From contig NZ_JAKSYE010000028.1 in the NCBI RefSeq assembly GCF_022829685.1, positions 62,001-126,000 of the forward strand: 64,000 nt of DNA, in the 5' to 3' direction. Below the pieces are notes generated by a model. The model saw nothing but the letters and a program-made list of their open reading frames with translations, did no database searches and had not been told where the DNA came from. This DNA comes from Methylobacterium sp. E-045 (lineage in GTDB: Bacteria > Pseudomonadota > Alphaproteobacteria > Rhizobiales > Beijerinckiaceae). This document shows, piece after piece, positions 1 through 64,000 of the stretch (position 1 is its first letter; the number at the start of each line of letters is the position of its first letter). Made by a program: the position numbers and the translations under genes.

Positions 1-118
1 CAACAGCGGGTTCTATCTCTCGAACGCGGTCGAGCTGGCGCGCCTCGACCCTCCCCCCTCTGCGGGGGAGGGTGGTCGCGGGGCGACCGGGAGAGGGGAG
101 ACGGGAGCAGCCCCATGA
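1..118 (+). CDS. bchM: Mg-protoporphyrin IX O-methyltransferase, C-terminal end only
   Basis: An open frame enters from the left edge and reads NSGFYLSNAVELARL before a TGA at 116-118. The first residues resemble the C-terminal end of BchM, the SAM-dependent methyltransferase that follows magnesium chelatase. bchM directly upstream of lhaA-puhA is the usual order in purple-bacterial photosynthesis clusters. After about residue 15 the frame runs into a GC-rich palindromic repeat, so the last 20 or so residues (Pro/Gly/Arg rich) are repeat-encoded. The stop overlaps the lhaA start (ATGA), which suggests translational coupling. The identification rests on a short peptide plus synteny. Confidence 0.6.
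   Translation, partial: NSGFYLSNAVELARLDPPPSAGEGGRGATGRGETGAAP
49..100. repeat. GC-rich palindromic repeat, copy 1
   Basis: A 24-base palindrome (49-72, CCCTCCCCCC then GGGGGAGGG) is followed by a second small hairpin, GGTCGC (74-79) with GCGACC (83-88). The 49-72 core is identical to the reverse complement of the right end of the repeat at 5692-5827. This copy looks like one half of that longer element. It supplies the last codons of bchM and lies immediately before the lhaA start. Confidence 0.75.
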
Positions 119-1575
119 AACCCGCCGACCTCACCGCCCGCCTGCTCACGCGCCTCGGCCCCGGCCTGATGCCGTTCCTGCCCTTCGCCGATGCGGCGAC
201 GCCGGAACTGCCCCTGGGACGGCTGCTGCGGCTGTCGCTGTTCCAGGTGACGGTGGGCATGGCCGCCGTGCTCCTCATCGGCACGCTGAACCGGGTGATG
301 ATCGTCGAGCTCGAAGTCCCGGCCTGGATCGTGGCGGTGATGCTGTCGCTGCCCCTGGTCTTCGCCCCCCTGCGGGCCCTGGTCGGCTTCCGCTCGGACA
401 CCCACCGCTCGGTGCTCGGCTGGCGCCGCGTCCCCTATATCTGGTTCGGCACCCTGCTGCAGTTCGGCGGGCTGGCGATCATGCCGTTCTCCCTGCTGAT
501 CCTGTCCGGCGACACCACCGGCCCGGTCTGGCCCGGCCATGTGGCGGCGGCGCTCGCCTTCGTCATGGTGGGGGCCGGCCTCCACACCACCCAGACCGTT
601 GGGCTGGCGCTCGCCACCGATCTCGCCCCCGCCCATGCCCGGCCCCGGGTGGTGGCGCTCCTCTGCGCCATGCTGCTCGCCGGCATGATGGTCAGCGCCA
701 TCGCCTTCGGCCTGCTGCTGGCGAACTTCTCGCCCCTGCGGCTGATCCAGGTGATCCAGGGCGCGGCGGTGGTGACCATCGTGCTCAACGGCATCGCCCT
801 GTGGAAGCAGGAGGCACGGCAACCCGGACGCACGGCGACGGACCTGCCGCGCCCGAACTTCTCGCAATCCTGGGCCACCTATGCCGGCAGCGGCCTCGCC
901 CGCCGGCGCCTCGTCGCCACGGGGCTCGGCACGGCGGCCTTCTCCATGCAGGACATCCTGCTCGAACCCTATGGTGGCCAGATCCTGCACCTGCCGGTGG
1001 CCGCCACCACGGCGCTCACCGCCATGCTCGCGGCCGGCGGCGGGGTCGGGCTGCTGCTGGCCGCGCGCTGGCTCAACCGGGGCGGCGATCCGTTCCGGGT
1101 GGCGGCCGCCGGCAGCGGAGTCGGCATCATGGCCTTCTCGGCGGTGATCTTCGCGGCCCCCCTCGCGTCGGCCCAGCTCTTCACCACCGGCGTCACGCTC
1201 ATCGGTCTCGGCGGCGGATTGTTCGCCCACGGCACGCTCACCGCCTCCATGGCGAAGGCGGGACCCGAGGATACCGGCCTAGCGCTCGGCGCCTGGGGCG
1301 CGGTCCAGGCCAGTGCGGCGGGCATCGCCATCGCCGCGAGCGGCATCCTGCGGGACGTGGGCTCCAGCCTCTCGGCATCCGGGGCGCTCGGCGAGGCCAT
1401 GAGCGATCCGTCCGTGGGCTACCTCATCGTCTACCACATCGAGATCGCCCTGCTGTTCGCGACCCTCGTCGCCATCGGACCGCTGGTCCGCGACACCACC
1501 GGTCGTGACACCGCCACCCGCGACAGGGAGGCACGCGCCCTCCTGCCGTCCTCCATTCCCGGTCAAGGAGCCTGA
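115..1575 (+). CDS. lhaA: LH1 assembly / bacteriochlorophyll delivery protein (PucC/LhaA family)
   Basis: A 486-residue polytopic membrane protein of the BCD (PucC/LhaA) branch of the major facilitator superfamily. It is about the usual family length, with some twelve hydrophobic segments. An early stretch FRSDTHRSVLGWRRVPYIW (about residues 92-110) matches the conserved cytoplasmic loop after TM2-3 in this family. LhaA supports light-harvesting complex 1 assembly, probably by handling bacteriochlorophyll. The gene overlaps bchM by ATGA and precedes puhA by two bases, so it belongs to the bchM-lhaA-puh operon. Its place next to puhA favours LhaA over PucC, which normally sits beside pucBA. 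Confidence 0.92.
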   Translation: MKPADLTARLLTRLGPGLMPFLPFADAATPELPLGRLLRLSLFQVTVGMAAVLLIGTLNRVMIVELEVPAWIVAVMLSLPLVFAPLRALVGFRSDTHRSVLGWRRVPYIWFGTLLQFGGLAIMPFSLLILSGDTTGPVWPGHVAAALAFVMVGAGLHTTQTVGLALATDLAPAHARPRVVALLCAMLLAGMMVSAIAFGLLLANFSPLRLIQVIQGAAVVTIVLNGIALWKQEARQPGRTATDLPRPNFSQSWATYAGSGLARRRLVATGLGTAAFSMQDILLEPYGGQILHLPVAATTALTAMLAAGGGVGLLLAARWLNRGGDPFRVAAAGSGVGIMAFSAVIFAAPLASAQLFTTGVTLIGLGGGLFAHGTLTASMAKAGPEDTGLALGAWGAVQASAAGIAIAASGILRDVGSSLSASGALGEAMSDPSVGYLIVYHIEIALLFATLVAIGPLVRDTTGRDTATRDREARALLPSSIPGQGA

Positions 1576-1577
1576 TC

Positions 1578-2351
1578 ATGCCAAGAGGTGAAATCACGGG
1601 CTATGTCGATGTCGCCCAGGTCGTGCTCTACGCGTTCTGGATCTTCTTCGCCGGCCTCGTCTTCTACCTGCGCCAGGAGGACCGCCGCGAAGGCTATCCC
1701 CTGGAGAGTGAGGCGGCCGGCCGGCTCAAGCGCCCCGACCCGATCCTCATCCCGAGCCCGAAGCAGTTCCTGCTCTCCAACGGCCTGGTGAAGACCGCCC
1801 CCCAGACCGACATGCAGCCGGCCTGGAACTACAAGGGCCACAAGCGCGAAGTCTGGCCCGGCTCGCCCCTGGAGCCGGACAGCGACGGCCTGCACGACCA
1901 CATCGGCCCCGGCTCCTACGCTGATCGCGACGACAACCACGACCGCACCTGGGACAACGAGAAGCGGATCGTCCCCCTGCGGGTCGCCGAGCATTTCGTG
2001 GTCCACGAGGACGGCCCGAACCCGATCGGCATGACCGTGTTCGGCGCCGACCGGCAGGTGGCCGGCACCGTCACCGACCTCTGGATCGACCGCGGCGAAT
2101 CCATGGTCCGCTACATCGAGGTCGAGCTCGGGTCGGGCGGGCGCCGGGTGCTCATGCCCAACACCTTCTGCCGGACCGGGCGGTTCTCGCGCACGGTGAA
2201 GACCGAGGCCCTGCTCGCCCACCAGTTCGCCGACATTCCCGGCCAAAAAGACCCTGATTCGGTGACCCTCTACGAGGAGGAGCGGATCATGGCCTTCTTC
2301 GGCGCGGGCACCCTCTACGCCACGGCCGGGCGGCAGGAGCCGTTCCTGTGA
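1578..2351 (+). CDS. puhA: Photosynthetic reaction centre H subunit
   Basis: A 257-residue protein of normal length for PuhA. It has one N-terminal membrane helix (about residues 12-31, VVLYAFWIFFAGLVFYLR). The basic segment RQEDRREGYPLE follows, and then a soluble cytoplasmic PRC-barrel domain. The H subunit caps the L and M subunits on the cytoplasmic side and shapes proton delivery to QB. It lies two bases after lhaA, and its stop overlaps the GTG start of puhB (GTGA). This is the only puhA in the window; its partners pufL and pufM are 30 kb downstream. Confidence 0.97.
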   Translation: MPRGEITGYVDVAQVVLYAFWIFFAGLVFYLRQEDRREGYPLESEAAGRLKRPDPILIPSPKQFLLSNGLVKTAPQTDMQPAWNYKGHKREVWPGSPLEPDSDGLHDHIGPGSYADRDDNHDRTWDNEKRIVPLRVAEHFVVHEDGPNPIGMTVFGADRQVAGTVTDLWIDRGESMVRYIEVELGSGGRRVLMPNTFCRTGRFSRTVKTEALLAHQFADIPGQKDPDSVTLYEEERIMAFFGAGTLYATAGRQEPFL

Positions 2352-3034
2352 GCGGCGCCGCGAGATCCCCCCTCGGCGTACCCGCCAACGCCTTCGACGC
2401 GCCGCCGGGCCTGCCCGCACCGCTGCCGCCCGGCGAGCACATCCTGTGGCAGGGGCGCCCCTGCGCCTTCGGCATCACGGCGCGGGCGCTGCATGCCCGC
2501 CTCGTCGGCCTCTGGTTCGTCGGGTTGGCCCTGTGGGCGGCGATCCCGCCCCTCGGCGAAGGCGCCTTCGGACAGGCCGCGCTTGTGGCCGGTCCGACCC
2601 TCCTCGTCGGCGCCGGCGCGGTCGCGCTCCTCGGCCTCCTCGGCTGGCTCTCGGCGCGCTCGACCACCTACACCATCACCAACCGCCGGGTGGTGATGCG
2701 CCTCGGCATCGCCCTGCCGATGACCCTCAACCTGCCGTTCGGCCTGATCGAGGGCGCGGGTTGCAAGGTCTTTACGGACGGGAGTGGTGACCTGCCTTTA
2801 CGGCTGCGCGGGGGCAACCGCGTGGCCTACCTCCATCTCTGGCCGCATGCCCGTCCCTGGGCCATCACGAACCCCGAACCGATGATGCGATCGGTGCCGG
2901 ATGCGAAGCTCGCCGCCGAAATCCTTGCCCGCGCACTGTCAAGTGCACTTGACACAACGGAGGAAACTGCGACTCCTATGGTGGTCGCGCGGCAGCGGCC
3001 CGTCCGCCCGCCGCGCCTCGCCAACGCGAGTTGA
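2348..3034 (+). CDS. puhB: Photosynthetic complex assembly protein PuhB
   Basis: A 228-residue membrane protein with a GTG start overlapping the puhA stop. Two hydrophobic segments (about 48-70 and 77-98) precede a soluble part containing TYTITNRRVVMRLGIALP, typical of the bacterial PH-like domain seen in PuhB. PuhB helps reaction-centre assembly in Rhodobacter and is normally encoded directly after puhA. The Pro/Arg-rich C-terminal tail looks poorly structured. Function is assigned from family and position. Confidence 0.88.
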   Translation: MSGAARSPLGVPANAFDAPPGLPAPLPPGEHILWQGRPCAFGITARALHARLVGLWFVGLALWAAIPPLGEGAFGQAALVAGPTLLVGAGAVALLGLLGWLSARSTTYTITNRRVVMRLGIALPMTLNLPFGLIEGAGCKVFTDGSGDLPLRLRGGNRVAYLHLWPHARPWAITNPEPMMRSVPDAKLAAEILARALSSALDTTEETATPMVVARQRPVRPPRLANAS

Positions 3035-3052
3035 ACTCAGGGAGGAGACGCG

Positions 3053-3526
3053 ATGACGGCGAAGGCTGATGCCGCCCGGATTCCGCGACCGCTGGTCATC
3101 GGAGCACTTGGGCTCATGGGGTTCGTGACCGTCGTGGTGGGGGTCGGCCGCAGCGAGGGGATCGGCCTCTCGCACATGCCGCCGGCCCGGATCGTCCGCT
3201 CTGTCGACCTGAACCCCGAGGACCGCGCCGACGGCGCCATCGTCATCAGGGACGCGCGCTCAGAGAACGTCATCGCCACGATCGAGCCCGGCCAGGACAA
3301 TTTCGTCCGCGCCACCCTGCGCGGCTTCGGCCAGGCCCGCCTGCGCGCCGGCCTCGGCCGGGAGCAGCCCTTCCGCCTGACGCGCTTTGCCGATGGCGGC
3401 CTCGAACTCTCCGACCCGTCGACGGGCCGCGCCGTCAATCTCGGGGCCTTCGGCCCGTCGAACTTCGTCGCCTTCACGAGGCTCCTCCCCGAGACGAGGC
3501 TTGCCGACAGCGGAGCCGCCCGATGA
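3053..3526 (+). CDS. puhC: Photosynthetic complex assembly protein PuhC
   Basis: A 157-residue protein with one membrane anchor (about residues 13-31) and a C-terminal domain expected on the periplasmic side. The segment [19 protein letters not shown] and the ending [21 protein letters not shown] match the conserved core of PuhC, which assists assembly of the RC-LH1 core. A Shine-Dalgarno-like AGGGAGGAG lies just before the ATG. Its stop overlaps the next start by four bases (ATGA), giving a tightly coupled puhB-puhC-orf-acsF block. Confidence 0.87.
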
Positions 3527-3822
3527 TCGCGTCGTTCGGACGTCGCACCGTCGAGGTGCCCTGCACCGTCGAGATCGAGCAGACCCCCGAGACGCTCCAC
3601 GCCCACGTGACCCTGGACGCCGCGTTCGAGATCGAACCGGGCGACGAGGTCCAGGTCCACGACGCGCCGACCTCCGTTCCCTACGGCGAGCGCCTCGTGG
3701 TCCGCCGCACCGCCACGGTCACCCGTGCCGGCATCCTGGAGCGGCTCTGGACCCGGTTCGCCGGCCATTTCGAGCTCACCGAACTCTACGAAGTCAGCTT
3801 CTCAGAGAGGAGGCGCCTGTGA
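3523..3822 (+). CDS. Conserved-looking 99-residue protein between puhC and acsF
   Basis: A small soluble protein with no signal peptide or membrane segment. Both ends are coupled to its neighbours: ATGA overlap with puhC and GTGA overlap with acsF. The middle (about 25-60) is beta-rich and acidic, for example [19 protein letters not shown], and the C-terminus is helical. I do not know a characterised function. Small unnamed genes occur at this spot in other acsF-containing clusters. Four-base overlaps on both sides suggest that it is made in step with the cyclase or the assembly factors. A role as a cyclase accessory is inference only. Confidence 0.8.
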
Positions 3823-4910
3823 ACGTCTCGATCCAGCACCAGGCCCCGAAGGCCGTCACGCCGAAGCTGCCCATGAACGAGGGCACCAAGGCCGCCCAGG
3901 AGACGACCTTCCTCTCGCCCCGCTTCTACACCACGGATTTCGAGGAGCTCGACCGCACCGATGTGGAGCCCGTGCGCAAGCAATGGGACATCCTGATCGC
4001 GGAACTGCGCGCCGATCCGAACAAGCGCCACTTCATCCGCAACGAGGAGTTCGACCTCGACATGTCCGGCCTCGACCCGGACCTGCGCAAGGAGTTCATG
4101 GATTTCCTCGTCTCGTCGATCACCGCCGAGTTCTCGGGCTGCGTGCTCTACGCGGAGATGAGGAAGCGCGCCAAGAACCCCGATATCCGCGAGCTGTTCG
4201 GCTTCATGAGCCGCGACGAGGCCCGCCACGCCGGCTTCATCAACGACGTGCTCAAGGATTTCGGCATCGGCGTCGACCTGGGCTTCCTGACCAAGTCCAA
4301 GAAATACACCTTCTTCCGGCCGAAGTTCATCTTCTACGCCACCTATCTCTCCGAGAAGATCGGCTACGCCCGCTACATCACGATCTTCAGGGAGCTGGAA
4401 CGCAACCCGGACCGGCGCTTCCACCCGATCTTCAAGTGGTTCGAGAAGTGGTGCAACGACGAGTTCCGCCACGGCGAGGCCTTCGCGCTGCTGATGCGGG
4501 CCAACCCCAAGCTGACGACGGGCCTCAACCGCTACTGGATCAAGTTCTTCCTGCTCGCCGTCTTCGCGACCATGTATGTGCGCGACCATTGCCGGCCGCA
4601 TTTCCACAAGGCGCTCGGGGTTGATCCGACCGATTACGACTTCAAGGTGTTCCAGATCACCTCCGACATCTCGAAACAGACCTTCCCGCTCACCCTCGAC
4701 CTCGACAACCCGAAATTCAAGGCGGCCCTCGACCGGCTCCTCGTCTGCTCCAACAAGCTCGCCGACGCCAAGGCGCAGGGCGGGATCGTGGGGAGGCTGA
4801 AACAGGGCGCCTGGATCGCGGCCTCGGCGGTGAACTTCGCCCGGCTCTACGCCCTGCCCACCATCGACAACCCGATGCCCGCCGAAATCCGCCTCGAGCC
4901 GGTCTGGTAG
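3819..4910 (+). CDS. acsF: Mg-protoporphyrin IX monomethyl ester aerobic oxidative cyclase
   Basis: A 363-residue diiron protein that forms the isocyclic ring E using O2. Conserved iron-ligand motifs are visible: [22 protein letters not shown] and [12 protein letters not shown], giving the paired E-x-x-H signature. GTG is preferred as the start because AGAGAGGAGG lies directly before it and it overlaps the upstream stop. This is the oxygen-dependent enzyme; no oxygen-sensitive bchE is seen in the window. That agrees with an aerobic phototroph. It lies between a puh-linked small gene and puhE. Confidence 0.95.
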
Positions 4911-4921
4911 GACGCGGGAGG

Positions 4922-5839
4922 ATGGCCGCCCACGCCGTTCCCGCGCTCTACGCGGTGCTGATCTGGTGGTTCTCCACCGGGCTCATCATCCTGCTCGATC
5001 ACCGCCCCCGCCACACCCATCCCTGGAGCATGGCGGCCGGCACCCTGGTGCTGATGGCCGCGCTCTACGCCATCGGCACCAGCGCCGGGGACACCAGCGA
5101 GGCGGGCGCCTACACGGCGTTCACGGCGGCACTCCTCGTCTGGGGCTGGCAGGAGATGAGCTATTACATGGGCTACGTCGCGGGGCCGCGTAAAACCGGC
5201 TGCCCGCCGGCGACGACGGGGTTCGCCCTGTTCCGGGCTGCGGCGGCCACGAGCCTGTGGCACGAGGCGGCCATCGTCGCCGGGATGGCCGGCATCCTCG
5301 CCCTGACCTGGGGCGAGCCCAACAGGTTCGCCCTGTGGACCTACCTGATCCTCTGGGGAATGAACCTCTCGGCGCGGCTCAACATGTTCCTCGGCGTGCG
5401 CAACCTCAACGCCGAGTTCCTGCCCGAGCGCCTCGGCTACCTCGCCTGCTTCCTCAGGAACCGGCGTATGAACCCGCTGTTCCCGTTCTCCGTGGCCGTC
5501 GCCGCCCTGGTGACGATCCTGCTCGCGCGGGCCGCGACGGGGGAGGGGGTCGACGCCCACGAGGTGGCCGGCTTCACCATCGTCACCACCCTGATGGCGC
5601 TGGCGACCCTGGAGCACGGCTTCCTGATGCTGCCCCTGCCCTCGGCGGCCCTGTGGGCCTGGAGCCTGCCGAAGGCCGCCGGCACCCCCAACCCTCCCCC
5701 CTATGCGGGGGAGGGGGCCTGCGGAGCGGGCGGGCGAGGGATCGGCACGGGCTTTTCCGGAGAGACGATTCCCCTCTCCCGCCCCTCGCTCACGCGAGGA
5801 CCACCCTCCCCCGCAGAGGGGGGAGGGACCGCTCTCTGA
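4922..5839 (+). CDS. puhE: Photosynthetic complex assembly membrane protein PuhE
   Basis: A 305-residue integral membrane protein with about seven or eight hydrophobic segments. It starts [20 protein letters not shown] and carries RTKGCP-type and [16 protein letters not shown]-type loops known from PuhE. PuhE modulates photosynthetic complex and bacteriochlorophyll production in Rhodobacter. The natural protein seems to end near residue 257 ([13 protein letters not shown]). The remaining 45 or so residues are Pro/Gly-rich and read straight through the repeat at 5692-5827, so they are repeat-derived. acsF ends 11 bases upstream. Confidence 0.87.
5692..5827. repeat. GC-rich element with 24-base terminal inverted repeats, copy 2
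   Basis: The left end (5692-5715) and right end (5804-5827) are inverted copies that match at 23 of 24 positions. Each end is itself a palindrome of the form CCCTCCCCC..GGGGGAGGG. The 136-base element has the layout of a MITE or paired REP unit. It lies inside the puhE reading frame and supplies its C-terminal tail. The inner left segment (CCTGCGGAGC) recurs in the copy at 7135-7259, which shows that they are one family. Confidence 0.85.
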
Positions 5840-5906
5840 CGCTCCAGTGAAACGAGTCTCAAGCAGCCAACGCGAAACATCGCGATCCACAGGGAAGGGG
5901 ACGGCC

Positions 5907-7124
5907 ATGAACTACGAAGACTTCTTCGGCGATGCCTTGTCCGGTCTGCACCGCGAGGGCCGCTACCGCGTCTTCACCGATCTCGAGCGTCAGAACGGCC
6001 GCTTTCCCCACGCCACCCACCACAGCCCGGGCGGGCAGCGCCCGGTGACCGTGTGGTGCTCCAACGACTATCTCGGGATGGGCCAGAACCCGGTCGTGCT
6101 CGAGGCTATGCACGAGGCGCTCGATCGCTGCGGCGCCGGGGCCGGCGGCACCCGCAACATCTCCGGCACCAACCATTACCACGTGCTCCTGGAGCAGGAG
6201 CTCGCCGACCTCCACCGCAAGGAGGCCGCCCTCCTCTTCACCTCCGGCTACGTCTCGAACTGGGCGGCCCTCGGCACGCTCGCCGGCAAGCTGCCGGGTT
6301 GCGTGGTGCTGTCGGATGCCGAGAACCACGCCTCAATGATCGAGGGCATCAAGGCGTCCCGCGCCGAGCGCCACATCTTCCGCCACAACGACCCGGAAGA
6401 CCTCGACCGCAAGCTGCGCATGATCGACCCGTCGCGGCCGAAGCTGGTGGCCTTCGAGTCGGTCTATTCCATGGACGGCGACATCGCCCCCATCGCCGAG
6501 ATCTGCGACGTGGCGGACGCTCACGGCGCGCTCACCTATCTCGACGAGGTCCACGCGGTGGGACTCTACGGCCCGCGCGGCGGCGGCATCTCCGAGCGCG
6601 AAGGCCTCGCCCATCGCCTCGACGTCATCGAGGGGACCCTCGGCAAGGCCTTCGCGGTGCATGGGGGCTACATCACCGGCTCGGCCAAGCTCTGCGATTT
6701 CGTCCGCAGCTTCGCCTCGGGCTTCATCTTCACCACCTCGCTGCCGCCTGCCGTGGCGGCGGGGGCCGCGGCGAGCATCAAGCACCTGAAGGCCAGCGGC
6801 ACCGAGCGCGCCCGGCATCAGGAGCGGGTCGCCCAGGTCCGCGCCCGCCTCGACGCCGCCGGCATCCCCTACCTTCCCAACGACAGCCACATCGTGCCCG
6901 TGATGGTCGGCGACCCGGTCCTGTGCAAGGCGATCAGCGACACGCTCCTCGACGAGTTCGGCATCTACGTCCAGCCGATCAACTACCCCACCGTGCCGCG
7001 CGGGACCGAGCGCCTGCGCATCACCCCGTCGCCGCTGCATTCGGACGCCGATATCGAGCACCTGGTCGGGGCGCTGACCGCGATCTGGACGCGGATGGGC
7101 GTGGAGCAGGCGGCGGCGGAGTGA
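5907..7124 (+). CDS. hemA: 5-aminolevulinate synthase
   Basis: A 405-residue PLP enzyme that condenses glycine and succinyl-CoA to 5-aminolevulinate, the first step of the alphaproteobacterial (Shemin) tetrapyrrole route. Hallmarks include MNYEDFF at the start, [39 protein letters not shown], and the PLP lysine in [12 protein letters not shown] (about residue 245). Length is typical. A purine-rich AGGGAAGGGG precedes the ATG. It lies in the photosynthesis cluster between puhE and bchI, so it probably supplies extra ALA for pigment synthesis; a second copy may exist elsewhere. Confidence 0.97.
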
Positions 7125-7134
7125 TGGCAAGAAG

Positions 7135-7259
7135 CCCTCCCCCCATCGCGGGGGAGGGTGCCTGCGGAGCAGGCGCGAGAGGGGGCGACGTTTCCGGAGC
7201 CGGCGCTTCCCTCACCCGACCCGCTTCGCGGGCCACCCTCTCCCGCAATGGGGAGAGGG
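7135..7259. repeat. GC-rich element with terminal inverted repeats, copy 3
   Basis: A 125-base element fills the hemA-bchI spacer. The left end (7135-7158) and right end (7236-7259) are inverted, imperfect copies of the CCCTCCCCC..GGGGGAGGG palindrome. The next bases, CCTGCGGAGCAGGC, match the start of the interior of copy 2. A central GACCCGCTTCGCGGGCC hairpin is also present. It may end or attenuate transcription from hemA, but that is only a guess from structure. Confidence 0.85.
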
Positions 7260-7297
7260 AGATGCGCACACCCTGTCGAGACACCGGGAGACGGCCT

Positions 7298-8461
7298 ATG
7301 ATCCTGAATGGAACGACCCGAACGGTGTCTCCCGGATCAGCATCCCATCCTCTCCCCCGTCCCGGATCACCGGAGCGCGGCGCGAGCCAGGGAATTCTCC
7401 GGAAGCCCGGGGGCGACGAAGCATCCATCGCGGCCCCGGCCCCGCCCGTCACTTTCCCCTTCTCCGCCATCGTCGGCCAGGACGAGATGCGGCGCGCCCT
7501 GATGATCGCGGCGGTGGACCCGTCCGTGGGCGGCGTCCTCGTCTTCGGCGACCGGGGTACCGGCAAGTCCACGGCGATCCGGGGCCTCGCCGCCCTGCTG
7601 CCGCCGATGAAGGCGGTGATCGGCTGCCCCTATTCCTGCGATCCCGCCAAGGCCGCCGGCGAGTGCCCGCATTGTTCCGGCCGCCCCGAAACCCGGCGAA
7701 GCCACCTCGCGCCGGTTCCGGTGGTGGACCTGCCGCTCGGCGCCACCGAGGACCGGGTGGTGGGCGCCCTCGACCTCGAACGGGCGCTCACCCGCGGCGA
7801 GAAGGCGTTCGAGCCGGGGCTGCTGGCCCGCGCCAACCGCGGCTTCCTCTATATCGACGAGGTCAACCTCCTCGACGACCACCTCGTCGACCTCCTCCTC
7901 GATGTGGCGGCCTCCGGGATCAACACCGTGGAGCGCGAGGGGTTGAGCGTCCGGCACCCGGCGAAATTCGTGCTGGTGGGCAGCGGCAACCCGGAGGAGG
8001 GGGAGCTGCGGCCCCAGCTCCTCGACCGGTTCGGCCTCGCGGTGGAGGTGACCACGCCCACGGATCTCCCCACCCGCATCGACGTGGTGCGCCGGCGCGA
8101 CGCCTACGAGCGCGACCCCGCGGGCTTCTGCGCCGCCTATGCCAAGGCCGACCGCGCACTCCAGAAGCGGCTCACCGCCGCCCGCGCGCGCCTGTCCGCC
8201 CTCGACGTCCCTGACGAGACCCTGGAGGCCGCCGCCCGGCTCTGCCTCGCCTTGGGCACCGACGGCCTGCGCGGCGAGCTGACCCTGATGCGCACCGCCC
8301 GGGCGCTGGCCGCCTACGAGGGGGCCGACACCGTGGGGATCGACCATCTCCGGCAGGTCGCGCCGTCCGCCCTGCGCCACCGCCTGCGCCGCAACCCCCT
8401 CGACGAATCGGGCTCCACCGCCCGCGTGGCGCGGGCGGTGGCGGAGGTGCTGGGGTCGTGA
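7298..8461 (+). CDS. bchI: Magnesium chelatase ATPase subunit I
   Basis: An AAA+ ATPase of the BchI/BchD/BchH chelatase, which inserts Mg2+ into protoporphyrin IX. Walker A is GDRGTGKST (about residues 84-92) and Walker B is GFLYIDEVNLL. The GLLARANRG, LVGSGNPEEGELRPQLLDRFG and RHRLRRNPLDESGSTARV segments are also present. As given it has 387 residues, about 35 more than the usual 340-350. The extra length is all N-terminal to the conserved FPFSAIVGQ and has poor coding character. No ATG lies closer; GTG at 7325 is an alternative. The stop overlaps the bchD start (GTGA). Confidence 0.95.
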   Translation: MILNGTTRTVSPGSASHPLPRPGSPERGASQGILRKPGGDEASIAAPAPPVTFPFSAIVGQDEMRRALMIAAVDPSVGGVLVFGDRGTGKSTAIRGLAALLPPMKAVIGCPYSCDPAKAAGECPHCSGRPETRRSHLAPVPVVDLPLGATEDRVVGALDLERALTRGEKAFEPGLLARANRGFLYIDEVNLLDDHLVDLLLDVAASGINTVEREGLSVRHPAKFVLVGSGNPEEGELRPQLLDRFGLAVEVTTPTDLPTRIDVVRRRDAYERDPAGFCAAYAKADRALQKRLTAARARLSALDVPDETLEAAARLCLALGTDGLRGELTLMRTARALAAYEGADTVGIDHLRQVAPSALRHRLRRNPLDESGSTARVARAVAEVLGS

Positions 8462-10233
8462 GCGAGGGTCCGGCGACCTGGAACGACGCCCTGCGCATCG
8501 CCCGGCTCGTGGCCGCCGACCCTCACGGATGCGGCGGCGTGGTGGTCCGCGCCGGGGCCGGGCCGGTGCGCGACCGCTGGCTCGACGTCCTGCGCAACAA
8601 CCTGAGCCCCGGAACCCCGCTGCGGCGGATGCCGGCGGGGATCGCCGAGGACCGCCTCGTCGGCGGGCTCGACCTCGCGGCGACCCTCTCCGCCGGGCGG
8701 CCGGTGGCCCAGGCCGGGCTGCTGGCCGAGGCCCATGGGGGTCTCCTCGTCGCCGCGATGGCGGAGCGGATGGGGCCGGGCACCGCCGCGCATCTCGCCG
8801 CCGCCCTCGATTCCGGGCGCCTGCGGGTGGAGCGGGACGGGCTGGCGGAGACCCGGCCGGCCCGGTTCGGGCTGATCCTCCTCGACGAGGGGATCGGCGA
8901 GGACGAGGCCGCCCCGGCCGCCCTCACCGATCGGCTGGCCTTCCATCTCGATCTCACGACCGTACCGCCGAGCGCCACGCGACCGGTGCTTCCACCGCCA
9001 TCCGACGCCCGTTCGCCGGAATCCGAAGGGCCGTCGGATGGCGGTGCGCGGAGCGGCCACGATCCCGTCGCCGACCTGAGCGAGGTCGCGGCCCGGCTCG
9101 GCATCGCCTCCTTGCGCGCGCCGCTCCTCGCCCTTCGGGTCGCCCGCCTCCTCGCCCGCCTCGACGGCCGTGCCGGGATCGCCGAGGCGGATGCGCGGGA
9201 GGCCGCGCGCCTCGTCCTCGGCCACCGCGCCACCCGCCTGCCCGAACGCGAGGCTCCCCCCGAGGAGGACGAGCGGGACGAAGAACGGGACGAGGGCGCA
9301 CCGGACGCCCCGTCGCCCCCCGAACGGGCGGAGTCCGGCGCCGATCCGGAGGAGGGCACCGCGTCCCCCCCCGACGACCGCATCGTCGAGGCCGCGCGCG
9401 CCGCGATCCCCGCCGGGCTCCTGGCGATGCTGCTGCGGGACGGCCCGCGCCTGCGGATGCCGAAGGCCGGCAAGGCCGGGGCGAAGGCCGTCTCCGCCCG
9501 CTCCGGCCGGCCCATGGGCGCGCGGCCGGGCGATCCGCGACGGGGCCGCCTCGATCTCATCGCGACGCTCCGCGCCGCCGCCCCCTGGCAGGGCCTCCGC
9601 CGGGGCCCCGAGGGGGGCGGCACCTGCCTCATGATCCGCCCCGACGACATCCGAATCACCCGGTTCCGGCAGCGGACCGAGACCACGACGATCTTCACCG
9701 TCGACGCCTCGGGCTCCTCCGCCCTGGAGCGGCTGGCCGAGGCCAAGGGGGCCGTCGAACTGCTTCTGGCCGAGGCCTATACGAGGCGGGACAAGGTCGC
9801 CCTCGTCGCCTTTCGCGGCGCGGGCGCGGAGCTGGTCCTCGCGCCGACGCGCTCCCTGGTGCGGGCGAGGCGCGGGCTCGCCGCCCTGCCGGGTGGGGGC
9901 GGGACGCCGCTTGCCACCGGCATCGACACCGCCGGCGAGGTGGCCCTCGGGGTCAGGCGCGGGGGCGGGACGCCGGTGGTGGTGATGCTCACCGACGGCC
10001 GGGCCAACGTCGCCCGGTCGGGGATCGCCGGGCGGGAGCGGGCGGGCGAGGATTCGCTCAACGCCGCCCGCCTCTTCCGCGAGGCGGCCTTCCGCGCCAT
10101 CCTCATCGACACGGCGCAGCGGCCGCAGGATTCGGCGCGCCGCCTCGCCGCCGCCATGGGCGCACGCTATCTGCCCCTGCCCCATGCCGATGCCGGGGTG
10201 ATGAGCGCCGCGATCCGGTCGGCGAGGGAATAG
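8458..10233 (+). CDS. bchD: Magnesium chelatase subunit D
   Basis: A 591-residue BchD that works with BchI as a double ring in the Mg chelatase. The N-terminal AAA+ region is degenerate, with no intact Walker A. An acidic/proline linker follows (about 263-305, rich in E, D and P). The C-terminal integrin I (VWA) domain carries the MIDAS start FTVDASGSS (about residue 415) and later MLTDGRANV. The GTG start overlaps the bchI stop. BchH is not in the window and would be expected upstream of bchM. Confidence 0.95.
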   Translation: MSEGPATWNDALRIARLVAADPHGCGGVVVRAGAGPVRDRWLDVLRNNLSPGTPLRRMPAGIAEDRLVGGLDLAATLSAGRPVAQAGLLAEAHGGLLVAAMAERMGPGTAAHLAAALDSGRLRVERDGLAETRPARFGLILLDEGIGEDEAAPAALTDRLAFHLDLTTVPPSATRPVLPPPSDARSPESEGPSDGGARSGHDPVADLSEVAARLGIASLRAPLLALRVARLLARLDGRAGIAEADAREAARLVLGHRATRLPEREAPPEEDERDEERDEGAPDAPSPPERAESGADPEEGTASPPDDRIVEAARAAIPAGLLAMLLRDGPRLRMPKAGKAGAKAVSARSGRPMGARPGDPRRGRLDLIATLRAAAPWQGLRRGPEGGGTCLMIRPDDIRITRFRQRTETTTIFTVDASGSSALERLAEAKGAVELLLAEAYTRRDKVALVAFRGAGAELVLAPTRSLVRARRGLAALPGGGGTPLATGIDTAGEVALGVRRGGGTPVVVMLTDGRANVARSGIAGRERAGEDSLNAARLFREAAFRAILIDTAQRPQDSARRLAAAMGARYLPLPHADAGVMSAAIRSARE

Positions 10234-10244
10234 AGGGTTCCAGC

Positions 10245-11162
10245 ATGCGCGCGCCCGCCGAACGACCCCGATGGGAGCGCGAGGGCGCCGACTGGCCGCA
10301 CCGGGAGGCGAGCCGCTTCGTCACGGCCTCCGGCCTGTCCTGGCACATCCAGGAGATGGGGGAGGAAGGGGCACCGACCGTGCTCCTCCTCCACGGCACG
10401 GGGGCCGCCACGCATTCCTGGCGCGGGCTGATGCCGCTCCTGGCGACACGCTTCCGCATCGTCGCCCCGGACCTGCCGGGCCACGGCTTCACCGACCCGC
10501 TCCCCGCCGCCCGGCTCTCCCTGCCGGGGATGGCTGGCGCCGTGGGCGACCTCCTCGACAGCCTCGCCCTCCGCCCGACCCTGGTCGTCGGCCATTCGGC
10601 GGGGGCGGCGATCCTGGTCCGGCTCTGCCTCGACGGGCGGGTCACCCCCGATCTCCTGGTGGCGCTCAACGGGGCGCTGACCCCGTTCCCCGGCCTCGCC
10701 TCGGTGCTGTTCCCGAGCATGGCGCGGCTGCTCTTCCTCAACCCGGTGACCCCGAAACTCTTCGCCTGGACCGCCGACCGCCCGGCGGTGGAGCGCCTGA
10801 TTCGCGGCACCGGCTCCCGCCTCGACCCGCAGGGGCTCGACCTCTACCGCCGCCTGTTCCGCACCCCCGGCCATGTGGCCGGGGCGCTCGGCATGATGGC
10901 GAACTGGGACCTCGCCAGCCTCGACCGCGCCATCCCCCGCCTCGCCACGCCGACGCTCCTCGTGGTCGGCAGCGAGGACAAGGCGATCTCCCCCGACACC
11001 GCCTTCGCCCTGCAGAAGCGCCTGCCCCACGCCCGCATGGAGCTCCTGCGCGGCCTCGGCCATCTCGCTCATGAGGAGGCGCCGGAGAAGGTGGCGGCGG
11101 TGATCTTTGCGGCGATGGCGCCAGCGGCTGGGGAGGCGATCGGGGCCGGTGTATCGCCGTGA
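10245..11162 (+). CDS. bchO: Alpha/beta hydrolase BchO, putative Mg-chelatase accessory
   Basis: A 305-residue alpha/beta-hydrolase fold protein. The oxyanion-hole region reads LLLHGTGAATHSW. The nucleophile elbow is GHSAGAA (about residue 119), and the late acid/His region is VVGSEDKAISPD and LGHLAHEE. BchO is regularly encoded after bchID in purple-bacterial clusters, but its reaction is not established. The start was chosen 11 bases after bchD, with the sequence beginning MRAPAERPRWEREGADWPHR, which resembles the family N-terminus. It is the last gene of the 1-11 kb photosynthesis arm. Confidence 0.9.
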   Translation: MRAPAERPRWEREGADWPHREASRFVTASGLSWHIQEMGEEGAPTVLLLHGTGAATHSWRGLMPLLATRFRIVAPDLPGHGFTDPLPAARLSLPGMAGAVGDLLDSLALRPTLVVGHSAGAAILVRLCLDGRVTPDLLVALNGALTPFPGLASVLFPSMARLLFLNPVTPKLFAWTADRPAVERLIRGTGSRLDPQGLDLYRRLFRTPGHVAGALGMMANWDLASLDRAIPRLATPTLLVVGSEDKAISPDTAFALQKRLPHARMELLRGLGHLAHEEAPEKVAAVIFAAMAPAAGEAIGAGVSP

Positions 11163-11289
11163 TGGCGAGCCGGTGATGTCTCAGGCTTGAATTCGGGGAC
11201 GAGGTCTGTCGCGGCCGGCCACCCGGCCCCGACCTTTTGCCGCGAAGCGGACACTCTGCATCCGACCCAACGCAGACGCTTGAGAACGA

Positions 11290-11868
11290 TTATCGCTGGC
11301 CGAGAGCTCGTCCTAGGCTGAACAGCAGCAAATCAGCCAAGATTTTCACGTCGGACGGCGCATCGGTGCCAAGCGTCTCCTTGAGCGAAAGGGCAAGATT
11401 GGCGGCACGAATGAGAGGGTCATGCAGCTTCGGAGCCTGGTTGAGAATGTAGCGCTCACCCCCGTCGCGAATTTCTGTGATATCGATCAGGATGCCCCGC
11501 GATCGTAAGGGGCGCCCAACGTCGTCAAGATGCGTCCGCCCGCGATTAAGGAGCCATCGGACGGACCCGTTGGCTGCCAGCACGCGATACTCAGCCAGTA
11601 CGAGCCCCCCGGCTTTAGCGGCGCGCCTCATATGCTCAGCCAGCCACTCTTGATCCATCGGATGGACGGCCGAGGCAGCGGCCGCTCCGCTGATCTCGCG
11701 GTCTGCAAGTTCGGGATCACCAGTCAGAAGCTGTGCCGCTCCTTCGTCGTAGGTTACCACCCCACGGACGTGGTCCCAGTCCCACGTTCCAACGACGCAC
11801 GAGGCCTCAAGCGAGGCATGCAAATCCTCCAAATCATTGGAGAAACCGTCTATGGCATTGACGCGCAT
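11290..11868 (-). CDS. Stand-alone PAS-domain protein
   Basis: A 192-residue soluble protein. Residues about 18-135 form a PAS_3-like fold: VGTWDWD, VHPMDQEWLAEHMRRA, then LAEYRVLAANGSVRWLLNRG and the typical ending SRGILIDITEIRD. No kinase, GGDEF or DNA-binding domain follows. The last 55 residues are helical and unassigned. It could be a small sensor or adaptor, or the cut-down input half of a larger signalling protein. It opens the accessory block between bchO and crtB and is oriented against bchO. The ligand is unknown. Confidence 0.75.
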   Translation of the reverse strand: MRVNAIDGFSNDLEDLHASLEASCVVGTWDWDHVRGVVTYDEGAAQLLTGDPELADREISGAAAASAVHPMDQEWLAEHMRRAAKAGGLVLAEYRVLAANGSVRWLLNRGRTHLDDVGRPLRSRGILIDITEIRDGGERYILNQAPKLHDPLIRAANLALSLKETLGTDAPSDVKILADLLLFSLGRALGQR

Positions 11869-12055
11869 CCGCCCTCTCGTACAACTTCCAAACGCAATTC
11901 AAATCGAAAAACAATAACAATGCCGGTCGATTTGTTCCTGATGAATTCTATGCTAGGCGCTCCAAACCTTACGCAAAAAATTTGATTGGAACCGAAGTAC
12001 GTTTCGCGCAATCATCATTCACCGGCGCGCGAGATATATAATTCGAGCATTTGTT

Positions 12056-12319
12056 TTGGGAAGCAAATTCAAGAATAGCGGGATTGACGACCCTACAGTC
12101 AAAAATTGGGAAACCCTCATGCGTGTTTCGCAAGCTGTTGGTGTACCCATATCGGCCTTTATTGCTGATTCCAACTCAGGCTTATCGAAGTCCTTGATGG
12201 AAGCAAGGGCGGATCACATGATAGCGTTAGTCAAATGCTATATGAATGACGCCAGCGATTACGAAAGAGATAAATTTATCAGCTTCTTGAAATTATTGAC
12301 AGATGCTGAGGCGCTTTAG
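12056..12319 (+). pseudogene. Probable remnant of an XRE-type helix-turn-helix protein
   Basis: The frame holds KNWETLMRVSQAVGVPISAFI, which resembles the last helices of an XRE/Cro repressor domain. A helical tail follows (SLMEARADHMIALVKCYMN). The N-terminal half with the recognition helix is missing: upstream the frame stays open with no ATG and no SD, and the only start is TTG. Base composition is clearly AT-richer than the photosynthesis genes. It reads as a 5'-truncated piece of acquired, phage- or island-type DNA. A short real gene using TTG cannot be excluded. Confidence 0.5.
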
Positions 12320-12410
12320 GTCGCAGCATAAGTGTCTATCTATAGGCTGGCTGATTCAGCGTGCTGTGCGGTCTCTAACCCCCTTGGGGCTCAACCTCTG
12401 TTCCCCACCC

Positions 12411-12454
12411 TTAGAGCATTTTCCGTAATCTCCGGATCACGGAAAATGCTCTAA
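12411..12454. repeat. Perfect 16-base inverted repeat (AGAGCATTTTC family)
   Basis: Arms TTAGAGCATTTTCCGT (12411-12426) and its exact complement (12439-12454) flank a 12-base loop. A shortened relative, CTAGAAAATGCTCTAG, lies at 12502-12517. The AGAGCATTTTC core is, from memory, a common dispersed intergenic palindrome in Rhizobiales genomes. It could act as a bidirectional terminator between the HTH remnant and the GNAT remnant. Confidence 0.8.
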
Positions 12455-12513
12455 TCTGCTGTGTGGTCGCATTTTCTTCACGCGAGCCGGCATCCACCTC
12501 GCTAGAAAATGCT

Positions 12514-12659
12514 CTAGCGGTCCTTCGAGTCATCTAGGGGCGGACGTTCCATGATAATTGTGCGCTCCTCTCCATGGTGGCTGTCTCGAACCGAGATGAA
12601 CCCCAGCTTTGCGTAGAACGGCTCCGCCGTGACGGACGAGGGGACGGCCAGGGGGCAAG
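12514..12659 (-). pseudogene. C-terminal fragment of a GNAT acetyltransferase
   Basis: Read on the minus strand, this stretch gives AVPSSVTAEPFYAKLGF and then ISVRDSHHGEERTIIMERP before a TAG. The AEPFYAKLGF motif is the classic late helix/strand of GNAT N-acetyltransferases (the V.FYEKLGF pattern). The reading frame meets a TGA just upstream, so the acetyl-CoA-binding core is absent. The stop lies in the half-palindrome at 12502-12517. This is a second gene relic in the same 600 bases. Confidence 0.6.
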
Positions 12660-12734
12660 GTCAGTGGGTACTTTCCAAGACCCGTTCCTTGGCGCTAAGC
12701 GTCCATTCAGTTCCGCTCGGCGCGGTCATGATGA

Positions 12735-13895
12735 TTAGACGCCGATCTCTCCGATGCTCAGCTTTCGATCTCGCTCTGCGATTTCGGCCTCGTCGCCGGG
12801 AAACAGCATCTGTACGCTGTCGATAGCGGCCCGTTCCTGCACCTGCTCCACGAACGGCCGTAGTCCTTCCTCATAGTCGTGAAATGCAGCGGCGTGGTCG
12901 TCCGGGTGCCGTGCGAGGGCCTCGGCCAGCCGTCCCGCGCCGATGATCGCCATCGAGCCACCGAGGCCTGCGAACGGCGACACGCAATAGCCGGCATCGC
13001 CGACAAGCGTGATGCGCCCGTTCGACCACGTCGGCATCCTGATCTGAGTGATACGATCGAAATAGAAGTCATTGTCCTCGCCCACCTGGGCGAGCATGTC
13101 CGGAACTTTCCACGCGAGACCAGAAAAATGGTCCTTGATCAGACGACGTTGCTGATCCTTGTCGCGGTAATCGTATTCGATCTCGCCGGCCGTGCGGAAG
13201 CCGAAGCCGATATCCGTACGATCGTCATAACCGTTCAGCATCGCCATTCGTCCCGGAACGGCGAAAACCTCCGACGTATTCGGGGGGAGCAATCCGGTGT
13301 CTGGCACAACTTTTAGGTAAAAATACCCACCCATGAAATAGGTGAACGGCTCACCGTCGCCGAACATCAGCCTGCGCGTGTTGGAGCGGTTTCCATCGCA
13401 GCCAAAGATCAGTGCGAATTCATGCCGACTGCCGTCGCTGAACGTCGCCGACACCGCTTCCGGGCGCTGTTCGATCGCCACGATTGAGCGGTTGAACAGC
13501 AGTTCCACATCTCCCTCGATCGCGCCCGACAGAACATCCAACAGGTCGTCGCGGTGGATCTCGTATCGCGGCCCCGCCTCGTCGTCCGGGTGGTGGCCCA
13601 TCTCGCCCAGTGTCGTGTTTTTCGCATCCTTGAAGGCGAAGCGCCGAGGGGGAAGCGTTCTGGCCCGAACGGCGTCCATCAACCCCATGCGCGTGAGAAT
13701 GGCGATCGTCTCGCCCTCGATGTCGACGGGCGTCCCGCCACGCCGGAGGCCCGGCGCGACGTCGATCACCGTGACGCGGTATCCGAGTCTGTTCAGCCTG
13801 AATGCCGTCGCCAGGCCGGCGAAACTCGCGCCGCTGACGAGCACGGATCGCGGTTCGGTAAGGGACGGACCTGACATCATGGTTGACGTAGGCAT
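12735..13895 (-). CDS. FAD-dependent monooxygenase (aromatic hydroxylase / TetX-like)
   Basis: A 386-residue class A flavoprotein. The N-terminal Rossmann motif is SVLVSGASFAGLATAFRLNR. The middle part has YEIHRDDLLDVL, typical of the substrate-loop region. The C-terminal FAD/NADPH motif is VGDAGYCVSPFAGLGGSMAI. Family members hydroxylate aromatics or inactivate drugs such as tetracyclines and rifamycins; the substrate cannot be told here. It is transcribed divergently from a TetR regulator 52 bases away, so it is probably the regulated target of that repressor. Confidence 0.88.
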   Translation of the reverse strand: MPTSTMMSGPSLTEPRSVLVSGASFAGLATAFRLNRLGYRVTVIDVAPGLRRGGTPVDIEGETIAILTRMGLMDAVRARTLPPRRFAFKDAKNTTLGEMGHHPDDEAGPRYEIHRDDLLDVLSGAIEGDVELLFNRSIVAIEQRPEAVSATFSDGSRHEFALIFGCDGNRSNTRRLMFGDGEPFTYFMGGYFYLKVVPDTGLLPPNTSEVFAVPGRMAMLNGYDDRTDIGFGFRTAGEIEYDYRDKDQQRRLIKDHFSGLAWKVPDMLAQVGEDNDFYFDRITQIRMPTWSNGRITLVGDAGYCVSPFAGLGGSMAIIGAGRLAEALARHPDDHAAAFHDYEEGLRPFVEQVQERAAIDSVQMLFPGDEAEIAERDRKLSIGEIGV

Positions 13896-13910
13896 GCTGC
13901 CACCTCAAGA

Positions 13911-13943
13911 TAATCTCGATACGAGTCTATACCGAGTATACTT
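13911..13943. promoter_or_regulatory. Candidate TetR operator between divergent genes
   Basis: The 52-base gap between the monooxygenase and the TetR gene carries two nearby palindromes. One is CTCG-ATA-CGAG at 13915-13925. The other is TATAC-CGA-GTATA at 13928-13940, with perfect five-base arms. Such dyads in a divergent spacer are the usual layout for a TetR repressor controlling itself and its neighbour. Which dyad is the operator is not shown by the sequence. Confidence 0.5.
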
Positions 13944-13947
13944 TGAT

Positions 13948-14622
13948 ATGCAGGACCAGGCAAGCCCCACGCCGGACAGGCGCACGCGGAAGCGGCTGGC
14001 GACGCGCCAGGCCATCTCCGATTCGGCCACGCGCCTGTTCATGGAGCACGGCTTCGATCAGGTGACGGTCGATCAGATCGCGGAGGCAGCGGATGTCGGC
14101 CGCATGACCGTGTTCAATCATTTTCCCCGTAAGGAGGACATGTTCTTCGACCGCGAGGACGAGGTGCGCGGATTGGTGTCCGCGGCCATCCACGGTCGGG
14201 ACGACGGAACGAGCCCGGTCGCGGCGCTGCGCTTGCTCGCTGACCGCTGTATCGAGGACCGGAACCCGCTCCTGCCGCTGTTCGGTCCGTCGCTGAGGTT
14301 CGTGGCGACGGCGCTGGCCAGCGAGGCCTTGAAGGCGCGCGCCCGGCAGATGTGCAGCGCGTTCACGCGGGTTCTGGCAACGATGCTGGCCGAATCGGTC
14401 GATCGACCGGCGGAGGATCCCGACGCCCATCTCCTGGCGGGCTTGCTCGTCGCCACATGGAGCGTGGCGTTTTTCGAAGGCTATAACGTGGCTGACAGGC
14501 ACGGGGACACCGCGGCCGCCGGTCGAATCTTTCTTCGTCTCATCGATCGAGGCTTCCAAGCCGCCGCAGTCGCGGCAGCGGGAACGCCCTATGTCGAAGC
14601 GGGCCCACAGCGTGGGTTCTGA
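13948..14622 (+). CDS. TetR-family transcriptional regulator
   Basis: A 224-residue regulator. The N-terminal HTH covers about residues 14-60: RQAISDSATRLFMEHGFDQV, then IAEAADVGRMTVFNHFPRKE. The C-terminal ligand domain is helical. I take the ATG at 13948 because it directly precedes the HTH; an upstream open frame from 13342 overlaps the divergent monooxygenase and is a shadow. The likely target is the monooxygenase promoter, with an unknown inducer. Confidence 0.9.
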   Translation: MQDQASPTPDRRTRKRLATRQAISDSATRLFMEHGFDQVTVDQIAEAADVGRMTVFNHFPRKEDMFFDREDEVRGLVSAAIHGRDDGTSPVAALRLLADRCIEDRNPLLPLFGPSLRFVATALASEALKARARQMCSAFTRVLATMLAESVDRPAEDPDAHLLAGLLVATWSVAFFEGYNVADRHGDTAAAGRIFLRLIDRGFQAAAVAAAGTPYVEAGPQRGF

Positions 14623-14687
14623 GAGCGGACCGTCCCATACGACTCAGGGTCGGAACCGGTCAGCCCCCAAACCGCGACCAAACCAGA

Positions 14688-14790
14688 AACGCGGCTCGAT
14701 CGGCCCGGCGGGCGGATGCAGGTGCATCGTCAGGACGGCGCGACCTTCGATGAGAGCGGCGATCTCGCCGCGCGGGATGGGGTGAGGCGA
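14688..14790 (+). pseudogene. Inverted, internally deleted fragment of crtI
   Basis: The frame reads RLDRPGGRMQVHRQDG and then ATFDESGDLAA. The first half matches CrtI RLEQPGGRARVHRQDG (minus strand, about 17371-17432). The second matches CrtI GATFDYSGDLDA (about 17212-17247). The two are joined at a shared GACGG..ACCTTCGA stretch, as if the roughly 150 bases between them were lost. Matching is clear at DNA level too. The fragment is on the opposite strand to crtI and lies just beyond the 3' end of the crtB operon. It is too short to be functional. Confidence 0.7.
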
Positions 14791-14808
14791 CGACGGCGGG
14801 GTCCGGTG

Positions 14809-14961
14809 TCACGCGGCGGGATCGTCCGGGGGGCGGCGGGCGGCCTCGTCCCGGTCCTTGCGGATGCTGCGCCGGACGACGATCAGCTGCCAGAGGGCCA
14901 GCCCCAGCGCCAGGGCGAAGACGAGGCCGATGTCGAAGGCGGCAAAGAGCCGGTCGCTCAC
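14809..14961 (-). CDS. 50-residue single-helix membrane peptide coupled to crtB
   Basis: A GTG start overlaps the crtB stop (GTGA). The peptide begins MSDRLFAAFDIGLVFALALG and has one hydrophobic helix (about residues 10-30). A highly charged tail follows (RRSIRKDRDEAARRPPDDP), predicted cytoplasmic by the positive-inside rule. I do not recognise a family. The tight coupling to crtB and the good coding pattern argue that it is real. It could be a small membrane partner for the carotenoid enzymes, but that is inference. Confidence 0.65.
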   Translation of the reverse strand: MSDRLFAAFDIGLVFALALGLALWQLIVVRRSIRKDRDEAARRPPDDPAA

Positions 14962-16061
14962 GAGGGGGCCGGCGCGCGGCCGAGCGCCTCGCGCTCGCGC
15001 AGGGTCTCCACCAGGTCCAGCACCTGCGCCACCTGCGCCGGCACGTTCCACCAGGGCGGGATCCGGGGGGCCATCGACGGCCGGGCGGCCACGGCCTCGA
15101 TCAGGAACAGGATCTCCGGCAGGGGTGTTTCGCGCAACGTCGCCGTGTCGTCCGTCGCGACCAGGGCGCGGGCGAGGAGCGCGAGCTTGCGGCGCCCGTC
15201 CACGCGGGCGCGGCGCGAGACCGAATCGTAGCCGGCCCGTTCCACCTCGCGGCCGATCTCGGCATAGATCAGCCGCGCCGCGCGGATCGCCGGGCGGCAG
15301 GCGGGGGGCAGGCCGGCGATGCCGGATTCCGAGCGGGCATAGAGGCGCTCCGCCGCCGCCAGCAGGCGCGCCACGACGCCGCCGAGGGCGGGGGTGAAAC
15401 CGGGCGCGCGCAGGAAGTGGTCCGGGTCGATTCCCGCCTCCCTCAGCCAGGCGCGCGGCAGGTAGAGCCGGCCCGCCCGAGCATCCTCGCCGACGTCGCG
15501 GGCGATGTTGGTGAGCTGCATGGCGATGCCGAGGTCGCAGGCGCGGGCGAGCACGTCGGGATCGCGCACGCCCATGACCAGGGTCATCATCGCCCCCACC
15601 GAGGCGGCCACCCGCGCCGCGTAGGCGGCGAGGTCGGAGAGGGTTTCGTAGCGGCGGCCTTCGGCATCCCAGGCCAGCCCCTCGATCAAGGCGGCGGGCA
15701 GCGCCTGGGGGATGGCGTGATCGGCGACGATGTCGGCCAGTGCCCGGTCCGCCGGGGCGTCGCAAGGGCGGCCGTCATAGGCGAGGGCGAGGCGCATCCG
15801 CAGCCGCGCCACGGCGGGACGGCGGCCGCTCTCGGCGACGTCGTCCACCGCGTCGTCGGAGAGGCGGCAGAAGGCGTAGAGCCCGTAGGCCGGCCGGCGG
15901 ATGGAGGGCGGCAGCAGGGCGGAGGCGGCGAAGAAGCTGCGCGACCCGGTGCGGATCGCCGCCCGGCAGGTGGCGTGGTCGGCCGCATCAGCATGGGGGA
16001 TCGCCCAGAGGGGCGGCCGGGAATCGTCGAGGCGGGAGAGGTCAGGCGAAGACGCGCGCAT
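14958..16061 (-). CDS. crtB: Phytoene synthase
   Basis: A 367-residue squalene/phytoene synthase that condenses two GGPP molecules into phytoene. Both Mg-binding Asp motifs are visible: LSDDAVDDVAE near residue 68 and QLTNIARDVGEDARAGRLYL near residue 182. The YAFCR segment and SRSFFAASALLP are also typical. It overlaps the crtI 3' end by 20 bases and is co-transcribed with it. The product feeds directly into CrtI. Confidence 0.95.
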   Translation of the reverse strand: MRASSPDLSRLDDSRPPLWAIPHADAADHATCRAAIRTGSRSFFAASALLPPSIRRPAYGLYAFCRLSDDAVDDVAESGRRPAVARLRMRLALAYDGRPCDAPADRALADIVADHAIPQALPAALIEGLAWDAEGRRYETLSDLAAYAARVAASVGAMMTLVMGVRDPDVLARACDLGIAMQLTNIARDVGEDARAGRLYLPRAWLREAGIDPDHFLRAPGFTPALGGVVARLLAAAERLYARSESGIAGLPPACRPAIRAARLIYAEIGREVERAGYDSVSRRARVDGRRKLALLARALVATDDTATLRETPLPEILFLIEAVAARPSMAPRIPPWWNVPAQVAQVLDLVETLREREALGRAPAPS

Positions 16062-17571
16062 CCGGCACCACGGTATCGAGAATTCGGGCGGAGGAGAGGA
16101 CGCCGGGCAGGCCGGCGCCGGGATGGGTGCCGGCTCCCACGAGGAAGAGCCGCGCCACGTCCTCAGAGGCGTTGTGGGGCCGGAACCAGGCCGATTGCGT
16201 CAGCACGGGTTCGAGGCCGAAGCCGGAGCCGCGAAAGCTCAGGAAATCGGCGGCGAAATCCCCCGGATGCGTCACCTTCGAGGTGACGATGCTCTCCGAC
16301 AGGCCTGGCATCACGGTGGCGTCGAGATGGCGCTCGATGGCGCGGCGATAGGGCTCCGCCTCTGCCATCCAATCCTGGCCGCCGGCGAGGTTGGGCACCG
16401 GGGAGAGCACGTAAAACGCATCGCAGCCCGGCGGCGCCAGCAGCGGATCGGTGGCCGTGGGGCGATGCAGGTAGAGGCTGAAATCCTTCGACAGAACCTT
16501 GCGCCGAAAAATGTCGTCGATGAGCCCGCGATAACGCGGTCCCATCAGGATGGTGTGGTGGGCGATGTCCGGAAAGGTCCGGTTCGTGCCGAAATACCAG
16601 ACGAACAGGCCCATGGAGGAATGCGACCGGTCGAGGCGGCGGTCGGTCCAGCGCCGCCGCACCCCGTCGGGGAGGAGGGTGCGGTGGGTGAAGGCGGAAT
16701 CGGCGTTGGAGACGACGATGTCGGCGGCGATGCGCTCGCCCGAGGCGAGGGCGACCCCGGTGGCGGCCCCGTCCTCCACGAGGATGCGCGCGACCTCCGC
16801 CCCGCAGCGGACCGACCCGCCCTGGCCCCGGATCAGCCCGGCGAGCCCGTCCACCAGGCGGCCGGTGCCGCCCAGCGCGAAATGCACGCCCCAGCGCCGT
16901 TCGAGATGGGCGATGAGGCAGTAGATCGCGCTCGCCCGGAACGGGCTGCCGCCGATGAGGAGGGGGTGGAAGCTGAAGATCGTCCGCAGGCGCTCGTCGC
17001 GGATGTGGCTCGCCACCACGTCGTAGACGCTGCGGTGCCCGCCGAGGCGCACGAGATCGGGCATGATCCGCAGCATGTCCGAGACCGACGTGAAGGGCAC
17101 GTGGCCGAGCCGCTCGAACCCCACCTCGCAGATCGCCCGCGAGCGCTCCATGAAGCGCTCGTAGCCGGCCACATCCCCGGGCGAGAACCGCGCCACCTCC
17201 GCGCGCATGGCGTCGAGATCGCCGCTATAGTCGAAGGTCGCCCCGTCCTCGAAGCGGATGCGGTAGAACGGCAGCATCGGCGCCAGGACGACGTCGTCCT
17301 CCATGCGCCGCCCGCACAGGGTCCAGAGCTCCTCGAACAGGAACGGCGCGGTGACGATGGTCGGCCCGGCATCGAAGGTGAAGCCGTCCTGGCGATGCAC
17401 CCGCGCCCGCCCGCCGGGCTGCTCGAGCCGCTCCAGCACCGTGACCCGGTAGCCCCGCGCCCCGAGGCGGATGGCGGCGGCCAGCCCCCCGAATCCGCTG
17501 CCGATCACCACCGCATGGGGGCGCCGGGCCGGCCGGGACGAGGAGGTCGGCACATCGCTGAGTGTCAACAT
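16042..17571 (-). CDS. crtI: Phytoene desaturase
   Basis: A 509-residue FAD protein that desaturates phytoene towards neurosporene/lycopene. The N-terminal dinucleotide motif is AVVIGSGFGGLAAAIRLGARG, and the CrtI signature PGGRARVHRQDGFTFDAGPT follows. The C-terminal FLVGAGTHPGAGLPGVLSSA is the bacterial-type carotenoid dehydrogenase signature. A TGT-N12-ACA site overlaps the assumed ATG. The true start could therefore be the GTG at 17553 (giving VPTSSSRPARR), unless the message is nearly leaderless. It overlaps crtB, the next gene in the operon. Confidence 0.95.
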   Translation of the reverse strand: MLTLSDVPTSSSRPARRPHAVVIGSGFGGLAAAIRLGARGYRVTVLERLEQPGGRARVHRQDGFTFDAGPTIVTAPFLFEELWTLCGRRMEDDVVLAPMLPFYRIRFEDGATFDYSGDLDAMRAEVARFSPGDVAGYERFMERSRAICEVGFERLGHVPFTSVSDMLRIMPDLVRLGGHRSVYDVVASHIRDERLRTIFSFHPLLIGGSPFRASAIYCLIAHLERRWGVHFALGGTGRLVDGLAGLIRGQGGSVRCGAEVARILVEDGAATGVALASGERIAADIVVSNADSAFTHRTLLPDGVRRRWTDRRLDRSHSSMGLFVWYFGTNRTFPDIAHHTILMGPRYRGLIDDIFRRKVLSKDFSLYLHRPTATDPLLAPPGCDAFYVLSPVPNLAGGQDWMAEAEPYRRAIERHLDATVMPGLSESIVTSKVTHPGDFAADFLSFRGSGFGLEPVLTQSAWFRPHNASEDVARLFLVGAGTHPGAGLPGVLSSARILDTVVPDARVFA

Positions 17572-17580
17572 AAGCTGACA
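17563..17580. promoter_or_regulatory. PpsR/CrtJ-type binding site at the crtI start
   Basis: TGTCAACATAAGCTGACA fits TGT-N12-ACA, with the TGTCA/TGACA dyad used by the PpsR/CrtJ photosynthesis repressors. It covers the annotated crtI ATG. The nearly identical sites at 23658 and 25888 support it. PpsR is expected to repress crtI-crtB under high oxygen or light; the ppsR gene is not in this window. Confidence 0.8.
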
Positions 17581-17938
17581 CTATCAGGCGAAAAATCGTG
17601 GAGGCAAGCGCTGATTTCCGAGCGCCCGCGATGGCGTGTCCGGCGGGGGGAAACAGTCCCTCCGCTTCGGAGCGTCATGGGGCCGGAATCAGTCGAGATC
17701 GTCGCGTCAGGGAACGCCGCGTCTCCGACAGTCGCCAAGGCGCGGCCTCGACGAGGGCGGACGGAGGTTCGCCGATCCGTGGACACCCATGCCCGGGCGG
17801 ATCGAACGCGCGCACGACCAGGCTCTTACAACTTTCGAGTATCGATCCTGAAAAGCGCGACCGACGGTTCCAAGACGGTTCACATCGGCGGTATGGAGTA
17901 GACCAAGAAAAAAATCCGATCATGGTGGGAGACCCGAT
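17581..17938. other. Intergenic region between crtI and the MFS gene
   Basis: About 360 bases with no convincing gene on either strand. Open frames crossing it lack starts or family resemblance. It must hold the divergent promoter for crtIB, and an A-rich stretch close before the MFS gene (AAGAAAAAAATCC, about 17907-17919). The MFS gene is preceded by GGTGGGAGACC, a plausible ribosome site. Confidence 0.5.
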
Positions 17939-19270
17939 ATGGACGCCACACCGGCACTGCCAGATCGATCCGTCGACGGAGCCGCCGTCATGCGGCGCGT
18001 GGGATGGCGGATCGTCCCGTTCCTGGTGCTCTGTTACTTCATCGCCTACGTCGATCGGGTGAACGCGGGTTTCGCCGCCCTCACCATGAACAAGGATCTC
18101 GGCCTGTCGCAGGCCATGTTCGGCATCGGTGGCGGCCTGTTCTTCGTCGCCTACGTGCTGTTCGAGGTGCCGAGCAACATCGCGATGGAGAGGTTCGGCG
18201 CGCGGCTCTGGATCGCGCGCATCATGATCACCTGGGGCATGGTCGGCATCGCGATGGCGTTCATCGTGGGCCCCTACAGCTTCTATCTGTGCCGGTTCCT
18301 GCTGGGCGCGGCCGAGGCGGGGTTCTTCCCCGGCGCGCTCCTGTACCTGACCTACTGGTTCCCGAAGGCGTACCGTGCCCGCATCGTCGCCATGTTCATG
18401 GTCGCGATCCCGATCTCCAGTTTCCTCGGCTCTCCGATCTCGGCCTCCCTTCTCCAGCTCGAAGGGGCAGCAGGGCTGCACGGCTGGCAGTGGCTCTTCA
18501 TCGTCGAGGCGATCCCGGCGGTCCTGCTCGGGCTCGGCGCCCTGTTCATGCTGCCGAGCCGGCCGGCGGAGGCCAAGTGGCTCGCCCCCGAGGAGCGGGC
18601 CTGGCTGCAGGATCAACTCGCGGCGGATCGCTCAGGAATTTCCCCGGTCGCGCACCACCTGCCGCTGCACAAGGTGCTGACGAACAAGTACGTCTGGGCA
18701 CTGGCACTGATCTACTCGGGGTCGTCGGCCACCAGCAACGCGCTCTCCCTGTGGCAGCCGCAGATCCTCAAGGCGTTCGGCCTGTCCAACCTGGAGACCG
18801 GCCTCCTGAACATGATCCCGTTCGGCATCGCCTCGGTGTTCATGATCTTCTGGGGCCTGCGCGCCGACCGGACCGGCGAGCGGGTGTGGAGCACGGCGCT
18901 GCCCCTGGCGGCGACCTGCCTGTGCCTGTTCGCCACCAACTTCACCTCCTCGCTCACGGTGACGACGGTCCTGCTGAGCCTCGTGCTGATGGGCAACTAC
19001 GCGATCAAGGGCCCGTTCTGGGCGATGGCGACGGAATGGCTCTCGGTGGGCACGGCCGCCGCCGGGATCGCGGCGATCAACACGCTCTCGCATCTCGGCA
19101 CCGGCATCGCCTCGTGGCTGCTCGGCGCGATCAAGGACCAGACCGGCAGCTTCCCCCTCGCGCTGCTGCCGCTCGTCGTCCTGACCGGTTCGGGCGCGAT
19201 CATGACCCTGATCCTCGGACGCGGCTCGCGTGCGCGGGCCGCCGCTCCCGCTCCGGCCGCCGCTCCATAG
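17939..19270 (+). CDS. MFS transporter, anion:cation symporter (ACS) type
   Basis: A 443-residue twelve-helix transporter. FLVLCYFIAYVDRVNAGFAA in TM1 is the hallmark of the ACS family (tartrate, phthalate, hydroxyphenylacetate and glucarate permeases). A loop RFLLGAAEAGFFPGALLYLT follows TM4. It probably imports an organic acid by proton symport. The next gene encodes an amidohydrolase, so the two look like an uptake-plus-hydrolysis pair. The module sits inside the photosynthesis cluster between crtI and crtC, where such genes are not usual. The substrate is not determinable from sequence. Confidence 0.9.
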   Translation: MDATPALPDRSVDGAAVMRRVGWRIVPFLVLCYFIAYVDRVNAGFAALTMNKDLGLSQAMFGIGGGLFFVAYVLFEVPSNIAMERFGARLWIARIMITWGMVGIAMAFIVGPYSFYLCRFLLGAAEAGFFPGALLYLTYWFPKAYRARIVAMFMVAIPISSFLGSPISASLLQLEGAAGLHGWQWLFIVEAIPAVLLGLGALFMLPSRPAEAKWLAPEERAWLQDQLAADRSGISPVAHHLPLHKVLTNKYVWALALIYSGSSATSNALSLWQPQILKAFGLSNLETGLLNMIPFGIASVFMIFWGLRADRTGERVWSTALPLAATCLCLFATNFTSSLTVTTVLLSLVLMGNYAIKGPFWAMATEWLSVGTAAAGIAAINTLSHLGTGIASWLLGAIKDQTGSFPLALLPLVVLTGSGAIMTLILGRGSRARAAAPAPAAAP

Positions 19271-19404
19271 TCCCCACCTTCGAAGACGCCGTGGTGGTGC
19301 GGCTTCGAAGGAACGCGGACGCCCTCCCGATGAATGCCCGTGCCGACGGGTTTCCGGACGCGGCAGGGACTTGGCATGGAAACCGGGATCGCGAGGAAGC
19401 GGCG

Positions 19405-20292
19405 ATGATCACGCGACGCATGTTCCATGGCACCCTCGTGGGCCTGGCTACGACAAATGCCTGGCCGCGGCACGGCACGGCCCAGGACGCCACGATGAGG
19501 GCCGTCGACGCCCACGCGCATGTCTTCCGGCGCGGCCTGCCGTTGGCCGCCAAGAGCCGGTACGCGCCCGACTACGATGCGACGCCGGAGGATTACATCC
19601 GGAACCTGGACGCCAACGGCCTGTCGGATGGCGTCCTCGTTCAGCCGAGTTTCCTCGGAACCGACAACAGCTACCTGCTGGAGGCGCTGAGAAGTTACCC
19701 GGACCGTTTCCGCGGCATCGCCGTGGTGGAGCCCGACATGCAACGGGAGGCCTTGCGCGAGCTCGCCGCCGCCGGGGTGGTCGGAATCCGTCTCAACCTG
19801 ATCGGCGCGCAGACCCCGCCGCTCGATGCCGATCCCTGGCCGATGTTCCTGAAGCGCCTTTCCGATCTCGACTGGCAGGTCGAGGTCCAGGCGGAGGCCC
19901 GTCGATGGCCGGAACTGCTCCCCCTCTTGCTGCGGAGCGGCGTGAAGGTCGTGGCGGACCATTTCGGCAAGCCCGACCCCAAGCTCGGCATCGACGATCC
20001 GGGCTTCCGGCAATTGCTGGCCGCGGGGAACACGGGCCGCGTCTGGGTGAAGATCTCCGGCTCGTACCGCAACGGCGCCGGCCTACCGGCGGCGGCGATG
20101 CCACGGCTGCGGGAGAACTTCGGTCTCGATCATCTCGTTTGGGGGAGCGACTGGCCGAACACCCAATTCGAGACGGCGACGAGCTACGCCCGCGTGCGGA
20201 GCGAGTTGGACGCCTGGGTGCCGGATCCGAATGATCGCCGCGTCGTTCTGGTCGATGCGCCGCGCAGGCTGTTTTGGACGACAGGCCGATGA
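19405..20292 (+). CDS. Amidohydrolase (PDC lactonase-like), probable Tat substrate
   Basis: A 295-residue TIM-barrel metal hydrolase of the amidohydrolase 2 family. The first metal motif is VDAHAHVF, later come VVADHFGKPDP and HLVWGSDWPN, as in 2-pyrone-4,6-dicarboxylate lactonase and relatives. The N-terminus ITRRMFHGTLVGLATTNAW has a twin-arginine pair and a hydrophobic stretch, so export by Tat is possible. The start is ATG at 19405 with GAGGAAGCGG ahead. It follows the MFS gene by 134 bases. The reaction is likely lactone or amide hydrolysis of a carboxylated compound. Confidence 0.82.
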   Translation: MITRRMFHGTLVGLATTNAWPRHGTAQDATMRAVDAHAHVFRRGLPLAAKSRYAPDYDATPEDYIRNLDANGLSDGVLVQPSFLGTDNSYLLEALRSYPDRFRGIAVVEPDMQREALRELAAAGVVGIRLNLIGAQTPPLDADPWPMFLKRLSDLDWQVEVQAEARRWPELLPLLLRSGVKVVADHFGKPDPKLGIDDPGFRQLLAAGNTGRVWVKISGSYRNGAGLPAAAMPRLRENFGLDHLVWGSDWPNTQFETATSYARVRSELDAWVPDPNDRRVVLVDAPRRLFWTTGR

Positions 20293-20397
20293 AAACGACG
20301 TCACGACGGCTGGTTGAACCGTTTCAGGACGTACCGCGTCGACGCCGGTGACCGCCCGATATCCCGGATGGGCCCGGGGCAGGTTTTTGGGAACAGC

Positions 20398-21165
20398 ATG
20401 GACACGAACGATCTCACGGATGCGCGGGCCGATCTCTCGCCGAGCGGCGTCCTGCGGGCCGCCATCAATTTCGGCAATCCGGTCCTGGCCCAGAGGGACC
20501 CCGTCTCGGGCGAGCCCCGTGGCGTCTCGGTGGTCCTTGCCACGGAGTTGGCGCGTCGGCTCGAGGTTCCGGTCGAGTTCCGGCTCTTCGAAGCGGCCGG
20601 AAAGGCGTTCGAGGCTGTGAAGGAAGGCGAGGCCGATGTCGCATTCCTCGCCCGCGAGCCCGAACGCGCCGCCGAGGTCGCGTTCACGGCGCCCTACGTG
20701 AACATCGAAGGGACCTACCTGGTCCGCGTCGGCTCACCTCTGCGTGGGATCGAGGATTTCGACCGGGCCGGAACCCGAATCGCCGTGGGCTTGAACGCCG
20801 CCTACGACCTGTTCCTCACTCGAACCCTGCGGCATGCCGAACTGGTGCGGGCGCCGACCTCGGCGGCGGCGGTCGATCTCTTTCTCGGCCACGGATTGGA
20901 CGCCGCGGCCGGCGTCCGGCAGCCCCTCGAACGGATCGCGCGCGACGACGAGGGGTTGCGGGTGATCGAAGGCCGGTTCACAGCCATCGACCAGGCGATG
21001 TGCATGGCCCCCGCCCGACCAGCGGGCCTCCTGTTCCTCATGGACTTCATCGAGGAGGCCAAGCGCTCGGGGCTGGTGGAGAAGGGCTTGGCCGAAAGCG
21101 GACAGGACAGGGCCCTCGTCGCACCGCCGGCAGCCGATTCGACGGCGGCCTTCGATCGCCCGTAG
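20398..21165 (+). CDS. Periplasmic solute-binding-like protein without a signal peptide
   Basis: A 255-residue family 3 (SBP_bac_3) fold. It has GVLRAAINFGNPVLA, GVSVVLATELARRLEVPVEF, then ADVAFLAREPERAAEVAFTA and RIAVGLNAAYDLFL. The usual N-terminal secretion signal is absent from both possible starts (20398, or 20314 upstream), so it may stay in the cytoplasm. No ABC permease or ATPase genes are adjacent. It follows the amidohydrolase on the same strand. A ligand-sensing role, or a relic of an ABC system, are both possible; function is unknown. Confidence 0.78.
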   Translation: MDTNDLTDARADLSPSGVLRAAINFGNPVLAQRDPVSGEPRGVSVVLATELARRLEVPVEFRLFEAAGKAFEAVKEGEADVAFLAREPERAAEVAFTAPYVNIEGTYLVRVGSPLRGIEDFDRAGTRIAVGLNAAYDLFLTRTLRHAELVRAPTSAAAVDLFLGHGLDAAAGVRQPLERIARDDEGLRVIEGRFTAIDQAMCMAPARPAGLLFLMDFIEEAKRSGLVEKGLAESGQDRALVAPPAADSTAAFDRP

Positions 21166-21222
21166 GAATCATCCGGTACGGGCATGTTCCCTTAAGCACG
21201 CGGACGGGGCACCGCATTCCCG

Positions 21223-22122
21223 TCACCCCGCCCGCCGCGGCATCCGGAACGGCAGCATGAACTGCACCAGCGGGTGGCCGAAGCGGGTGAGGGACAGGCT
21301 CTCGTGGACCGGGCGCACGGGCTCGCCGTCGAGGGTCGAGGCGAGGAGCGAGCGGGCGTAGAACGGCGTGTCCTCGAAGGTGCGGACGACGCTAGCCCCC
21401 CCGTCGTCGCTCCGCGTGGAGCGGGGCATGCGCCAGAACCGCGTCGACGGCAGCGCGGCGGGGAGCGGCGGGCGGATGTCGCGGCGCGTGCCGTCGGCGG
21501 CAAAGCGCAGGGACAGGTTCTGGATGCTGCCGTCGCGGCGGCGCACGTCGTAGAGGATCGCCGATCCGTCCTTGAGGTCGGCCCGGCACCAGGTCCAGTC
21601 GCTGAAGGACCGGCCGAGCGCGGTGTCGCCGTGGTTGGTGTCGAAATAGGCCGTGCCGCGCCAGGACAGGCTCGGGGCGTCGAGGGTCACCTCCACGGGG
21701 GAGGAGGGCGCCATCGGCCACCAGCGGTGCCGGCCCTCGGCGTCGAGGGTGAAGGTCTGGCCGGTGAAGCCGTTGGGGCGCAGGCGGATCGTACCGCGCA
21801 CCCGCGAGGGGATCGGCGCCGTCACCTCGTCGAGGGTGATGGTGAGGGTGGTGCCGTCCCAGGCCAGACCGCTCGGGCCGATCCGGATCTGCGACGCGTC
21901 CCGGCTTAAGGAATCCCGGCCGCGCTCGGTCATGCAGAAGCGGTTGGCGCGCTCGCCGTAGAACACGACGTTCATGGTGCAGTGGTTGAACGGGTCGCGG
22001 CCGAGGTCCAGGGCGTAGTAGGGCGAGAACACGCTGCCGATGAAGGCGATGATGGTGAGGCCCTGGCGCCCGTCCTCGCTCAGGGCGTCGACATACCACC
22101 AGACGTAACCGTCGCGTGCCAC
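21223..22122 (-). CDS. crtC: Carotenoid 1,2-hydratase (hydroxyneurosporene synthase)
   Basis: The protein hydrates the psi-end of acyclic carotenoids in the spirilloxanthin/spheroidene route. The frame carries GYVWWYVDALSEDGRQGLTI and FIGSVFSPYYA, then FNHCTMNVVFYG and late SDWTWCRADLKDGSA, all typical of CrtC. No ATG opens it. The GTG at 22122 gives 299 residues and overlaps the crtD end by 43 bases. The conserved-looking PRFDTP lies just upstream of that GTG, so the start is uncertain. It is translated after crtD. Confidence 0.88.
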   Translation of the reverse strand: MARDGYVWWYVDALSEDGRQGLTIIAFIGSVFSPYYALDLGRDPFNHCTMNVVFYGERANRFCMTERGRDSLSRDASQIRIGPSGLAWDGTTLTITLDEVTAPIPSRVRGTIRLRPNGFTGQTFTLDAEGRHRWWPMAPSSPVEVTLDAPSLSWRGTAYFDTNHGDTALGRSFSDWTWCRADLKDGSAILYDVRRRDGSIQNLSLRFAADGTRRDIRPPLPAALPSTRFWRMPRSTRSDDGGASVVRTFEDTPFYARSLLASTLDGEPVRPVHESLSLTRFGHPLVQFMLPFRMPRRAG

Positions 22123-23633
22123 CGGCGTGTCGAAGCGCGGCCCTTCGCGCCGAGATCGGCCAGCAGGCTGTCCGCCGCGATCCGCCCCGATTGCGCCGCC
22201 ATCGGCACCCCCGGCCCCGGATGGACGCTGCCCCCCGCCAGATAGAGCCCCGGCAGCGCCGTCCGCGCGCCCGGCCGCTTGAACGAGGCCATCCAGCCGT
22301 GCGAGGCCCGGCCGTAGAGGGCGCCCCCCGTCGCCGGAAACAGCCCCTCGAACCCCGCCGGATCGGTGGTCACCGTCCCGGGCGTCGCCTCGATCGTCAG
22401 CCCGCATTCCGTCAGCTTGCGACGCAGGGTGGTCTCGCATGTGGCGATCTCCGTGGGGGCGAGGGGACGTTCCAGGCCGAGGGCCGGGGCGTTGACGAGG
22501 CAGAGCAGGCGCTCGGGCGCCGCGAGGGCCGAATCGTCGTCGGCACGGTCCTGCGCGCAGACATAGATCGTGGGATCCTCGGGCAGCCGGCCGGCGCGGA
22601 GATCGGCGAATTCGGCGGCGTAGTCGCCCGAGAAGAACACGTTGTGCCGCACCAGCGGGAAGCCCGAGGTCCGGGCCCTGGCGCAGAGCGTCACCGCCGA
22701 GAGCGAGCGGGCGCCGGCCGGCACCGCCTCCACCGCCCGCGCCGCCCGCGCGCCGAACAGGCCCGCGCCGAGGGCCGCCGCATCGGCATTGGCCACTACG
22801 AGATCGGCCGCGATCCGCTCGCCGTCGGCGAGGTCGAGGCCGACGATGCCGCGCCCGTTCTCCACCGCGATGGCGGCCACCGGCGCGCGATAGCGGATGC
22901 GGGCGCCGTGCTCCTGCGCCAGGTCGGCCACGACGGCGGCGAGGCGGCTGAGACCGCCCTCCACATGCCAGACGCCCTGGCTCTCCACATGCGCCACCAG
23001 CATCAGCGTCGCCGGGGCCTCGAAGGGGGAGGAGCCGCAATAGGTGGCGTAGCGCCCGAACAATTGGCGCAGGCGCGGATCGCGGAAATAGTCTCCGAGC
23101 GCCCCCCACAGGGTGGTGAAGGGCTGGATGCGCAGCAGCCCGCCGAGCCCCGACAGGCCGACGCGGCGGCCGAGATCGATAGGGCTCGGCCGGTCGCCCC
23201 GGATGAACGGTCCCTCCAGGGTGCCGTAGACCTCCGCCGCGCGGGCGCAGAAGCGGCGATAGCCGTCCTCCTCGCGGGCACCGGCGAAGGCGCGGATCGC
23301 GGCCGCCGAGGCCTCGGGATCGGCGAACAGGTCGAGGCGCTGGTCCGCCCCCCAGGCATGGCGGGCGAGGATGGAGGCCGGGCTCAGCGCCACGCGGTCC
23401 GACAGGTCGGCACCGCATTCCGAAAAGATCTCCTCGAAGACCCAGCGCATGGTGAAGACGGTGGGGCCGGCCTCCACCCGCGCCCCGTCCGCCGGAACGC
23501 TGCGCATCTTGCCGCCGGGCGCCGAGCCGCGCTCGAGCACGGTGACGTCGAGCCCCGCATGGGCGAGGCGCAGGGCCGCCACCAGCCCGCCGATCCCCGC
23601 CCCGATCACCGCAACCCGCTGCGCACCCGCCAT
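22080..23633 (-). CDS. crtD: Methoxyneurosporene dehydrogenase (1-OH-carotenoid 3,4-desaturase)
   Basis: A 517-residue CrtI-like FAD desaturase. It has AVIGAGIGGLVAALRLAHAG, then LERGSAPGGKMRSVPADGAR and VEAGPTVFTMRWVFEE, and a C-terminal LYLAGGSVHPGPGVPMAAQSG. The VEAGPTVFTMRWVFEEIF segment and its pairing with crtC separate it from CrtI. The start at 23633 puts the FAD motif at the N-terminus. It is divergent from crtE with a TGT-N12-ACA site in between. CrtD, CrtC and CrtF with no CrtA suggest spirilloxanthin-type end products. Confidence 0.93.
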   Translation of the reverse strand: MAGAQRVAVIGAGIGGLVAALRLAHAGLDVTVLERGSAPGGKMRSVPADGARVEAGPTVFTMRWVFEEIFSECGADLSDRVALSPASILARHAWGADQRLDLFADPEASAAAIRAFAGAREEDGYRRFCARAAEVYGTLEGPFIRGDRPSPIDLGRRVGLSGLGGLLRIQPFTTLWGALGDYFRDPRLRQLFGRYATYCGSSPFEAPATLMLVAHVESQGVWHVEGGLSRLAAVVADLAQEHGARIRYRAPVAAIAVENGRGIVGLDLADGERIAADLVVANADAAALGAGLFGARAARAVEAVPAGARSLSAVTLCARARTSGFPLVRHNVFFSGDYAAEFADLRAGRLPEDPTIYVCAQDRADDDSALAAPERLLCLVNAPALGLERPLAPTEIATCETTLRRKLTECGLTIEATPGTVTTDPAGFEGLFPATGGALYGRASHGWMASFKRPGARTALPGLYLAGGSVHPGPGVPMAAQSGRIAADSLLADLGAKGRASTRRWHATVTSGGMSTP

Positions 23634-23657
23634 GTCACCCGTTTCCGCCTTGACGAG

Positions 23658-23675
23658 TGTCAATATTATCTGACA
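23658..23675. promoter_or_regulatory. PpsR/CrtJ-type site between crtD and crtE
   Basis: TGTCAATATTATCTGACA fits TGT-N12-ACA with a TGTCA/TGACA dyad. It lies 25 bases before the crtD start and 42 before the crtE start. A single site can therefore serve both divergent promoters. The central AATATTAT is AT-rich and could be part of a -10 region. Confidence 0.85.
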
Positions 23676-23716
23676 CTTTGAAATGGCAAGTCCAAAAGAC
23701 ATGAGGGAGTGGCGCC

Positions 23717-24586
23717 ATGGATGCCAACCGCCGGATCGAGCAGGCTCTCGACGCTGCCGTCGCCCATGCGGAGGCGCCCGGCGCGCCGCCGCTCCTGGCC
23801 GAGGCCATCCGCTACGCGGTCTTTCCCGGCGGCCACCGCATCCGGCCCCGCCTCTGCCTCTCGGTGGCACGGGCCTGCGGCGACGACGATCCGGCGGCCT
23901 CCGACGCGGCGGCGGCGGCGATCGAACTCCTGCATTGCGCCTCCCTGGTCCATGACGACCTGCCTTGTTTCGACGATGCGCCGATGCGCCGGCAGAAACC
24001 CTCGGTCCATGCCGCCTTCGGCCAGCCCCTGGCGGTGCTCACCGGGGACGCGCTCATCGTCTCCGCCTTCGAGACCCTGGCGCGGGGCGCGGCGCGCTCG
24101 CCGGCCCGGCTCGCCGCCCTCGTCGGCCTCGTCGCCCGCGCGGCCGGCTCGCCCAACGGCATCGCCGCCGGGCAGGCCTGGGAATCGGAGCGCCATGTGG
24201 GGCTCACCGAGTATCAGCAGGCCAAGACCGGCGCGCTGTTCGCGGCGGCCACGGTCACCGGGGCGGCGGCGGCGGGGGCTCAGGCCCTGCCGTGGCGGCT
24301 GCTCGGGGAATGCCTCGGCGAGGCCTATCAGGTCGCCGACGACCTGCGCGACGTGGCCTGCCGGCAGGAAGAGGTAGGCAAGCCGGTGGGCCGCGACGCC
24401 ACGTTGGGCCGGCCCAACGCCGCCGCCCTGCTCGGCATGGCCGGCGCGCTCTCCCGGCTCAAGCGCCTCGTGCGCGAAGCCGTGGAGGTGATCCCGGCCT
24501 GCCCCGGCGCCGACCAGCTCCGCGCCGAGATCGAGGCGCAGACGCGCCTGTTCCTGCCGGCGAGCCTCGCGCGGGAATTGGCGTGA
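23717..24586 (+). CDS. crtE: Geranylgeranyl diphosphate synthase
   Basis: A 289-residue trans-prenyltransferase making C20 GGPP for carotenoids and the bacteriochlorophyll tail. The first Asp-rich motif is LVHDDLPCFDDAPMRR (about residues 77-92). The second is YQVADDLRD near residue 213. FPGGHRIRPRLCL is the conserved diphosphate-binding Arg/Lys region, with I-R in place of the usual K-R. ATGAGGGAGTGGCGCC before the ATG gives a good ribosome site. It is the first gene of the crtEF-bchCXYZ-puf superoperon. Confidence 0.95.
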   Translation: MDANRRIEQALDAAVAHAEAPGAPPLLAEAIRYAVFPGGHRIRPRLCLSVARACGDDDPAASDAAAAAIELLHCASLVHDDLPCFDDAPMRRQKPSVHAAFGQPLAVLTGDALIVSAFETLARGAARSPARLAALVGLVARAAGSPNGIAAGQAWESERHVGLTEYQQAKTGALFAAATVTGAAAAGAQALPWRLLGECLGEAYQVADDLRDVACRQEEVGKPVGRDATLGRPNAAALLGMAGALSRLKRLVREAVEVIPACPGADQLRAEIEAQTRLFLPASLARELA

Positions 24587-24601
24587 GCGGGGCCTGCCCC
24601 G

Positions 24602-25870
24602 ATGTTGCGGGCAGATTCCGCGCCTGACGCGACGCCGATCATAAACCCTCCCCCCACGGACCTCGGGCTTGCCCGAGATCCGTCTTTGGCTGGCCAAGTC
24701 GGGCAGGCCCGACGTAGTGCGGGGGGAGGGAAACACGCCCTGCCGTGGCGGGAGCGCTGGCTGTCCTTCCGCAACCGCACCATCGCCAGCCCGCGCTTCC
24801 AGCGCTGGGCCGCCGCGTTTCCGCCGACGCGGGGAATCGCCCGGCGGAACACCCGCGCGCTGTTCGATCTCTGCGCCGGCTTCGTCTATTCGCAGACCCT
24901 GTTCGCCTGCATCAGGCTCGACCTCTTCGCGATCCTCGCCCCCGGCCCGCTCAGCGTCGCAACCCTGGCCGAGCGAACCTGCCTGAGGCCGGAACGGGCC
25001 CTGCGCCTGCTGGACGCCGCCGCCTCCCTGAACCTGGTCCGGCGCCTCGCTGACGGGCGCTTCGCCCTGGCCGATCTCGGCGCGGCGCTGATCGGCAATC
25101 CGTCCGTCGCCGCGATGATCGAACACCATGCGCTCCTCTACGAGGACCTGCGCGACCCGGTGGCGCTCCTGCGCGGGGAGGGGGGCACGAGCCGCCTCGC
25201 CGCCTACTGGCCCTATGCCGGACCGGCCGGCGACGCGGCGATCCCGGCCGAGGCGGTGGCGGAATACTCGGCCCTCATGGCCGCCTCCCAATCCCTCATC
25301 GCCGAGGACATCCTCGACGCCTATCCCATGCGCCGGCACCGCCTGCTCATGGATGTGGGGGGCGGCGAGGGGGCCTTCCTCCGCGCGGTCATGCGGGCGA
25401 CGCCCGGCCTCGCCGTTCGGCTGTTCGACCTGCCGGCGGTGGCCGCCCGCGCCGCCGGGCGTTTCGCGGCCGAGGGCCTGTCCCACCGCGCCGAGGCCTG
25501 CGGCGGCAACTTCCGCACCGCGCCCCTGCCGACGGGCGCCGACGCCATCTCCCTCGTCCGGGTCGTCCACGACCATGACGACGACACCGTCCGCCTGCTC
25601 CTGCGCGCCGCCCACGACGCGCTTTGCCAGGGCGGCACCCTTCTGGTGGCCGAGCCGATGGCGGGGACGGCGGGGGCCGAGCCGGTCACCGACGCCTATT
25701 TCGGCTTCTACCTGCTGGCGATGGGGAGCGGGCGCTGCCGCCGCCCCGCCGAACTCACCGCGCTCCTCCACGAGGCCGGCTTCGGCCGGTGCCGCGAGAT
25801 CCCGACCCGGCGGCCGCTGCTGACCCGATTGCTGGTGTGCCAACGAATTGACACGCTGCAGCGTAAGTAA
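24602..25870 (+). CDS. crtF: Hydroxyneurosporene/demethylspheroidene O-methyltransferase
   Basis: A 422-residue SAM methyltransferase. The winged-helix dimerisation part is about 75-175: FDLCAGFVYSQTLFACIRLD and LAERTCLRPERALRLLDAAA. The SAM motif is LLMDVGGGEGAFLRAV, and VRVVHDHDDDTVRLLLRAA follows. CrtF methylates the C1-hydroxyl made by CrtC. The first 45 residues are odd: they are encoded by the hairpin repeat at 24646-24730, and the family-like sequence begins only at WRERWLSFRNRTIASPRFQR. A later start is not obvious. The 3' end carries a TGT-N12-ACA site. Confidence 0.9.
   Translation: MLRADSAPDATPIINPPPTDLGLARDPSLAGQVGQARRSAGGGKHALPWRERWLSFRNRTIASPRFQRWAAAFPPTRGIARRNTRALFDLCAGFVYSQTLFACIRLDLFAILAPGPLSVATLAERTCLRPERALRLLDAAASLNLVRRLADGRFALADLGAALIGNPSVAAMIEHHALLYEDLRDPVALLRGEGGTSRLAAYWPYAGPAGDAAIPAEAVAEYSALMAASQSLIAEDILDAYPMRRHRLLMDVGGGEGAFLRAVMRATPGLAVRLFDLPAVAARAAGRFAAEGLSHRAEACGGNFRTAPLPTGADAISLVRVVHDHDDDTVRLLLRAAHDALCQGGTLLVAEPMAGTAGAEPVTDAYFGFYLLAMGSGRCRRPAELTALLHEAGFGRCREIPTRRPLLTRLLVCQRIDTLQRK
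24646..24730. repeat. GC-rich hairpin repeat, copy 4 (inside the crtF 5' end)
   Basis: Outer arms CCCTCCCCCC (24646-24655) and GGGGGGAGGG (24721-24730) enclose two perfect small hairpins. These are CTCGGGC-TT-GCCCGAG (24662-24677) and GTCGGGC-AG-GCCCGAC (24698-24713). The 85-base cruciform-like unit shares its outer arms with the copies at 49, 5692 and 7135. It lies within the N-terminal coding part of crtF. Confidence 0.8.
25836..25853. promoter_or_regulatory. PpsR/CrtJ-type site, distal of two before bchC
   Basis: TGTGCCAACGAATTGACA fits TGT-N12-ACA but is less symmetric than the others. It overlaps the last codons of crtF and lies 52 bases upstream of the second site at 25888. CrtJ of Rhodobacter capsulatus binds paired sites cooperatively at bchC, and this spacing fits that arrangement. 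Confidence 0.65.
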
Positions 25871-25873
25871 GGC

Positions 25874-25905
25874 TTGACGAATAGAAGTGTCAATCTAGGA
25901 TGACA
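25874..25905 (+). promoter_or_regulatory. bchC promoter with overlapping PpsR/CrtJ site
   Basis: A sigma70-like promoter is visible: TTGACG (25874-25879), a 16-base gap, and TAGGAT (25896-25901). The site TGTCAATCTAGGATGACA (25888-25905, TGT-N12-ACA) covers the -10 box. That is the classic position for PpsR/CrtJ repression. It should drive bchCXYZ and, by read-through, the puf genes. Confidence 0.78.
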
Positions 25906-25970
25906 CATCGAACAAGCGCCAAGCCCGCCGCCATCGGGTCGAGGCACGGGACAGGGGAGGGTCGATTAAG

Positions 25971-26906
25971 ATGCACGCACTCGCCGTCCTCCTCGAACGC
26001 CCCGAACAGCTGTCTCTCGCCGAGCTCGCCATCGATGCTCCGGGCGCGGCCGACGCGGTGGTCGAGACCCTGTGGAGCGGCATCAGCACCGGCACGGAGC
26101 GCCTGCTCTGGTCGGGCCGGATGCCGCCCTTCCCGGGCATGGGCTATCCCCTGGTCCCCGGCTACGAATCGGTGGGCGAAGTGGTGGAAGCCGGCCCCGC
26201 TTCCGGTCTCGCCGTGGGGCAGAGGGTCTTCGTGCCCGGCGCACGCTGTTTCGGGCCGGTGCGCGGCCTGTTCGGCGGCGCGGCCTCCCGCCTGGTGAGC
26301 GAAGGCGCGCGCCTCGTTCCCATCGATGCGGCCCTGCGCGAACACGGCATCCTCATCGCCCTGGCGGCCACCGCCTACCACGCGCTCGCGGCGCGTCCCG
26401 AAGGCCGCTCGCTCATCGTCGGCCATGGGGTGCTCGGGCGCCTGCTGGCGAGGCTCACGCGCATCGCCGGCGGCGAGCCGGTGGTGTGGGAGACGAACGC
26501 GATCCGGGCCGCGGGCACCCACGGCTACGACGTCCTGCATCCCGATGCGGACGAGACCCGCGATTACGGCTCCATCACCGATGTCAGCGGCGACGCCGCG
26601 ATCCTCGACACGCTGATCGGGCGGCTCAGGCCCGGCGGCGAGATCGTGCTCGCCGGCTTCTACGAGGCGCCGCTCTCCTTCGCCTTCCCGCCGGCCTTCC
26701 TGCGCGAGGCCCGCATCCGCGTCGCCGCCCAGTGGCGGCCGGAGGATCTCGCCGCGATCCTGACCCTCATCGAGGGGGGGCGTCTCTCCCTCGACGGCCT
26801 GATCACCCATCGTGAACCGGCGGCGCACGCGCCGTCTGCCTATCGCACGGCGTTCGGCGAGCCCGAGTGCCTGAAGATGATCCTCGATTGGAGAGCCGCT
26901 TCATGA
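25971..26906 (+). CDS. bchC: Bacteriochlorophyllide a dehydrogenase
   Basis: A 311-residue medium-chain dehydrogenase-like protein that oxidises the C3 hydroxyethyl group to acetyl. Conserved segments include WSGISTGTERLLWSGRMPPF, YPLVPGYESVGEVVE, and the nucleotide-binding LIVGHGVLGRLLARL. The C-terminal HREPAAHAPSAYRTAFGEPE is family-typical. The stop overlaps the bchX start (ATGA). It is the first gene of the bchCXYZ block, controlled by the two PpsR sites upstream. Confidence 0.94.
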   Translation: MHALAVLLERPEQLSLAELAIDAPGAADAVVETLWSGISTGTERLLWSGRMPPFPGMGYPLVPGYESVGEVVEAGPASGLAVGQRVFVPGARCFGPVRGLFGGAASRLVSEGARLVPIDAALREHGILIALAATAYHALAARPEGRSLIVGHGVLGRLLARLTRIAGGEPVVWETNAIRAAGTHGYDVLHPDADETRDYGSITDVSGDAAILDTLIGRLRPGGEIVLAGFYEAPLSFAFPPAFLREARIRVAAQWRPEDLAAILTLIEGGRLSLDGLITHREPAAHAPSAYRTAFGEPECLKMILDWRAAS

Positions 26907-27889
26907 ACATGCAGCTGAACGGAGCCGCACTCCTGCGCGCCGAAGCCGCCATCGAGCCGGATGCGGCCCCCGTCTCCGCCACCAAGGAGACTCAGATCAT
27001 CGCGATCTACGGCAAGGGCGGCATCGGCAAGTCGTTCACCCTGGCCAATCTCAGCTACATGATGGCCCAGCAGGGCAAGAAGGTCCTGCTCATCGGCTGC
27101 GACCCCAAGAGCGACACCACCTCGCTCCTGTTCGGCGGCCGCGCCTGCCCGACCATCATCGAGACCTCCACCAAGAAGAAGCTCGCCGGCGAGCAGGTCG
27201 CCATCGGCGACGTCTGCTTCAAGCGCGACGGCGTCTACGCCATGGAGCTCGGCGGGCCGGAAGTCGGGCGCGGCTGCGGCGGGCGCGGCATCATCCACGG
27301 CTTCGAGCTCCTCGAAAAACTCGGCTTCCACGAATGGGGCTTCGACTACGTCCTGCTCGACTTCCTCGGCGACGTGGTCTGCGGCGGCTTCGGCCTGCCG
27401 ATCGCCCGCGACATGTGCCAGAAAGTCATCGTCGTCGGCTCGAACGACCTGCAGTCGCTCTACGTGGCCAACAACGTCTGCTCGGCGGTGGAATACTTCC
27501 GCAAGCTCGGCGGCAATGTCGGTGTGGGCGGCCTCGTCATCAACAAGGATGACGGCACCGGCGAGGCGCAGGCTTTTGCCGCCGCGGTGGGCATCCCGGT
27601 CCTGGCCTCGATCCCGGCCGATGACGACATCCGCAAGAAGAGCGCGAATTACGAGATCATCGGCCGGCCCGAGAGCCCCTGGGGCTCGCTCTTCGCGGAT
27701 CTGGCCCAGAACGTCCACGACGCGGCGGCCAACCACCCGACGCCGCTCTCCCAGGACGGGTTGCTCGGCCTGTTCAAGGGCGAGGCCGTCGGCCGGGGCG
27801 TGACCCTGGTCCCCGCCACCTTCGAGGATATGTGCGGCACGACCCAGATCGTGAAGCCGTCCCTCGAAGTCGTCTACGACGAGGTCTGA
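26903..27889 (+). CDS. bchX: Chlorophyllide a reductase iron protein subunit X
   Basis: A 328-residue NifH-like ATPase. The P-loop is AIYGKGGIGKSFTLANLSYM. The two cluster-binding cysteines lie in GRGCGGRGIIHG and LGDVVCGGFGLP. It reduces the C7=C8 bond of chlorophyllide a together with BchY and BchZ. The start at 26903 overlaps the bchC stop. The overall sequence is close to the family norm in length, with a usual 30-residue leader before the P-loop. Confidence 0.97.
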   Translation: MNMQLNGAALLRAEAAIEPDAAPVSATKETQIIAIYGKGGIGKSFTLANLSYMMAQQGKKVLLIGCDPKSDTTSLLFGGRACPTIIETSTKKKLAGEQVAIGDVCFKRDGVYAMELGGPEVGRGCGGRGIIHGFELLEKLGFHEWGFDYVLLDFLGDVVCGGFGLPIARDMCQKVIVVGSNDLQSLYVANNVCSAVEYFRKLGGNVGVGGLVINKDDGTGEAQAFAAAVGIPVLASIPADDDIRKKSANYEIIGRPESPWGSLFADLAQNVHDAAANHPTPLSQDGLLGLFKGEAVGRGVTLVPATFEDMCGTTQIVKPSLEVVYDEV

Positions 27890-27894
27890 CGCGC

Positions 27895-29472
27895 ATGGCC
27901 GTCTCCCTCGACATCGCCGATCTGCGCGCCCGCAAGGAGCGCCCCGCCTCGACCCTGGCCTCCGCCGCATCGCCTGCGGAGGCGGTCAATCTCGCCGCCA
28001 CCCAATCCGACGGGCTCGGCTGCCATTCCGGCAAGGACGCGATGCGGGCGGCCGCCGAAGCCGCGGGAATGTCGGAGACGCTGGAGCAGCTCAGACAGGA
28101 CTATCCCCAAGGGCCGCACGACCAGCCCCAGAGCATGTGCCCGGCCTTCGGCAGCTTGCGCGTCGGCCTGCGCATGCGGCGCACGGCGACGATCCTGTCG
28201 GGCTCGGCCTGCTGCGTCTACGGCCTCACCTTCACCTCGCATTTCTACGGGGCCAAGCGCTCGGTCGGCTACGTCCCGTTCAATTCCGAGACCCTCGTCA
28301 CCGGCAAGCTGTTCGAGGACATCCGCGAGGCGGTGTTCGACGTGGCCAAGCCCGCCGATTACGACGCGGTCGTCGTCATCAACCTCTGCGTCCCCACCGC
28401 CTCCGGCGTGCCCCTGCGGCTGCTGCCGAAGGAGATCGACGGCGTCCGCATCATCGGCATCGACGTGCCCGGCTTCGGCGTGCCGACCCATGCGGAAGCC
28501 AAGGACGTGCTCGCCGGGGCCATGCTGAAATTCGCCCGTTCGGAAGCCGAGCAGGGTCCGGTCCAGGCGCCGCGCCTCGGCCGCTCCGAGCGCCCCAGCG
28601 TCACGCTGCTGGGCGAGATGTTCCCGGCCGACCCGGTGGTGATCGGCGGCCTGCTGGAGCCCCTGGGCCTCAGCGCCGGCCCGGTGGTGCCGACCCGCGA
28701 ATGGCGCGAACTCTACGCGGCCCTCGACGGCGCGGCGGTGGCGGCGATCCACCCGTTCTACACCGCCTCGATCCGCGAATTCGAACTCGCCGGCCGGCCG
28801 ATCGTCGGCTCGGCCCCCGTGGGTCATGACGGCACCGCCGACTGGCTCGACCGGATCGGCGAGGCCTGCGCCGTGCCCCGCGCCACGGTGGAGGCCGCCA
28901 AGAACCGGCACCTGCCGATGATCAAGGGGGCGCTGGCCGCCACACCGATCACGGGCCGGATCACGCTCTCGGGCTACGAGGGGTCGGAACTCCTGGTGGG
29001 CCGTCTCCTCGCCGAGAGCGGGGCCGACCTCCGCTACGTCGGCACCGCCTGCCCGCGCACGCCCTATTCGGACGCCGACCGCGACTGGCTCGAGTCACGC
29101 GGCGTCATGGTCCGCTTCCGCGCCTCGCTGGAAGACGACCTCTCCGCCATGCGCGAGTTCCGCCCGGATCTCGCCATCGGCACCACGCCGGTGGTGCAGG
29201 CCGCCAAGGAGCGGGCGATCCCCGCCCTCTACTTCACCAACCTGATCTCGGCCCGCCCGCTCATGGGCGTCGCCGGAGCCGGGTCGCTGGCCAAGGTCAT
29301 CAACACGGCCCTCGGCAACCGGCACCGGTTCGACGCCATGCGGGACTTCTTCGACGGGGTCGGCGAGGGCCATGCCGCCGGCATCTGGGAAGAGGTGCCG
29401 AAAACCCGCCAGAACGTCGCCTCGCCCAAGCGCGAGAAACCCTCCCACAACCCGATCGGGGAGATGGCCTGA
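27895..29472 (+). CDS. bchY: Chlorophyllide a reductase subunit Y
   Basis: A 525-residue NifD/BchN-like subunit. Cysteines that can ligate the [4Fe-4S] cluster lie in [11 protein letters not shown] and [38 protein letters not shown] is also typical. It pairs with BchZ as the catalytic component receiving electrons from BchX. The start is five bases after bchX. The stop overlaps the bchZ start by one base (TGATG). Confidence 0.96.
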
Positions 29473-30938
29473 TGCTCGTCCTCGATCACGACCGGGCCGG
29501 CGGCTACTGGGGCGCCGTCTACGTCTTCACCGCCATCAAGGGATTGCAGGTCGTCATCGACGGTCCCGTCGGCTGCGAGAACCTGCCGGTCACCTCGGTG
29601 CTCCACTACACCGACGCCCTGCCGCCGCACGAACTGCCCATCGTGGTCACCGGGCTGGCCGAAGAGGAACTCGGCCGCCACGGCACCGAGGCCGCGATGA
29701 AGCGGGCGCACGCCACCCTCGATCCGGGGATGCCGAGCGTGGTCGTCACCGGCTCCATCGCCGAGATGATCGGCGGCGGCGTGACGCCGGAGGGCACCAA
29801 CCTCCAGCGCTTCCTGCCCCGCACCATCGACGAGGACCAGTGGCAGACCGCCGACCGGGCGATGTCCTGGCTCTGGCAGGAATACGGCGCGCGGAAATTC
29901 GCCAAGAAGGGCATCCCCGCCCGGCCGCCCCGCAAGGAGGGCGAGCGCCCCCGCGTCAACATCATCGGCCCGGCCTACGGCACCTTCAACATGCCCTCGG
30001 ATCTGGCCGAGATCCGCCGCCTGGTGGAGGGGATCGGGGCCGAGGTGAACCTCGCCTTCCCGCTGGGCTCGCATCTCGCCGACGTGCCCAAGCTCGTGAA
30101 CGCGGACGCCAATATCTGCCTCTACCGCGAGTTCGGCCGCCTCCTCTGCGAAGCCCTCGAGCGGCCCTACCTGCAGGCGCCGATCGGCCTGCACGCCACC
30201 ACCAAGTTCCTGCGCAAGCTCGGCGAGATCCTCGGCCTCGATCCGGAGCCCTTCATCGAGCGCGAGCGCCACACCACGATCAAGCCGGTCTGGGACCTGT
30301 GGCGCTCGGTGACCCAGGACTTCTTCGGCACGGCGAGCTTCGGCATCGTCGCCTCCGACACCTATGCGCGGGGCGTCCGCCGCTTCCTCGAAGACGAGAT
30401 GGGCCTGCCCTGCACCTTCGCGATCTCGCGCCGACCCGGCGCCAAGACCGACAACGCGGCGGTGCGCGAGGCGATCAAGGCCAACCCGCCCCTCGTCCTG
30501 TTCGGCTCGTTCAACGAGCGCATGTACGCGGCCGAATGCGGATCGCGGGCGGTGTTCGTGCCGGCCTCCTTCCCGGGCGCCATCATCCGGCGCCATACCG
30601 GCACGCCGTTTATGGGCTTCTCGGGCGCGACCTACCTCATCCAGGAGGTCTGCAACGCCCTGTTCGACATGCTCTTCCACATCCTGCCGCTCGCCCGCGA
30701 CATGGACCGGGTCGAGGCGACGCCGGCGCGGATCCATCGCGAACTGCCCTGGGACGAGGCCGCCCGCACCCTCCTCGACGACCTCGTCGAGGCCCATCCG
30801 GTCCTCGTGCGGATCTCGGTGGCCAAGCGCCTGCGCGACGCGGCCGAACGGGCCACGCGGAATGCCGGGCAGGAGCGGGTCGGCCCGGCCGAGGTCGAGC
30901 GCGCCCATGCGGACCTGACCCTCGGAGCGGCGGCGTGA
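29472..30938 (+). CDS. bchZ: Chlorophyllide a reductase subunit Z
   Basis: A 488-residue NifK/BchB-like subunit. The N-terminal [20 protein letters not shown], the cluster Cys in [13 protein letters not shown], and [20 protein letters not shown] are family hallmarks. The C-terminal [20 protein letters not shown] is a short subunit-specific tail. It completes bchCXYZ and leads into the puf genes with a 113-base gap to pufQ. Confidence 0.96.
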
Positions 30939-31051
30939 GCGCCCCCGCCCCGCACCCTCTTTCCGGCTGGAGCGGCGCGGCGCCGTTTCCGTCGAGAACC
31001 GGCCTCCTCGCGAGGCCGACCGCCGCGGATTGCGGACAGGAGTTTTCCGCC

Positions 31052-31309
31052 ATGCAGTCTTCGATCATGTCCCCCACGATCCAATCCCGTCCCGCCCCGT
31101 CGCGTCCGATGACGCGCCTGCAGCGGCACGAGCTGCAGTTCCGCCTCCTCCTGGTGGCGACCTACCCCTTCTTCCTCGCGGCGGCGGCGCTCCAGCGCCT
31201 CGTCCCGGCACGGGCTCCGGCCGGTCACGGCCTCATCGCCCGGCGCTCGGTGTTCGGCGAGGCCAAGGCCATGGCCGTGTCGGCGATCCCCTTCGTCTTC
31301 ATGGGCTGA
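31052..31309 (+). CDS. pufQ: PufQ-like protein
   Basis: An 85-residue protein with one membrane helix (about 38-56, [20 protein letters not shown]). It ends [20 protein letters not shown] and PFVFMG. Its place between bchZ and pufB, and the pattern basic segment, helix, GPIAR-like loop, EA and PF, match PufQ, which helps bacteriochlorophyll supply to the pigment proteins. Sequence similarity to the Rhodobacter protein is low. AGGAG lies ten bases before the ATG. It was chosen over the longer upstream open frame, which overlaps bchZ. Confidence 0.65.
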
Positions 31310-31479
31310 CCCTTTCCGGGGCCGGATCGCCCCGGGCCGATGCCCGCCCGATCCGGACCCCGAACGACCTCCCGTCCGACGAGGGGGGAACGACCGTCGC
31401 GAGCGCCGTTGCCGGCCCCCGCGACCTCACCCGCCGCGCGTGGAGCACGCACGGCCAGACGAAAGCGGAGGCTCACACC

Positions 31480-31707
31480 ATGTCCAGTGGAATCGAGAAA
31501 GCGAGCAGCCTGTCCGGGCTGACCGAACCCGAAGCTAAGGAGTTCCACGCGATCTTCCTGACGAGCTTCATCATCTTCACGGCCATCGCCGTGGTGGCAC
31601 ACATCCTCGTCTGGATGTGGCGCCCGTGGCTGCCCGGCCCCAAGGGCTACGCCGCCCTCGACACCGTCACGAGCGCCGCGCACGGCCTCGTCTCGATGAT
31701 CTCCTGA
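31480..31707 (+). CDS. pufB: Light-harvesting LH1 beta chain
   Basis: A 75-residue beta polypeptide. It has [20 protein letters not shown] then [13 protein letters not shown]. The His in AHILVW is the axial ligand of B875 bacteriochlorophyll, and the earlier EFHAIF His is the second conserved one. The C-terminus is about 20 residues longer than in Rhodobacter. It is followed 14 bases later by pufA, with GAGGAGGAA between. Confidence 0.95.
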
Positions 31708-31721
31708 GGAGGAACGCACCC

Positions 31722-31910
31722 ATGCACAAGGTCTGGCTTCTCTTCGATCCGCGCCGCACGCTGGTGGCGCTCTTCACCTTCCTGTTCATTCTGGCGCTGC
31801 TGATCCACTTCATCTTGCTCAGCACCGACCGGTTCAACTGGCTGGAAGGCCCCAAGGCCCCGCGCGCTGCCAATGCGCAGACGCTGGTCCTGCCGACGAT
31901 GCCCGCCTGA
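31722..31910 (+). CDS. pufA: Light-harvesting LH1 alpha chain
   Basis: A 62-residue alpha polypeptide starting [20 protein letters not shown]. The helix is [20 protein letters not shown], and the His in LLIHFILL ligates bacteriochlorophyll. The [10 protein letters not shown] tail is family-like. GAGGAGGAACGCACCC gives a strong ribosome site. A large hairpin region follows, as expected for the excess pufBA message seen in purple bacteria. Confidence 0.95.
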
Positions 31911-31927
31911 CCGGCGGGATGGCCCCC

Positions 31928-32105
31928 CTCCTCCCCGGCGGATCCCGGGCCCGCCCGAGATCCGTCGCGCCTGCGGGGAGGAGCTGGAGGTGGGGGTGGC
32001 TGGGCGACCCTCGGCTTTGACGAGGGATCACCTGCGCAAGGGTCGACGCCTGCGCAGGCGAGCGAGCCACCCCCACTCCTCACCTCTCCCCACTAGGGGG
32101 GAGGG
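31928..32105. repeat. Hairpin repeat cluster between pufA and pufL, copy 5
   Basis: Several stems are stacked. CTCCTCCCCG (31928-31937) pairs with CGGGGAGGAG (31974-31983). GTGGGGGTGGCT (31990-32001) pairs with AGCCACCCCCAC (32065-32076), and inside it CGACCCT (32005-32011) pairs with AGGGTCG (32039-32045). A further CCTCTCCCC..GGGGGGAGG arm follows. The outer arms belong to the repeat family of the other copies. In purple bacteria a hairpin here protects pufBA mRNA from 3' decay; this cluster could have taken that role. Confidence 0.8.
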
Positions 32106-32189
32106 ACGCCGTCTGCCTGAAAGCGCGGATGCGCGGATCGATCAAGAACAGTGCAAGAACCGTGACTACGAGGCCGGGAGGTATTCGCG

Positions 32190-33014
32190 ATGGCGATGCT
32201 GAGTTTCGAACGAAAATACCGTGTCCGCGGCGGCACGCTCCTCGGCGGAGACCTGTTCGATTTCTGGGTCGGGCCGTTCTATGTCGGGTTCTTCGGCGTC
32301 ACGACGCTGTTCTTCTCGGTGCTCGGCACCGCGCTGATCATCTACGGCGCCGCGCTCGGGCCGACCTGGAACATCTGGCAGATCAACATCGCGCCGCCCG
32401 ACCTCAAATACGGGCTCGCCCTCGCCCCCCTCAAGGAGGGCGGCCTCTGGCAGATCATCACCTTCTGCGCGGTGGGGGCCTTCTCGTCCTGGGCCCTGCG
32501 CGAGGTCGAGATCTGCCGCAAGCTCGGCATCGGCTACCACGTGCCCTTCGCCTTCTCGGTGGCGATCTTCGCCTATGTCTCGCTGGTGGTGATCCGGCCG
32601 TTCCTGATGGGCGCCTGGGGCTACGGCTTCCCCTACGGCATCCTCTCCCATCTCGATTGGGTCTCGAACACCGGCTACCAGTACCTGCACTTCCACTACA
32701 ACCCGGCGCACATGCTGGCGGTGTCGTTCTTCTTCACGACGACCTTCGCCCTGTCCCTGCACGGCGCCCTGATCCTCTCGGCCACCAATCCCGGCAAGGG
32801 CCAGGTGGTGAAGACGCCCGAGCACGAGGACACCTTCTTCCGCGACACGATCGGCTACTCCATCGGCACGCTGGGCATCCACCGGCTCGGCCTGTTCCTC
32901 GCCCTGTCGGCGGGCTTCTGGAGCGCCGTCTGCATCATCATCAGCGGCCCGTTCTGGACCCGTGGCTGGCCGGAATGGTGGGGCTGGTGGCTCAATCTCC
33001 CGGTCTGGCGCTAG
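32190..33014 (+). CDS. pufL: Photosynthetic reaction centre L subunit
   Basis: A 274-residue five-helix protein of normal length, starting [20 protein letters not shown]. The special-pair and iron ligands lie in [20 protein letters not shown] and YNPAHM, then [13 protein letters not shown] and the iron His in [11 protein letters not shown]. It binds the bacteriochlorophyll, bacteriopheophytin and QB cofactors with PufM. The start is 84 bases after the hairpin cluster. Translation probably begins at GGGAGGTATTCGCG-ATG. Confidence 0.97.
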
Positions 33015-33028
33015 AGGGGGGCACGACC

Positions 33029-34006
33029 ATGGCCTATTATCAGAACATCTTCACCGAGGTCCAAGTCCGCTCCACCATTCCGGAACTCGGCGTTCCCGTC
33101 GATGTCGACCGGCGCTGGGGCAAGCCGTTCCACAGCTACCTGTTCGGCCTGTTCGGCAACGCCCAGGTCGGTCCGATCTACATCGGCTATCTCGGCGCCC
33201 TCTCGGGCGTGTGCTTCCTCATCGCCTTCGAGATCGTCGGCCTCAACATGCTGGCGAGCGTGAACTGGGATCCGGTCCAGTTCGTGCGCCAATTGCCCTG
33301 GCTCGCCCTCGAGCCGCCGCGACCGCAATACGGGCTCAAGATCCTGCCGCCCCTGCAGGAAGGCGGATGGTGGCTGATCGCCGGCTTCTTCCTCACCGCC
33401 TCGATCCTGCTGTGGTGGGTCCGGCTCTATCGCCGCGCCCGGGCGCTCGGCCTCGGCACCCACGTGCCCTGGGCCTTCGCCTCCGCCATCTGGCTCTACC
33501 TGGTCCTCGGCTTCATCCGGCCGATCCTGATGGGGTCGTGGAGCGAGGCGGTCCCCTTCGGCATCTTCCCGCATCTCGACTGGACCGCCGCCTTCTCGCT
33601 CCGCTACGGCAACCTCTTCTACAACCCGTTCCACATGCTCTCGATCGTCTTCCTCTACGGGTCGACGCTGCTCTTCGCGATGCATGGCGCCACCATCCTG
33701 GCGGTGAGCCGTTTCGGCGGCGAGCGTGAGATCGACCAGATCGTCGATCGCGGCACCGCCACCGAGCGCGCCGCCCTGTTCTGGCGCTGGACCATGGGCT
33801 TCAACGCCACGATGGAATCGATCCATCGCTGGGCGTGGTGGTTCGCGGTGCTGACCACCCTCACCGGCGGCATCGGCATCCTGCTCACCGGCACGGTGGT
33901 CGACAACTGGTACCTCTGGGCGGTCAAGCACGGCGTCGCCCCGTCCTATCCGCAGGTCTATGCGCCGGTCGTCGATCCCTTGAACATGCCGGGGGCGGTC
34001 CCATGA
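33029..34006 (+). CDS. pufM: Photosynthetic reaction centre M subunit
   Basis: A 325-residue five-helix partner of PufL. Ligand regions are [58 protein letters not shown] and [13 protein letters not shown]. The C-terminus is extended ([20 protein letters not shown]), as in species with a bound PufC cytochrome. The start is 14 bases after pufL with AGAGGGGGG. The stop overlaps the pufC start (ATGA). Confidence 0.97.
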
Positions 34007-35127
34007 AGACGTTCTTCACTGTTCTCGGCGGCTCGATCGCCTTCTTCCTCACCATCGCGATGTTCGGCACGTCCGGCTGGGACCGGCCGCCGCTCCAGGC
34101 CACCCAGAACGGTTTTCGCGGCACGGGGATGGACCAGATCCATACCCGCGACGGGGTGGCCGAGACGAAGGCGGCCAACGTCGCCCCGGCGCCGGCCGAC
34201 CCGGCCGAGCCCGGCGAGGATCTCGCCGGCGCCACCTACGAGAACGTCCAGGTCCTCAAGAACGTCAGCGTCAACGAGTTCAACCGCCTGATGGTCTCGA
34301 TGACCGAATGGGTCAGCCCGGAACAGGGCTGCACCTACTGCCACAACACCGAGAACATGGCCGACGACAGCCTCTACCAGAAGAAGGTCGCCCGCCGGAT
34401 GCTGCAGATGACCCAGCACATCAACGAGAGCTGGAAGGACAACCATGTGGGGGGCACCGGCGTCACCTGCTTCACCTGCCACCGCGGCCAGCCGGTGCCG
34501 GCCAACGTCTGGTTCACCGATCCCGGCCCGAACCGGCCCGGCGGCTTCACCCCCCGCAACAACGGGCAGAACCTGGCCAAGGCCTCTGTGGGCCTCGCCT
34601 CGCTGCCCTACGACACCCTGACGGAATACCTCGCCGATAAGAACATCGACAACAACGCCATCCGGGTGAACGCCACCACGGCGCTCCCCACCACCAAGGG
34701 CAAGCCGATCCAGGATGCCGAGAAGACCTACGGCCTGATGATCCACATGTCGGAAGGTCTGGGAGTGAACTGCACCTTCTGCCACAACACCAGGGCGATC
34801 TCGAACTGGTCGCAGAGCACGCCCCAGCGCACCACCGCCTGGCACGGCATCCGCATGGTCCGGGACCTCAACGGCAACTTCCTCGAGCCGCTGACCTCGA
34901 CCTTCCCCACGGCCCGCCTCGGGGAACTCGGGGACGTGCCCAAGGTCAACTGCACCACCTGCCATAACGGCCAGAGCAAGCCCCTCAACGGCGCCACGAT
35001 GATCCAGGCCTATCCGGAACTGGCGAAGTCCACCGAGACGGCGAGCGCGGCGGACCCCGCGCCCGCAGACCCCGCACCCGCAGACCCCGCACCCGCCGCC
35101 CCCGCGCCGACCCCCGCTCCGCAATAG
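34003..35127 (+). CDS. pufC: Reaction-centre tetraheme cytochrome c subunit
   Basis: A 374-residue periplasmic subunit that re-reduces the special pair. Four heme sites are present: CTYCH, CFTCH, CTFCH and CTTCH, with Met ligands in helices such as [10 protein letters not shown] and [11 protein letters not shown]. The N-terminus [20 protein letters not shown] looks like an uncleaved anchor rather than a lipoprotein signal, since no Cys follows. The C-terminus ends in an unusual repeat of PADPA units (about residues 348-374). It is the last gene of the puf operon. Confidence 0.96.
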
Positions 35128-35142
35128 GGATCGGTGCGCAAT

Positions 35143-35290
35143 CCCCTCTCCCCGTCCGCGGGGAGAGGGCCGCGACGGCGCAGCGGGGCGGCAGCTGACC
35201 GTGAGGGGGCTCGGCCGAACGGGCCTCCCCCGAACCCCCCCCTTCACCGTCGCCCCGACGGGCTCACGTCGCCTCCCGGCAAGGGGGAGG
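35143..35290. repeat. GC-rich repeat after pufC, copy 6
   Basis: The left end is CCCCTCTCCCC..GGGGAGAGGG (35143-35169), and the right end carries CCTCCCGGCAAGGGGGAGG (35272-35290). The layout and composition match copies 2 and 3. It fills the gap between the convergent pufC and the GGDEF-EAL gene and could serve as a two-way terminator. Confidence 0.65.
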
Positions 35291-35347
35291 ACGACGTTCT
35301 TTCCCCATCAACGGTGAGAGGCGTCGGCGAGGTCGTCGCCAAGTCCC

Positions 35348-38221
35348 TCAGGCGACGGCGTGCTTGGCGAGGCCGCGCCGTCCCGACCAGCGGCCCAGCA
35401 CCTCGGGGATGCTCCCGGCGCCCTCGGGGCGGCCGATATAATAGCCCTGGCCCTCGTCGCAGCCTTCCTGGCGCAGGCGCTCGAACTGGATCTCGGTCTC
35501 GATCCCCTCACCGGTGGTGCGCATGTTCAGGCTGAGGCCGAGGCCGATGACGGCGCGGACGATGAAGGCGGATTCGTCCGCCGCCGTGATGTCGCGGACG
35601 AAGGACTGGTCGATCTTGATCTTGTCGAAGGGGAAGCTGCGCAGGTAGCTCAACGACGAGTAGCCCGTGCCGAAATCGTCCATGGCGATCCTCACGCCGA
35701 GGCGACGCAGGGCGTGCAGGGTGGCGAGGGTCGCGGCGTTGTCCTTGAGCAGGACCGATTCCGTGATCTCGAGCTCCAGGCGCGCGGCGGGGAGGCGGCT
35801 GGCGCTCAGCGCGTCCTTGACGGACTGGATCACGATGCCGTCCCGGAACTGGGCCACCGAGACGTTGACCGCGACCCGGATCCCGTCGGGCCAGCGCATG
35901 GCCTCGATGCAGGCGGTGCGCAGGGCCCAGTCGCCCAGCGGCACGATCAGGCCGATCTCCTCGGCGACCGTGATGAATTCGGCGGGCGAGACGAGCCCGC
36001 GCTCCGGATGGCGCCACCGCATCAACGCCTCGAACCCGCAGACGCGGCGGCCGCGAAAATCGTAGATCGGCTGGTAGAACATCTCGAACGCGCCCTCGGC
36101 CACGGCCTCGCGCAGGTCGAGTTCGAGGGCGCGGCGGGCCTGGAGCCGGATGTCCATCTCCACCTCGAAGAAGCGCCAGGTGCCACGCCCGTCGGCCTTG
36201 GCGCGGTAGAGGGCGACGTCGGCGTTCTTCAGGAGCTTGTCGCAGCTCGTGCCGTCGCCGGGGGCGAGGCAGATGCCGATGCTGACGCCGACGGCGACCT
36301 GCTGGCCGTCGAGCTCGTAGGTGTTGCTGACCACGTCCACGATCCGCCGCGCCAGGATGGTGGCCTCTTCCGGGTAGGTCACGCCCGCGAGGATGATGGC
36401 GAATTCGTCGCCACCGAGCCGGGCCACGGTGTCGACCTCGCGCAGGCAGGCGGTGAGGCGGTTGCCCACCGCTTTCAGGAGTTCGTCTCCCACCGGGTGA
36501 CCGAGGGTGTCGTTGACCTCCTTGAACCGGTCGAGGTCGAGGCAGAGTACGGCGAACATGCCGCCGCGCCCGAGATGGGCCAGGGCCTCCTCGATCCGCT
36601 CGCCGAACATGGCGCGGTTGGGCAGGCCGGTCAGGACGTCGTGGCGGGCCATGAAGGCGATCCGGGCATCGGCCTGGCGCCGGTCGGTGACGTCCTCGTA
36701 GGTGGAGACCATGCCGCCCCCGGCCACCGGCTTGTGCGTGACGGCCAGGACGCGTCCGTTGCCCATCTGGCGGAACCCGGAACCGGCGGCCGAGATCTGC
36801 CGTCCCTCGATCTCGAAGACCGTGCCCTCCTCCGCCGAGGCCAGGTAGAGCGCGGCCACGTCCTCGTAGGGCGTGCCGAGCGGCAGGTCTTCCGGCGCGA
36901 GGTCGAACAGCTCGCAATAGCGCCGGTTGACGACGGTGAGGTGCCCCTCGGCATCGAACAGGCACAGGCCCTGGGACATGTTGTCGAGGGCGGTGTCGAG
37001 GCGGAGGTTGGTGGATTGGAGATGGGCCTTCTGGACCTTGAGCAGGGTGATGTCGCTGCAGACCGCAATGAAGCCGCCGCTGCGCGTCCTGCTGCGGCTG
37101 ATCCGGAGCCAGCGCCCGTCGGAGAGCTGCGTCTCGCGCGGCGTCGTCCAGTCGTCGTCCTCGGACAGGAGGGTGCGGGCAAGGGCGTTGCCCTCAACGG
37201 CGACGCGGGCCATCGACGTGTCCCGCGGCAGGGGCTCGCGACCGAACCCGAGGAAATCCTCCGCCTGCCCGTTGATGAGGGCGATCCGGCCGGATTCGTC
37301 GACCACGACGATGCCTTCGAGGGAGGTCTCGAGGGCGTCGGCGAGGTGGGCCTCCGCCGAGATGCGCTGGGCGACCTCCTGCTCCATCGCCCGGCGGATG
37401 TTGTCGCGCATGACGCCCATGGAGGCGAGGAGGGCGCCGAGTTCGTCCGCGCTGCCGGAGGGGATCGTCACGCTGAGGTCGCCGGCCGCGATCCGCGACG
37501 CGACCATGGAGGCATCCGCCACCGGCCTGATGATGCGGCGCGCCAGCAGGAAGGCGACGGAGGCGGACATGAGCAGGGCGAGCAGGGTGCCGAAGAGGTT
37601 GATCTGGGTCTCGCGGGCGACGACGGCCCTGGCCTGCTGCCGGTAGATGAAACCGTCGCCGGCGGTGTGGTTGATGAAAAGGTCGAGATGCTCCTCGACG
37701 GCGCCGGCATGCCGGTCCACGGCGTCCCAATCCGCATCCGTGGACTCGCGACCGGCGAGGACCGAGCGGGCGGCGTCCCAATCCTTCACCGCCCGCTCCA
37801 CGGCCTGCGCCGCCTGGGTCGCACGGCCGGACTGGGCGCGCTCGACCGCCACGGCGAGATCCTCGGCGAAGACATGGCGAAGGCTATCCAGCCGGCTTTC
37901 GAGCTCCCCCTTCGCGACGGGATCGGTGCTCATCCGCCGCCGGGCCTCCAGGGAGCGCATGTTGGCGAAATCGGCGGCGGCGGCCCGCGCGTAGTTGATC
38001 GACATGAGCGATTGGTCGAAGGTCCGGCTCACGAGTTCGTCGGCCCGGCGAATCCCTGACGCCGCCGACAGGCCGAGGATGCCCGTGATGGCGCTCATGA
38101 TGAGAAAGGCGATCAGAATCCGACCGCGGATGGTGCCGGCGAAGGAGACAGCCGCGGCGACCGGCTTCGACCACCTCCTCTCGCCTGCCTTTGCGGTTTT
38201 CCAACCGTGGATAGAAGTCAT
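35348..38221 (-). CDS. Membrane HAMP-PAS-PAS-GGDEF-EAL cyclic-di-GMP protein
   Basis: A 957-residue protein. TM1 is about 33-53 and TM2 about 206-228, enclosing a periplasmic helical sensor. HAMP follows (about 228-282), then two PAS domains (about 300-400 and 415-520). The GGDEF domain carries an intact RLGGDEFAII active site, and the EAL domain carries GFEALMRWRHP, ELEITESVLL and MDDFGTGYSSLSYL. Both catalytic motifs look intact, so it could make or degrade c-di-GMP. It is convergent with pufC; no functional link to photosynthesis is evident. Confidence 0.94.
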   Translation of the reverse strand: MTSIHGWKTAKAGERRWSKPVAAAVSFAGTIRGRILIAFLIMSAITGILGLSAASGIRRADELVSRTFDQSLMSINYARAAAADFANMRSLEARRRMSTDPVAKGELESRLDSLRHVFAEDLAVAVERAQSGRATQAAQAVERAVKDWDAARSVLAGRESTDADWDAVDRHAGAVEEHLDLFINHTAGDGFIYRQQARAVVARETQINLFGTLLALLMSASVAFLLARRIIRPVADASMVASRIAAGDLSVTIPSGSADELGALLASMGVMRDNIRRAMEQEVAQRISAEAHLADALETSLEGIVVVDESGRIALINGQAEDFLGFGREPLPRDTSMARVAVEGNALARTLLSEDDDWTTPRETQLSDGRWLRISRSRTRSGGFIAVCSDITLLKVQKAHLQSTNLRLDTALDNMSQGLCLFDAEGHLTVVNRRYCELFDLAPEDLPLGTPYEDVAALYLASAEEGTVFEIEGRQISAAGSGFRQMGNGRVLAVTHKPVAGGGMVSTYEDVTDRRQADARIAFMARHDVLTGLPNRAMFGERIEEALAHLGRGGMFAVLCLDLDRFKEVNDTLGHPVGDELLKAVGNRLTACLREVDTVARLGGDEFAIILAGVTYPEEATILARRIVDVVSNTYELDGQQVAVGVSIGICLAPGDGTSCDKLLKNADVALYRAKADGRGTWRFFEVEMDIRLQARRALELDLREAVAEGAFEMFYQPIYDFRGRRVCGFEALMRWRHPERGLVSPAEFITVAEEIGLIVPLGDWALRTACIEAMRWPDGIRVAVNVSVAQFRDGIVIQSVKDALSASRLPAARLELEITESVLLKDNAATLATLHALRRLGVRIAMDDFGTGYSSLSYLRSFPFDKIKIDQSFVRDITAADESAFIVRAVIGLGLSLNMRTTGEGIETEIQFERLRQEGCDEGQGYYIGRPEGAGSIPEVLGRWSGRRGLAKHAVA

Positions 38222-38367
38222 CCAGTCCGTCTCATCCAGCCCATCGTAAATGGTTCGCCTGCAATAGTTAAGCTGGGCTTGAAATCTTCACAAATTTTAT
38301 CCCATTAACAAGCTGTTTACTTGCCGCGGCGAGGATCAGATCGGGCGGGATCGTACTGGCTGGTTGC

Positions 38368-38718
38368 ATGAGACGCATCACTTCACTCGGTCTCGCGTTC
38401 GCCGTCGTCGCAACCGGTGTGGCCGCCTTCGCCCTCCATGCTTCCGCAGCGGGACAGGTCTATCGAATCTCGCAGAAGGGCCGGGCGTTCCAACCGAGCG
38501 CGCTGGTGATCAAGAAAGGCGAGACCGTGCAGATCGTCAACGACGACGGCGATCTCCTGCATCACGCCTATGTCGACTCGCCGACGTTCCGCTACGATTC
38601 GGGCGATCAGGAGCCGGGCGGCAAGGCCGAGATCGTCTTCCCCGTGAGCGGAACCTTCGCGGTCCTGTGCGGCATCCATCCCAAGATGAAGCTGGCCGTC
38701 CGCGTCGACGGCAATTGA
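38368..38718 (+). CDS. Exported cupredoxin
   Basis: A 116-residue blue-copper-type protein. A Sec signal spans about 1-27 (LAFAVVATGVAAFALHASAA). The fold GQVYRISQKGRAFQPSALVI, then LLHHAYVDSP and AVLCGIHPKMKL, shows the copper ligands His, Cys, His, Met (C-x2-H-x2-M type). It probably shuttles electrons in the periplasm. It lies next to a membrane protein and, 1.7 kb on, a diheme cytochrome on the other strand, so they may form one redox group. Confidence 0.85.
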   Translation: MRRITSLGLAFAVVATGVAAFALHASAAGQVYRISQKGRAFQPSALVIKKGETVQIVNDDGDLLHHAYVDSPTFRYDSGDQEPGGKAEIVFPVSGTFAVLCGIHPKMKLAVRVDGN

Positions 38719-38734
38719 GCGCCCCGCCGGGGCC

Positions 38735-39769
38735 CTACAGGGCGCCGGCCGCGGACAGGACGGAATGGGCGCCGTAATAGAGTCCGATGAAGCTCGCGAG
38801 GGCGGCCCCGTATCCCAGGGGCAGCGCGGCCAGCTGGCGCACCCGCAGGGGAACCCTGACATCGTCGGCGGCGATGGCGACCATCGCCACGATGATCGGT
38901 GCATGGCCGATCGCGTCGACCTTGCCGAACTCGAAGATCGCCGAGACGAAGGCGGCCGCGAGCATGATCGCCGAGACGCGGCGGACCAGCGGCGTGCAGA
39001 GCAGCGCGAAGGCGAGGGCGAACTCCACCGCCCCGGCGGCCTTCATGAAGAAGGCGCCGTCGAAGCCCATGGTCAGTTCCGGGCGGTCGATGAAGAGCGG
39101 GAACGACCATTGCGGAAAGGCCCATTTCTCCACCGAGGCCCACATCAGCGTCACAGCGGCGGAGTAACGGACGATGTCGAGGGGACGGATGCCGAACAGG
39201 TCCCGCCGGAGCCCCGTGAGGACGAGATAGGCGGCGACGCCGAGGAAGACGGGATAATCCGCCAGATGAAAGACGCCGTAATTCGCCACCGCGATCCCGA
39301 ACAGGATGACGATGCCCAGGGCCGAGAGCGGCATCGTCTGCCGCCACAGGAACCCGGCGGCGATCGCCAGCTGGAACCAGGGCAGGACGGTGCTGGTGGT
39401 GGTGAGTTCGGGTGTGAGGATGATACCGCCGAGCGTCCAGAGCGACACGAAGAAGCCGCCGCAGACGGCCCGGAACATCAGCTCGGTGTTCTCCCGCGCC
39501 CAGGCGGTGACCCGGTCGAGGGACCGCATCATCGCCTCGCCGAGGATCGTCCGCTCGAGCAACGCGCCGACGAACAGGGCCAGGAACGAGACCATGACGA
39601 GCTGCTCGAAGCTGTCGCACAATACCTCGGCAAGGCCGACCGGCGAGCCAGCGACGTCGAAAGCACAGAACCATTTGACGTGAGCGCTCGCCCCGGTGGA
39701 GCCCGCGACGAGCACGAACAGGGCGGCAGACAATGCACCGGGGCCGGGCAACTGACTACGCAGACTCAT
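38735..39769 (-). CDS. Polytopic membrane protein of unknown function (DoxX-like segments)
   Basis: A 344-residue protein with about eight to nine hydrophobic segments after a signal-like N-terminus. The mature start reads HVKWFCAFDVAGSPVGLAEV. The second half (about 200-320) has GFDGAFFMKAAGAVEFALAF, which resembles DoxX/SURF-type four-helix proteins. I do not recognise a specific family. It converges on the cupredoxin and is followed upstream by a small membrane gene and a MauG-type cytochrome, hinting at a redox or metal role. Confidence 0.75.
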   Translation of the reverse strand: MSLRSQLPGPGALSAALFVLVAGSTGASAHVKWFCAFDVAGSPVGLAEVLCDSFEQLVMVSFLALFVGALLERTILGEAMMRSLDRVTAWARENTELMFRAVCGGFFVSLWTLGGIILTPELTTTSTVLPWFQLAIAAGFLWRQTMPLSALGIVILFGIAVANYGVFHLADYPVFLGVAAYLVLTGLRRDLFGIRPLDIVRYSAAVTLMWASVEKWAFPQWSFPLFIDRPELTMGFDGAFFMKAAGAVEFALAFALLCTPLVRRVSAIMLAAAFVSAIFEFGKVDAIGHAPIIVAMVAIAADDVRVPLRVRQLAALPLGYGAALASFIGLYYGAHSVLSAAGAL

Positions 39770-40117
39770 GTGATGAAGCCTCGGCGAAAGCTGAAACGCC
39801 GACGGACGGCGGCAGCGACATCGTTCTACGTAGTTTTGAGTGATCCTGGAAGGATTTCGTTAATGAATTTTAAGCATCGTTAACGCGTTCGGCCGTTCGG
39901 CGCCCCGGTCGTGATTCCGGCGCCCGCCGCCAGCGGACGCTCGCGGATGACGGGCGATCGGCGTATGCGTGGGGGTGGACGAGGGACGGCAAAGTCAACC
40001 CCGAGCAACCGCGTAACCGTTCGTCGAGACGATCGACGGGATAATCCGGCAAACGCTGATCTTCATGGAAGGGTGGCGCCCAAGCCCTCCCTTCGCATCA
40101 AGCAGAAAGGCTCTCGC
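39770..40117. other. Intergenic region before the 53-residue peptide gene
   Basis: About 350 bases without a convincing gene. An AT-richer stretch (about 39833-39888) sits upstream of the minus-strand membrane gene and is the likely promoter area for it. The open frame from 39911 into the next gene is Arg-rich and lacks a ribosome site, so I treat it as non-coding. Confidence 0.5.
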
Positions 40118-40279
40118 GTGATTACAGCACTCAGTCTGTCGATCCTGATCGCAGGCGGTAGCTTCGCCTATGCTTCGACGCGGGTGGCGGCGCGGGCCGC
40201 GATCTACGAGACCTGGGGCGGATCGCTGATGATCGTCGGCCTGTCGCTCGCCGGCGTCGGCCTGACGCTGTTTCGCTGA
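40118..40279 (+). CDS. Small membrane peptide, 53 residues
   Basis: GTG start with AGAAAGG eight bases upstream. The peptide has two hydrophobic stretches: ITALSLSILIAGGSFAYAST and TWGGSLMIVGLSLAGVGLTL. It is probably a small inner-membrane protein with two helices, or one signal-like helix and one helix. No family is recognised. The context is redox-type genes on the opposite strand. Good codon pattern and a clear stop before the next gene support it. Confidence 0.6.
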   Translation: MITALSLSILIAGGSFAYASTRVAARAAIYETWGGSLMIVGLSLAGVGLTLFR

Positions 40280-40369
40280 AACCGAAGCAGAACCGTACGG
40301 TAACCTGTCGGCGCAGTCGGCAGCGACTTCAGCGACGGGCTTCGGGACTGCGGAGCCCGTGCCCAAGAC

Positions 40370-41404
40370 TTAACGCGATGCGGCCTTCCCCTTGGGCTCC
40401 TCGGCCGTCAACGTGTCCAGGAAAGCCAGGAGATCGGCCTTCTCGGTCTCGGAGAGGTGGAGCGGCCTGATCTTGGGCGACCGGCTCGGGCGGTCGATGC
40501 CGCCGCGATCGTAGAGATCGATCACGTCGCGCAGGGTCGCCACCGAACCGTCATGCATGTAGGGGCCGCGCTGCGCGACGTCGCGCAGGGTGGGGGTCTT
40601 GAAGGCGTATTGCAGACCCTTCGACGTCGGGAACAGGCGTCCCCGCCCGATATCGTCGCCCCGGCCGACGCCGATATCGTGGAATGACCCGTCGGTGAAC
40701 GCCCAGCCGCCATGGCATTCGTGGCACCCGGCCTTGCCGTTGAAGAGCGCGAATCCCGCCTTCGCGGAGGCTCCCACCGCCGTGGCGTCGCCCTCGCGCC
40801 AGCGGTCGAACGGCGCGCTGCCCGAGACGATGGTGCGCTGGAACGCGGCCAGCGCCCGCTCGATCCCGCCCCGCGTGATCTCGCGATCCGCGAAGGTCGC
40901 CGCGAAGGCGGCGACGTAATCCGGATCGGCGCGCAGGCGGGCGATGAGTTCGTCCTCCGGCAGATTCATCAGGTTGGGGCCGGTGATCGGCGTGAAGGCG
41001 ACGGATTCGAGATCCGGGAACTTGCCGTCCCAGCCGAGCGGAGCGATCCATCCGACGTTGAGCAGGGTGGGTGTGCGCAGCTTCAGTTCGATCCCGGGCT
41101 CGCCGATGCCCCGCATGCGCCCGTCGCCCCAGTGGCGCGACGGGTCGTGGCATGACGCGCAGGCGATGGTACGGGATCGCGAGAGGATCGGATCGAAGAA
41201 CAGCGTCCGGCCGAGATCGACCTGCGCCTCCGTATCGGGACCGCCCTCGGGCGCGGGCAACTCGGCCGGTCGCGCGAAGGCGCTGCGCCACGCTTCGGCG
41301 TCGTCGGTCATGCCACGGGTGGCGAACAGGCTCCCGCCGACCGCTGCCGCGACGAAAACCGTCAATGCCGCCTTACCGAACGCCGCGCCCGCCTTCCGTG
41401 TCAT
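40370..41404 (-). CDS. Diheme cytochrome c peroxidase / MauG-family protein
   Basis: A 344-residue exported protein with an N-terminal hydrophobic signal (about 12-28). Two heme motifs are present: CASCHDPSRHWGDGR and CHECHGGWAF. GRTLFFDPILSRSRTIACAS and RDVAQRGPYMHDGSVATL are typical of the CcpA/MauG family. It could reduce peroxide or oxidise a protein cofactor; the sequence does not decide. No methylamine-dehydrogenase genes are near, so MauG proper is unlikely. It may receive electrons from the cupredoxin nearby. Confidence 0.9.
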   Translation of the reverse strand: MTRKAGAAFGKAALTVFVAAAVGGSLFATRGMTDDAEAWRSAFARPAELPAPEGGPDTEAQVDLGRTLFFDPILSRSRTIACASCHDPSRHWGDGRMRGIGEPGIELKLRTPTLLNVGWIAPLGWDGKFPDLESVAFTPITGPNLMNLPEDELIARLRADPDYVAAFAATFADREITRGGIERALAAFQRTIVSGSAPFDRWREGDATAVGASAKAGFALFNGKAGCHECHGGWAFTDGSFHDIGVGRGDDIGRGRLFPTSKGLQYAFKTPTLRDVAQRGPYMHDGSVATLRDVIDLYDRGGIDRPSRSPKIRPLHLSETEKADLLAFLDTLTAEEPKGKAASR

Positions 41405-41482
41405 CCTGCTCTCCGACTGCCGAGGGTTGGGGGCTCCGATTAAGATTATCTTGTGTCACATGATTTTGAACGGGGCGCGTCC

Positions 41483-42682
41483 TCACGCCGCGGGACCACT
41501 CTCCCGAGCCGGACGGGGCGCGAGAATCAGGACGAGCCCCCCGGCGATCATGGAGGTCACGGATCCGAGGAGCACGCCGATTTTGGTCTGCGTGCCGAGG
41601 TCGGGATTGTCCGCGAACGCGAGGAGGCCGATGAACAGGCTCATGGTGAAGCCGACGCCGCAGAGGAGCGACAGGCCGTAGACCTGCCACCAGCCGGCAT
41701 GCGCCGGGCGCTGGGCGAGGCCGAGCTTCACGGCGGCGGCGACGGCGCCGAACACGCCGACCGGCTTGCCGGCGAAGAGGCCGAGCGCCACGCCCAGCGT
41801 CACCGGATCGGACAGCATCCCCGGCGACATGCCGGCGAGCGAGACGCCGGCATTGGCGAATCCGAAGACCGGCAGGACGAGATAGGCCGACCAGGGGTGG
41901 AGCGCATGTTCCAGCCTGTGGAGCGGCGAGGCCGGATCGTCCGGCCTGGCGGGGCTCGGGCGCAGGGGAATGGCGAGAGCCAGGAGCACCCCCGCGATGG
42001 TGGCGTGGATGCCCGATGTCAGGACGAGGAACCACAGGACCGCCCCGAGGGCGAGGTAGGGCGGGAGGCGGCTGACGCCCGCCCGGTTGAGCCCGAACAG
42101 GATCGCGACGGTGACGCCCGCCCCCGCCAGGCTCGGCAGGGACAGGTCGGCGGTGTAGAAGGCGGCGATGATGAGCACCGCGCCGAGATCGTCGAGGATG
42201 GCGAGCGCGGTGAGGAACACCTTCAGCGAGACCGGAACGCGCGATCCGAGCAGGGCGAGGATTCCGAGGGCGAAGGCGATATCGGTGGCGGTGGGGATCG
42301 CCCAGCCCCGCAGGGTCTCGGGCGAGGAGCGGTTGACGAGGACGTAGATCAGCGCCGGGGCGACCATGCCCCCCAACGCCGCCACCCCCGGCAGGACACG
42401 GTCCGGCCAGGTGCGCAGGCGCCCGTCGAGCACCTCGCGCTTGATCTCCAGGCCGACGAGCAGGAAGAACAGGGCCATCAGGCCGTCATTGACCCAGTGC
42501 AGGACGGAGAGGCCGCCGACATGGGCCCCCAGCACCGCGAAATAGCCCGGCGCGAGGGGCGAATTGGCGACGATCAGGGCGAGCACGGCGCTCGCCATCA
42601 GGATCACCCCGCCGGTGGCCTCGCTCCGGAGGGCGTTGCGCAGGGCGGAGACGGGGCGACGGGCGGGGGAGGTGTCCGGCAT
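41483..42682 (-). CDS. nhaA: Na+/H+ antiporter NhaA
   Basis: A 399-residue antiporter of normal length, starting [40 protein letters not shown], then [20 protein letters not shown] and [20 protein letters not shown] carry the conserved Asp pair of the ion site. The late [19 protein letters not shown] is also typical. It exports sodium in exchange for protons. The ATG at 42682 was chosen over one 48 bases upstream because it fits the family N-terminus. Confidence 0.95.
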
Positions 42683-42938
42683 GGGATACGCCTGACAGCG
42701 CTCGGCTCGTCCGGCAAGTTGTCGGAGCATGGGAACGGGCTTTCGTTTCTCGCTCGATTAGGAACGCGCGCGGAACGCACCGTCGCGGATCACAGGTCGA
42801 TCGACATCGACACGAGAGCCGAGACAATATGACATTAATACCACAAGCGATTGGCCCTCACGTCGTCCGTTTGCCTTTGTACCTAGCAGATGCCACCACC
42901 TTCGGTAGAATGCTGATAAAGGCAGTCAGGGGTAGAAA

Positions 42939-43310
42939 GTGGAAGTCCTCGTTATCGCAGCTCTGATTGGGTTGATCCCGGCTTTCATCGCCCAGAAAAA
43001 GGGGCACTCGTTCGGGCTGTGGTGGATCTACGGCGCCGCCCTTTTTATTGTTGCGTTGCCTCACGCGCTCATCATGAAACCCGCCGAGGGGAGCGAAGAG
43101 GCTAACAAGCAAAAAGCCCTTGAATTGGCCAGCAAGGGGTTCACCCCTGTGCGTGAGTCGGCAGTAGATTTCGCGGCTGATGGAGTAATCGGAAGCACGC
43201 CTTATCGGAACGAGCCAGACGGTGGCGTGGTGGCAATCGTCAATGGTCGAACGATCAAGTTCAAAAACCGTGAGGACCTGGAGACCATACTTCGAGGAGC
43301 GGTCTCTTGA
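42939..43310 (+). CDS. Hypothetical membrane-anchored protein, 123 residues
   Basis: GTG start with AGGGG upstream. Two N-terminal hydrophobic segments: EVLVIAALIGLIPAFIAQKK and WWIYGAALFIVALPHALIMK. A soluble tail ends GVVAIVNGRTIKFKNREDLE. The first part resembles short inner-membrane proteins of the GHSFGLWWIYG type often seen in phage or island contexts. No function is known. Lower GC than its surroundings. The next gene overlaps its stop. Confidence 0.65.
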   Translation: MEVLVIAALIGLIPAFIAQKKGHSFGLWWIYGAALFIVALPHALIMKPAEGSEEANKQKALELASKGFTPVRESAVDFAADGVIGSTPYRNEPDGGVVAIVNGRTIKFKNREDLETILRGAVS

Positions 43311-43621
43311 AGAAAGCGTTAGCCATCCTCGCTATTATGGCTGTCGCGCTTGTCATTGCCGCACAGTTCGTGACGATCTTCGTCGTCCAGCCTATCGGCG
43401 CCATTCCGGAAGGGCGAACCATCCTCATCTCACGGCTGACGAAGCTGAACTTTATCGACAGCCCGGATGCATTCTGCGAGCGTGAAATGGGGAGTGTGAA
43501 CCTCCTATGCCGAGGTATGGTCGCCGGTAGGGTAGCGAACCAAGCAACCATCATTGCCCGACTGCCCTACTCCTCAACGCTGTATGGCATCAGCACCGGC
43601 GGCAAATACTACGATCGTTAG
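43307..43621 (+). CDS. Hypothetical protein with N-terminal signal/anchor, 104 residues
   Basis: A TTG start overlaps the stop of the previous gene (TTGA), so the two look coupled. One hydrophobic segment (KKALAILAIMAVALVIAAQF) is followed by a soluble domain with two cysteines (DAFCEREMGSVNLLCRGMV). I do not recognise it. The lower GC and hypothetical neighbours suggest acquired DNA. Confidence 0.6.
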   Translation: MKKALAILAIMAVALVIAAQFVTIFVVQPIGAIPEGRTILISRLTKLNFIDSPDAFCEREMGSVNLLCRGMVAGRVANQATIIARLPYSSTLYGISTGGKYYDR

Positions 43622-43949
43622 AGAGGCTGTCTTATCGTCCATCCGTCCTCGTGAGTTCATGGGCGAGTACGTTTGGCCCGCGCTCTAGCACTATAGCGAG
43701 CACCGGCTTGAGAAGCACTTGGCAGCAAATGCCATCTCCCAAATCGACAACCTCGCCGAGGCGGTCACCGCGTACAAGTTGCCCCCTGATCGTACGGAGG
43801 TGAAACGCGGTGAAGCTGGCAAGTATCGCGACTACTACGACGGAAATGGCCCGTTTTTGGGACAGTCACGGCTCTCACGACTGCCACAAACACGGCAAGC
43901 TTGCGCGAAAGTCGGCTGTAAACAATCCGAAAGGCATGGCCGAGGGTAG
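43622..43949 (+). pseudogene. Broken hypothetical gene with an in-frame TAG
   Basis: One frame reads REFMGEYVWPAL, then a TAG (43686-43688), then HYSEHRLEKHLAANAISQID and NLAEAVTAYKLPPDRTEV. Both sides look like real protein, and a CAG-to-TAG change would explain the stop. The frame later runs into a Ser/Arg-rich stretch that looks non-coding. The protein family is not recognised. It overlaps the next open frame, which may be its continuation after a frameshift. Confidence 0.4.
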
Positions 43950-44127
43950 ATTGGAGCCAACGACGGACTTCGGGTTCTTCGCAGACCATACCCTATCAAA
44001 TGGACCACTCACGCCCTACGAAGGTTTGGCCGTCATTCTTAACGATGGAACACAACGAGAGGTGTTCAAGCTTTTGCGCAAAGCACTTCAAGCTTGGGAA
44101 GCCGAGTTAAAAGCGCCTGAACTCTGA
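43810..44127 (+). CDS. Uncertain hypothetical protein, 105 residues
   Basis: A GTG-started frame with a poor N-terminus (ASIATTTTEMARFWDSH) but a protein-like C-terminal half: LEPTTDFGFFADHTLSNGPL and TQREVFKLLRKALQAWEAEL. It overlaps the broken frame before it in a different phase. It may therefore be the tail of the same damaged gene rather than an independent one. No family is known. Confidence 0.4.
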   Translation: MKLASIATTTTEMARFWDSHGSHDCHKHGKLARKSAVNNPKGMAEGRLEPTTDFGFFADHTLSNGPLTPYEGLAVILNDGTQREVFKLLRKALQAWEAELKAPEL

Positions 44128-44156
44128 AGCACTTACCGCTAGGTGCGCGGCGCCTC

Positions 44157-44444
44157 CTAGAAGAACGTGCCGAACGACGCCACGCCGGTCCAGTAATTCG
44201 TCCCTGTTAAGTTCATAACGTTGGCGCGGAACGTCGTCCGGCGCCATTCCAACAGGGTCGAGTAGCGGAGTCCGAGATCGCGACGCGCCCAATCCGGCAG
44301 GGCCTGGGCGTTAGCCGTATCGACGAGCTGCCGCCCCGTGTGGAGGACAGAGCCGTTCAAGATCAAACCCGAACCCCAAGGGAGATCCCACTCCGTTCCG
44401 AAATGGAGTTGCACGTCGCTTAGGCCGATCGGACGATTGCCCAC
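44157..44444 (-). pseudogene. C-terminal remnant of a TonB-dependent siderophore receptor
   Basis: The 95-residue frame reads VQLHFGTEWDLPWGSGLILN, then GSVLHTGRQLVDTANAQALP, WARRDLGLRYSTLLEW and FRANVMNLTGTNYW, ending in Phe-Phe. This is the last part of an outer-membrane beta-barrel of the siderophore-receptor type, including the terminal aromatic. The plug and most of the barrel are missing; an in-frame TAG lies directly upstream. It is a deletion relic at the edge of the lower-GC patch. Confidence 0.75.
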
Positions 44445-44520
44445 GGCAATCTACGTCCCGAACCCGGGCGAACGGGTTTCCGGGCGGCTCGAGAACCACG
44501 GTTCGCCCCGGCGTCGCCCG

Positions 44521-47199
44521 TCACTCCGCCGCTCCAGTCCCATCCGGATTCGTTCGATGTGCCTTCTGGTGCAGCAGGTTGAGGATCAGCGCCGTCCAGC
44601 CGGTCTGGTGGGAGGCGCCGAGGCCGCGGCCGGTATCGCCGTCGAAGAACTCGTGGAACAGCAGGGCCTCCTCGGCGCCGGGGGCCGAGGCGATGGGCGG
44701 GCGGTCCCCGAGGGCCGGCCGGCGTCCGTCCTCGCCCTTGGCGAAGAGGGCGATCAGGCGATCGGTGAGGGCGTCGGCGATGGCGTTCAGGGTGAGGAAC
44801 GTGCCCGATCCGGTGGGATACTCCACCAGGAAGTCGTCCCCGTAATAGGAGTGGAACCGCCGCAGCGCCTCCACCACGAGGTAGTTGACCGGCATCCACA
44901 CCGGGCCGCGCCAGTTCGAATTGCCGCCGAACATGTTCGAGGTGGAATCGGCCGGGTCGTAGCGCACGGTGAACGCGTCGCCGAACCCGTTCAGGGAATA
45001 GGGCCGGTCGAGATGCGCCTTCGACAGGGAGCGCACGCCGTGGTCCGAGAGGAACTCGGCCTCGTCGAGCATGCGCCGCAGCAGCGCCTTCATCCGGTGC
45101 CCGCGCAGGAGCGACAGGAGCTTGCGGTCGCCGACGCCGCCTTCGTCCCAGCGCGAGACGAGGCGGGCGAGATGGGGGCGGTTCTCGAGGAGCCAGTTCA
45201 GGCGGCGGGCGAAGTCCGGCAGCCGCTGCAGCATCGAGGGCTCGATCACCTCCACGGCGAAGAGCGGCACCAGCCCCACCACGGAGCGGACGCGCAAGGG
45301 GAGCATGCCGCCGCCGGGGATGTCGACCTCGTCGTAGTAGAACTCGTCCTCCTCGTCCCACAGGCCGAAGCCCTCGCCGCCCATGTCGGTCATCGCCTCG
45401 GCGATGAGCAGGAAATGCTCGAAGAACTTCGAGGCGGTGCTCTCGTAGACGTCGTTGTGGAGCGCGAGTTCGAGGGCGATGCGCATCATGTTGAGGGAAT
45501 ACATCGCCATCCAGGCGGTGCCGTCGGCCTGATGGATGCGGCCGAAGCCGGGGGGCGGGCGCGACCGGTCGAACACGCCGACATTGTCGAGGCCGAGGAA
45601 GCCGCCCTGGAAGACGTTGCGGCCCTCCGCATCCTTGCGGTTCACCCACCAGGTGAAGTTGATGAGGAGCTTGTGGAAGACGCCCTCCAGGAAGGCGAGG
45701 TCGCCGCGCCCGCCGCGCCGGTCGCGGTCGATCTCGAACACCCGGTAGGTCGCCCAGGCATGGACCGGCGGGTTGGCGTCGCCGAACTCCCACTCGTAGG
45801 CCGGAAGCTGGCCGTTGGGGTGCATATACCATTCGCGGGTGAGGAGCAGCAGCTGCTTCTTGGCGAAATCCGGGTCGAGGAGCGCCAGCGGGATGCAGTG
45901 GAAGGCGAGGTCCCAGGCCGCGAACCAGGGATATTCCCATGTGTCGGGCATGGAGAGCACGTCGGCCCCGGCGAAGTGGCGCCAGTGGACGTTGCGTCCG
46001 CCGTCGCGCTCGCGCGGCGGGGCCGGCTGGAGCGGGTCGCCCTTCAGCCAGAGCCGCACGTCGTAACAGTAGAGCTGCTTCGACCAGATCAGCCCGGCGG
46101 CGGCCTGGCGGAAGATGGCGCGCGAATCCGCGTCGGGGATGCCGTCCTGAAGGGCGTCGTAGAAGGCGTCCGCCTCGGCGATCCGGCGCAGCAGGATGGC
46201 GCCCTCGCGGTCGACGGGGCGGGGCCGCGCGCCGGCCGACAGCCGCAGGGTGACCCGCTTCGACTCTCCGGGCGCGAGGCGAAGGGCGTAGTGCAGGCCG
46301 AGCTTGGTCCCGCCATCCCGCCGCACGGCGGATTCGTCGCCCCCGACGATGGCCGCGTGGAGCCCGTCCTTGAACGGGCCGGGGGCGTCGGGCTGGCAGC
46401 CATGGAGGCGCAGGTTGGTGTCGTTCTCGCAGAACAGGACCTCCGGTTCGCCGTCATAGGAGAGCCGGTACCGGCCGAGGCGCGGATGCTCGCAGGCGAT
46501 GCTGCCATCGGGCTGGACCGCCATCCTGGGGCGCGATTCCGCCGGTCCCTCGCGCCACGACCAGATGTTACGGTACCAGAGCTGCGGCACCAGGCGCAGA
46601 TCCGCCGCCTCGGGGCCACGGTTGGTCGCCGTGATCACCGCATGGATGTCGTCGATCTCCTCCTTGGCGTATTCCACGGTGACGTCGAAGAAGCGGTCCT
46701 CGGCGAAGGCGCCCGTCTCCTCGATCTCGTATTCCGGCTGGTCGCGCCCCCGGCGCAGTCCCTCGCGGACGAGTTCGTCATAGGGATAGGCCGCCTGCGG
46801 ATAGCGATAGAGGAACTTCAGGTAGGCATGGCTCGGGGTCGCGTCGAGGTAGTGATAGACCTCCTTGACGTCCTCGCCGTGGTTGCCCTCCTCGTTGGTG
46901 AGGCCGAAGAGCCGCTCCTTGAGGATGTCGTCGCGGCCGTTCCACAGGGCGAGGGACAGGCACATCTGCCCGCGTTCGTCGCAGAGGCCGGCGAGCCCGT
47001 CCTCGCCCCAGCGATAGGCGCGCGAGCGGGCCTCCTGATGCGGCAGCGAGCGCCAGGCATTGCCGTCGCGGCTGTAATCCTCCCGCACCGTCCCCCATTG
47101 GCGCTCGGCGAGATACGGCCCCCACAGGGACCATGCGCGCTCGCCGCGCGCCTGTTCGGCGATGCGGCGGCGCTCGGCCCAGGCGTCGAGTTCGCTCAC
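44521..47199 (-). CDS. Large GH63 / MGH1-like glycosidase
   Basis: An 892-residue protein with an (alpha/alpha)6-type catalytic part in the second half. Features are YPWFAAWDLAFHCIPLALLD, LPAYEWEFGDANPPVHAWAT, FLGLDNVGVFDRS and NSNWRGPVWMPVNYLVVEAL. These fit the GH63-like group that cuts glucosides such as oligosaccharides or glucosylglycerate-type solutes. No signal peptide, so cytoplasmic. GTG at 47199 was chosen because the conserved ELDAWAERRRIAEQARGERA follows. It lies near GH15 and a Gfo/Idh oxidoreductase. Exact substrate unknown. Confidence 0.8.
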   Translation of the reverse strand: MSELDAWAERRRIAEQARGERAWSLWGPYLAERQWGTVREDYSRDGNAWRSLPHQEARSRAYRWGEDGLAGLCDERGQMCLSLALWNGRDDILKERLFGLTNEEGNHGEDVKEVYHYLDATPSHAYLKFLYRYPQAAYPYDELVREGLRRGRDQPEYEIEETGAFAEDRFFDVTVEYAKEEIDDIHAVITATNRGPEAADLRLVPQLWYRNIWSWREGPAESRPRMAVQPDGSIACEHPRLGRYRLSYDGEPEVLFCENDTNLRLHGCQPDAPGPFKDGLHAAIVGGDESAVRRDGGTKLGLHYALRLAPGESKRVTLRLSAGARPRPVDREGAILLRRIAEADAFYDALQDGIPDADSRAIFRQAAAGLIWSKQLYCYDVRLWLKGDPLQPAPPRERDGGRNVHWRHFAGADVLSMPDTWEYPWFAAWDLAFHCIPLALLDPDFAKKQLLLLTREWYMHPNGQLPAYEWEFGDANPPVHAWATYRVFEIDRDRRGGRGDLAFLEGVFHKLLINFTWWVNRKDAEGRNVFQGGFLGLDNVGVFDRSRPPPGFGRIHQADGTAWMAMYSLNMMRIALELALHNDVYESTASKFFEHFLLIAEAMTDMGGEGFGLWDEEDEFYYDEVDIPGGGMLPLRVRSVVGLVPLFAVEVIEPSMLQRLPDFARRLNWLLENRPHLARLVSRWDEGGVGDRKLLSLLRGHRMKALLRRMLDEAEFLSDHGVRSLSKAHLDRPYSLNGFGDAFTVRYDPADSTSNMFGGNSNWRGPVWMPVNYLVVEALRRFHSYYGDDFLVEYPTGSGTFLTLNAIADALTDRLIALFAKGEDGRRPALGDRPPIASAPGAEEALLFHEFFDGDTGRGLGASHQTGWTALILNLLHQKAHRTNPDGTGAAE

Positions 47200-47515
47200 G
47201 CCCGGTCCCCGCGTCCGGGAGCCGGATGCGGTCCGGCAAGGCGAAGGATCGGGCGAGCGTGCGAGAAAGGCAGAGGGTGGGCGGTCATCGGTCCCGGTGG
47301 GCTGTGGCTCGGTCGGGGCCGAGATGCACCATCGGAGCCAAGCGCGGATCTGTCTCCGAGGAACATGCCGCGAGGGGCGGTCCTCGACCGGCCGCCGGAG
47401 AACGGTCACGCGGGCGTCACGGAACGGTGCGCGTGGTCCGCCGCGAAAACCGGCGGCGATTGGACGAGCACTCTGCTAGCCTGCGTCACCGCCACGACAG
47501 CCTGATTCCGGTGCC
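47200..47515. other. Divergent intergenic region between the GH63-like and PAP2 genes
   Basis: About 316 bases that must hold promoters for both divergent genes. The open frames crossing it are Arg/Pro-rich shadows. I see no clear palindrome or riboswitch-like structure. Confidence 0.5.
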
Positions 47516-48940
47516 ATGACCAGACCACGCACGAACGCGGCCCGCACGCTCGGGCTCATCGCCTTCCTCGCCCTCGCGCCCGCTCACGCGCAGGCCCAGT
47601 CGGCGACGAATCTCGAAGCCCTGCGCGGGCTGGCGCCGGTGAGCGCCCTGGCGACGACGCCGGAAGGCCAGGCCGCGCTGGCGGCGAACCTCAAGGTCAC
47701 CGGCGACATCCAGATGGGACGGCACGACCAGCCCCTGCTGCTGTCCTTCGCCGAGCAGCAGCAACTCGCCCTGCGCGACTGCTTCATCACCGACGGCAAT
47801 GCCACCCAGCTCGCCGACGGCCTCGGCACGTCCCTCGGGGAGGCCTACCAGGCCAAAGCGCGCTACGAGGATTTCAAGACCTTCACCAGCGTCTCCGGCA
47901 GCCTCGCGCGGCTGATCGGCTATACCAACAACATCACCAAGTCGGATTCGAATGCGGGGAAGTATTTCTTCGCCAATGCGACGACGAATGGCGAGGCGCC
48001 CGTCTCCGAACCCGCCCGCGCCATCCTCACCCGGATCGGCGGCACGACGGATGTCTTCGGCAAGGCCTATGGCCGCCCAGCCGGAACGCCCGGTGCCGAC
48101 GCCTTCGGCAATTCCCGTCCGTTCCAGACCGAACCGAGTGTCCTCTCGTATCGGGGCAAGGATTACTTCGGCGCCGCCTCGCACAGCATGGACTGGCTGC
48201 GCGGCCCGAAACAGAACCTGACGGACAGCCCGTCCTATCCGAGCGGCCACACCACCTACGGCTACACGGAATCGCTCCTCCTCGCCCTGCTGGTGCCCGA
48301 GCGCTACCAGCAGATGGTCGCGCGCGGGGCCGAGTACGGCAACAACCGCATCGTCGTCGGCGCCCATTACGCCATGGACGTGCTCGGGGGCAGGGCGGTG
48401 GCCCTCCACGCCGTCGCCCATCTGCTCGCCAACGACCCGGCCTATGTCGGACAGACCCGCGCGAACCCGGCCATCGTCAACGAGATGAGCCGCGCCACCG
48501 ACGACGCGGTGACCATCACCGACTATCCGGAGGCCCTGAAGGCGGCGCGCGCGGAACTCCAGGCCTTCCTTCGCGAGCGCTGCGGCGAGGCGGTGGCCGC
48601 CTGCGCCGCCGCCGACCGGAGCCGGTTCAAGGATGGCGCCGCCAACGCGGCCTTCTACGCCTCCACCCAGACCTACGGCCTGCCGGTGGTGCATCAGGGC
48701 CGGTCGGGCCAGGCGGTGGATGTGGCGACAACCGCGCCGGAGGCGGGCCATCTCCTCACCGCCGCGTTTCCGGCCCTGACCCTCGCCGAGGCCAACGCCA
48801 TCCTCACCGACACCCTCGGTCCGGCCGGCGGCTTCCTCGACGACGGCTCGGTCTTCGGCCTGTATTCCCGCCTCGACCTCTACGCGGCCGGGGGCAAGGC
48901 GGCGGCGCTCGCCGCCACCCGGCGCGCCAGCGCGCCGTAG
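47516..48940 (+). CDS. Exported PAP2-type (class A-like) acid phosphatase
   Basis: A 474-residue protein with a Sec signal (TLGLIAFLALAPAHAQAQ, cleavage after about 28). The PAP2 motifs are SYPSGHTTYGYTESLLLALL and the catalytic NNRIVVGAHYAMDVLGGR. The first K-x6-RP motif is less clear (around LRGPKQNL). It likely removes phosphate from organic esters in the periplasm. The protein is longer than PhoC/PhoN (about 250) because of extra N- and C-terminal regions. It is divergent from the GH63-like gene. Confidence 0.85.
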   Translation: MTRPRTNAARTLGLIAFLALAPAHAQAQSATNLEALRGLAPVSALATTPEGQAALAANLKVTGDIQMGRHDQPLLLSFAEQQQLALRDCFITDGNATQLADGLGTSLGEAYQAKARYEDFKTFTSVSGSLARLIGYTNNITKSDSNAGKYFFANATTNGEAPVSEPARAILTRIGGTTDVFGKAYGRPAGTPGADAFGNSRPFQTEPSVLSYRGKDYFGAASHSMDWLRGPKQNLTDSPSYPSGHTTYGYTESLLLALLVPERYQQMVARGAEYGNNRIVVGAHYAMDVLGGRAVALHAVAHLLANDPAYVGQTRANPAIVNEMSRATDDAVTITDYPEALKAARAELQAFLRERCGEAVAACAAADRSRFKDGAANAAFYASTQTYGLPVVHQGRSGQAVDVATTAPEAGHLLTAAFPALTLAEANAILTDTLGPAGGFLDDGSVFGLYSRLDLYAAGGKAAALAATRRASAP

Positions 48941-49001
48941 CGCGGCGGTCCGGGGACCGAGCCGCGCCGGCACGGCGTGGCGGACGGCAGACCGCGCTTC
49001 C

Positions 49002-49145
49002 TCACTCGGACACGCGCTTGACCATGTGGACGATGCGGGAATGGCCGGATTCGGCGTCGGGATTTCTCAACTCGCGCATTCCCGGCGCCCGGCCGGTGGT
49101 CAGGAAGACCAGGACCGTCAACGCAAGGACCCATTTGGCGGCCAT
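49002..49145 (-). CDS. Small membrane-anchored peptide, 47 residues
   Basis: It starts MAAKWVLALTVLVFLTTGRA and continues PGMRELRNPDAESGHSRIV. The N-terminus is one hydrophobic segment that could be a signal or an anchor. GAAAAGGG lies just before the ATG. There is no family match from memory. Codon choice is like the host. Confidence 0.5.
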   Translation of the reverse strand: MAAKWVLALTVLVFLTTGRAPGMRELRNPDAESGHSRIVHMVKRVSE

Positions 49146-49353
49146 CGCCCTTTTCCTTCTCGGGGGAGAGGGGAGGGCTCTACGCCCGAAAGCGGGCCGG
49201 CGGGTTGCGCCGGCGCACATCCACGCAGATGGGCCCTGGCCGCTTCGACACGGCGAGCGGGCGGCATGGGCCGTCGTCTCGCGGGCGTTCAGGCTTTCTT
49301 AGCCGTGCCATCGGAGAATGCGGGCTTACTACCCTGCTGCGAGGGCCTCGTTC

Positions 49354-49479
49354 GTGCTCGACCTCATCCTCTACATCAGCGCTTCCGTCTGCACCGTGGG
49401 ATGCCTGGGGCTCTGGGCGCTGCGCGAACCGCCGGTCTCCTATCCCCGGGTGGAATGGGACGACGACGTCATCGGCTGA
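49354..49479 (+). CDS. Small single-helix peptide, 41 residues
   Basis: The GTG frame reads LDLILYISASVCTVGCLGLW, then ALREPPVSYPRVEWDDDVIG and a stop. It has one hydrophobic helix and an acidic C-terminus. No strong ribosome site is seen. The clean hydrophobic-then-charged pattern suggests that it is real, but it is only tentative. It lies upstream of the LOV kinase. Confidence 0.4.
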   Translation: MLDLILYISASVCTVGCLGLWALREPPVSYPRVEWDDDVIG

Positions 49480-49688
49480 TCGCGGCCCCGCCCCGGACCT
49501 CCGCTGCGTCGGTCCGCGCGATGGCGTCACCGGACAGGCTGCTCCAGCACTCCATCGCGAGCGACGCCCGATCGTGAGGGCGGACCGGGCCTCATCGGAT
49601 ACGCGACAGCCGCCCCATCATGGGTTAGGGAGCCGACCGCCGTCTCGACCGTTGGGCACGTTCGAGTTCGAGTGAACGCGGCGGCCGG

Positions 49689-52109
49689 ATGGGAACGGGC
49701 GGTATGGAGGACGAGATCGACCGGTTGCGGCGGCGCGAGGCCGACCTCGAAGCCGAGGTCGCGCGGCTGAAAGCGGAGATCGCATCCGCCATCCGTGCGC
49801 CGGACAGGGGCCAGAAGACCTCCGCGGCGGGGCCGGACCTGCTGTTCACGGCGGCGGAGAAGACCCGCATGCCGCAGATCATCACCGACCCGAACCTGCC
49901 CGACAATCCCATCGTCTTCGCCAACCGCGCCTTTCAGGACCTGTGCGGCTACTCGGCGGAGGAACTCGTCGGGCACAATTGCCGGTTCCTGCAGGGGCCG
50001 GGAACCGACCCGGCCGACGTGGCGCGCCTGCGCGACGCCATCGCCGCGCGGCGCGACGTGGTGGTCGAGATCATCAACTACCACCGCGACGGGACGACGT
50101 TCCGCAACGAACTCTATGTCAGTCCCGTCTTCGACCGGGACGGGCACCTGCGCTACTTCTTCGGCAGCCAGCTCGACATCACCCGGTTTCGCACCGAGGA
50201 GGGCAAGCTCGCCGAGAGCGAGGCCCGATACCGGACGCTGTTCGACGCCATCGACGCCGGCTTCTGCATCGTCGAGATGCGGTTCGACGCCACGGGCCGC
50301 GCCATCGACTACCGCTTCGTCGAGGTCAATCCGGCCTTCGCGCGGCAGGCCGGCCTCGGGGACGTCGAGGGCCGCTGGGTCAGCGAGGTCATTCCCGGCA
50401 TCGAGCCGCGCTGGCTCGACGTCTACGGCGAGGTCGCCCTGACCGGTGAACCCGTCCGGTTCGAGAGCGGGGCGGTGACGCTGGGGCGCTGGTTCGACGT
50501 GCACGCCCTGCGCATCGGGGAGCCGGTCCAGCGGCGCGTCGCCATCCTGTTCAACGACATCACCGACCGGCGCGAGGCCGAGACCGTGCTGATGACCACG
50601 GCCCGCGAGCGCACCACGGAGCGCGATCTCGTCTGGCGCGCGAGCCGCGACCTCCTCGTGATCTGCGGCTTCGACGGGATCTACCGGTCGGTCAATCCGG
50701 CCTGGCGGGAGATGCTGGGCTGGCCCGCCGACGCCCTCGTCGGCGCGCGGTTCGACGCCTTCGTGCATCCCGAGGACCGGAAGGCGGCCGAGGAGGCCAT
50801 GGACCGCCTGCGGAGCGGCGCGATCCTCGACAACCTCGACATCCGGCATTTGGCGGCGGATGGCGGCGAGCGCTGGATCTCGTGGAACGCGATCCCGCAG
50901 GGCGATCATTTCTATGCCGCCGGCCGCGACGTCACCGAGCGAAAGGCCCTAGAGGACCAGCTGCGCCAGTCGCAGAAGCTCGAAGCCGTGGGCCAGCTCA
51001 CGGGCGGCGTCGCGCACGACTTCAACAACCTCCTGACCGTGATCCGGTCCTCCACCGACCTCCTGCGCCGCCCCGACCTGCCCGAGGAACGCCGGCGGCG
51101 CTATGTCGACGCCATCTCCGACACGGTGACGCGTGCGGCCAAGCTCACCGGCCAACTCCTGGCCTTCGCCCGGCGGCAATCCCTGACGCCCGAAGTCTTC
51201 GACGTCGCCAAGGGCGTGGCCTCCGTGGCCGACATGGTCGGCACCCTCACCGGCGCCCGTATCCAGGTGGTGACCCAGATCGAGACCGGCCGGGACGCGG
51301 AGGGGCAGCCGCTGGCCTGCCTCATCGATGCCGATCCGAGCCAGTTCGACACGGCCCTCGTCAACATGGTCGTCAATGCGCGCGACGCCATGGACGGGGA
51401 AGGCAAGCTGACCATCCGGGTCCGGCGCGCCTCGATCATCCCGCCCGTCCGGGCGCATCCCCGCATCCGGGGCGATTTCGTCGCCGTCTCGGTCTCCGAT
51501 ACCGGCTCGGGGATCGCCCCGGAGACGCTGGACCGGATCTTCGAGCCGTTCTTCACCACCAAGGGCGTGGGGCAGGGCACCGGCCTCGGCCTCAGCCAGG
51601 TCTTCGGTTTCGCCAAGCAATCGGGCGGCGAGGTCGTGGTGGAGAGCCGCCTCGGCCAAGGGACGACCTTCACCCTCTATCTGCCGCGCGCGGCGGGGGA
51701 GGCCGTAGCGGCCGAGCCGGTGCAGGAGCCCGCGCCCCTGGCCGAGCGGCACGGCACCCGCGTCCTCGTGGTGGAGGACAACGCGGAGGTCGGCGCCTTC
51801 GCCACCCAGGCCCTGCAGGAACTCGGCTACGTCACGCATTGGGTGACGGATGCGCAGCAGGCCCTCGACGCCCTGACCCGCGCCCCCGCCGGCTTCGAGG
51901 TGGTCTTCTCCGACGTGGTGATGCCGGGCATGAACGGCATCGATCTCGGCCACGCCATCGGCCGCGAATGGCCCGATCTGCCCGTCGTGCTCACCTCCGG
52001 CTACAGCCACGTCCTCGCCGAGGAGGGCAGCCACGGGTTCGAACTCCTGCGCAAACCCTATTCGGTGGCCGACCTGTCGCGCATCCTGCGGCTCGCCGTC
52101 TCGCGCTGA
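49689..52109 (+). CDS. Blue-light LOV hybrid histidine kinase
   Basis: An 806-residue soluble kinase. After a coiled coil (about 5-33) comes a LOV domain with the photoactive cysteine in [15 protein letters not shown] (Cys about 98). Two PAS domains follow (about 175-295 and 315-420). HisKA has [14 protein letters not shown] (His about 441), and the ATPase part carries [25 protein letters not shown] and [11 protein letters not shown]. The C-terminal receiver has [10 protein letters not shown] and the phospho-Asp in [14 protein letters not shown] (about 741). It is likely a light-regulated kinase with its own receiver; the output partner is not nearby. Confidence 0.95.
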
Positions 52110-52331
52110 GGCCGAGGGTCCGCCCGGCGGGCGCGACCGGGCGACGCGGCAACCTCTGCTGCAGTGCAACGTTGCTGTCTCATGAACACCGGCGCGCGGC
52201 CGACCCGGCGCTCGGCCGGGCCTTCTCCCGTCGCGCGGACCGCCTCGCCCGGCCTCCCGGCAGCCCCCATCTGGCCCGCCCTTCCATGCCGGCCAAAGCC
52301 GCACGACACGCACAACCGCACGGACATCCGC

Positions 52332-53490
52332 ATGAGCATCGCCTCCGCCCTCGGCCTGACATCGTCGAAAAAGGTCCGCTACGCCTTCGTCGCCCTCGGC
52401 GACATCACGCAGGAAGCCATGCTGCCCGGGGGTGGAGCACACCGGCAATTCGGAGATCGTCGCCTTCGTCACCGGCGATCCGGAGAAGGCGCGCGGCGTC
52501 GGCGCGCAATACGGCGTCACCGACACCTACGGCTACGAGGAGTTCGACGCCCTGCTGGCCTCGGGTACGATCGATGCGATCTATCTCGCCACCCCGAACT
52601 GGCGCCACGCCGAATTCGCGGTCCCCGCCCTGAAGGCCGGCATCCATGTCCTCGTGGAGAAGCCGCTGGAAATCTCGGCGGAGAAGTCCGGAGAGATCAT
52701 CGCGGCGCAGAAGGCCTCGGGCGCCAAGCTCATGGTGGCCTACCGGCTGCATTTCGAGCCCTGCACCCTGGCGACCATCGACCTGATCCGGTCAGGCCAG
52801 CTCGGCGAGCTGCTGACCTTCTCCTCGACCTTCACCCAGATGGTCTCGCCCGAGAACCACCGGGCGACGAGCGGCATCGAGGCGGGCCCGATCTTCGATA
52901 TGGGTCCGTATCCGATCAACGCCGCCCGCTACATCTTCGGCGACGAGCCGACGGAGGTGGTCTCGGCCGTGGGCATCCGTCACCCGGAAGCCGGCTTGGG
53001 CGATTTCGACGATACCGTCGCGGTGACGCTCCGGTTTCCGCAGGACCGCATCGCGCAGTTCGTGCTGTCCTATTACGGCAATACCCTCGACAGCTATTCG
53101 GTCGTCGGCACCAAGGGCAGCGTCGAGGTCAACCCGGCCTACATGTACGGCAAGTCCCTGGAGCACACGGTCACCATCGGCGAGGACAAGAGCCACGCCA
53201 GCTTCAAGAACACCGACCATTTCGGCGGCGAACTGAAGTACTTCTCGTCCTGCATCCTTGATGACCGGGAGCCCGAGCCCGATGGCGAGGAAGGCCTCGC
53301 GGATCTGCGCGTCATCGAAGGCATCGTCCGCGCCCTCGGGACCGGCACGTCGCAGAGGCTCGAGCCCTTCACCCGCACCAAGCGGATCGACCCGAAGAGC
53401 CAGGAGCAGACGCTCCCGGCCCAAAAATCGCCGGAGCTCGTCAACACGTCGAATCCCGGCAAGGGCAAGGACAAGGTTCCGCTGAACTGA
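52332..53490 (+). pseudogene. Gfo/Idh/MocA oxidoreductase interrupted by a one-base frameshift
   Basis: The N-terminus SSKKVRYAFVALGDITQEAM in one frame continues in the next frame as VEHTGNSEIVAFVTGDPEKA. The change falls at a run of five G (52428-52432); removing one G restores LPGVEHTGN. The rest is a normal NAD(P)-binding oxidoreductase: YLATPNWRHAEFAVPALKAG, HVLVEKPLEIS, IFDMGPYPINAARYIFG. It resembles glucose-fructose oxidoreductase. It may be a true recent mutation or a sequencing error; without the shift it would be a 385-residue enzyme. It sits upstream of GH15. Confidence 0.8.
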
Positions 53491-53536
53491 CCCGGCCGCT
53501 TCGCGACCGTGCCCTTACCCCGCTCCGCACGTCCCC

Positions 53537-53580
53537 CCGATGCACAAGCCCCTCGATGCATAAGTCCCCTCGATGAATGA
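53537..53580 (+). repeat. Short tandem repeat at the GH15 start
   Basis: The unit CGATGCATAAGTCCCCT occurs about two and a half times: CGATGCACAAGCCCCT, CGATGCATAAGTCCCCT, then CGATGAATGA. The last unit contains the GH15 start codon. The first ATG opens a seven-codon frame ending TAA. It could be slippage or a leader with effect on initiation. Confidence 0.6.
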
Positions 53581-55417
53581 CCGAACCCAGGCGGGCACCG
53601 ACCTCGCCGTCGATGCCCGGTGCATCGACCCGGACGGCACGGAACACGGAATCCGGGATTACGCCGCGCTGGGCGACGGCCGCTCCGTCGTCCTCGTCGG
53701 CCCGGACGGCGCGGTGGGGTGGTGGTGCGTCCCGGAGATGGATTCGCCGCCCCTGTTCGACCGGCTGCTGGAGCCGGACAGCGGCGGCTACTTCCAGGTC
53801 TGCCCCGAGGGCGCGTTCACGATGGAGCGGCGCTACCGCACTGACAGCAACGTGCTGGAGACGATCGTCACCACCGGGACCGGCACGGCGCGGATGACGG
53901 AATCCCTCAACAGCAGCCGCGCCGGCCGCCTGCCCTGGTGCGAGCTCGCGCGCCGCCTGGAGGGCGTCTCGGGCACGGTGACGTTCCGGATCCGCGCCGT
54001 GTTCGGCACGCGCGGCGATTCCCTGTCGCCCTGGCTCCAGCCCACCCCCAATGGCTGCGTGTTCCATGTGGGCCCGGTCCTCGGGGTGATCCGCTTCAGC
54101 GACAATATCCGCGTCCTGGAAGAGGAAGACCGCACCATCGCCGCGACGGTGACGCTGGGGGAGGGGGAACGCGCATTGGTGGCGCTTCTGGCCGGCGAGG
54201 ACGAGCCCCTGGGCATCCCCACCATCGCGGAGATCGACGAACGCATCGACGTCAGCGACGACGCCTGGCGGCACTGGGCGGAGGGGCTGCATTATGACGG
54301 CCCGCACCGTTCCGAGGTGCGGCGCAGCGGCCTTGCCCTGAAGCTGCTGCTCTACTCGCCCACCGGCGCCATCGCGGCGGCCGCCACCACCTCCCTGCCC
54401 GAGCGGATCGGCGGGTCGAAGAACTACGATTACCGCTATGCCTGGATCCGCGACGCCGGATACACCGTCAACGCCTTCCTGCGCGTCGGCGCTATGCCGG
54501 AGGCGAAGGCCGCCTTCTCCTGGCTGATGACGCATCTCGACACGCATGGGGCGCAGGTCTTCTACACCCTGCGCGGGGGCAGGGTGCCGGAGGAGACCTC
54601 CCTCGATCTCGCCGGCTATCGCGGGTCGCGCCCGGTCCGGGTGGGGAACGCGGCGGCCCGCCAGCACCAGCACGGGATCTACGGCGACATCTTCGAGACC
54701 GCGACCCTGTTCGTCGCCGACGGCAACATCCTCGACCAGAAGAGCGCGACGGTCCTGGCGGACCTCGCCGACGAATGCGCCGACCGCTGGCGCCAGAAGG
54801 ATGCCGGGATCTGGGAACTGGAAGTCCCGCAGCACTACACGATGTCGAAGATCAGCGCCTGGCAGGCGCTGGCCCGCGCGGTCGAACTGGCGGAGGCCGG
54901 TCATATCTCCGCGACCTGCGTGCCGCGCTGGTCGCGGGAGCGGGATCGGATCCAGGCCTGGATCGAGGAGCATTGCTGGTCAGAGACGCGCCGCGCCTAC
55001 ACGTTCTATCCGGGCACCGACCGCCTCGACGCTTCCCTGACCCTGGCGGTCCGGTTCGGCTTCGACGGGCGCGACCGCCTGTCCTCCACCCTCGATGCGA
55101 TCCGCGAGGAACTCGGGCGCGGCCCGCTCCTCTATCGCTATTCGGGGGCCGAGAAGGAGGAGGGCGCCTTCATCGCCTGCTCGTTCTGGCTGGTGGAGGC
55201 CCTGGCCGAACTCGGCCGCCAGGACGAGGCCGAGGCGGTCTTCACCGGCACGTTGCGCGCCGTCACCGGGGGCGTCGGCGTGATGAGCGAGATGGTCGAT
55301 CCCGACACCGGCGACCATCTCGGCAACACACCGCAGGGCCTCAGCCATCTCGCCCTGCTTCACGCGGCCTGCTCCCTGCGCGGCGACCGCGAACGCGATC
55401 TGAAAGCGGCCCGATGA
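53573..55417 (+). CDS. GH15 glucoamylase-family protein
   Basis: A 614-residue glycoside hydrolase family 15 protein. The N-terminal beta-sandwich starts GIRDYAALGDGRSVVLVGPD and GAVGWWCVPEMDSPPLFDRL. The catalytic (alpha/alpha)6 barrel has SLPERIGGSKNYDYRYAWIR and DAGYTVNAFL, then KDAGIWELEVPQHYTMSKIS and EEGAFIACSFWLVEALA. Members release glucose from alpha-glucans or trehalose. No signal peptide, so cytoplasmic. A nearby GH63-like enzyme suggests storage or osmolyte sugar turnover. It overlaps the following MFS gene by four bases. Confidence 0.92.
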   Translation: MNDRTQAGTDLAVDARCIDPDGTEHGIRDYAALGDGRSVVLVGPDGAVGWWCVPEMDSPPLFDRLLEPDSGGYFQVCPEGAFTMERRYRTDSNVLETIVTTGTGTARMTESLNSSRAGRLPWCELARRLEGVSGTVTFRIRAVFGTRGDSLSPWLQPTPNGCVFHVGPVLGVIRFSDNIRVLEEEDRTIAATVTLGEGERALVALLAGEDEPLGIPTIAEIDERIDVSDDAWRHWAEGLHYDGPHRSEVRRSGLALKLLLYSPTGAIAAAATTSLPERIGGSKNYDYRYAWIRDAGYTVNAFLRVGAMPEAKAAFSWLMTHLDTHGAQVFYTLRGGRVPEETSLDLAGYRGSRPVRVGNAAARQHQHGIYGDIFETATLFVADGNILDQKSATVLADLADECADRWRQKDAGIWELEVPQHYTMSKISAWQALARAVELAEAGHISATCVPRWSRERDRIQAWIEEHCWSETRRAYTFYPGTDRLDASLTLAVRFGFDGRDRLSSTLDAIREELGRGPLLYRYSGAEKEEGAFIACSFWLVEALAELGRQDEAEAVFTGTLRAVTGGVGVMSEMVDPDTGDHLGNTPQGLSHLALLHAACSLRGDRERDLKAAR

Positions 55418-56652
55418 CCGGCACCACTCTCGACACCCGTTCCGGCGCCCTCAGCCTGCCGGACGCGGCACCCAGCCGGCATCCCGGCCTCGTCCTCACC
55501 GCCCTGGCCATGGGTGGCTTTGCCATCGGCACCACCGAATTCGCGACGATGAGCCTGCTTCCGGCCTTCGCGCCCGATCTCGGCATCGACGCGCCGACGG
55601 CCGGCCACGTCATCAGCGCCTACGCTCTCGGCGTCGTCGTCGGAGCGCCGGTCATCGCGGTGCTCGCGGCGACCATGGCCCGCAGGACGCTGCTGGTCGG
55701 GCTGATGGTGCTGTTCGCGCTGGGCAACATCCTGTCGGCCCTGGCGCCGAACTATCACGGGATGCTCCTGTTCCGGTTCCTGGCGGGCCTGCCGCACGGC
55801 GCCTATTTCGGCGTGGCCGCCCTCGTCGCCGCCTCCCTCGTCCCACGGGAGCGGCGGACCCAGGCGGTCTCGCGGGTGATCCTGGGCCTCACCCTCGCGA
55901 CGGTGGCGGGCGTGCCCCTCGCCAACGTCATCGGCCAGCTCGTGGGCTGGCGCTGGAGCTTCGGGCTCGTCGCCGTCCTGGCACTCCTGACGGCGGTGTC
56001 CGTGCGGATCCTGGCGCCCCTCGGACGACCGGCTTCGGGCGCCAGTGCGCTGCGCGAACTCGGGGCCCTGCGGCGCGGACAGGTCTGGCTCACCCTCGCC
56101 ATCGGCGCCATCGGCTTCGGCGGCCTGTTCTCGGTCTACACCTATCTCGCCTCGACGCTGATCGAGGTCACCCATGCCGCGCCGGTGGCGATCCCCCTGG
56201 TGCTGGCCGTGTTCGGCCTCGGCCTCACCGTGGGCAACCTCGTCTGTGCCTGGGCCGCCGACCGCGCCCTGATGCCGGCGGCCGGGCTGACCCTGGTCTG
56301 GACGGCGGCGGCTCTGGCCCTCTACCCGTTCTCGGTCGGCAGCGTCTGGACCCTGGCGCCGGTGGTGTTCCTCATCGGCTGCGGGGGCGGCCTCGCCACC
56401 ATCCTGCAGACCCGGCTGATGGACGTGGCCGAGGACGCCCAGACCCTGGCGGCCGCGCTCAACCACTCGGCCTTCAACTTCGCCAACGCCCTGGGCCCCT
56501 GGCTCGCCGGCCTCGCCCTCACAGCCGGTTTCGGCCTGCCCTCCACCGGCTGGGTCGGCGTGGCCCTGGCGCTCGGCGGGCTGGCGCTGTGGGCGGTCTC
56601 CGCCGCGCTGGAACGGCCCCGCGTCGCCTCGTCGACACTGCGGGGACGGTGA
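55414..56652 (+). CDS. MFS drug/sugar exporter, AraJ-like (DHA1)
   Basis: A 412-residue twelve-helix transporter. TM1 is LTALAMGGFAIGTTEFATMS, and motif A is VIAVLAATMARRTLLVGLMV. LFRFLAGLPHGAYFGVAALV is typical of the AraJ/CmlA-type DHA1 group. It probably exports a sugar or a drug by proton antiport. The ATGA overlap with GH15 suggests coupled expression, so an exported or imported sugar is plausible. The substrate is unknown. Confidence 0.88.
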   Translation: MTGTTLDTRSGALSLPDAAPSRHPGLVLTALAMGGFAIGTTEFATMSLLPAFAPDLGIDAPTAGHVISAYALGVVVGAPVIAVLAATMARRTLLVGLMVLFALGNILSALAPNYHGMLLFRFLAGLPHGAYFGVAALVAASLVPRERRTQAVSRVILGLTLATVAGVPLANVIGQLVGWRWSFGLVAVLALLTAVSVRILAPLGRPASGASALRELGALRRGQVWLTLAIGAIGFGGLFSVYTYLASTLIEVTHAAPVAIPLVLAVFGLGLTVGNLVCAWAADRALMPAAGLTLVWTAAALALYPFSVGSVWTLAPVVFLIGCGGGLATILQTRLMDVAEDAQTLAAALNHSAFNFANALGPWLAGLALTAGFGLPSTGWVGVALALGGLALWAVSAALERPRVASSTLRGR

Positions 56653-56669
56653 GCGGAGGGCCGAGCCGC

Positions 56670-56903
56670 CTACGACGTCAGCGGCTGGATATCGAGCTGC
56701 ATGCCCCGGCCCCTCAGGACGCGGACGAGGCGGCCTTCGAGTTCGTCGTCGAGCCCGTTCACCTGCATGTGCAGGCGGCTCCCCTTCGCCGTGCCCGTCA
56801 CCCAGAGACGATAGACCAGCCCCTCCTCGCGCAACTGCGTCAGAATCCGCTCGGACCCGATCCGGTTGGCTTCGTCGTTCATTGCGATGAGGCTCGTGTC
56901 CAT
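56670..56903 (-). CDS. Hypothetical protein, 77 residues
   Basis: A soluble small protein beginning MDTSLIAMNDEANRIGSERI. A mixed pattern follows (LTQLREEGLVYRLWVTGTAK, MQVNGLDDELEGRLVRVLRG). No family recognised. It converges with the MFS gene. The coding pattern (third-position GC) is like the neighbours. Confidence 0.6.
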   Translation of the reverse strand: MDTSLIAMNDEANRIGSERILTQLREEGLVYRLWVTGTAKGSRLHMQVNGLDDELEGRLVRVLRGRGMQLDIQPLTS

Positions 56904-57327
56904 GCAGCTCTCGTTCCCTGTTGTGCCGCGCCCTCGTTCGCCGAACCGGCATCCCCCTCGGCGGAGAGCGCTCTAGGACAACGTCCCAGGGTCCTGTTTC
57001 GTCCTGATGTCTCGGGTGCCGTCTTCGAACGAGGATAACGATCGGGACACGGCGAGCCCTTGGCCACCGAGGGCAGGAGTGTTCCGCATCCACCCGACGC
57101 CCATCGACGAACCCTCGCAATGAGCGGGCCGGCACGGTCCCGCCCGATACGGGGACGACCATCAGCGTGCCCGAGCGATTCGAGGAGCGCTCTCCGGCGG
57201 CGCGCGCAGGTTTCCGGGCTGCGGAATCTGCCTTAATCGTTCTTCAGCATAGAAATTTACTGTCGTTTATCGCCGCCGGCCCGATAAGCTCTGGAGACGG
57301 AGCCGACGCGGCTCCCGGAGGCATGAG
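56904..57327. other. Intergenic region, no gene seen
   Basis: About 424 bases. A short dyad AGAGCGCTCTAG lies near 56966-56977, next to an AGGAC..GTCCT pair. An AT-richer stretch near 57231-57270 (TTAATCGTTCTTCAGCATAG) is a likely promoter area for the next gene. Open frames here are shadows. Confidence 0.5.
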
Positions 57328-57615
57328 ATGAAGTTCGGATCCGCAATCCTGCTGGGACTCTTCGCGGCGTCCCCGGCCGCCGAGGCGCTGGCCCAGAGCG
57401 CCCGCGACGTGCCGATCACCCAGGATCTGCGCCGCGAGGAGCGCATCGAGCGCCGCCTCGACCGGAACATGCCGCCGCCGGTGGACCCCAACGTGTCGCC
57501 GGACAATCCGGACGGCGTCGTCGGCTTCGACGGTCCGCCCGGCATGTTCGAGAACGGCGTCGAGAACGGCAGCCCGATCCCCTCCGGATCCCCGGTGGAC
57601 GACGACGACGACTGA
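57328..57615 (+). CDS. Small exported protein with acidic tail, 95 residues
   Basis: A Sec-type signal (KFGSAILLGLFAASPAAEAL, cleavage after about residue 23) precedes a charged segment TQDLRREERIERRLDRNMPP. A Gly/Pro/Asp-rich tail follows and ends in five Asp. No domain recognised. GGAGGCATGAG before the ATG is a good ribosome site. It probably resides in the periplasm. The role is unknown. Confidence 0.7.
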   Translation: MKFGSAILLGLFAASPAAEALAQSARDVPITQDLRREERIERRLDRNMPPPVDPNVSPDNPDGVVGFDGPPGMFENGVENGSPIPSGSPVDDDDD

Positions 57616-58146
57616 CCGTATCGCCGGAGATCGATGGACGGGACACCGTCGCCCCGCGCCGCACCGGCCTCCCCTGTTGCCGAGACGTAGGCGGTCGAGG
57701 CTCGTGCCCGTCCGGTCTCAGCGTCTCTCACGAGACTCCCGCTGCGCCGCCGTGCTCGGAGCGAGAACCGAGGGTGACCGGGAGTTTCGTGAGGCACTCT
57801 CAGCCGCGAACCCGGCCCTCCCGGCGAGGATCAGGAGGCGCCATCCGCCACCATGAGAGCGGGCTTGCCCGGCCGCCTGCAGTCTCCGAAGGACCCGCCC
57901 GGGTCGGGCGAGCGCGGCGAGAGGCCTCCCAAACATGCAACAGGCGGGCGCGCGCTCGCCTTCTGCATGTGCGACAACGGCGCGTCGGCGCCCTGGTTCG
58001 AGGTCGATCGTTGTCACTGCGGGAGCCGTCGCCGGGATGGCTCGAAATCGGCTCGCTCTTGCCATGTGTGAATGTGCCGTCGCCGGGACCATGCCATGGC
58101 CCCATCCACACGATACGCGACAGACGCGATACGAGGCCGGCGGGCG
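57616..58146. other. Intergenic region of 531 bases
   Basis: No gene is convincing on either strand. The minus-strand frame 57718-58542 covers the DUF2934 gene in antisense and is Arg/Cys-rich. The region contains the 38-base palindrome described separately. Otherwise I see no promoter or RNA that I could name. Confidence 0.5.
57933..57970. repeat. 38-base near-perfect palindrome
   Basis: The left arm ACATGCAACAGGCGGGCGC pairs with the right arm at 16 of 19 positions around a central GCGC/GCGC. It has no T-run after it. It could be an operator, a REP-like unit or a cruciform. Confidence 0.75.
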
Positions 58147-58410
58147 ATGCTGAAACAGGATTCGCATGAGGCAGGGTCCGGGGACCGTGCGGCTCGTATG
58201 AAGCGAGATGCGACCGGTCGCGCCGCCGCACCGACATTCGACCAGATCCGTCGGCGCGCCTATGAACTCTGGGAGCGCAATCACCAGCCGATGGGGTTCG
58301 AGATCGAGTTCTGGCTCATGGCCGAGAAGGAGTTGCGGGCCGAGCGGGACCGGGCGGCGAAAGCGGAGGCGACGGAGGCCGGCGATCCCCCGCCGCCACA
58401 GCAAGCCTGA
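58147..58410 (+). CDS. DUF2934 domain protein
   Basis: An 87-residue protein. IRRRAYELWERNHQPMGFEI and EFWLMAEKEL match the DUF2934 pattern R-x-x-A-Y-x-x-W-E, x-G, W-x-x-A-E-x-x-L. Its function is unknown; short soluble helical proteins of this family are common in alphaproteobacteria. The start may be the Met at 58198 rather than 58147. The C-terminus is Ala/Glu/Pro rich. Confidence 0.75.
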   Translation: MLKQDSHEAGSGDRAARMKRDATGRAAAPTFDQIRRRAYELWERNHQPMGFEIEFWLMAEKELRAERDRAAKAEATEAGDPPPPQQA

Positions 58411-58485
58411 GCGGGCCACGAGACGATCTTGCCCGCAACCGCATCCCCCGCACATATCCTTCATGTCGAAAACGCAAGAGCACAG

Positions 58486-58531
58486 GACTATCGTTGGGCA
58501 ATGCTTGCACGACGATAGTCGAACTGCCCAA
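58486..58531. other. Overlapping inverted repeats, pseudoknot-like order
   Basis: Arms appear in the order A, B, A', B'. GACTATCGT (58486-58494) pairs with ACGATAGTC (58512-58520). TTGGGCA (58494-58500) pairs with TGCCCAA (58525-58531). The two helices interleave, so they can form a pseudoknot or two exclusive hairpins. They lie 140 bases before the chemoreceptor gene. Confidence 0.6.
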
Positions 58532-58670
58532 TCATCGATCATTCGCCCCAGGTTCTGGCGATAGATCTCACGGCGGACCGCCGCTCCGTTTTAAGAATCC
58601 TTTATAGGTTTTGCGTATCTTCAGAACGGATACCATCAAGAGATGGCCTCCCGTCCTCGGAACGCTTTTC

Positions 58671-60356
58671 ATGCTGAGCCGCCTTTCCCTGCGCGCGCGC
58701 CTCATCGGCGCCTTCTCGATCACGACGCTGCTCCTTGTGAGCATGGGGGCCGTGGCGTTGACCGCCACCCGGACGATCAACGGACATCTGGTGAGCGTGC
58801 AATCGGACGCTCTGCCGAGCGTCGCCAAGGCCGGTGAGATCTCCGGCTGGATCGGGCGCTACGCGATCAGCATCTATCGCCATCTCGGCGCGATCGATCC
58901 GAATTCGAAGGCGCGCTACGAGGCCGAGATCATCGACCGTCAGGGCAAGGTCACGCGCATCCTGGCCGAGTATGCGAGCCTCGCCAGCTCCCCCGGCGAG
59001 AAGGCGGTCTACGACACGCTCAACGCGACCTGGCTCGATTACCAAAAGGAGAACAAGGCGATCCTCGATCTCTCGCGCGGCGGGATGAACGAGGATGGGC
59101 TCGAGCGGCTGCAGGGCAAGTCCACCGAACTCCAGCGCCAGTGTACCTCGCTGGCGGACCGGCTCGTGGCCATCAACAACGAGGCGGCGGAGACGTCCCG
59201 GGTCGCGAGCCGGGAGGCCTTCGACCGGACCGAGACCCTCGTTCTCGGCGCGGGCCTCGGCGGCCTCGTCCTGTCGGCCCTGCTCGCGTTCTGGATCATC
59301 CGAGGCGTCACCGGGGGCATCGCCTCGGTGGTGCGGCCGATGCAGGCGCTGGCCTCCGGCGATCTCTCCGTGGCGATCCCGCGCCAGGGGGAGGGGACCG
59401 AGATCGGGACGATCGCGGACGCGGTGCAGGTGTTCAAGACGCGCCTCGTCGAGATGCGCGCCCTGGAGGAAGAGACCGAACTGGCGCGCGCCGGCGCCGA
59501 GGCCCAGCGGCACGCCGCCATGCACACGCTGGCGGGGGATTTCGAACAGGCCGTGGGCGGCATCATCGGCACGGTGGCGGCGGCGGCGAGCCAGCTCCAG
59601 GGGACCGCACGCGCGATGACGGCGACGGCCACGCAGACCGCCTCGCAATCCCTGAACGTGGCGGCGGCGGCCGAGGAGGCGGCCTCCAACGTCAGCACCG
59701 TGGCGGCGGCCGCCGAACAGCTCGGCTCCTCGGTCGAGGAAATCGGCCGTCAGGTGGACGGATCGGCCACCCTCGCCACCCTCGCCGTCGACGAGGCGGC
59801 ACGGACCGCCTCCCTCGTCGAGGAACTCAGCCTGGCGGCGGGCCGGATCGGCGACGTCGTCTCGATCATCTCCGACATTGCCGGGCAGACCAACCTCCTG
59901 GCCCTGAACGCCACCATCGAGGCGGCCAGGGCCGGCGCGTCGGGCCGCGGCTTCGCCGTGGTCGCCGCCGAGGTGAAACTGCTCGCCAGCCAGACCACGC
60001 GCGCGACCCAGGAGATCGGCGACCAGATCGGCCGCATCCAGGCCTCCACGGGACAGGCGGTCTCGGCGATCGGCGCCATCACCACGCGGATCGGCGAGAT
60101 CAGCACCGTCGCCACATCCATCGCCGCCGCCGTGGAGCAACAGGGCGCGGCGACCCGGGAGATCGTCCGCAACGTGTCCCAGGCCGCCCAGGGGACGGGA
60201 CAGGTCACCGCCAACGTCGCCAGCGTCGCCACCGCGGCCGAAGAGACGGGCGCCGCGGCGAGCCAGGTCCTCGCCTCGGCCTCCGCGCTGTCGCGGCAAT
60301 CGGAGCATCTCAGCGGGGAGGTGACCCGCTTCCTCGCCACCGTGCGGGCCGCCTGA
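58671..60356 (+). CDS. Methyl-accepting chemotaxis protein
   Basis: A 561-residue chemoreceptor. TM1 is about 9-31 and TM2 about 193-215, with a helical periplasmic sensor between them. HAMP follows (IIRGVTGGIASVVRPMQALA, about 212-265). The signalling tip is IISDIAGQTNLLALNATIEA then ARAGASGRGFAVVA, the conserved CheA/CheW-binding hairpin. The C-terminus has no CheR-binding pentapeptide. It senses an unknown ligand in the periplasm. The ATG at 58671 was chosen because LSLRARLIGAFSI directly follows. Confidence 0.93.
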   Translation: MLSRLSLRARLIGAFSITTLLLVSMGAVALTATRTINGHLVSVQSDALPSVAKAGEISGWIGRYAISIYRHLGAIDPNSKARYEAEIIDRQGKVTRILAEYASLASSPGEKAVYDTLNATWLDYQKENKAILDLSRGGMNEDGLERLQGKSTELQRQCTSLADRLVAINNEAAETSRVASREAFDRTETLVLGAGLGGLVLSALLAFWIIRGVTGGIASVVRPMQALASGDLSVAIPRQGEGTEIGTIADAVQVFKTRLVEMRALEEETELARAGAEAQRHAAMHTLAGDFEQAVGGIIGTVAAAASQLQGTARAMTATATQTASQSLNVAAAAEEAASNVSTVAAAAEQLGSSVEEIGRQVDGSATLATLAVDEAARTASLVEELSLAAGRIGDVVSIISDIAGQTNLLALNATIEAARAGASGRGFAVVAAEVKLLASQTTRATQEIGDQIGRIQASTGQAVSAIGAITTRIGEISTVATSIAAAVEQQGAATREIVRNVSQAAQGTGQVTANVASVATAAEETGAAASQVLASASALSRQSEHLSGEVTRFLATVRAA

Positions 60357-60584
60357 CCGCCCTCCCGGCACACCCTCCGCACCGGTCCGGCCCAGGCATG
60401 ATCCGTGGCTTTCATGCCTGGGCACGAGGCGAAACCGCCCTCCGCCTGCCTAGGGAAGAGGCATCCACCCCGTTCGCCCGATCTTGCCCGTAATGTGAGA
60501 TTTGTTGGCATCGATCTTGTTACGTCGCTCACCTGACGACTGGCCGCTTCCACCGGGCGGACGGCACGAAGCGGAGTGATATCG

Positions 60585-61835
60585 ATGATCAAGGGCACGA
60601 TGAACCGTCGCCATGCGCTCAAGCTCGGATTGGCGGGGGCGGGCGGCGCGGTGGCGATGCCGTTCTTCGCCCGGAACGGATTGGCGGCGGAACCGATCAA
60701 GCTCGGCAGCCTCCTCGACGGGACCGGGGCGCTGGGCCTCGAAGGCAAGCGGATGATCGAGACCACCGAATACGCGGTGGAGCTCATCAACAAGGCCGGC
60801 GGGCTGCTGGGGCGGCCGATCAAGCTGATCGCCTACGACACCCAGTCCAACATGCAGCTCTACACCCAATACGCCCAGACCCTCGCCCTGAAGGACAAGG
60901 TCGACGTCATCCAGGGCGGCATCACCTCGGCCTCGCGCGAGGCGATCCGGCCGATCTTCGGCCGCTCCAAGACCCTCTACTTCTACAACACCCAGTACGA
61001 GGGCGGCGTCTGCGACCGCAACGTCTTCTGCACCGGCTCGACCCCGGCCCAGACCGTCAACCACATCGTCGACTACGCCCTCAAGAACTGGGGCAAGAAG
61101 GCCTACATCGTGGCGGCCGACTACAATTACGGCCACATCACCGCGAGCTGGATGACGAAGTTCATGAAGGATGGCGGCGGCTCCGTGGCCGGCACCGACT
61201 TCTTCCCCCTCGACGTGACGAACTTCTCCTCCGCCATCAGCCGCATCCAGCAGGCCCAGCCCGAGATCGTCCTCTCGGCCCTCGTCGGCGCCAACCATTC
61301 GGGCTTCTACCGCCAATGGGACGCCGCCGGCATGAAGGGCAAGATCCCCATGGGGGCCACCGTGTTCGGCCTCGGCGACGAGCTCACCACCATGGACACC
61401 TCCACCACCAACGGCATCCTCACCTGCTACGGCTGGTACAACGACCTCGACACCCCCGCGAGCAAGGCCTTCGTCACGGGCATGCAGGCCAAGTTCGGCG
61501 CCGACGTCACCGATCTCAGCGAGCTCGACACCGCCACCTACGAAGGCATCATGTTCTGGGCGGAGGCGGTGAAGAAGGCCGGTTCGATCGAGCGCGACGC
61601 CGTCATCGCGGCGCTGGAGAGCGGCATCAGCATCGACTCGCCGACAGGCAAGGTGACGATGGATCCGGGCACCCACCACACCATCCGCAACACCTACCTC
61701 GCCCGGCCCAAGGACCGGAAATGGGAGCAGCTGGCGACCTTCCCGGATTCGTTCCCGGCCGATACCGGCGGTGCCTGCGACCTCGTGAAGAACCCGCGCA
61801 TGAACAAGCAGTTCACGCCCGACCTGAAGGGCTGA
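60585..61835 (+). CDS. Urea/amide-type ABC transporter substrate-binding protein
   Basis: A 416-residue branched-chain-type binding protein. The twin-arginine-like start NRRHALKLGLAGAGGAVAMP suggests Tat or Sec export. The mature part has IKLGSLLDGTGALGLEGKRM, LINKAGGLLGRPIKLIAYDT and SKTLYFYNTQYEGGVCDRNV, as in UrtA/FmdD-like proteins. The ligand is probably urea, a short amide or a related compound. Permease genes follow directly. The start could also be ATG at 60600. An AGCGGAG lies upstream. Confidence 0.85.
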   Translation: MIKGTMNRRHALKLGLAGAGGAVAMPFFARNGLAAEPIKLGSLLDGTGALGLEGKRMIETTEYAVELINKAGGLLGRPIKLIAYDTQSNMQLYTQYAQTLALKDKVDVIQGGITSASREAIRPIFGRSKTLYFYNTQYEGGVCDRNVFCTGSTPAQTVNHIVDYALKNWGKKAYIVAADYNYGHITASWMTKFMKDGGGSVAGTDFFPLDVTNFSSAISRIQQAQPEIVLSALVGANHSGFYRQWDAAGMKGKIPMGATVFGLGDELTTMDTSTTNGILTCYGWYNDLDTPASKAFVTGMQAKFGADVTDLSELDTATYEGIMFWAEAVKKAGSIERDAVIAALESGISIDSPTGKVTMDPGTHHTIRNTYLARPKDRKWEQLATFPDSFPADTGGACDLVKNPRMNKQFTPDLKG

Positions 61836-61846
61836 GGCGCCTCTTC

Positions 61847-62713
61847 ATGGATCTCGCGGGGCTTCTGACCTTCAACGTCCTCACCGGCATCGCCACCCTG
61901 GTCCTGATCACCCTCGGTCTTGGGGTGATCTACGGCATGATGCGCATCATCAACCTGGCGCATGGCGAGTTCATGATGCTCGGCGCCTACACCGCCGTGA
62001 TGGCGAACGGCGCCGGGGTGAACATCTGGATCGCCATGCTCGTCCTGCCGCCCCTGGTGGTGGGGGCGGTGGGGCTGGTCCTCGAACGCACCGTCATCCG
62101 CTTCCTCTACGGGCGGATGATGGACACCATGCTGGCGACCTGGGGCATCAGCCTCGGGCTGATCGGCCTCATCACCACCGTCTACGGCAACGTCGTGCGG
62201 GGCGTCTCGACCCCCGTGGGCAGTTTCGAGATCGGCCGCTACGGCGCCAGCCTCTACAGCCTCGTCATCGTCGCCACGGCGCTTGCCGCCCTCACGGGCA
62301 TGTTCCTCCTCCTGCGCATGACGAAGTTCGGGCTGATCCTGCGCGCCACCATGCAGAACCCGCGCATGGCCGCCGCCATGGGCGTCTCCCCCGACCGCAT
62401 CTACATGGCGACCTTCGGCCTCGGCGCGGCTCTGGCGGGCCTCGCCGGCGGCGTGCTCGCCCCGATCTCGGGCGTCTCCCCCTCCATGGGGGCGGCCTAC
62501 ATCTCCCGCGCCTTCATCACCGTGCTCGGCGGCGGGCCGGCCATCGTCACCGGGACCGGCCTCGCCTCGTCGGTGTTCGGCGTCATCAACGAGCTGGTCT
62601 CGTTCAGGACCACGCCCGTCATCGGCGACGTCGCCCTCCTCGTCGCAGCCATCCTGCTGATCCGCGTGCTGCCCCAGGGCATCACCGGCCGCTACCTGAG
62701 GCGCAGCCTATGA
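61847..62713 (+). CDS. ABC transporter permease, UrtB-like
   Basis: A 288-residue LivH/UrtB-type permease. It has LGLGVIYGMMRIINLAHGEF and MMLGAYTAVM, then MAAAMGVSPDRIYMATFGLG and AALAGLAGGVLAPISGVSPS. It has about eight helices. It pairs with the next permease for passage of the substrate. The spacing is 11 bases from the binding protein, and it overlaps the next gene by four bases. Confidence 0.9.
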   Translation: MDLAGLLTFNVLTGIATLVLITLGLGVIYGMMRIINLAHGEFMMLGAYTAVMANGAGVNIWIAMLVLPPLVVGAVGLVLERTVIRFLYGRMMDTMLATWGISLGLIGLITTVYGNVVRGVSTPVGSFEIGRYGASLYSLVIVATALAALTGMFLLLRMTKFGLILRATMQNPRMAAAMGVSPDRIYMATFGLGAALAGLAGGVLAPISGVSPSMGAAYISRAFITVLGGGPAIVTGTGLASSVFGVINELVSFRTTPVIGDVALLVAAILLIRVLPQGITGRYLRRSL

Positions 62714-63780
62714 ACCCCGTCGCCCGTCGCTCCGCCCTGGGGTTCCTCGTCACCCTCGGCGTGATGGTCGCCATCCTGTTCGGGGCGCCGCACGCCCTCG
62801 ACACGTTCGGCCTCGTCCAGGCCACGGGCTTTGCCGCCCTGGCCATGTTCGCCCTGAGCCAGGGCTTCATCTGGGGCTATGGCGGCGTGATGTCCTTCGG
62901 GCAGGCCGCCTTCCTCGGGCTCGGCGGCTACGCCTACGCCGTCTCCGTCATCAACATGGGCGACAGCACGCTGCCGATCCTCATCGCCATCCTGGTGCCG
63001 ACCCTGTTCGCGGGGCTGCTCGGCTACTTCATGTTCTACGGCCGGATCTCGGACGCCTATATCGGCGTCATCACCCTGACCGTCTCGGTGATCCTGTTCC
63101 AGCTCGTGAACACCACCTCCGGCAGCCAGTACCGGATCGGCGAAGCGGAACTCGGCGGGTTCAACGGCATCCCGGCGATCCCGGCCCTGAACAAGCTCGG
63201 AGATGCGGGCAACCCGCTCGACAACGACGGCATCTGGTACGCCGCCATGGGGGCTCTGATCCTGGTCTACGCCACCTTGCGCTGGGTGCTGGCCAGCCGC
63301 TTCGGCCGCGTCGTGGTGGCGATCCGCGAGAACGAGACGAGAGCCCAGCTCATCGGCTACGACCCGCGCCTCTACAAGCTCCTCGCCTTCATGATCTCGG
63401 GCGCCGTCGCCGGGCTCGCGGGCTGCCTCTACGCCAATTGGGGCGGCTTCATCAGCCCCACCGTGTTCGGCCTGTCCATGTCGGCGCAGGTGATCATCTT
63501 CGTGCTCGTCGGCGGCCTCGGCACCCTCGTCGGGCCGATGCTCGGCGCGGTGCTGATCCAGTGGCTCATCATCGAGGCCGGATCGCAGAGCGTCGTCGAT
63601 TCCAATCTCGGCCTCGGCATCGTGCTGGTCGCCTTCGTCCTCCTGATCCCGCAGGGGCTCCTGCCGGTGGTGAGGAACCTGCTGATGCGCCTTCCCGACC
63701 TCGTCGCGAAGGGCCGCCCGGCCAGGGACGGGGCGTCCGACCCCGTCCGGGACGCAGGGCCCGCGGAGGTCCGTCCATGA
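62710..63780 (+). CDS. ABC transporter permease, UrtC-like
   Basis: A 356-residue LivM/UrtC-type permease. It has SQGFIWGYGGVMSFGQAAFL, GLGGYAYAVSVINMG and VVAIRENETRAQLIGYDPRL, then ISGAVAGLAGCLYANWGGFI. It has about nine to ten helices. The ATGA overlaps with both neighbours indicate one operon. The C-terminal 30 residues are hydrophilic. Confidence 0.9.
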   Translation: MNPVARRSALGFLVTLGVMVAILFGAPHALDTFGLVQATGFAALAMFALSQGFIWGYGGVMSFGQAAFLGLGGYAYAVSVINMGDSTLPILIAILVPTLFAGLLGYFMFYGRISDAYIGVITLTVSVILFQLVNTTSGSQYRIGEAELGGFNGIPAIPALNKLGDAGNPLDNDGIWYAAMGALILVYATLRWVLASRFGRVVVAIRENETRAQLIGYDPRLYKLLAFMISGAVAGLAGCLYANWGGFISPTVFGLSMSAQVIIFVLVGGLGTLVGPMLGAVLIQWLIIEAGSQSVVDSNLGLGIVLVAFVLLIPQGLLPVVRNLLMRLPDLVAKGRPARDGASDPVRDAGPAEVRP

Positions 63781-64000
63781 ACGAGACCATGACCACGACG
63801 CATCCGGCACCGGCCGAGAACGCCCCGCTCCGCCCCCTCGTCGAGGCCAGGGGCGTCACCATGCGCTTCGGCGGGGTGACGGCGGTGGGCAATGTCGACT
63901 TCACCCTCGGCGAGGTGGAGCTGCGCTGCCTCATCGGCCCCAACGGCGCGGGCAAGAGCACCTTCTTCAAGATGCTCACCGGGCAGTTGACGCCCACCGA
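63777..64000 (+). CDS. ABC transporter ATPase, UrtD-like (5' part, runs off the window)
   Basis: The first 74 residues are visible. After a short leader comes LVEARGVTMRFGGVTAVGNV and Walker A in LIGPNGAGKSTFFKMLTG. This matches the LivG/UrtD ATPase that powers the two permeases upstream. The start overlaps the UrtC-like stop (ATGA). The ABC signature and Walker B lie beyond the edge. Confidence 0.9.
   Translation, partial: MNETMTTTHPAPAENAPLRPLVEARGVTMRFGGVTAVGNVDFTLGEVELRCLIGPNGAGKSTFFKMLTGQLTPT

Follow-up and report, generated by a model that had tools for sequence, protein, structure and literature searches.

In this work we have examined a 99-residue open reading frame which lies between puhC and acsF of Methylobacterium sp. 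E-045, within a stretch of 64,000 nucleotides (the window), and we conclude that it is very probably bciE. Judged by its sequence and its place in the operon, its product is an orthologue of the BciE of Rhodobacter sphaeroides. BciE is known to assist the oxygen-using cyclase, which closes the fifth ring of bacteriochlorophyll, and the original paper on the R. sphaeroides protein is reportedly that of Chen, Canniffe and Hunter from 2017. The gene itself has already been described; the new detail of the present analysis is that some alphaproteobacterial AcsF proteins appear to do without BciE and that two AcsF positions appear to track its presence. The original prediction for this frame was that it encodes an accessory protein of the cyclase which does not resemble known ones such as BciE. 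The accessory role is borne out by co-occurrence with AcsF, gene order, signs of translational coupling and detached bciE-acsF pairs, but the lack of resemblance is not, since the protein is 53% identical to its R. sphaeroides counterpart over 95 residues. The features concerned are collected in Table 1.

Table 1. Features of the photosynthesis operon in the window and detached bciE-acsF pairs of other loci (window positions unless a locus is named)
Feature	Position	Strand	Evidence or remark
lhaA/PucC-family gene	115..1575	+	PF03209
puhA	1578..2351	+	TIGR01150
puhB	2348..3034	+	NF040894
puhC	3053..3526	+	TIGR03054, 141 bits (cut-off 55)
bciE (very probable), 99 aa, ATG start	3523..3822	+	ORF; 53% identical (95 aa) to the frame between puhC and acsF in R. 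sphaeroides
acsF, GTG start	3819..4910	+	TIGR02029, 500 bits (cut-off 192.5)
puhE	4922..5839	+	TIGR03055
hemA (5-aminolevulinate synthase)	5907..7124	+	TIGR01821
ATGA, 4-base overlap of puhC stop and bciE start	3523..3526	+	sequence
AGAGAGGAGG, likely Shine-Dalgarno of acsF, in the last bciE codons (...SERRRL)	3804..3813	+	sequence; purine word there in 81/127 homologues
GTGA, 4-base overlap of bciE stop and acsF start	3819..3822	+	sequence; such overlap in 122/126 clusters
acsF codon Asp143, best separator of AcsF with and without BciE	4245..4247	+	AcsF column ranking
acsF codon Phe262, second such position	4602..4604	+	AcsF column ranking
Detached bciE-acsF	L269 about 6794-8220	-	MAG labelled Gammaproteobacteria
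Detached bciE-acsF	L270 1-1539		MAG labelled Gammaproteobacteria; starts at contig end
Detached bciE-acsF	L271 5964-7303		MAG labelled Alphaproteobacteria; beside FAD-dependent oxidoreductase

The photosynthesis genes of the window, from lhaA to hemA, all lie on the plus strand. A near-palindromic element like CCTCCCCCGCAGAGGGGGGAGG occurs at 50-71, 5693-5714 and 5805-5826, with at most 3 mismatches to the search pattern and against an expectation of 0.01, and the latter two copies fall within a C-terminal extension of puhE past the family model. Outside the window the genome also encodes a BchE-family protein (G000:C110:40048-41403), which scores just above the cut-off of its model (TIGR02026, 520 bits against 481) and lies on a contig other than that of the photosynthesis cluster.

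The identification as BciE depends on a genome, G437, whose PuhA is identical over 250 residues (100%) to a solved reaction-centre H chain, which we take to be that of R. sphaeroides; on this sequence match G437 was taken to be R. sphaeroides. Its puhC is followed by 21 bases, then by a frame of 98 amino acids and then by acsF, and the window protein matches the product of this frame with an E value of 1e-32. Like the window frame, it overlaps acsF by four bases, whereas the puhC junction differs, being a four-base overlap in the window and the 21-base gap in R. sphaeroides. The R. sphaeroides bciE is presumably rsp_6110, adjoining acsF, and our equating of BciE with this locus rests on that designation, on gene order and on one published operon. 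In the latter, the order puhA-puhBC-bciE-acsF-puhE is given for most Myxococcota phototrophs in the excerpt of PMC10576062, and the window gene stands in the same place, after puhC and directly before acsF. The R. sphaeroides acsF is rsp_0294 in the excerpted text of PMC4944227. According to the available passages of PMC7319587, alphaproteobacterial AcsF 'requires BciE', and those of PMC13297055 and PMC7242693 concur; the function of BciE in Methylobacterium sp. E-045 is inferred from this published cyclase work. Neither the window frame nor its family matched a Pfam or NCBIfam model at or above the cut-off, and sequence searches of the PDB with both likewise gave no match that reached it. Nine intact homologues in plasmid records carry the label 'hypothetical protein'; this gene, for which the Pfam and NCBIfam copies searched hold no model, can now be named, and our alignments A1-A3 are material for a BciE family model.

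How closely does BciE follow AcsF across genomes? A phylogenetic profile against AcsF, which had been proposed as a check, bears out their association: in a sample of 385 alphaproteobacterial genomes, BciE was found in 23 of the 27 with AcsF and in none of the 358 without it, with at most 13 candidate stretches scored per genome, so that the absence from the 358 falls slightly short of an exhaustive result. In the family of G437, PuhA was present in 83 of 198 genomes; the readable sequence reached acsF in 79 of them (the contig ended earlier in 4), and bciE stood directly before acsF in all 79. One of these, L098, is a draft genome with a shortened bciE of 55 amino acids and a puhA that is likewise broken. 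Another genome of this family (G443) holds two puhA-puhB sets on separate contigs (L092 and L093), the second puhA sharing only 35% identity with that of R. sphaeroides. Plasmid records with acsF numbered 11, of which 10 were alphaproteobacterial; an intact bciE adjoined acsF in nine of these 10, and in the tenth, from Sulfitobacter THAF37, the two genes lie side by side but both are decayed. The eleventh record belongs to a cyanobacterium and is without bciE. In the family f193, which lies outside Alphaproteobacteria and which we take to be betaproteobacterial because of its place in the AcsF tree, AcsF was present in 20 of 120 genomes and BciE in none of those 20 at an E value of 0.001 (best 0.012).

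Could the frame nevertheless encode a PuhC or reaction-centre assembly factor which merely adjoins acsF? It overlaps puhC by four bases in the window and belongs to the puh operon in almost every cluster read, which would suit such a role; operons without acsF are where the two readings part. All 25 genomes of the class sample with PufM above the cut-off had AcsF, so the comparison was moved to named puh operons, found by a scan with a purple-sulphur PuhA; the counts in this and the following paragraph refer to the best 80 of 523 confirmed relatives. From puhC to puhE 73 of these loci were readable, seven (L190, L195, L220, L225, L242, L250 and L261) being dropped for contig ends or an unrecognised PuhC, and L242, L250 and L261 among the dropped do have BciE. 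Both acsF and bciE were present in 25 of the 73 (23 alphaproteobacterial, one unplaced and one in a MAG labelled Anaerolineae), acsF alone in 21 (six alpha-, six beta- and six gammaproteobacterial, three unplaced), neither in 27 (21 gamma- and three alphaproteobacterial, three unplaced) and bciE alone in none. None of the 12 beta- and gammaproteobacterial operons with acsF contained bciE. The outcome that the original prediction had named as contrary to a role with the cyclase, equal presence in acsF-less clusters, was not seen: all 27 acsF-less operons have puhC and none carries a homologue of the window frame, nor was a bciE remnant seen between puhC and puhE in the three alphaproteobacterial ones. 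The MAG labelled Anaerolineae (L252) has an alphaproteobacterial-type puh operon and an AcsF that hardly differs from the G148 protein, and is probably a case of a misplaced contig.

We also searched for BciE throughout the 48 genomes of this set (best 80 of 523) whose puh operon lacks bciE, and both positive controls were recovered. None was found elsewhere in the 21 genomes whose operon has acsF only. Three of the 27 genomes with an acsF-less operon did contain BciE elsewhere, at E values below 1e-29, and three more gave matches at the level of chance (E 0.04-0.10). In each of the three positive genomes (L269, L270 and L271), acsF comes directly after bciE, outside the puh operon. All three pairs come from MAGs, and one starts 88 bases past a contig end. 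No match to PuhA, PuhB, PuhC or PuhE was found on the stretches flanking the pairs, the upstream side being readable in L269 and L271 only. Detached acsF was found in seven of 22 searched genomes with an acsF-less operon (the 27 less L186, L187, L188, L197 and L227), three with bciE and four without, and none of the 15 genomes wholly without AcsF had BciE. The three detached pairs, together with the absence of BciE from the 27 acsF-less operons and from these 15 genomes, argue that BciE goes with AcsF and not with PuhC, and we therefore consider the assembly-factor reading very improbable. In both L269 and L270, bciE is followed by acsF, then by a repetitive protein of no known family and then by PucC, which is 80% identical between them. 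There are two related copies of the repetitive protein in L269 (3076-4407 and 4868-6478, minus strand) and one in L270 (1564-2895), which are 48-49% identical over 290 residues and built of units like TRSFGFxMLSxxATPxSSFFG; the members scanned matched no Pfam or NCBIfam model. The four detached acsF genes without bciE are those of L273, L275, L276 and L277 (genomes G1075, G1073, G1068 and G1066).

The junctions of the gene speak for a close link to acsF as well. Four-base overlaps had been noted on both sides of the frame, and both are real: the puhC stop TGA at 3524-3526 shares four bases with the ATG at 3523-3525, and the stop TGA of the frame at 3820-3822 shares four with the acsF GTG at 3819-3821. 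Homologous frames of about 98 amino acids occupy the same position in the majority of the alphaproteobacterial acsF clusters examined, which argues that the frame is more than a product of chance. Our set of homologues came from 143 loci, of which seven were left out (three with no start codon in reach, four truncated where the locus ends); merging of identical proteins then gave 127 distinct homologues, one of them without acsF in its locus. The acsF start, in the acsF frame, overlaps the bciE stop by four bases in 122 of the remaining 126, and of the four others three end in TAA and one is a broken gene. In 81 of the 127 homologues, bciE contains a purine word of the Shine-Dalgarno type between -17 and -5 relative to the acsF start, against 0 to 3 of 127 at five control offsets within bciE. 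We regard the overlap and this putative ribosome-binding site as signs of translational coupling.

It might be asked whether the frame does nothing but couple the translation of acsF, its protein having no role, as the Shine-Dalgarno word in its last codons and the conserved overlap would allow. We see very little chance of this, since in alignment A2 (121 homologues, 39-92% identical to the window protein) five columns are invariant (G40, D41, A69, L88 and F93) and 19 more are conserved in at least 90% of the proteins (M1, C14, L25, A27, H28, V29, P39, V43, V45, G47, G55, R62, A64, R68, W76, T77, E87, E90 and S92), spread along the whole length and not at the C-terminus alone, and since BciE is reported in the excerpted text of PMC7319587 as required by alphaproteobacterial AcsF. 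It is hardly more plausible that BciE is a homologue of Ycf54. The two are of similar size and have the same role, but the Ycf54 domain PF10674 was absent from the Pfam matches of the window protein up to an E value of 10 and from those of 28 family members up to 0.1, and a PDB profile search brought up no Ycf54 entry up to an E value of 10. An AlphaFold model of BciE (m075a7f22c330, predicted from A2 minus nine plasmid rows) has four strands and one helix at middling confidence (pLDDT 78.9, pTM 0.60). A Foldseek search with this model gave no match at an E value of 0.001, and the best Z score, 3.6 to tailspike proteins, does not point to a convincing relative in the PDB; this is no proof of a new fold, nor does it speak for or against that of Ycf54. 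A TOBE domain (PF03459) was also considered, but the window protein reaches 18.0 bits against a cut-off of 22.3 and only 2 of 28 family members match at an E value of 0.1; these and the S1/OB-like matches are weak and were treated as chance.

Not every alphaproteobacterial AcsF comes with BciE. In the passages available from PMC7319587 and PMC13297055, the requirement for BciE is assigned to Alphaproteobacteria as a whole. In our class sample, four of the 27 genomes with AcsF (G091, G123, G128 and G065) had no BciE in a genome-wide search (best E 0.05), nor did such a search find it for six of the 29 named alphaproteobacterial operons with acsF from the best 80 of 523 (L201, L202, L203 (Pelagibius MAGs), L205, L223 and L228). 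Eight of these ten loci have hemA downstream of puhE, as against none of 33 beta- or gammaproteobacterial loci (best 80 of 523), and for this reason the eight look like resident alphaproteobacterial operons. The AcsF proteins of the BciE-less alphaproteobacteria appear mostly to group with the beta/gamma type. The AcsF tree was built from 91 of 200 AcsF, namely every alphaproteobacterial one without BciE and a choice of the others, including nine of the 20 of f193; four fragments of AcsF were excluded from tree building. Leaving the cyanobacterial outgroup aside, its 90 rows show three changes of BciE state, and 33 of the 34 BciE-less AcsF fall in two groups (six rows, support 98, and 27 rows, support 92). 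The AcsF of G123 stands among BciE-bearing alphaproteobacterial AcsF with a support of 90, not starred, and a smaller tree did not resolve its placement. Because the root is a single cyanobacterial row on a very long branch and hence unsafe, the tree does not decide between gain and loss of BciE. The excerpts of four relevant papers among the literature matches listed make no mention of exceptions to the alphaproteobacterial requirement, which may nevertheless be in print.

When the columns of AcsF, G123 excluded, were ordered by their power to separate proteins with and without BciE, two positions stood out. Position 143 carries an acidic residue, D or E, in 152 of 154 AcsF with BciE and in one of 44 without, and position 262 is F in 153 of 154 and in two of 44, respectively. 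The AcsF of G123 has K143 and L262, the BciE-less state, and among the 15 best columns departs from the BciE-bearing state at one other, 156. All seven detached AcsF obey the rule; they fall in two phylogenetic classes and lend it weak independent support. L223 contradicts the rule, with E143 and F262 and no BciE found in its MAG, while L209 has F262 without BciE and three BciE-bearing AcsF (L009, L148 and L259) depart at one position. A test by independent pairs yielded one supported pair (four with unsupported branches), too few to reach significance, and common descent accounts for much of the separation. In the sequences compared, D/E143 and F262 appear to go closely with the presence of BciE, one genome being contrary.

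We propose that BciE would be made in step with AcsF. More tentatively, it might dock on a face of AcsF which includes Asp/Glu143, just after the diiron-site ExxH motif (EARH), and Phe262. A search for a solved structure for the window AcsF gave no sequence match at an E value of 0.01. A further, rather doubtful possibility is that a small patch around 143 and 262 determines whether AcsF depends on BciE, that bciE-acsF is a two-gene cassette mobile between lineages without the puh operon, and that some members of the AcsF-only class are resident alphaproteobacterial lineages which lost BciE, the acidic 143 and Phe262 being replaced as dependence was lost. The two positions, the natural BciE-free alphaproteobacterial enzymes and the stand-alone pairs make the action of BciE on AcsF experimentally approachable, and all three may serve specialists.

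The AcsF-only cyclases of the Rubrivivax gelatinosus type have the same puh operon order, but without bciE. In oxygenic phototrophs, that is cyanobacteria, algae and plants, AcsF likewise works with a small auxiliary protein, Ycf54, and by analogy BciE may bind AcsF and allow or stabilise the active diiron enzyme. Ycf54 has no sequence match to BciE that we could find and occurs with another AcsF lineage; it is in their role beside the cyclase that the two proteins are alike.
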